Source: a virus. Taken from it: a stretch of DNA of 22,246 nucleotides. The notes under the pieces were generated by a model that was not told the origin of the DNA, searched no databases, and saw only the letters and a list, made by a program, of their open reading frames with translations. Every line of letters starts with the position of its first letter. Positions within the stretch are counted from its first letter, which is position 1. Of this stretch, positions 1 to 22,246 are shown in pieces. Made by a program: the position numbers and the translations under genes. The stretch lies in the IMG/VR virus record IMGVR_UViG_3300042465_001630, positions 1-22,246 of that record; one strand, given 5' to 3'.

Positions 1-65
1 GGTAAAGGAACACATTCAAATGATTGCTGACAATTTATTTAAAAATCAACATTCGTGAGGTAAAA

Positions 66-293
66 ATGGAATCGCATCTGAGTGAAGAACTGGTCAAGCA
101 AGTCTTTTTCCAAAGCGACGAGAAGCGGCCAGATCCGCTGATTGCTGACGAGGTGGACATTGTGCAATTTGCCGAGAAACTGGAGCTGACGCTGCGCCCC
201 CTGATCGCGGCCGAAGAGCACAAGCGCTGCGTCACGATCGTGGCTCACATGAACCGCGAAGTGGCGAGCGCCTTGCAGAACCAGCGCCCCTAA
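66..293 (+). CDS. Small phage protein of unknown function, convergent to the late operon
   Basis: This is a 75-aa acidic, soluble-looking protein that I do not recognise. The ATG at 66 is chosen because GTGAGG lies about 6 bases upstream as a Shine-Dalgarno; an in-frame ATG at 24 would add 14 residues (MLTIYLKINIREVK) but has no better ribosome site. The protein is rich in Glu, Leu and Ala and looks helical, with no membrane segment, signal peptide or cysteine cluster beyond one Cys. It is the only convincing plus-strand gene in the window and points toward the end of the minus-strand late operon, so it probably belongs to a different transcription unit, perhaps early or middle genes lying to the left. 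Its TAA stop overlaps the A-run that forms the T-tract of the late-operon terminator on the other strand. I see no reliable promoter in bases 1-65. Confidence 0.7.
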   Translation: MESHLSEELVKQVFFQSDEKRPDPLIADEVDIVQFAEKLELTLRPLIAAEEHKRCVTIVAHMNREVASALQNQRP

Positions 294-325
294 AAAGGCC
301 CCCGTCCCGCGAAGGATGGGGGCTT
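292..325 (-). terminator. Rho-independent terminator of the late operon
   Basis: A 10-bp GC-rich stem (298-307 paired with 314-323, one G-T wobble) encloses a 6-base loop. Read on the minus strand, the hairpin is followed by CCTTTTTA, a good intrinsic-terminator T-tract. It lies about 60 bases beyond the stop codon of the last minus-strand gene. On the plus strand only two T residues follow the stem, so termination of the convergent gene would be weaker. Confidence 0.85.
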
Positions 326-384
326 AAAAATGCCGCAGGCAACTGGCAAAGCCACGGCAATCCAAGCGGGGAGTGCCACTTGAA

Positions 385-1935
385 TTAGGGTAGGGGGCCC
401 GTCATTTCGTCGAGCAACGGTACGTCGGCCAACCCCTGCATTTTTTGCCTGAGGAAGTCAGGGTTATCTCTGTACGCTTGCGCAGCGGTGGCTCCCAGTG
501 TCATTGGGATGCCAACTGCGGCCGTCCCCGGGAACATTGACAAGCCAGACCCCAAGATGTTTGCGCCACTGAGCGCCATTCGGGTTTTGTCCATTTGGTT
601 TTCAGGTCTGCGCATTTGCTGCGCAATGTCAACACCTTCTCCAGCAGCGTTGGCCAATGCCAAGGGAGGGAATGCGTACCGGCTGACAGCCCGGGTGGCT
701 GCAGATACTGGTTTCATCATCCCTTTGAACAGGTCGGTTACAGCGTCAAGCCCAGACATTGCTTTAGGGGCAGCAGGGATGGCTGAAATGGGCGGAGGCT
801 TGGCACCACCAATTTGGGGCGTTGCTCCGCCGCCGATCGGCAGTGCGCCGGACTGAGCCGCCTGAGCCTGTATTGACGGAGGGGAAAAACTTCTTGGCCC
901 TGTCCCGACACTTGGCTCGGGCGTCAGCAAACCACCGAACCGTGGATTCTCAACGTACCTCTCGCCGGGAAATAGCTGCTGAATTCTTTGCGTCCCCTCT
1001 CGGCGCTGGGTAGTCAGGTCGTGGACGCCACCGGCCTGCTTGGTCATGTCCAGAGCCCGGCCAGCCTCAATGTCGGTCAACCCGGCCGACTTGGCGTAGT
1101 TGTAGGGCATCGTGCCGGTCTGACCGGGGGCCAAGCGACCGGCGTCTGGACCGCCCGACGGTATAGGCTGCCGCATAACGCTTTGCCCCGGCGCAGCCGC
1201 CGCAGGAGGCGCTGGCGGGGTTGGGGGCACATTACCCTGCACCCCGGCGCTGAAACCCTGTCCTACGCGGTTTGCGCCCGCTTGCAGCACGGCTCCAGCG
1301 CCTGACCCCGCAGCCCGGGTTGCAGCGACACCAGCGCCAGCACCTGCTCCAATCATTTGCGCTTGGCGCTTCTCTTGCTCGTCCATGTCGGCCTGCATCC
1401 GGGCTTCCCGCTGCTCGTCCGTTTCTTCAGCGGCAGGTTGGTTGCCGCCGCCAAACAGAAACTGCTTTGCCCGATCTACCCCGGAGGCTGCTGATGGCGC
1501 GGCAGGCTCTTCGTCGTAAGCGCCGTAGCCCTTCATGGCCTTGACGTACTCTTCTGTGATTTTGGGAAGATCACCGCCAGAGAAGAACGGGCTGTCGGTC
1601 CCAGCGTTGTAGCCGACCGTGGCCATTTTTGGGTCGCCGCCGAAAGCATCAAGGTTTTGCTTGAGGTACTTCAGCCCGGCCTCGATGTTCTTGTCTGGGT
1701 CGCTCAGGTCTTTGTTGGTATAGCCCATACCCTTGCCGGTGGCGGGCATGACCTGCATGATGCCAAACTCGCCGCTCGTACCCCGTGCCACGTCAGGGTT
1801 CAGCCTGCTTTCGTGATACGCGATGGCAATAGCCAAGGACGGGGGAACCCCCATCTCCTTGGCCTTGGCTGCAATTTTTTCGGCGTACTCGATCTGACGC
1901 TCGTTTAGCTGGTCAAGGAACGATAGTTTTGCCAT
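385..1935 (-). CDS. Internal virion protein with N-terminal lytic transglycosylase domain
   Basis: This 516-aa protein begins with an SLT/lysozyme-like transglycosylase domain (residues about 15-125). The putative catalytic Glu42 lies in AYHESRLNPD, followed by GEFGIMQVMP (55-64) and YNAG (109-112), the classic motif order of this family. Such domains open the peptidoglycan locally during genome ejection, as in T7 gp16. The rest is low-complexity and rich in Ala, Pro, Gly and Gln (about 145-400), then a more hydrophobic Ala/Gly-rich C-terminus (about 400-510) that could contact membrane or the virion core. T7 gp16 is about 1300 aa, so here the enzyme sits on a much shorter protein. It is the last gene of the operon; GAGGA precedes the ATG and the previous stop is 2 bases upstream. 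The enzymatic domain is confident; the ejection role is inferred from position and family. Confidence 0.85.
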   Translation of the reverse strand: MAKLSFLDQLNERQIEYAEKIAAKAKEMGVPPSLAIAIAYHESRLNPDVARGTSGEFGIMQVMPATGKGMGYTNKDLSDPDKNIEAGLKYLKQNLDAFGGDPKMATVGYNAGTDSPFFSGGDLPKITEEYVKAMKGYGAYDEEPAAPSAASGVDRAKQFLFGGGNQPAAEETDEQREARMQADMDEQEKRQAQMIGAGAGAGVAATRAAGSGAGAVLQAGANRVGQGFSAGVQGNVPPTPPAPPAAAAPGQSVMRQPIPSGGPDAGRLAPGQTGTMPYNYAKSAGLTDIEAGRALDMTKQAGGVHDLTTQRREGTQRIQQLFPGERYVENPRFGGLLTPEPSVGTGPRSFSPPSIQAQAAQSGALPIGGGATPQIGGAKPPPISAIPAAPKAMSGLDAVTDLFKGMMKPVSAATRAVSRYAFPPLALANAAGEGVDIAQQMRRPENQMDKTRMALSGANILGSGLSMFPGTAAVGIPMTLGATAAQAYRDNPDFLRQKMQGLADVPLLDEMTGPLP

Positions 1936-1937
1936 GG

Positions 1938-3617
1938 TCAGTTCCTCAATTTTTCTTCAAGGCGTTTTCTGGCGGCGTCCAAGTCCTTGCCGCCGCTGGC
2001 TGGCTTGCCGGGCGTAGCGCTGCGCTGATTTGTCGGCACCGCCTTGATGCCGCCGAAGATCTTCTCTGTCTCAGACTCAAAGCCCTTCTTGATGTCTTTG
2101 TACAGGTCCGACTTCCGCTCAAACTCGAGGTACGGCCGCCCGGGGTTTTTGTCTTGCCATTGACGGAAAGCGTCCACCACATCGATGTCGTACTGCGACC
2201 GGGCCTTGAGCAGCTCCATGCGAGTCTTGAGGACTTCTGGGCTGGTGCTGGTGGTGCCGGGGATGGCCCGAACGATCTTGCGCTCGCCTTCGGTGACAGC
2301 ACCCTGCTTGGCCAAGTACAGGCGCGTGAAGGCCAGCTCGATTTCGGCCAGCTCTGTTGCGGCCTTGGTGACGTTGTCCAAGTCTCTTTGCGTGACGCCC
2401 GGCATCATTTTGCGCATGCTGTCTTCAAAGCCAGCAAGGTTCAAGGTGCCGCTTGGCGTTTGAATGCCCTCTTTGATCAGGTTGCCAATCGCAGACGTAA
2501 TGCCGGGTCTGGCAAAAATGCCAAAGTAATTTGGGCTCTGCTTGAGGTAATCTGAAACCCTTGTGACGCTGCCGTAAATACGGCGAGCCGTCGAGTCGGC
2601 ATCCTCAATGCCAGCCTCTTTTGCGGCACTTGCTTCGCCCAGTTTCGCGGAGCGCACTTTGGCCTCTTCGGCGGCATTAGCTCGTTCTTCTTTTGACGCG
2701 GGTGCTGCCCCACTAAACGACTTGCCGGTGTATTTGTCAGCCAAGGCTTTGTACCCGGCCGTATTGCCTTGACGTTGAAGCTGATAAAGTTGCATGGCAA
2801 CAGATTCAGGAACCGTGAAAGTCTTGCCTTCGTAGCCTTCACCAAAAATCTGAATGTCGATCGGCGCGGCCTTGTTTGGATAAAACTTGCCAGTGGCAAT
2901 GTTGGTAGTGCCGGACTCTTTTACCTCAAGGTTTTTCCGCTCGAGTTCTTGCCCCTCTTTCAAAAGCTCGCCCAAAGGCCGCCCGCTGTTTCGATTGAGT
3001 TCGACGTAAGCCCTCGCGGACATGAAGTTTTTATTTGGGGGGAATATCTGAATACCCCCGTCGTCCTCAGAGTCATCCGACAGTGCGCCTTTGGGTATTT
3101 TCCCAACTACCGCAGGCAGAGCGCCACCAGAAAGAGAGCCCGGGGCACTGACCGGTGCAGCAGTTGCCACATCAGGAGCGGCAGGTTCTTTGGGCGTTGG
3201 GGCAGACAACGGGCCAGCTTGAGGCGGTGGTTTGGTCTGTGGCCCCGCTGGTTGGGAGCCGCCGAGCCAATTGGAGATGGATGCGTCCTGCGACCTCATG
3301 CGTTGCAGCTCGACGCCTTTACCGGCGGCGGCAACCCGCTGCTGGGCAATCTCCTGCTGCAGCTTCATTTCCTGCTCTTGAGCAGCGCTGACGTTTTTTG
3401 CAACATTGCCAAGCGACTCCCCAAACCCGCCGGTCTGAGTTGGGGCCAAAAACCCTTGGGCGGCCGCAAGCCACGTCGGGTCAAAGAACCTGTTCTTGCG
3501 CGTGTCGAGGGACTGCGACAGCTTGGCCAACGCCTCTTGGTAGAGCTGGTTTGCCTCGAGCATGGCCGGATCTTGTCCGGAACCGAAACCGGTAGTTGCT
3601 GCTTTTGAGGTGGCCAT
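1938..3617 (-). CDS. Probable internal virion / DNA-ejection protein (T7 gp15 position)
   Basis: This 559-aa protein has no enzymatic motif I can recognise. Residues 1-120 are helical and Gln/Ala-rich, about 120-170 is a Pro/Ala-rich linker, and 230-500 is mostly helical with many charged residues and short coiled-coil-like stretches. The C-terminus is Lys/Arg/Glu-rich. It sits between another internal protein and the transglycosylase protein with 2-base gaps, the arrangement of the ejection-protein block of T7-like phages (gp14-gp15-gp16). GAGGG lies about 9 bases before the ATG. The assignment rests on gene order, size and composition, not on a clear sequence match; scaffolding or another core protein is possible. 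Confidence 0.6.
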   Translation of the reverse strand: MATSKAATTGFGSGQDPAMLEANQLYQEALAKLSQSLDTRKNRFFDPTWLAAAQGFLAPTQTGGFGESLGNVAKNVSAAQEQEMKLQQEIAQQRVAAAGKGVELQRMRSQDASISNWLGGSQPAGPQTKPPPQAGPLSAPTPKEPAAPDVATAAPVSAPGSLSGGALPAVVGKIPKGALSDDSEDDGGIQIFPPNKNFMSARAYVELNRNSGRPLGELLKEGQELERKNLEVKESGTTNIATGKFYPNKAAPIDIQIFGEGYEGKTFTVPESVAMQLYQLQRQGNTAGYKALADKYTGKSFSGAAPASKEERANAAEEAKVRSAKLGEASAAKEAGIEDADSTARRIYGSVTRVSDYLKQSPNYFGIFARPGITSAIGNLIKEGIQTPSGTLNLAGFEDSMRKMMPGVTQRDLDNVTKAATELAEIELAFTRLYLAKQGAVTEGERKIVRAIPGTTSTSPEVLKTRMELLKARSQYDIDVVDAFRQWQDKNPGRPYLEFERKSDLYKDIKKGFESETEKIFGGIKAVPTNQRSATPGKPASGGKDLDAARKRLEEKLRN

Positions 3618-3618
3618 G

Positions 3619-4650
3619 TTATTCGCCCTCGCTGCCAGTCACCGGCACTATGTTGCCTTGAGTGTCGTAATACTGGCCGCTGGTGCTGTCCCAATAAATA
3701 GGAGTGCCACCTGCGTTTTGACCAATAAATTCGGAAGAATCAACTTCGAGTCCGCTGCCAAGCGTTTTCTTCAAATAATCTGCAAGGCCTTGACCTAACC
3801 CTGAAACGGTCTTCAATCCTGTGCCTCCGGCAACACTTCCGACCGCCGACATGGTGCCGAGAATGTCTTGCAGGCCCGACGTCTGGTACGAGCCAGCTTT
3901 CGGACCCGTGAACGTCGAGGTCTGCTGACCCGGCATGGTGTAGCCACGCATGAGCCCGGAGGCGGTCGTGGCGGTCTTGAGCGGCTGGTCGAGCAGGCTC
4001 TGCTGGTACGCCTGACGCTCGCCGCCAGCCTTGGTCAACGCGCCAGCGCCGGTCAGGGCCTGAGTCTGCGTCTGGTCGGACAGCTTGCCCTGCGTGCCAG
4101 CAACCAAGTTCTGGAGCTGGGCCTCGTCAAGAGCGCCCTTCAAAGCGTCGCTGTAGCCTTTTGACAGGGCACCGTACTGCTGCCCCGTCAAACCCGCCTG
4201 AATGTCCGCCATGCCCTGCCCAAGGGCTCCGGCGTAGCGTTGGCTGCCGAGGCCACCGGTGCCTACAAACCCGGCCTTCATGGTTGGCAGGATGTTGCGC
4301 TGCATGTTCTGCTGCGACAGGCGGCCCATCTCGTCCACCACGTTGCTGGTGTACGGGTTCATCAGGGCCTGTATCCGCTCGGGCGTGATGCCCTGCGCAG
4401 CCTGCGCGGCGGTGGCTTGAGCGGCCTCCATACCCGGCTGGCCAGCGGTAGCGGCCGCAGGCAGGGCCCCGTACCCCATAACCTGCAGCGGGTCATACCC
4501 GGCAACGGACTGCGTCGGGGTTTTCCCCATGGCAGTTTTGCCAGCCGTTGACAGGCCAGACAGATAGTCGGTGTAGTACGACGGGGCGGTATCGGTCTTC
4601 GTCTCGGTCGTCTTGATGTCCGGCAGCGGTGCGCCTTGGAGGAATGCCAT
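3619..4650 (-). CDS. Probable internal virion protein (T7 gp14 position)
   Basis: This is a 343-aa Ala/Gly/Gln/Thr-rich protein. Residues about 100-180 contain NPYTSNVVDEMGRLSQQNM and a following Gly-rich helical stretch with GGLGSQRYAGALGQGMADI. From memory, this NPYT...N...G..GSxR pattern recurs in structural proteins of podoviruses annotated as internal or DNA-transfer proteins. A Gly-rich, weakly hydrophobic segment near 265-295 could insert in membrane during ejection. The N-terminus is polar with no signal peptide. A strong Shine-Dalgarno (AGGAGATAAGC before ATG) supports the start, which lies 2 bases after the stop of the giant gene. The role is inferred from order and composition. Confidence 0.6.
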   Translation of the reverse strand: MAFLQGAPLPDIKTTETKTDTAPSYYTDYLSGLSTAGKTAMGKTPTQSVAGYDPLQVMGYGALPAAATAGQPGMEAAQATAAQAAQGITPERIQALMNPYTSNVVDEMGRLSQQNMQRNILPTMKAGFVGTGGLGSQRYAGALGQGMADIQAGLTGQQYGALSKGYSDALKGALDEAQLQNLVAGTQGKLSDQTQTQALTGAGALTKAGGERQAYQQSLLDQPLKTATTASGLMRGYTMPGQQTSTFTGPKAGSYQTSGLQDILGTMSAVGSVAGGTGLKTVSGLGQGLADYLKKTLGSGLEVDSSEFIGQNAGGTPIYWDSTSGQYYDTQGNIVPVTGSEGE

Positions 4651-4652
4651 GC

Positions 4653-7600
4653 TTATCTCCTAACTTTGCGAGCGGGTTTTTTGAGGTAATCCAACGGTGA
4701 CTTTTTCGCCGGGGGCGGCAAGTCTCGGGGTTTGGCCGACCTGTGATACGCCCGGATGGAGTGCATCATGTCGTAGAGTTTATCTGACCCGGCCTTTGTT
4801 GAGCCATTTCCAAGGGCCGCAACCACGTCCGCAGGGAAGACAAATTCCCCGTCGGCCAGCATTGCCGGGATGTCGTCGGACTGGCCGTCGCCGGGTCCGG
4901 TCACGGCGTTGCCGCTGCGGAAGTCAATGCGGGCCTTGCCAGAGTGCTCTACGACGTTCAGGCCGCCTCCGGCAAACCGGCCGTGCCGGGTGGTACCGCC
5001 GCCAGCAAATAACGGCGTGGCGAGCCCTCCAGCCTTTGAGTACAGCATGTCTGTGCCGGGACCCTGAGCAAGGTCAATATCGGTTTGCTGGCCATAGGCG
5101 AAGTAGTCGGAGCCGGGCTGTTGTTGAGCTGAGAGTTCGTCTTGCACTGGGGCCACCTGTTGAGTTTGTTGGGTTTCTTGCGGTTTTGCTGCGTAGGAGT
5201 TGCCTGCGAGCATTTTCATGTATTGCTCAAGCGGGCCTTCAAACTTTGCTTCGCCCGTTGTTTTGAGGCCAATGTTGGCAAAGCCGGGTGTAGACGTGTC
5301 GACCAGCCCGGGGGACGGCGTAATTCTTTGAACGGCGTTTTGAAGGTTTTGCGCAATCCCGGCCTGCGCCGTAGCAGCGCGGCCGGACTTGGCAGCGGCA
5401 GCGGCCTTGGCCGCCTCAGCAGTCTGCGTGGCCTTGATCTCGTCCAAAGCCTTCTGGGTTGCCGTCTGGAACGTCAGGCCCTGCTTTACTAGGTCGTCAA
5501 CTCGCGTGTTGAACTGCGTCTGACCCTCGCCAATGTCTTTTTTCAGTTCTGTTTTTACAGCAGCAATTTCGCCAGAGGTTGTTTTGGCCGCGTCTTCGAT
5601 TGCCTTGTTGACGTCAACACCTAGTTTGACTTGGGTGGCGACAATGTCTTTTTGACCCTGATTCAGCAGGTCGTACTTGGCCTGAACGTCAGTCGTCAGT
5701 GCGCCGACGTCCTTCTTGACATCAGCCACCTGCTGCGTCGCCAGCTTGGACGCATCATTGATTGCCGTGGTGAGGTCAACGCCTTGCTTGGCCTGATTGG
5801 CAACAATGTCCTTCTGACCCTGCGTCAAGGCGTCGTACTTGGTCTGAGAGTCGACTGACAGACCAGTAATCTGCGTTTGCAGTCCAGAGGCCGTATTATT
5901 GATGACCGTAGTCAGGTCTTTTCCTTGCTGAACTTGCGATGCAACGGCGTCCTTTTGGGCCTGAGTCAAGGCATCGTATTTGGTCTTAACGTCAGTCGTC
6001 AGCCCTGTAATTTGGGTTTGCAGGCCAGACGCCGAATCAGTGATTGCCTTTGTGAGGTCTTTCCCTTGTTGGACCTGATCCGCAACGGCATCCTTTTGAG
6101 CTTGCGTGAGAGAGTCGTATTGGGTTTTCACGGTGCCAGACAGCGCATCAATGTTGGCCTGCAGCCCGGAAGCGGTGTCAGTGATGGCTTTTGTAATGTC
6201 CTTGCCCTGCTGGAGCTGGTCGGCAACAGCGTCTTTCTGAGCTTGCGTCAAGGCGTCAAATTTTGTTTTGACGTCGGTAGTAACACCAGCAAGCGCCGTG
6301 TTCAATGCGGTGTTGCTTACCAAGTCTTTGGTTGCGTTGCTTACGACGTTTGTGACGTCGGCGGCTGTAAGTGCCGGGTTGGCAGTCATGTAGGCGGAAA
6401 TTGCTGCCGTTACGTCTGGGATAGAGAGGCCGGGGTTCTCTTTCATGTAGGCCGCAATTGAATTTGTGACGTCATCCTTTGAAATCCCGGCAGGGAACAC
6501 AATTCCCTTAATTGCATCTGCAACGTCCGTTTTTGTAGCAACACCCTTCATTGCATCTTTGATAGACGTCCTGACTCCTTCGTCAGTGGCAAGGCCGCTG
6601 GTCCCGGTAGTAATCGCATCAGACACCTGCTGCAGTGTTAGACCGGGGTTCTCCTTCATGTAGTTGGTGATGGCCAGACTCACGTCGGCAGACGTAATGC
6701 CCGCCGGGAACTTGATCTCCGCAATCGCGTCTTCAATATTTTTCTTGGTTGCAAAATTTTTGGTTGAATCATCAATGACCGCTTTAACGTCAGCAGCAGA
6801 CAGGCCCGGGTTGGCCGTCATGTAGGCGGAAATTGATCTCGCAACTTCTTCAGCGGTCAGGCCCGGGTTGGCAATCAACTCAGCCTTGACCTGTGCTGCC
6901 ACGTCCGCCGCAGTAATGCCTGCCGGGAACACGATTCCCGAAATTGCATCTTTCACGTCTGCCGTTGTGGCCACGTCTTTCAATGCCGTGCTGATTGCGT
7001 TTTGGACGCTGGTGTCAGTTGCCAGCCCCTTAGTCGACTCTGTAATCTTTCCGGCAACGTCAGCAAGCGACAAGCCCGGGTTCTCAGTCATGTAGGTCTT
7101 GATCGCCGAAGTGACGTCAGCAGTGGTAATTCCTGCTGGAAAGTTTATTTTTCCGATCGCATCAGAAATGGCTTTTTCGGTGTCTAGCTTTGTCGTCAGA
7201 TTTTTGGTGGCATCGGTTACAACCTTTGAGACGTCTTCGATGCTGAGGCCACTGGGGATGTTGGAAATTGCCGTCGTCACCAAATCGGAGATGTCAGCCG
7301 CTGAGGTCCCGGCAGGAATTTTTGCAATTGCATCGTTGACAATCCGTCCAACCTGAACCTCTGTAAGGGTTGGGTTGGCAGCAATAACTCCATCAATGAT
7401 GGTGCGTACTTGTTCCGGGGTCATTTTGGGCTCGCTTAATTTGTCGGCAGGGACGCTCTGAACAATTTTGGTCGCAAGGCTGATTGCTTCAGAGTCCGAC
7501 AGGCCGCTCAAGCCAAGGTCCTTGACCATCTCCTGCGCGGCGGCCGCGCCGATCGGCTTGCCTGACTCGAACGCGTTCATGCCCCCCAAGAACTTGTCTA

Positions 7601-10600
7601 ATTTTATTTGCGCGTCAGCCTCGCTTATCGGGCCTGTGAGACTCTTTAGGACCTCGGGTGAGGGGTTGGTATAGCCAAGGCTTTGCGCGATCTGTCGGGC
7701 CTCTGCTTCGTCCGTCAAAAACGGGTCGACGTAAGTTGGGTCAATTTTTTGACCGGACTCAACGTGAGCAACGGCACCGGACAAATTTTTCGCTATTTGC
7801 TCCGGACTCAGTCCAGACAAGCTCAACTCTCCAGCCACTTCTTGCGACACAACCCCAGCCAAAAATTGGTCGTTCATCAAGTCCAAAGTTGGATCAATGC
7901 GAAGACCAACACTTTGAAATAAATTTGCAGTTTCCGTTTTTAAGGCTGCTATGGACGCATCTGACACGTTGCCCGACTTGACTAAATCGGTTACTTTATT
8001 TGTCAGGTTTTCAACTTCAGTTTGATCAACGCCAGAGGAAATGAGCCTGTCTTTAAAGTTGGAAACAGCAACGTCAGCAGCGGCAATTACAGCAGAATGC
8101 CCGCCTCCGTAAATGCTATCCAGCATAGTCGTTACGGTAATATCCTTCCAGTTGTAATCTGCGTCTGGATTTAAAATTTTCTGGCTTACAGCCTCTATAA
8201 GACCAGCCTCGCCGCCTTCTGCAATAGTTTCCTTTACGGATGTTCCTGCGGCCAATTTATAGCCAACCTTTGCCGCATCGGTTTTTATTGCCTCTTTAAA
8301 TGCTGTCTTCATTGCGGCAGTTTCTGCACCTGAGCCCAGCACCTGCTTGGCAAGTGCGTTGCCACCCGGAAGCAACATGACCGCCCCGGTCACGCCTGCT
8401 GCGGCAAGGAAAGTTTTGCCTGCCGTGTCCTCAGCATAAGCCTCTGCATCGGCTGTGGTCATAGACCCATCTCGTACTTGTGCGCCGACGCTGTTCAACG
8501 CTTTTTTGTACGACTCGTTGTAAGCTGCTCCGGCAGATTCTCCGATGTTTAAAACCACGTCTACGCCGATGCCCAACTTTGCGGCAAGAGCTGGAGCCGC
8601 TTTCAACAACGTGGACGCATATTTAACGCCAGCGCCAGCGCCCAAGGTTCCCATCGTCTGAATAATTTCTGAGGCAATGTTGAAGCCAGTCATTAACGGC
8701 TGGTCAACCACCGAACTAAGAACAACTTTTGCGGTGTCAGCTATGCCTTGAGCGTTTTTTACATTGCTCCAAAAAATTGCTGATTCAGCGCTTACCTCTG
8801 AAGGAGTTTGAGCTTTGTTGAAGTTGACAAGCTGGTTGACGTTTTTGGCAAATTCACCGTTTTTGTCTACCGCACCAAGGAATTTACCAACCCCTGTAAA
8901 GGCGTCAATAATCTGCGTTCCGGCGTCAAGAAGAAGCGATCCTGCAACCTGCAATGCCCTTGGTTGGTCAGCAACACTTAGGCTTCCGCTCACCACGTTC
9001 CCAGCGGCGTCCCAAACCCGGGTGTCTTCTACGACTTGATTGGTTTTTTGGTCAATGAAAGTATTTGAGACATTTGCCGGGGTGCCTGTCCGGGTGTTGA
9101 TTGACCCGCCAACAGCAGGGATTAGGTCTATCCGAGCTTGTGCCGCTGCGTCAGAGTTGTACTGCCGAGCATTTCTTTCTTCCGCCGTTTCTGTGGTGTA
9201 AGTTATGCCTTGGTACGGAAATTTTTGATTTGCACCAAGCAGGTCTCGTGCTTTGCCAAATGCCGCATTTCTATTTGGCTGCATATCAATGACAGCTTGG
9301 AAAACGGCCTTCTCCGTTGGCCCACCCGGTTGCATGGTGTAAATGGTGTTGTCGTACTCAAACTGCGTCCAACCATCCAACCGGGCGGCGTTGGCCGCGT
9401 CCTGCTTGGTGTTGAAGTCGCCGCCTTCAAAAACAAGCCCTTTGCGCACCATTTCAGTCAGTTGAGCGTCAGTGAATTTGACGTCTTGGCCGGATGCCCC
9501 TTTGAGCATGGCACCCTCTAAGTCACCCCACGGGTCGGCATCACCGGTCTTGGCCAAGCTGATGGCGCTGCCAACGACGTTGTTGGTCCTCTTGATGGCG
9601 GCGAGCTCATCTGCCGTCGGGTCTGTACCGGTGACGGAGCGGTAAGCCGCTGTTGCCTTCTGGTCAGCCAGCGCGGTGATGTCTTGGTTACCTGTGCCCG
9701 TGTAGGTGGCCCCGGCAAGCCGGTCAATCTCATCGGTAGTTGGCTCAAAGCCGTAGTCGCGCTTGCAGATATTGACGACGTCAGTCTCTGACAGCACCCG
9801 ACCTGCTTCGGAGTTGAAGTCGACGTTGGAACCGTCATTTGCCTTGAAGTCCATGGCCGTCTGGGGAATGCCCGCAGCGCCAGCAAACACCTGCTGACCG
9901 TCCTGAACAAACTTGCCTTGAGACGTCAGCGTCATCCCGTTGTCTAGCACCCAGTTGTTGTCAGCGTCCTTGCTCGTAACTTTGATCACACCGGTGTTCA
10001 AGGCGCTGATGGTTGCATTGCGTGTGGCCACCTCAGCCAAGGCCTTGGTGTAGTTCTCAGCAGAGCGATCGGCGGCAGACTTAGTCTTGGACCAAGCGTC
10101 GTATTTGGTCTGGTAGGCGTCCGAGGCGGCCTTCAGCGTGGCGGCAGTGGATCCGGCAACAGATGGGTCCTCAATGTCTTTTTTGATCGCCTGAAAGTCA
10201 GCAACTTTTTTGTCAATCAACGCCTTGCCGCTTGTCAAGCTGTCAATCATTGACTGGTTGTCGCTCATCAACTTTTGAGCGGCTATTGAGGCATTCTCAG
10301 CAGTTTTCCCCGCAGCGTTTGCGGTAGCAGCGGCAGCGTTTGCGGCATCCAAGAATGACTGTCTACTTGGAGCGTGTGATATGAATGCCTCGTAATCCGC
10401 ATCCCCAGCCGATCTACTTTCGTAATGCCCACCGTATTGGCCTACGATATTTTGGTAGTTGTTGTACGACCCGATGTTGTCTTCGTAGATTTTTTTGTGT
10501 TCGGTATAGGTGTTGACAGCAGCCGCGCTATCAATAGCCAATTTGTCGTACTCAGCCTTGAGCGGGTTATATTTTTCAGTGATTGTTTTTTGGTAGGCAG

Positions 10601-11462
10601 CCGACTCGTCGTTTATTTCTTTGCGGAGGGCTTCGCCTTTTTGAGCCTTGTCATCCAACTCAGCCTTTGCGGTGATGTACTTGTCCTGAGCAGCCTTGGC
10701 CGCGTCAGTGTCGGTCGTCAGGTTGACCCACGCCTCGTTAGCGGCCTGCTTGAGTTTTGACTCGCCCATACCGATGAAAGCCGAGGCAATGTAATTGCCA
10801 ACAGCTTGCGCCGGGTCTCCCTTGCCAGATACGATTGAATTCAGGGCGCTGCTGCTGGCCCCCTTCATGAGGTCCAAGGTCTTTGGTGAAAAGCCCCAAT
10901 TGGGGTCCTTGTTCAGCGAATCAAAATAGCTGTTGGTTGAGGAGTAGATCAACCCCGAGGTAAATCCGGACGTGATGCCGTCCATGACGGATTTGCCGCT
11001 GATTGCCGCGTTGACGCCGCCAATGATTGAAGAATTCAAACTTGCTGTTGCGGCCTTTGAAATTGCAATTGCAGTGTCTGGCGGCAGGCTGAAGTTCTCC
11101 ATCATGGAGTTGGTGAAGTCTTGCCCTGCTGTTTTGGTTACATCGCTAATTGTTTTCCCAATGTTGGTGCCGCTCATGGCCTGCGAAGAGATGTAAGAAA
11201 CCGCTGCAGACTTTGCGATGTCCTCAAGGTTCCCGCCTCTTGCCCCGGTAATAACGGCGGCAGTGACGTAAGGCGGAATACCAATCATGGCTCCGCCAAC
11301 CTGCAACAGGGTCGGCAGAGGATCTTTGAGGATGCCCTCTACGGTTTTGCCAATCCCTTCGACTGCCGAGACAATTGCACCTCCAACCTTTTCGGCAACA
11401 TTGCCGAGCGACATGATGGGATCGCCAATATCCCATCCAGTTTTTTCTTTAAGGTAGCCCAT
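4653..11462 (-). CDS. Giant repeat-rich internal or tape-measure-like virion protein (2269 aa)
   Basis: This single uninterrupted frame fills about 31% of the window. Visible regions: an N-terminal Ala/Gly-rich part with hydrophobic stretches (about 20-240); a long helical, probably coiled-coil part (about 240-490); a mixed domain (about 490-860); an Ala-rich, partly hydrophobic region (about 860-1130) with a GGEAGLIEAVSQK-like segment resembling parts of large phage polyvalent proteins; two tandem repeat arrays (1441-1728 and 1731 to about 1972); an Ala/Gln linker; and a C-terminal domain near 2188-2220 with GPGDGQSDDIPAML and GEFVFPADVV, a motif I know from the C-termini of large phage structural proteins. 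It ends in a basic tail (KPARKVRR). The start follows AGGGA with 7-base spacing. It replaces the large ejection protein of T7-like phages in the gene order; a tape-measure role is the alternative. Confidence 0.75.
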   Translation of the reverse strand: MGYLKEKTGWDIGDPIMSLGNVAEKVGGAIVSAVEGIGKTVEGILKDPLPTLLQVGGAMIGIPPYVTAAVITGARGGNLEDIAKSAAVSYISSQAMSGTNIGKTISDVTKTAGQDFTNSMMENFSLPPDTAIAISKAATASLNSSIIGGVNAAISGKSVMDGITSGFTSGLIYSSTNSYFDSLNKDPNWGFSPKTLDLMKGASSSALNSIVSGKGDPAQAVGNYIASAFIGMGESKLKQAANEAWVNLTTDTDAAKAAQDKYITAKAELDDKAQKGEALRKEINDESAAYQKTITEKYNPLKAEYDKLAIDSAAAVNTYTEHKKIYEDNIGSYNNYQNIVGQYGGHYESRSAGDADYEAFISHAPSRQSFLDAANAAAATANAAGKTAENASIAAQKLMSDNQSMIDSLTSGKALIDKKVADFQAIKKDIEDPSVAGSTAATLKAASDAYQTKYDAWSKTKSAADRSAENYTKALAEVATRNATISALNTGVIKVTSKDADNNWVLDNGMTLTSQGKFVQDGQQVFAGAAGIPQTAMDFKANDGSNVDFNSEAGRVLSETDVVNICKRDYGFEPTTDEIDRLAGATYTGTGNQDITALADQKATAAYRSVTGTDPTADELAAIKRTNNVVGSAISLAKTGDADPWGDLEGAMLKGASGQDVKFTDAQLTEMVRKGLVFEGGDFNTKQDAANAARLDGWTQFEYDNTIYTMQPGGPTEKAVFQAVIDMQPNRNAAFGKARDLLGANQKFPYQGITYTTETAEERNARQYNSDAAAQARIDLIPAVGGSINTRTGTPANVSNTFIDQKTNQVVEDTRVWDAAGNVVSGSLSVADQPRALQVAGSLLLDAGTQIIDAFTGVGKFLGAVDKNGEFAKNVNQLVNFNKAQTPSEVSAESAIFWSNVKNAQGIADTAKVVLSSVVDQPLMTGFNIASEIIQTMGTLGAGAGVKYASTLLKAAPALAAKLGIGVDVVLNIGESAGAAYNESYKKALNSVGAQVRDGSMTTADAEAYAEDTAGKTFLAAAGVTGAVMLLPGGNALAKQVLGSGAETAAMKTAFKEAIKTDAAKVGYKLAAGTSVKETIAEGGEAGLIEAVSQKILNPDADYNWKDITVTTMLDSIYGGGHSAVIAAADVAVSNFKDRLISSGVDQTEVENLTNKVTDLVKSGNVSDASIAALKTETANLFQSVGLRIDPTLDLMNDQFLAGVVSQEVAGELSLSGLSPEQIAKNLSGAVAHVESGQKIDPTYVDPFLTDEAEARQIAQSLGYTNPSPEVLKSLTGPISEADAQIKLDKFLGGMNAFESGKPIGAAAAQEMVKDLGLSGLSDSEAISLATKIVQSVPADKLSEPKMTPEQVRTIIDGVIAANPTLTEVQVGRIVNDAIAKIPAGTSAADISDLVTTAISNIPSGLSIEDVSKVVTDATKNLTTKLDTEKAISDAIGKINFPAGITTADVTSAIKTYMTENPGLSLADVAGKITESTKGLATDTSVQNAISTALKDVATTADVKDAISGIVFPAGITAADVAAQVKAELIANPGLTAEEVARSISAYMTANPGLSAADVKAVIDDSTKNFATKKNIEDAIAEIKFPAGITSADVSLAITNYMKENPGLTLQQVSDAITTGTSGLATDEGVRTSIKDAMKGVATKTDVADAIKGIVFPAGISKDDVTNSIAAYMKENPGLSIPDVTAAISAYMTANPALTAADVTNVVSNATKDLVSNTALNTALAGVTTDVKTKFDALTQAQKDAVADQLQQGKDITKAITDTASGLQANIDALSGTVKTQYDSLTQAQKDAVADQVQQGKDLTKAITDSASGLQTQITGLTTDVKTKYDALTQAQKDAVASQVQQGKDLTTVINNTASGLQTQITGLSVDSQTKYDALTQGQKDIVANQAKQGVDLTTAINDASKLATQQVADVKKDVGALTTDVQAKYDLLNQGQKDIVATQVKLGVDVNKAIEDAAKTTSGEIAAVKTELKKDIGEGQTQFNTRVDDLVKQGLTFQTATQKALDEIKATQTAEAAKAAAAAKSGRAATAQAGIAQNLQNAVQRITPSPGLVDTSTPGFANIGLKTTGEAKFEGPLEQYMKMLAGNSYAAKPQETQQTQQVAPVQDELSAQQQPGSDYFAYGQQTDIDLAQGPGTDMLYSKAGGLATPLFAGGGTTRHGRFAGGGLNVVEHSGKARIDFRSGNAVTGPGDGQSDDIPAMLADGEFVFPADVVAALGNGSTKAGSDKLYDMMHSIRAYHRSAKPRDLPPPAKKSPLDYLKKPARKVRR
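5547..6272 (-). repeat. 47-aa tandem repeats inside the giant protein
   Basis: Units start at nt 6272, 6131, 5990, 5849 and 5687. The first three are exactly 47 aa (141 nt) with the core YDALTQAQKDAV, then QQGKDLTKAI, then ASGLQ. The fourth is 54 aa, with a short charged insertion, and the fifth is diverged (YDLLNQGQKDIV). A faint sixth continues toward about 5460. The pattern looks like a helical or coiled-coil rod with length set by copy number. The array begins 2 residues after the FPAGI array. Confidence 0.9.
6279..7142 (-). repeat. Four-unit repeat array (71/73/71/73 aa) inside the giant protein
   Basis: Four units begin with FPAGI[ST] at residues 1441, 1512, 1585 and 1656 (nt 7142, 6929, 6710, 6497) and measure 71, 73, 71 and 73 aa. 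Units 1 and 3 share one internal layout (NPGL..., then GLATD...V..., then VAT..DV.DAI.GIV). Units 2 and 4 share another, including ISAYMTANP. The array is therefore two copies of a 144-aa (432-nt) super-unit. A more degenerate unit, starting IPAGTSAADISD, lies just upstream. Confidence 0.9.
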
Positions 11463-11464
11463 GG

Positions 11465-11950
11465 TCAGTCCCTTTTTTGGCCAGTGGTCACAGCAAAAAT
11501 GCCTCTGGCACTGTCAAAGTGCGTTTTGACAGCAGGGTCCTTCAGCTTTCGGGCGGCAATTTTTAGCAGGCGCACAATGTCAGGTGTATGCGTTTGGGCA
11601 ATCAATGTGTCAAAACCCATTTTGCGAGCCGACTCCATAAATTGGTGCATGTTCTCAACAAAGTTTTCGGCAGTGTCACCGTTGTAGCTGCGGACTAGCC
11701 CGACCCGGCCCTCAAAGGCAGCAATCGTAAACAGCGTGTTGCCAGCTCGGATTCTGATCAAGCCCTTGTTGCTGTACTCATGGATCATGACCGTGTACAG
11801 CATGCGCTCGGTAGAGATTTTTGCCTTTTTTGCGCCAGCAACCATCATCTCTTGACTTTTTTTGTCCTCATGCGCAGCCACGACAAAGATGTCGGTTGGC
11901 TCTAGCATGTGCTCCTTCGAGCTGACTGGGCGGACGTCGGACACGGTCAT
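11465..11950 (-). CDS. Unknown virion-module protein (T7 gp13 position, possibly GNAT-like)
   Basis: This 161-aa mixed alpha/beta protein has no motif I can name firmly. The middle (about residues 60-130: charged strand, RIRAGNTLFTIAAF, then a helix with ESARKMGFDTLIAQT) recalls the fold pattern of GNAT acetyltransferases. The typical acetyl-CoA loop (Q/RxxGxG/A) is not seen, so an enzymatic call would be unsafe. It directly precedes the giant internal protein and follows the nozzle-like and PF10118-type genes, the position of internal virion protein gp13 in T7-like phages. Its start shares an ATGA overlap with the preceding stop, implying translational coupling. Confidence 0.6.
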   Translation of the reverse strand: MTVSDVRPVSSKEHMLEPTDIFVVAAHEDKKSQEMMVAGAKKAKISTERMLYTVMIHEYSNKGLIRIRAGNTLFTIAAFEGRVGLVRSYNGDTAENFVENMHQFMESARKMGFDTLIAQTHTPDIVRLLKIAARKLKDPAVKTHFDSARGIFAVTTGQKRD

Positions 11951-12630
11951 GCCGATGCCCCCAAATAACGGCTGTCGTCCACCTTGTTAGGGTGAAAGTT
12001 GGGCAAGTAAATCTTGAGCATGGGCACAAATACCTTGGTAGTCATGTGCCACGACCAGTGCGCAAAGTCAATCCAGTCTTTTGCGCTTCGGAAGCTGGAG
12101 CCTTGCAGGGCGTGGGCAACGATGAATTTGATGACGTAGCCCTGATTTTGCCTTGCAATTGACCGCAAGTCAGCATCTGAGTAACCCAAACTGCGCCAAA
12201 GGTCGATGGCCAGATCCTTGTGGCCGATCTCTTCGCGGGAGTGCCAAGCGAACAAATTGTGCTCGCGGCCAGCCTTATCGCCGTACAAATCAAGGTACAT
12301 GCGCCCCATACAGGCTGCAAAATGCTCGATGGAAACCATGCTGCCAAGCCAAAGCTTTGCGCCGGGTCGGCGGTGAATGATGCGGGTCTTCCGGTACTCT
12401 TCGTTGGCAATGTCGGTGATGCCAGCCCGGGAGTTGTAGGCGTCATGGGCGCTCGCGTGGGCAAGCTCCTCACGGATAAACGCCTCAACTCGGATTCGCA
12501 GCGCATCGTCCTTTATTTCCGGAAGGTGGTGCTTGGCGACGGCCACAAACGCACGCTCCCACGCCGGGAACAAGGTGCTCACGGCATCGCAGTTACGGGT
12601 AAAAAATTCTGATCCACCACACCAGTTCAT
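11947..12630 (-). CDS. PF10118-type 'predicted metal-dependent hydrolase', ferritin-like diiron fold
   Basis: This 227-aa protein starts at the ATG whose ATGA overlaps the previous stop; an in-frame non-ATG extension to 12678 lies inside the upstream gene and is rejected. It carries the family's acidic/His motifs in order: REELAHASAHDAYN (about 53-66), SIEHFAACMG (100-109), WHSREEIGHKDLAIDLW (129-145) and a C-terminal YLPNFHPNK (208-216). In a ferritin-like bundle these Glu and His residues would bind two metal ions. Bacterial relatives are about 250-300 aa and of unproven reaction, so the substrate is unknown. Its place between an 86-aa small protein and the gp13-position gene suggests expression with the virion proteins; it may be a structural re-use of the fold or an auxiliary metabolic enzyme. 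The family call is from motif recognition. Confidence 0.75.
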   Translation of the reverse strand: MNWCGGSEFFTRNCDAVSTLFPAWERAFVAVAKHHLPEIKDDALRIRVEAFIREELAHASAHDAYNSRAGITDIANEEYRKTRIIHRRPGAKLWLGSMVSIEHFAACMGRMYLDLYGDKAGREHNLFAWHSREEIGHKDLAIDLWRSLGYSDADLRSIARQNQGYVIKFIVAHALQGSSFRSAKDWIDFAHWSWHMTTKVFVPMLKIYLPNFHPNKVDDSRYLGASA

Positions 12631-12887
12631 GTTGTTTGCGTCGCCGGGTTGACTGCCGCGACCATGGCCTCGGCCCACTCAAACCAGTCATCGTACTGGT
12701 CCGTCCGAGGGGTTGCCTCGTTTGAGAATACGTCGATCGCGTTCAGGCCGTTGCCCCAAAGCCGCCAGTCCGTCAGGTCGTTGGGGATTTCAAGGTTCTG
12801 AGCCCCGTACAACTCGCACATGAGGCTCGCCCACGACTCAAACGTGTGGTAGCGGGGGTCATAGATTTGCGGTGGATTAAGAGCCAT
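12627..12887 (-). CDS. Small conserved-looking phage protein, function unknown
   Basis: This 86-aa acidic, Trp-rich protein (WASLMCELYG, DWRLWGNGLN, DWFEWAEAMV) has no membrane segment or known motif. The start overlaps the end of the nozzle-like gene by 11 bases and is preceded by GTGAGG. Its stop forms an ATGA overlap with the PF10118-type gene. Its aromatic, acidic, helical character and position just after the nozzle gene suggest a small virion-assembly or tail-completion factor, but this is inference from location only. Confidence 0.65.
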   Translation of the reverse strand: MALNPPQIYDPRYHTFESWASLMCELYGAQNLEIPNDLTDWRLWGNGLNAIDVFSNEATPRTDQYDDWFEWAEAMVAAVNPATQTT

Positions 12888-15090
12888 ACGGCCTCACATC
12901 GCCGATCTCGGCGCTGAGAAGCAATTTGCCGAGCTGGTAATTACCACCGGCCTCGTCGGAGGTGAACTTCAATCGCAGCTCACGACGTTGCTCGCGCATG
13001 TCAACTTTTCCGGTGTTAGACCCAAAAAAGTAAGGGTCCGAATCCTTGTCCTCGCCCTGCGCAAATGGTCGCCCAGTCACAACCACGGACATCTCCCCGG
13101 ACTGCACAAAATCAGGCTCAATGCGCTCCAAGCGGATCCAGCGGTTTTGTCCTTCTGGCGTCGGCTGCGACGGTCCGCCGCCCATCCAGCTCAGATCGTT
13201 GGTCTCAAATGAGCTCAGAATGGCCCGCACGTTTTGACCATCAATCTCGTCCGTCCCAATTTCATGCTGAAACATTGCAATGAGGTCAGCCGGGATTGAA
13301 AAGGTCAATGACACCGATCCGGTTCCAGTGGCCGCCGCTGACATCTGGATGGCTTGGGCGTAAATGTCCGTGACCGGGATGGAAAAACCAGCTCCGGAAC
13401 CGCCCAAGCTGGCCGCCGTGGCGCTCAGAACGTCGCCCACCAAATAACCCGCTCCACGGGCCACAATGGTCACCGAGGCTACTACCCCTCCAGCAACGCC
13501 GATCGTGGCCGTAGCACCCGCTCCTGAACCTCCTGTGAGGGCTACACCGACGTATGAGCCGTTGACGTAACCAGAGCCCGGGGTGATGGCACCAAGTGTC
13601 TCAATGTTGCTGGTCGTTATGGCCACCACGGTCGTGTTCGTTGGGATGTTGGAGCCGGTGATAACCTGCCCGAGCGCGGCCTGCGTGCTGTAGGTATCGC
13701 TGAACAGGAAAACGCTGCCGGACACCTCGTTAAAAGTGCCTGTAAATACGGTTTCGGCCGTGCTGCCATGCCAATCGGCCGCCACGGGGTAGGCAAACAC
13801 CTGAGAGAAGTACCCGGCGGAGCGCTGGGCACCACGGGCCTCACCGGCGTCGTACCAAGTGTTTTCGCGCACGTTGTAGATGATGGCGTCGGTGCATTCG
13901 GTGGCATCCCCACGAGGATAGAACCACCAGATCTCACCAAACCGGGGGACCTTCGTTGCCCACACCTTCTGACGCTGGTCATAGTTCAGGTTGTCAAAGA
14001 AGTAGTTCTGGTTCATGGTGTTGGGGATCTCCTTCACAACACCGTTGTAAAGCAAGAATCGGTCAACGCCGCACCAGTAATAGACGCCGTCGTACTCAAT
14101 TGCCGACTGCGACGAAAGAATGGAAGACTGGCTGCTGATGATGTCGTAGCGCCAGTATTGAGGAGGCGAACCGGTGCCGCCGATGAACGACACGCGGATC
14201 AGGCTGTCAAGGCTCCAGAACAGGCCAGAAGGCGCGTTTGAGCCGCCCCTGACGGGTAGGCCCTGCACAATCTTGCCGGAGGCCACGTTGGTCGCATTGG
14301 CGTCGGCTGAGACCCAATCGTTGGTATTGCCTGCCGAGCAGTTCTGGATCAGGCCGTTGTTGCCGTAAACAAACAGGTACGGGTGCAGCGACACAACGCC
14401 GCCGGACACCGAAATGTTGTTGCTGAAGGTCAGCGTGACCGTGGCCGTGGCCGTGGCGTTATTTGACAATGTCAGCGTGGTGGTAGATATTGACACCACC
14501 GTAGTGTTGGCAGGTATGCCTGATCCGGTCACAGTCTGGCCAGCGCCGATCAGCGGGTTTGCGGCGGCTAACGTCACCGTAGGGCTCAAATTTATTGTGG
14601 AGCCAGAATCGGTGAACACCCCAACCTGCTGCATCGTCAACGCGGTGATGTCGCCAATCAGCACGGGCGTGTTGTTGTCGTTGCTGATGGAGGCAAGGTT
14701 TTGGCCGGGGTGCGCCACGAGAGACTGCAAGCCGGTGCCAGCCACGTCGTAAAAGCCGTCAAACTGCCAGAGGTTTAGGTCGGTCTGGGTGAAGTTGGAC
14801 AGGGTAAAGTTGCCCACGCCAGCGCCAACGCCGTTGTTGTCAATGGTCAGGACCTGCAAGCCGTCGTTGTAGCCGCTGAAAATTGAGGTGAAGGCGTTCT
14901 GGGGGTTGACCCAGATCCCGCGTGAGGGCCCAGTGAGCTGGCCAGAGATGACCCGGAAGCCACCAATCTTGCGTGGGCGGCCGCGCTGGAAGCGGACCCA
15001 CTCGCCGTCGGTGTAGAACACCCTGTCAAATACCGTGCCGTCGCGCTGGATGCCCGGCTGCGTGTCTAGGGAGAAGACCTTGGCTGACAT
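12877..15090 (-). CDS. Tail nozzle-like structural protein (T7 gp12 position) with inserted beta modules
   Basis: This 737-aa beta-rich protein begins with a segment typical of phage tail structural proteins (DGEWVRFQRGRPRKIGGF, about 28-45) and contains many Trp/Tyr-rich strand segments such as QYWRYDII, YYWCGVDRFLLYNG and GEIWWFYPRG, as in propeller-like tail tube or nozzle proteins. Size (T7 gp12 about 790 aa) and position after the adaptor and before the internal proteins fit the nozzle (tail tubular protein B). Two copies of an Ig-like/beta module interrupt it (residues about 164-223 and 459-598), the second itself interrupted by a Gly-rich module (about 495-577). The ATG shares one base with the preceding TGA (TGATG). 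The structural role is likely; the exact nozzle identity is inferred. Confidence 0.7.
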   Translation of the reverse strand: MSAKVFSLDTQPGIQRDGTVFDRVFYTDGEWVRFQRGRPRKIGGFRVISGQLTGPSRGIWVNPQNAFTSIFSGYNDGLQVLTIDNNGVGAGVGNFTLSNFTQTDLNLWQFDGFYDVAGTGLQSLVAHPGQNLASISNDNNTPVLIGDITALTMQQVGVFTDSGSTINLSPTVTLAAANPLIGAGQTVTGSGIPANTTVVSISTTTLTLSNNATATATVTLTFSNNISVSGGVVSLHPYLFVYGNNGLIQNCSAGNTNDWVSADANATNVASGKIVQGLPVRGGSNAPSGLFWSLDSLIRVSFIGGTGSPPQYWRYDIISSQSSILSSQSAIEYDGVYYWCGVDRFLLYNGVVKEIPNTMNQNYFFDNLNYDQRQKVWATKVPRFGEIWWFYPRGDATECTDAIIYNVRENTWYDAGEARGAQRSAGYFSQVFAYPVAADWHGSTAETVFTGTFNEVSGSVFLFSDTYSTQAALGQVITGSNIPTNTTVVAITTSNIETLGAITPGSGYVNGSYVGVALTGGSGAGATATIGVAGGVVASVTIVARGAGYLVGDVLSATAASLGGSGAGFSIPVTDIYAQAIQMSAAATGTGSVSLTFSIPADLIAMFQHEIGTDEIDGQNVRAILSSFETNDLSWMGGGPSQPTPEGQNRWIRLERIEPDFVQSGEMSVVVTGRPFAQGEDKDSDPYFFGSNTGKVDMREQRRELRLKFTSDEAGGNYQLGKLLLSAEIGDVRPYGS
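13297..13716 (-). repeat. Second copy of the beta module, interrupted by a Gly-rich GSGY module
   Basis: GQVITGSNIPTNTTVVAITT (475-494) matches the first copy, and AATGTGSVSLTFS (586-598) matches its end. Between them about 83 residues (495-577, nt 13360-13608) form a separate Gly-rich module with PGSGYVNGSYVGVALTGGSG and ARGAGYLVGDVLSA, itself a repeat of GxGYxxGxxxxxxLTGGSG-like strands. Confidence 0.75.
14422..14601 (-). repeat. First copy of GxxIPxNTTVV beta module in nozzle-like gene
   Basis: Residues about 164-223 carry GQTVTGSGIPANTTVVSIST followed by TLTLSNNATATATVTLTFS. The same order appears again at residues 459-598 of the same protein. Modules of this type are common decorations of phage structural proteins. 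Confidence 0.75.
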
Positions 15091-16586
15091 CAGAAGGTCC
15101 CGCCCTGAACACCCCCAGTAAAGTTGCCGGTGCCCGGTATGTTTAGCCCTGTAGCGGTCAGGCCGAACAGCTTGACGCCCAAGATTGCAATACCGAATTC
15201 ACCAGATCCGGGGCGGTAAATACCCGTTGACGTCTCAGTCGCAAAGTTCAGAGATGGAGCGCCCACAGTTCCATCCACCAGAGAAACGTTTACCGCACCG
15301 GCGGCAATCGTTGAGGCGTTCAGCAAGTTGACCGAGTCGCACAGCAAGATCACCTGCTGGCCAGCGGGGACGGTCGCCGTAGCGCCGCCCGCGCCTGTGG
15401 TGAAGGTGATCTGGTATCCGGGGCCGCCACCGTTTGTCTGGTTGGTGATGTAATAAATCTGCACCGTCTGAGGCAACGTGACGGTGACGTTGCCTGTCAG
15501 GGTTCCGGTGTACTTCTGAATTGTGTTGGCCGCCTCTGAGGCGCTCAGGGTGTAGCTGCCGGTCACCACGGCCTTGGTGAGCTGGGTAAAATTGAACTGC
15601 GTGCTTCGACCCAAGCCGACGGTGAAGAAGGCAGATCCGGAGCAACAAATGACGCAAGAGTCTGCAGGCTGCAAAGAAATTGTTGACGCTGCGTTGATCT
15701 GTATTCCACCGGCGGGGGCAATGGTCAAAGTACCAGACCCACCGTTTCGGACCATCATGTACCAGTCGTTGCCCAGTGTGACGGCTGACGTCAGCGCTAG
15801 GGTGCCGGAGCCGCCAGTCCAGACGTAGGTTGATGCGCGGTCGGTGGTCAGTGCGGTGTAGTTGGACGCAAAGGTGTTGACCTCATTGGCGGCGTTCAGG
15901 GTGTTAGAAATAGCCTTGAGGCCAAACCCTGCAAGAGTTGCGGCGTCGACGTTGGAGGTGCCGACGCCAAAGGCTATGAGACCCCATGTTCCCGCCGTGG
16001 TGGCGTTGCTGGTCAGATAGATGTACTTGGCCTCACCGGGGGCGATTGTGACGATCGTGCCACCAGCGTAGGTCCTGACCTCAAAACTGTAGGAGCCGAC
16101 GTTGCGGAACAGCGCGTCAATACCCACAGACGCCTGATTTGCAGGCGGCATGTCCAGCGTGAAAGAGTCCAGCGTGAACGTCAGGCCAGTGGTTGTGCCA
16201 GCCGTGGTGGCCACCGCCGTTCCGCCGGAAGTGGCTGACAGCGTAAAGGTGGTTGACCCATTGGTGAGGATGATGTAGTAGGTGTTCCCAGCAACAATCC
16301 CGGTTGAAGTCCCAGTCAAAACTCCGGTGACAACAATCGCTTGGCCAACAAACAGGCTGGGGGTAGCGGTGCAAGAGCATTGCCCGTTTGTGCCTGCGAC
16401 GGTGACGCCCGCAAGCACCAATCCGCTTGAGAGCGACGTGACGTCCATGACCCGGGCGGCTGCGTTGTCTGTGTCGCTGCCGTTGATTGGCCACGACAGC
16501 GTACTGTCTGCGGACAGCGTGATTGAGCGGTATGAAACGTCGGTCGGCTGAATGACGGTTCCCGTGAAGGGACTATTAAAGCTCAT
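15090..16586 (-). CDS. Beta-rich virion protein, probable tail fibre or decoration protein
   Basis: This 498-aa Thr/Ser/Gly/Ala-rich protein is almost entirely beta strand and resembles phage fibre or tail-associated proteins. The N-terminal domain has ARVMDVTS (44-51) and, after an apparently inserted beta module (about 55-138, with GQAIVVTG and AGNTYYIILTNG), resumes with SFTLDMPPANQASVG (141-155) and LFRNVGSYSFEVR. The C-terminal part has the fibre-type motif SLNFATETSTGIYRPGSGEFG followed by GVKLFGLTATGLNIPGTGNF. It lies between the adaptor and the nozzle-like gene, where T7 has no gene, separated from the adaptor only by the GIY-YIG gene. Its AAGGTGA Shine-Dalgarno is inside the end of that nuclease gene, and the ATG overlaps its TGA. 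Host-receptor binding is plausible but not shown. Confidence 0.7.
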   Translation of the reverse strand: MSFNSPFTGTVIQPTDVSYRSITLSADSTLSWPINGSDTDNAAARVMDVTSLSSGLVLAGVTVAGTNGQCSCTATPSLFVGQAIVVTGVLTGTSTGIVAGNTYYIILTNGSTTFTLSATSGGTAVATTAGTTTGLTFTLDSFTLDMPPANQASVGIDALFRNVGSYSFEVRTYAGGTIVTIAPGEAKYIYLTSNATTAGTWGLIAFGVGTSNVDAATLAGFGLKAISNTLNAANEVNTFASNYTALTTDRASTYVWTGGSGTLALTSAVTLGNDWYMMVRNGGSGTLTIAPAGGIQINAASTISLQPADSCVICCSGSAFFTVGLGRSTQFNFTQLTKAVVTGSYTLSASEAANTIQKYTGTLTGNVTVTLPQTVQIYYITNQTNGGGPGYQITFTTGAGGATATVPAGQQVILLCDSVNLLNASTIAAGAVNVSLVDGTVGAPSLNFATETSTGIYRPGSGEFGIAILGVKLFGLTATGLNIPGTGNFTGGVQGGTF

Positions 16587-17308
16587 AAGGTCACCTTGTT
16601 TTCTGCAAGCCGTTGCGCTTTGCTTATGGCTTTTGTGGCTATGTTGGAAGCCCTAATTTTTGCCTTAGTTTCTTCGGAGTGCTTGCGCCCCAAAAAACTT
16701 GCATGTTTAGACTTTTCTGATTCTGGCATCTTGCGACCAAGAAGCGATTGACGAATTTTCTGTTTAGTTTCTTCGCTCATTGGGTTTCTGGGTCTGGCTT
16801 TATGGGCAGCCGACATTTTGGCGCGAACTTCTTCAGAAGCGGTCTTGCCAAGATTCTTTCCCTTCAGGCTGATGCTTCTTTTTTCAAGCGTGACAAAAGT
16901 TGGTTTTTTACCTTTGGTTCCGTATTTTTTTGATCTTTCCTCTTGCGTCAAGCTGGCCACATAAGCAGAAGAGGCAATCTTGCGGATTTTCTTTTCATGA
17001 TCCGTCATTGGCCAACCAACAACACCCTCGCCGCCGTCTGTTAGGTTGTAACCCAAAGGGGCTTTGGTATTGTGCTGCTGAATGAGCATTCTCTCAAGGT
17101 CGCAGGCGGCCTCAAAATCAAACGCATCGCAGATGTGAGAAAAAACAAACTTGTCAGCCCCATGCTTTTTGATGGCCGCATGGAGCGCGGGGGCGCTTCC
17201 ATTTGCAGACATGTGCTGCTTGAGCCTGCGATCTAAATTTTTGGTGAGGCCAACGTACTGCTTACCGTTGCAAGCATTGGTCACAATGTAGAGAGACCAC
17301 GTTGTCAT
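16583..17308 (-). CDS. Free-standing GIY-YIG homing endonuclease with NUMOD3 repeats
   Basis: This 241-aa protein has an N-terminal GIY-YIG nuclease domain (about 1-95): LYIVTNACNGKQYVGLTKNL holds the two key tyrosines (Tyr7, Tyr18), with Arg27/28, His32, the metal-binding Glu72 and Asn88 in GYNLTDGGEG following in family order. Residues about 145-230 hold basic NUMOD3 DNA-binding repeats (MSEETKQKIRQSLLGRK, HSEETKAKIRAS). Such proteins cut DNA at a homing site and spread their own gene. It sits exactly between adaptor and fibre-like genes, with ATGA overlaps at both ends, and looks more AT-rich than they are. GAGGGA precedes its start and lies within the last codons of the adaptor gene. All catalytic positions appear intact, so it is probably active. 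Confidence 0.92.
   Translation of the reverse strand: MTTWSLYIVTNACNGKQYVGLTKNLDRRLKQHMSANGSAPALHAAIKKHGADKFVFSHICDAFDFEAACDLERMLIQQHNTKAPLGYNLTDGGEGVVGWPMTDHEKKIRKIASSAYVASLTQEERSKKYGTKGKKPTFVTLEKRSISLKGKNLGKTASEEVRAKMSAAHKARPRNPMSEETKQKIRQSLLGRKMPESEKSKHASFLGRKHSEETKAKIRASNIATKAISKAQRLAENKVTL
16583..17308. mobile_element. Seamless endonuclease insertion bounded by ATGA overlaps
   Basis: The GIY-YIG gene occupies the whole interval between adaptor and fibre-like genes and starts and ends in an identical ATGA (17305-17308 and 16583-16586, minus strand). Deleting it with one ATGA copy leaves the adaptor stop overlapping the fibre ATG, with GAGGGA at normal spacing: a standard coupled junction. 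Confidence 0.7.
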
Positions 17309-17940
17309 GAATCCCTCGCAATCGCCTGACGATCAGCGCCACGGGTGACGTTTTCCGTCTTCAGGACTTCAATAATTCGGTCATAGTTGCTCTGCCACAT
17401 AGGCATGCGCTCGTCGTTCTTGAGGAACGGCATGGCCTGCAGCAAAGTGCCGTACAGCAGCGCCTGCGGGGCGTACTGGGTGAACCAACTGGATTGGTTC
17501 GATGAGTCCAAAGGCTGCACGCGCTGGTAGTACAGCACCTCGTAGGAGTAGGCCAAGGCAGGCGTTGGGCCTACCAGCCAGTGCTCGTAGTCGTAGTCGC
17601 AAAAGTACAGCGGGGCGTCCGTTGAGGTCGGGTCGGGCCAATACTCGCGAATGTACTCATAGGTCCGCAGCAGCACGGGTTGGCGCTTGCCTGCCACTGT
17701 CACGTTCATTGACACCGTCTTGCGCCACCGGGCAGGCTTGGGAATGACGTTTTCACCGAGGACCATGGTGCTCGTGGCCACAGTCAGGTTGCCAAGGAAC
17801 TTGATCTCGGCCGCAATGACTTGCTCCGCCAGCATAATGAACTGCGGAATCTTGTCCAACGTCTGCTGGTCAGTACGCTCCAGATAGGTCTGGATGTCGT
17901 TCACCAGCGAGTCATACGTCATCACGGCTGCGACAGTCAT
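17305..17940 (-). CDS. Neck / head-tail adaptor protein (T7 gp11, SU10-adaptor type)
   Basis: This 211-aa helical protein begins MTVAAVMTYDSLVNDIQTYL and continues with a helix ending PQFIMLAEQVIAAEIKFLGN, typical of podovirus adaptor proteins that dock between the portal and the tail nozzle. The central beta part has RWRKTVSMNV and a Tyr-rich stretch (FCDYDYEHWLVGPTPA, then YSYEVLYYQRV). A C-terminal helix carries PFLKNDERMPMWQ. Length matches T7 gp11 (about 196 aa). GGAG lies 6 bases before the ATG, just past the stop of the HNH gene. Position before the nozzle-like gene supports the role, although the fibre-like gene and a mobile endonuclease now intervene. Confidence 0.75.
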   Translation of the reverse strand: MTVAAVMTYDSLVNDIQTYLERTDQQTLDKIPQFIMLAEQVIAAEIKFLGNLTVATSTMVLGENVIPKPARWRKTVSMNVTVAGKRQPVLLRTYEYIREYWPDPTSTDAPLYFCDYDYEHWLVGPTPALAYSYEVLYYQRVQPLDSSNQSSWFTQYAPQALLYGTLLQAMPFLKNDERMPMWQSNYDRIIEVLKTENVTRGADRQAIARDS

Positions 17941-17951
17941 GTTTTTCTCCG

Positions 17952-17996
17952 TTAGCCGACGTTGCGTTCAAAGTGCGGGCAATCGACCAGCGACTT
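17952..17996 (-). pseudogene. Displaced 3' end of the endolysin gene
   Basis: The final codons of the HNH frame encode KSLVDCPHFERNVG. M15 L-alanyl-D-glutamate peptidases typically end WGG[DN]W..(F/L).D.PHFE, and the endolysin upstream stops matching after WGGN. The segment fits as the original continuation of that gene, left downstream when the endonuclease gene arrived. Confidence 0.75.
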
Positions 17997-18494
17997 GAAA
18001 TAATACGTTACTGAGCCGTATTCCACGTTTAGCGCCCGCGCAATGGCCGCCGTTGATGCTCCGATATTTTTCATTTTAACTGCCATTCCTTTTTTTTCTG
18101 CCGTCATTTTGTGGCGGTCAGAATTTCTGCAATTTACAGCCTGACTGACATATCGGAGGTTTGCAATTTGATTGTTGACCTTGTTTCTGTCAATGTGATC
18201 AACCACAAGGCCGTCTGGGCACTTTGACAAAAAAGTAGACGCCATCAGCCGATGGACAAGCAGGGTGATGTGTTTGTTTTCAACCGTTGTGTTGAATCTC
18301 AAGTACCCATCCTTGTCTTTGCGAGTCTTCAACTCTCGGCCTTTGACCTCGCATGAATATGGAGATTGACCCCTTGAGAAGCTATGCTTGATTCGAGTTT
18401 TTGTAAAAACCCGACCGCATCGCGTGACAAGAAGATGATCGTACATGGTTTGAAATTTTTCAAGATCCAACTCTTCGGAACTCTGGTTTTCCAT
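17952..18494 (-). CDS. HNH homing endonuclease with C-terminal HTH, fused to a former endolysin tail
   Basis: This 180-aa protein has an HNH_3-type core: LLVHRLMASTF (78-88), VVDHIDRNKVNNQIANLRYV (97-116) with His100 and the Asn residues of the ββα-metal fold, and NCRNSDRHKM. Residues about 140-166 form a helix-turn-helix (MKNIGASTAAIARALNVEYG), as in many homing nucleases. The last 14 residues (KSLVDCPHFERNVG) do not belong to that family: they match the end of an M15-type endolysin. The start lies inside the endolysin gene (35-base overlap) with AGAGG upstream. The gene is AT-richer than its neighbours. The mapped overlap and tail show it inserted at the 3' end of the endolysin gene. Catalytic residues look intact. 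Confidence 0.9.
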   Translation of the reverse strand: MENQSSEELDLEKFQTMYDHLLVTRCGRVFTKTRIKHSFSRGQSPYSCEVKGRELKTRKDKDGYLRFNTTVENKHITLLVHRLMASTFLSKCPDGLVVDHIDRNKVNNQIANLRYVSQAVNCRNSDRHKMTAEKKGMAVKMKNIGASTAAIARALNVEYGSVTYYFKSLVDCPHFERNVG

Positions 18495-18537
18495 CTGGGC
18501 CTCTGGAGAAGTGTGGTGTGTCCACCAATGTTACTCC
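18460..18537 (-). other. Replacement 3' end of endolysin supplied by the inserted element
   Basis: Codons for residues 99-123 restore LVDxPHF but differ from the displaced copy at 17952-17996 in 8 of 21 bases across those seven codons, almost all at third positions apart from the ACA/TGC change. The final 35 bases double as the start of the HNH gene in another frame. Confidence 0.65.
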
Positions 18538-18831
18538 ATTGCCACCCCATGAGTTAGCTTTATTCAAAGACTCCCAAAACGCGCCGAGCGGGGCGAGCTG
18601 CCCCTTGTCCCAGATGATTTTACCGTCTTTGAAGAAATTTAGGTCGATTGCGCAGCGCTTGAGATGAATCGAGTTCAGCGTCTTGGACCGACCTGTGTTG
18701 AAGTAAATGGCCTGCTGCTCTGGGGTGCGTGCCAATTCCCCACCAGTGACCTTAAAACCGGCCTCTGTGGCGTGCTGGATCAGTTTGCAGGCATCCAGTA
18801 GGAAATCGGCCTGCTCGTCGCTGAGACTCAT
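18460..18831 (-). CDS. Endolysin: L-alanyl-D-glutamate peptidase, M15 (VanY-like)
   Basis: This 123-aa enzyme would cleave the peptide side chain of peptidoglycan to lyse the host. Zinc ligands are visible in order: SIHLKRCAIDL gives His56 and Asp63 (SxHxxxxAxD), and LVDTPHF gives His107. Asp104 in the same motif is also typical. Length is close to the usual 125-140 aa. There is no signal peptide, so it needs the holin to reach the wall. A perfect AAAGGAGG Shine-Dalgarno and an ATGA overlap with the holin gene support the start. From about residue 99 the protein departs from the family: the usual Trp after WGGN is replaced by GVT, and a 15-residue tail (SRGPDGKPEFRRVGS) follows the zinc motif, written in AGA, GGA, CCA and ACA codons unlike the rest. 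That tail was probably supplied by the HNH insertion; activity seems preserved. Confidence 0.88.
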   Translation of the reverse strand: MSLSDEQADFLLDACKLIQHATEAGFKVTGGELARTPEQQAIYFNTGRSKTLNSIHLKRCAIDLNFFKDGKIIWDKGQLAPLGAFWESLNKANSWGGNGVTLVDTPHFSRGPDGKPEFRRVGS

Positions 18832-19346
18832 TCCTTGCCTCCTTTGCGCATTTCCATGATTTTCTCAACCGTGCGGCCACCGAAGTAGGCCGTCATGACC
18901 AGCATGCCCCACTGACCAAGCAGCGCGACGTAGGACTCGCTGATCTTGTACCCAGCACCGTCAAGCATGGCAAAGACCACATAGGCCGTCAGAAGGTACA
19001 CAAGGGTCCCGGGGCGCACGTTCTTGGACAGCCACGAGTCGGAGGACATGTCAGCCTTCCAACGGTCGCTGATGTTGTCACCTTCGTTGGCGGCAGCAGC
19101 AAGCAGGGCTTTCAGTTCCTCTTGCTCGAGGCGGGCCTTTTCGATGCCAAGCTCAAGCAGGCGCTCCTCATGGTCAAACTGAAGCTGGCGCAGCTTGCTG
19201 ACCTCTTCAGGGTTGGGGTTGTCGGAGATCTTGACGCCAAGGGCGTTCTCGACAACCTCCTTGCCTTTTGCTTGGATCGCAGAAGACAAAAGACCCAAGC
19301 CGCTGGAAGCAAGGGTGCTAAGTAGGGTGGCAACAATTGGGATCAT
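18828..19346 (-). CDS. Holin, three-transmembrane gene-transfer-agent type
   Basis: This 172-aa membrane protein has an N-terminal hydrophobic segment (IVATLLSTLASSGLGLLSSA, about 4-23), a long charged helical middle (about 25-100, LRQLQFDHEERLLELGIEKA) and two C-terminal membrane segments (about 113-130 and 140-158). KNVRPGTLVYLLTAY at the loop/membrane border is the signature I associate with the GTA_holin_3TM family. It would form the inner-membrane lesion that lets the endolysin out. It sits immediately before the endolysin with an ATGA overlap, and starts in an ATGA overlap with the previous gene after a GGGAGA ribosome site. Adjacent gene order makes the lysis role firm. Confidence 0.85.
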   Translation of the reverse strand: MIPIVATLLSTLASSGLGLLSSAIQAKGKEVVENALGVKISDNPNPEEVSKLRQLQFDHEERLLELGIEKARLEQEELKALLAAAANEGDNISDRWKADMSSDSWLSKNVRPGTLVYLLTAYVVFAMLDGAGYKISESYVALLGQWGMLVMTAYFGGRTVEKIMEMRKGGKE

Positions 19347-19804
19347 GGTCTCCCTTTCAATTCAAAACTTAGGTTGGCATGCCGGGGGTACTGAACAACA
19401 CGCTCACCCTCGGGGCATTTGTACTTGATGGTTGCCAACAAAGTTGCTTTGCCATCGGCAATTTTTTCTTTCTTTACCATGGTGAGCTGGTAGGTGAAGG
19501 TGTCAATCTCTGGCCCTGCCGGGCCGCTAAACTTGCTGGCCGTAGTGGTGGCTTCGTGGACCATGCCTGCCGCATCCCGGATGCTGGGCGTAAAACTTTC
19601 AACCGAGCAATCGTCACGCTTTTTGATCCGCGCAACGGTGACATTGATGGGCTGCCCCTCTTGAACAACAATTTTAAAGTGCTCCGGTGCCCACTCCAGA
19701 ATGGCTCTGTCAAACCAGCCAAACTTGTCGGCAAGGGTGTAGCCACCCCCAATCGCTGCAATGCTTGCTGCAACCGCTCCAATGGCCTTGGTGACGTCAA
19801 TCAT
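19343..19804 (-). CDS. Membrane-anchored phage protein of the lysis region, unknown function
   Basis: This 153-aa protein has an N-terminal hydrophobic helix (IGAVAASIAAIGGGYTL, about 7-23) followed by a conserved-looking segment (DKFGWFDRAILEWAPEHFKI) and a mostly beta-strand periplasmic-type domain with two cysteines (Cys66, Cys128) that could form a disulfide. The strands FTYQLTMVKKEK and TLLATIKYKCPEGERVV fit an immunoglobulin-like fold. The ATG at 19804 shares one base with the previous TGA; a TTG one codon upstream is less likely. I recall similar proteins near podovirus lysis genes without known role. A spanin-like or inner-membrane accessory function is possible, but no lipobox is present. 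Confidence 0.65.
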   Translation of the reverse strand: MIDVTKAIGAVAASIAAIGGGYTLADKFGWFDRAILEWAPEHFKIVVQEGQPINVTVARIKKRDDCSVESFTPSIRDAAGMVHEATTTASKFSGPAGPEIDTFTYQLTMVKKEKIADGKATLLATIKYKCPEGERVVQYPRHANLSFELKGRP

Positions 19805-20019
19805 CAAAACCCCAACAGCTTCTTGATAAACTCAGCAGCTACGCCGGGGCCAAGCAGCACGGCCGCGATGAGTGCATAAAGGAGGTATTCAATTTTGGTC
19901 ATGCGCTTGTACCCGCTGTCAAAACGAGCTTGAATATTTTCATATCTGCTCGCACAAATCGCCTCATGGACACTCAACCGCTTGTCCGTTTCTGTGGCAA
20001 GTTCTTGAATTTGTTCCAT
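19804..20019 (-). CDS. Small single-TM protein, possible second holin or XhlA-like lysis accessory
   Basis: This 71-aa protein has a charged helical, coiled-coil-like N-terminus (about 1-40: EQIQELATETDKRLSVHEAI) and one C-terminal membrane segment (IEYLLYALIAAVLLGPGVAA, about 43-62) followed by Lys-Lys. This N-in topology resembles XhlA/class III holin-type accessory proteins. It lies two genes before the recognised holin, so it could modulate lysis timing. The upstream ribosome site is weak. The function is inferred from topology and place. Confidence 0.65.
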   Translation of the reverse strand: MEQIQELATETDKRLSVHEAICASRYENIQARFDSGYKRMTKIEYLLYALIAAVLLGPGVAAEFIKKLLGF

Positions 20020-20034
20020 GAGGAAATTTCCGTT

Positions 20035-20187
20035 TTACTCTACGGCTGTCACGTCAGAAGGAGCAACTTGAGCCTGAGCTTCCGTCTGGATGCCGTTGAT
20101 CAGTTGCTGCACCTGAACAAAGGGTTGGTTGCCCAAATATTGCAGGATTGCGTTCACCAGTTGCGTTGACAAAGCAATTTTTTCCAT
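20035..20187 (-). CDS. Small conserved-looking phage protein (50 aa), unknown function
   Basis: The 50-aa product MEKIALSTQLVNAILQYLGN... is a short amphipathic helical protein with no membrane segment. The ATG at 20187 is preferred because GGAGAG lies 6 bases upstream; a longer frame from 20241 adds 18 basic residues without a ribosome site. I recall similar short proteins in phage late regions, function unknown. The 70 bases between it and the HExxH gene contain no further gene that I can support. Confidence 0.6.
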   Translation of the reverse strand: MEKIALSTQLVNAILQYLGNQPFVQVQQLINGIQTEAQAQVAPSDVTAVE

Positions 20188-20258
20188 TTCAAACTCTCCG
20201 TGTAATTGCCGCTGTTTGGGCCAGCGGTTTGCCCTCATCAATTATGCTGCATTCCGCA

Positions 20259-20519
20259 TCAATACCCGGCTTTTGCCCGGGCTTCTACCTCATACGGGCT
20301 GTTGACGTAGCCGTACCTGATCAGGTACCAGAAAATCTTTGCCGTCCATTTGATGGCCCCATCCCGTTCGATCTGCGCCACATGCACCGCCTCGTGGGCG
20401 GCAAGGGCGTAGTTCTCTTCTTGGCCGGGACGGCAGTAGACGGTCTTCCAAGGCGTTGTCACAGCCAAGGCACCGGCGAGTTTCAAGAACCACAGAACCG
20501 GGAGGGGAGCGGTCTTCAT
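20259..20519 (-). CDS. Small HExxH protein, putative zinc peptidase-like
   Basis: This 86-aa protein starts at the ATG inside the ATGA overlap with the previous gene; an upstream TTG is in frame but unneeded. It has a hydrophobic N-terminal segment (about 9-21), then AAHEAVHVAQIERDG (40-54), an HExxH motif with His42, Glu43 and His46, and a later SPYEVEAR (75-81) whose Glu could be a third metal ligand as in gluzincins. The hydrophobic N-terminus suggests membrane attachment or export. At 86 aa it is far below usual metallopeptidase size, so activity is uncertain. Its place just upstream of the lysis block makes an envelope-directed role conceivable. Confidence 0.6.
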   Translation of the reverse strand: MKTAPLPVLWFLKLAGALAVTTPWKTVYCRPGQEENYALAAHEAVHVAQIERDGAIKWTAKIFWYLIRYGYVNSPYEVEARAKAGY

Positions 20520-20836
20520 ACGACCCAAGGCAGTGGCGGGGTCACCACTGGCGGATTGATCTGGTTGTCAAGCTGTTGCTGCACAGCGGCCTCTGTAGCA
20601 TCTTTGTCCACGCCGTTGTCCCAAATCCAGCCCAGCACTTGCTCTTGCGTCAATTGATCGTAGGGCGTGAAGGTAGTGCCGGTAGGGGTGGGCACAGAGC
20701 AGGTTGAGTAGACGCTGCTGGTGTAGGTGCCGTCAGTGCCGGAACAGGTCCAATGCACGGTAAAAACGACATCAGTTTCGCTGCCCACGGTGGGGTAGCA
20801 GTTCATAGCCGTAATTGTCCAAGTGATATTTGTCAT
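20516..20836 (-). CDS. Conserved-looking small phage protein (GTDGxY / FTPYDxLT type), unknown function
   Basis: This 106-aa protein has a beta-strand N-terminal half (ITWTITAMNCYPTVGSE) with GTDGTYTSSVYSTCSVP, then FTPYDQLTQEQVLGWIWDNG (about 56-75) and a short helix, ending in a Pro-rich tail. I recall this arrangement from small proteins found near tail-fibre genes of many phages, annotated only as domains of unknown function. AAGGAACC upstream overlaps the stop of the preceding endonuclease gene. A fibre-associated or small virion role is possible, unproven. Confidence 0.65.
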   Translation of the reverse strand: MTNITWTITAMNCYPTVGSETDVVFTVHWTCSGTDGTYTSSVYSTCSVPTPTGTTFTPYDQLTQEQVLGWIWDNGVDKDATEAAVQQQLDNQINPPVVTPPLPWVV

Positions 20837-20845
20837 GGTGGTTCC

Positions 20846-21334
20846 TTAGTTAGATTTGGCGTATGCGCCGTGATACAGAGATCGTGCTTCGGTTGCGACA
20901 AGACCAGCCAACTCCAAGTCCTTGAAGTAGCCAATCAAATGTGACTTGCCGTTTTTCATGACACGCACAAGCCATGCTTTGCTTTTCTTGTGCCAAGACA
21001 CACCGGGGTAGCCTGATGTGTTGCTTGCCAAAGCGTTGCGGTTGCACTGGTTCTCGCTGCGTGTAGCTGGTCGCAGATTCTCAATGCGGTTGTCAGCACG
21101 GTCGCCGTTGATGTGGTCAACTTCTGGAGGAAGATAACCGTGGTGCAGCATGAAGATCAAGCGATGCGACTTGTGAACCTTGCCACGCCATGTGATGTGA
21201 CGATAGCCCGTCTTGTGGATTGAGCCAGCAGGTTTGTCCATCATGTGCTGTTTGTTTGGATGGCTTACGCCTTTCCAATACAAGTACCCGTCACGGTACT
21301 CAAAGCAGTCTGATACGTCTTGTTGAGTAATCAT
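20846..21334 (-). CDS. HNH homing endonuclease with AP2 DNA-binding domain
   Basis: This 162-aa protein starts at the ATG one base after the tail-fibre stop (TGACATG). An in-frame extension upstream to 21439 would encode a Leu-rich stretch that is only the fibre C-terminus in another frame. The HNH_3 core is SHRLIFMLHHGYLPPEVDHI (56-75) followed by NGDRADNRIENLRPATRSEN, with His57, Asp73, His74 and Asn82/86 in place. The C-terminal AP2-like domain has SGYPGVSWHKKSKAWLVRV (107-125) and IGYFKDLELAGLVATEAR. This is a classic mobile endonuclease. It has no good Shine-Dalgarno of its own, so translation is probably coupled to the fibre gene. Confidence 0.9.
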   Translation of the reverse strand: MITQQDVSDCFEYRDGYLYWKGVSHPNKQHMMDKPAGSIHKTGYRHITWRGKVHKSHRLIFMLHHGYLPPEVDHINGDRADNRIENLRPATRSENQCNRNALASNTSGYPGVSWHKKSKAWLVRVMKNGKSHLIGYFKDLELAGLVATEARSLYHGAYAKSN

Positions 21335-21335
21335 G

Positions 21336-22246
21336 TCAAGCAACAATCCAATTTGAGCCATTGTAAAAGACAGGCACAACAACAGAACCGCCACCAACAA
21401 CTGTAGCAAGAGCAACAGGAGCCAGCGCATCGGTGACATATGTGCGCATACCTACAGTACCTGTTGGTAACGTGGCAACCGTGTAGCCCGTGGTTTGCAG
21501 CGGCCCAGACACTTGAAGTTTTGCAACACCAGTGGCAGAAGTCAGGCCAACAAGATATTCCCCGTTTGCTGTAAGAGTGGCCGCTTGGGTGAAGGTGATG
21601 GCGTTACCTGCTGTGCCCGAGGGGGCGATATTCCAATTGTGCTGCCCGTTAAGTTGACGATAGAGTGTTGGTGCAGTACCTGTGTTGAAATATGCGTATG
21701 CGCCCAAGCTGGATTGGTAATAAGCACTACCAATTTCTATCTGAAGATTAGTTCCAGATGCGTAGCTTGCAACAGAGCCACCGGGCATTTGAAGCGCTTT
21801 AAACCCACCGGTCCAAGCACTAGGAGCAACCCCTAAGCCTAGATTGCCGGAGGAGTCTAGGCGCATACGTTCTTCGGGGTATCCATCAGTGTTATCAGCA
21901 GTTCCAAATATCAAAGAACCTTTGTAGTCACTTGTAACGGCACTTTCTCTAAAACTCCAAATAGAAGCGTAAGTGCTGTATGTACTCGCGGTAAGTTGTG
22001 CTCTGAAATTTATACCGCCGCCAACACCTACTGCAAATGCGGTGGTGTCGGTAACACTAAGCGCCATCGTATTAAATGACGCAATACTGTTTAAAGTGGT
22101 GGCACGAGCAGCGGCAGAATCGGTTTTTGTGAATGGCAAAGTCGTCCCAATACCTAGGTTGCCGGAGGCGTCGATAATTGCCGACGTGTTGTTACCTTGC
22201 CCTGAAAGACGCAGCCCGTTTTCGGCGCGAATAGCAAGTTGGTTTG
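21336..22246 (-). CDS. Tail-fibre protein, 5' end beyond the right edge
   Basis: The frame stays open to the window end, so at least 302 residues are visible and the true start is missing; a TTG at 22139 is only an internal codon. The protein is beta-rich and Gly/Ser/Thr-rich with fibre-type turns: DASGNLGIGTT just upstream of that TTG and LDSSGNLGLGVAPSAW within. The C-terminus (MRTYVTDALAPVALATVVGG, then VPVFYNGSNWIVA) is a conserved ending that I recognise from many phage tail fibres. No chaperone (peptidase S74) domain follows, so the ending itself is the natural terminus. It probably determines host binding. Confidence 0.85.
   Translation of the reverse strand, partial: NQLAIRAENGLRLSGQGNNTSAIIDASGNLGIGTTLPFTKTDSAAARATTLNSIASFNTMALSVTDTTAFAVGVGGGINFRAQLTASTYSTYASIWSFRESAVTSDYKGSLIFGTADNTDGYPEERMRLDSSGNLGLGVAPSAWTGGFKALQMPGGSVASYASGTNLQIEIGSAYYQSSLGAYAYFNTGTAPTLYRQLNGQHNWNIAPSGTAGNAITFTQAATLTANGEYLVGLTSATGVAKLQVSGPLQTTGYTVATLPTGTVGMRTYVTDALAPVALATVVGGGSVVVPVFYNGSNWIVA

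Follow-up and report, generated by a model that had tools for sequence, protein, structure and literature searches.

The stretch of DNA analyzed here (hereafter, the window) comprises 22,246 nt of IMG/VR virus record IMGVR_UViG_3300042465_001630 and carries, on its minus strand, a lysis module with a holin-like gene, an M15 endolysin gene, an HNH gene, and a virion structural gene. The holin-like gene (18828..19346; phrog_3427 holin, E 4.6e-15) gives the upstream lysis-cassette context of the endolysin, a 123-aa protein of the L-Ala-D-Glu peptidase type (18460..18831; PF13539, 26.4 bits; phrog_465 endolysin). Next come a homing-endonuclease-like HNH gene of 180 aa (17952..18494) and a virion structural gene (17305..17940; phrog_2941), the latter being the same neighbor that is found beside many alleles lacking the HNH gene (“empty” alleles). 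The HNH protein matches PF13392 (HNH_3, E 5.8e-12) and the proven homing endonuclease I-HmuI (PDB 1u3e, E 2e-13), with an intact core; I-HmuI itself is intron-encoded. Its start codon, with an AGAGG ribosome-binding-like motif immediately 5′, lies inside the endolysin gene, and the resulting overlap (18460..18494) is 35 nt long in every carrier measured. The endolysin ends in WGGN followed by GVTLVDTPHFSRGPDGKPEFRRVGS and the HNH open reading frame (ORF) in YYFKSLVDCPHFERNVG, both located as claimed in an original prediction made from the sequence of the window. The motif at the end of the HNH protein, hereafter the captured tail, has one match in the window and none in 100 dinucleotide shuffles. 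The same structure is repeated in contigs of many separate metagenomes, and is thus not an assembly artefact.

Endolysin relatives were taken from the best 80 returned by a scan of viral contigs, with other fetched loci added for classing. Overall, 135 distinct loci were classed: 9 carried the HNH gene, and the HNH-less ones had either a short tail (98 loci) or a long one (28 loci). Short tails are of the PHFER type, with the typical pattern WGG(N/S)F(K/R/S)(S/T/N)LVDCPHFERNV(G), and typically end in WGGNFKSLVDCPHFERNVG in a single frame; many of these loci have the same next gene as the window, and their DNA runs on into it unbroken. As anticipated, these HNH-less relatives read WGGNFKSLVDCPHFER in one frame and match the window both in the captured DNA and in the gene that follows. 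When the window was compared to two empty alleles (blastn), the match ended at 18563 and restarted at 18001 for L026, and ended at 18565 and restarted at 17999 for L066, and these sharp junctions support an insertion inside the last endolysin codons. In the alignment, the left junction falls after GGGAGTC..TG (codons WESL) and the right one before TTYAAG (codons FK of FKSL). Between them, a 565-bp cassette (18000..18564), made of a foreign endolysin 3′ end and of the HNH gene up to codon Y165, stands in place of 27 bp of native sequence, i.e., the nine codons HPKNRWGGN. The endolysin had been thought to depart from its family right after WGGN, but on DNA the break starts nine codons earlier, both in blastn matches and at the alignment junctions. 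The cassette, delimited through its junctions with empty alleles L026, L066, L029, and L021, its length, and its GC content (45% vs 55–57% in the flanks), measures exactly 565 bp and is lower in GC than its flanks in 7 of 7 tail-fused carriers. Because empty relatives carry an identical tail whose DNA is continuous with the native downstream gene, the last 15 residues of the HNH protein (FKSLVDCPHFERNVG; 17952..17999, stop codon included) are the displaced original endolysin tail.

The substitute tail of the endolysin, NKANSWGGNGVTLVDTPHFSRGPDGKPEFRRVGS (18460..18564), resembles the end of a sister endolysin lineage, which we identified by scanning for the pattern WGGNGxx(L)VDxPHFSRG. Members of this lineage have no HNH gene directly after the lysin (0 of 24 loci) and natively end in L(N/H)PLNSWGGNGVKLVDTPHFSRG.GKPEWRRVT, in short WGGNGVKLVDTPHFSRG.GKPEWRRVT. 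Ahead of the cassette, the window endolysin is closer to short-tail lysins (mean protein identity of ~87%) than to the sister lineage (69%), while its tail shows 66% identity to short tails and 92% to sister-lineage tails. Since the tail belongs, on these segment identities, to the sister lineage, carrier lysins are chimeras, with residues 1–89 of the window endolysin assigned to the short-tail lineage and residues 90–123 to a foreign C-terminal part that continues the frame of the host gene. In an N-terminal DNA tree, all carriers and all alleles that have lost the HNH gene fall inside the short-tail clade (support 100/100), and the sister lineage falls outside it, with the exception of L017 and L162. 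These two loci combine a sister-lineage tail with a short-clade N-terminus, and display neither an HNH gene nor an NKANS signature, which may reflect either a tail swap without an endonuclease or one long after its loss. HNH-less relatives with the substitute-type tail, which the original prediction had listed as evidence against it, do therefore exist, yet they are explained by the sister lineage supplying the tail and by HNH-loss alleles, three of which still include a fossil of the captured tail.

Residues H56, D63, and H107 are invariant in the endolysin alignment, and we take them to be metal ligands based on knowledge of the M15 family and on the alignment to PDB 8q2g and 5opz, which the endolysin matches by sequence and by fold (Foldseek probability 0.94–1.00, with modest E values). 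The predicted lysin model (pLDDT 76) matches ChiX, LysECD7, and, weakly, the T5 endolysin, and the H...D...H ligands along with the M15 fold place the protein in the M15 L-Ala-D-Glu peptidase class. The codon of H107, the third predicted zinc ligand (18513..18511), is within the foreign tail, so that the codons of the active site are separated by the insertion, with the cassette giving back the missing predicted ligand. The idea of a substitute 3′ end that keeps the zinc ligand thus stands, amended in that this end is a naturally foreign one that also includes the nine upstream codons. Judging from its sequence, the chimeric lysin is likely active.

Next, we evaluated the mobility of the cassette. 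Carriers, known solely as metagenomic contigs without a cultured phage or host, are polyphyletic on the N-terminal tree, whose well-supported branches require six label changes or more. Filled and empty alleles also occur in near-isogenic backgrounds: the lysin N-terminal DNA of L008 (filled) is 94–95% identical to that of L066 and L029 (empty), with upstream and downstream flanks 96% and 92% identical, respectively. Between the window and L001, pS was 0.23 in the lysin N-terminus and 0.00 in the compared substitute-tail and HNH body segments; between L001 and L008, the N-terminus reached 0.72, compared to 0.06 for the substitute tail and 0.36 for the HNH gene. Around the cassette, a 748-bp tract (18660..17914) is identical between the window and L006, with upstream blocks of only 63–71% identity, as would be expected from a recent transfer with short co-conversion tracts. 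For more distant carriers, the HNH body has diverged as much as the lysin N-terminus, which indicates that those splits are old and that only some transfers are demonstrably recent. With occupied and empty alleles found at one site and spread horizontally, the cassette is mobile and has undergone repeated horizontal transfer.

Overall, we consider that a free-standing HNH gene homes in a 565-bp cassette that also carries a rescuing foreign endolysin 3′ end (probability of about 0.8), an explanation for which the anatomy of the locus, the chimerism, the sharp empty/filled junctions, the repeated transfer, and the existence of tail-loss and HNH-loss derivatives are directly supported. General phage recombination could, however, spread the cassette without any HNH activity, and this counts against homing. 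Phage genomes are mosaic, and ordinary homologous or illegitimate recombination may have moved a lysin 3′ end and its neighboring HNH gene with the endonuclease as a passenger rather than the driver, in line with the tails of L017 and L162 being swapped without an HNH gene or long after its loss. We regard this as unlikely given the identical junctions in diverse backgrounds, the fixed length of 565 bp in seven carriers, the several pairs with low cassette divergence inside high-divergence flanks, and the intact I-HmuI-like HNH core.

Across carriers, the captured tail has changed almost exclusively through synonymous mutations, with a pN/pS of 0.054 compared to 0.044 for native lysin tails and 0.235 for the HNH body. 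This could signal that the tail was recruited for a functional role in the HNH protein, e.g., DNA contact, and is kept by selection, and a helix extending to residue 171, into FKSLVD, would be compatible with such a role, although the HNH structure model is too weak to interpret (pLDDT 51). Yet this level of constraint equals that of native lysin tails, and pS is higher in the captured tail (0.77) than in the HNH body (0.64). With a pN/pS close to that of native tails and a pS above that of the HNH body, the tail was most simply contributed by each recipient at the time of invasion, instead of traveling with the HNH gene. In the window, this tail also keeps in place the native stop codon, along with the ribosome-binding surroundings of the gene that follows. 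Further, the HNH genes of L011 and L015 have no captured tail, which makes a recruited function doubtful and indicates that the tail, although acquired as predicted, is dispensable. Among the matches listed, those to HNH homologues outside this locus stop by query residue 172, so that none was found ending in the tail at an unrelated site, and members of this HNH family located elsewhere, whether in phage records or at 12 distant bacterial loci, showed no captured tail.

L011 and L015 indicate that there are at least two forms of the cassette. Both combine the foreign tail with an HNH gene that has its own stop (YYFSKI), which in L011 is mutated with the frame continuing to QSAKM, and their 3′ flank restarts at the native-tail stop codon of the empty relative L079. 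These could represent either the ancestral form or a tail-deleted derivative. Both cassettes (L011 3338-3862 and L015 3338-3847) have a GC content of ~31%. The displaced native C-terminus, which otherwise lies downstream of the inserted one and is the closer of the two to relatives, is absent from these two loci. Five HNH-loss alleles retain the foreign tail, either with a native-tail fossil (L007, L012, and L016) or without a clear one (L014 and L239). In L007, the foreign tail is followed by TTGCCCGCACTTTGAGCGCAACGTCGGATAA, a native-tail fossil joined at an AGTC microhomology; in L012 and L016, which may derive from one event, a shorter fossil is joined at TTGA, so that these fossil joins are all 4-bp microhomologies. 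In L239, the cassette tail is followed by unrelated sequence, which makes it one more HNH-loss allele. Four states, namely empty, filled, tail-deleted, and endonuclease-lost, thus coexist at this locus.

Two other endonuclease genes are encoded on the minus strand of the window, and no tail capture was found for either. A GIY-YIG gene with NUMOD3 (16583..17308) sits in an ATGA junction between two structural genes; it is skipped by the alignments in L007, L026, and L207 and present in L001 and L018, and is another polymorphic free-standing endonuclease. An HNH_3 gene with a weak AP2-like match (20846..21439) follows a fiber gene whose C-terminus is conserved, and is missing at that place in L006. 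Elsewhere, L229 and L231 (~2880-3417) include an HNH-like ORF directly after an ORF with similar C-terminal 45 residues, which we rejected as tail capture because these are probably tandem related endonuclease genes.

Two further readings of the insert fare poorly. An origin of the substitute tail through local duplication of the native one followed by divergence, which would account for the LVDxPHF common to both tails, is highly improbable when substitute tails are this much closer to sister-lineage tails than to short ones and share with them SRG and the GKPE extension. HNH ORFs are common in phage introns, but a self-splicing group I intron or an intein whose mature product regains WGGNFKSLVDCPHFER is the least credible reading, since an Rfam scan of 17700-19000 yielded no intron family match up to E 1 and no exon-frame-restoring fold (only one sub-threshold match to an unrelated cis-regulatory family), nine native codons are replaced rather than interrupted, the insert brings its own PHF tail and stop codon, and HNH-loss alleles retain the substitute tail next to a broken original. 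The HNH gene, with its own start codon overlapping the lysin, is thus free-standing, outside of any intron or intein, as originally proposed, and that interpretation as a whole proved largely right.

Homing of the cassette with its rescuing end would proceed as follows. The HNH protein would nick or cut the uninterrupted short-tail allele close to the WGGN|FKSL codons, an activity we infer from the family of the enzyme and from how the alleles are distributed. Repair of the break from a carrier would then copy the cassette into the active-site codons, with WESL on one side and FKSL on the other. As the foreign 3′ end substitutes for the lost end in frame, zinc-ligand histidine included, lysis would survive without splicing, while the HNH frame reads into the displaced native tail and borrows its stop codon. 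Finally, the target would be both split and recoded by the foreign tail, leaving carriers and HNH-loss alleles immune. Somewhat less firmly, we favor viewing the cassette as a natural home-and-rescue element, in which the HNH protein would cut lysin active-site codons, the recoded foreign end would both rescue the enzyme and destroy the target, loss of the HNH gene would leave an immune tail-swapped lysin, and repeated invasions would ratchet tails between lineages.

The closest precedent is found in fungal mitochondria, where mobile ORFs form gene hybrids in Allomyces macrogynus atp6 and in Glomus atp6, atp9, cox2, and nad3 (PMC3630166). As in these cases, an endonuclease ORF enters a gene with a foreign C-terminal part that replaces the native one, and the native C-terminus, matching close relatives, is displaced downstream. 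The present cassette differs in its dsDNA phage context, its I-HmuI-like HNH enzyme, its lysis gene target, the in-frame fusion of the displaced tail to the endonuclease, and the coexistence of empty, filled, tail-deleted, and endonuclease-lost alleles. It works like the Allomyces atp6 hybrids without being a member of that group, since the window is a virus record that encodes a phage holin, an endolysin, and virion structural proteins rather than a fungal mitochondrial genome. Within the literature searched, this trick has so far been described only for fungal mitochondria; the open-access literature provided these fungal precedents and no phage one, with subscription journals mostly outside the search and priority therefore unproven.

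Among phages, the free-standing seg and mob endonucleases of T4 are mostly found between genes (PMC2988022). Most free-standing endonucleases lie in such intergenic gaps, since insertion into a coding sequence would break the host gene. The cassette shares with these and with I-HmuI a free-standing gene, polymorphism at one site, a co-conversion-like tract, and an HNH_3 domain, but is located inside a coding sequence and carries a replacement for the disrupted part. Coding insertions are known for mobE in Aeh1 nrdA and mobA in T4 gene 60, where an HNH gene also interrupts a part of a phage gene that is critical for function and the halves reassemble (PMC2988022). Unlike in mobE/nrdA, the first part here would be complete through its foreign end and the displaced piece redundant. 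Judging from the sequences, a gene-in-pieces arrangement requiring both polypeptides is unlikely, as the first polypeptide keeps all conserved residues and the displaced tail is deleted or broken in L011, L015, L007, L012, and L016. By analogy, the cassette also resembles HomeR, an engineered home-and-rescue CRISPR drive in flies that targets the conserved 3′-terminal coding sequence of an essential gene, which it rescues with a re-coded 3′ end (PMC7968924), a likeness of logic only, with the nuclease step being putative here.

Taken together, these results suggest that, in addition to using introns, inteins, or gene splitting, an endonuclease may enter an essential phage gene by bringing along the end of the gene that it breaks, and they provide a natural parallel to engineered rescue drives. 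The available alleles, whether empty, filled, eroded, or post-loss, would allow for direct testing of the homing cycle, and the cassette may provide a mechanism for swapping catalytic tails between lysin lineages.
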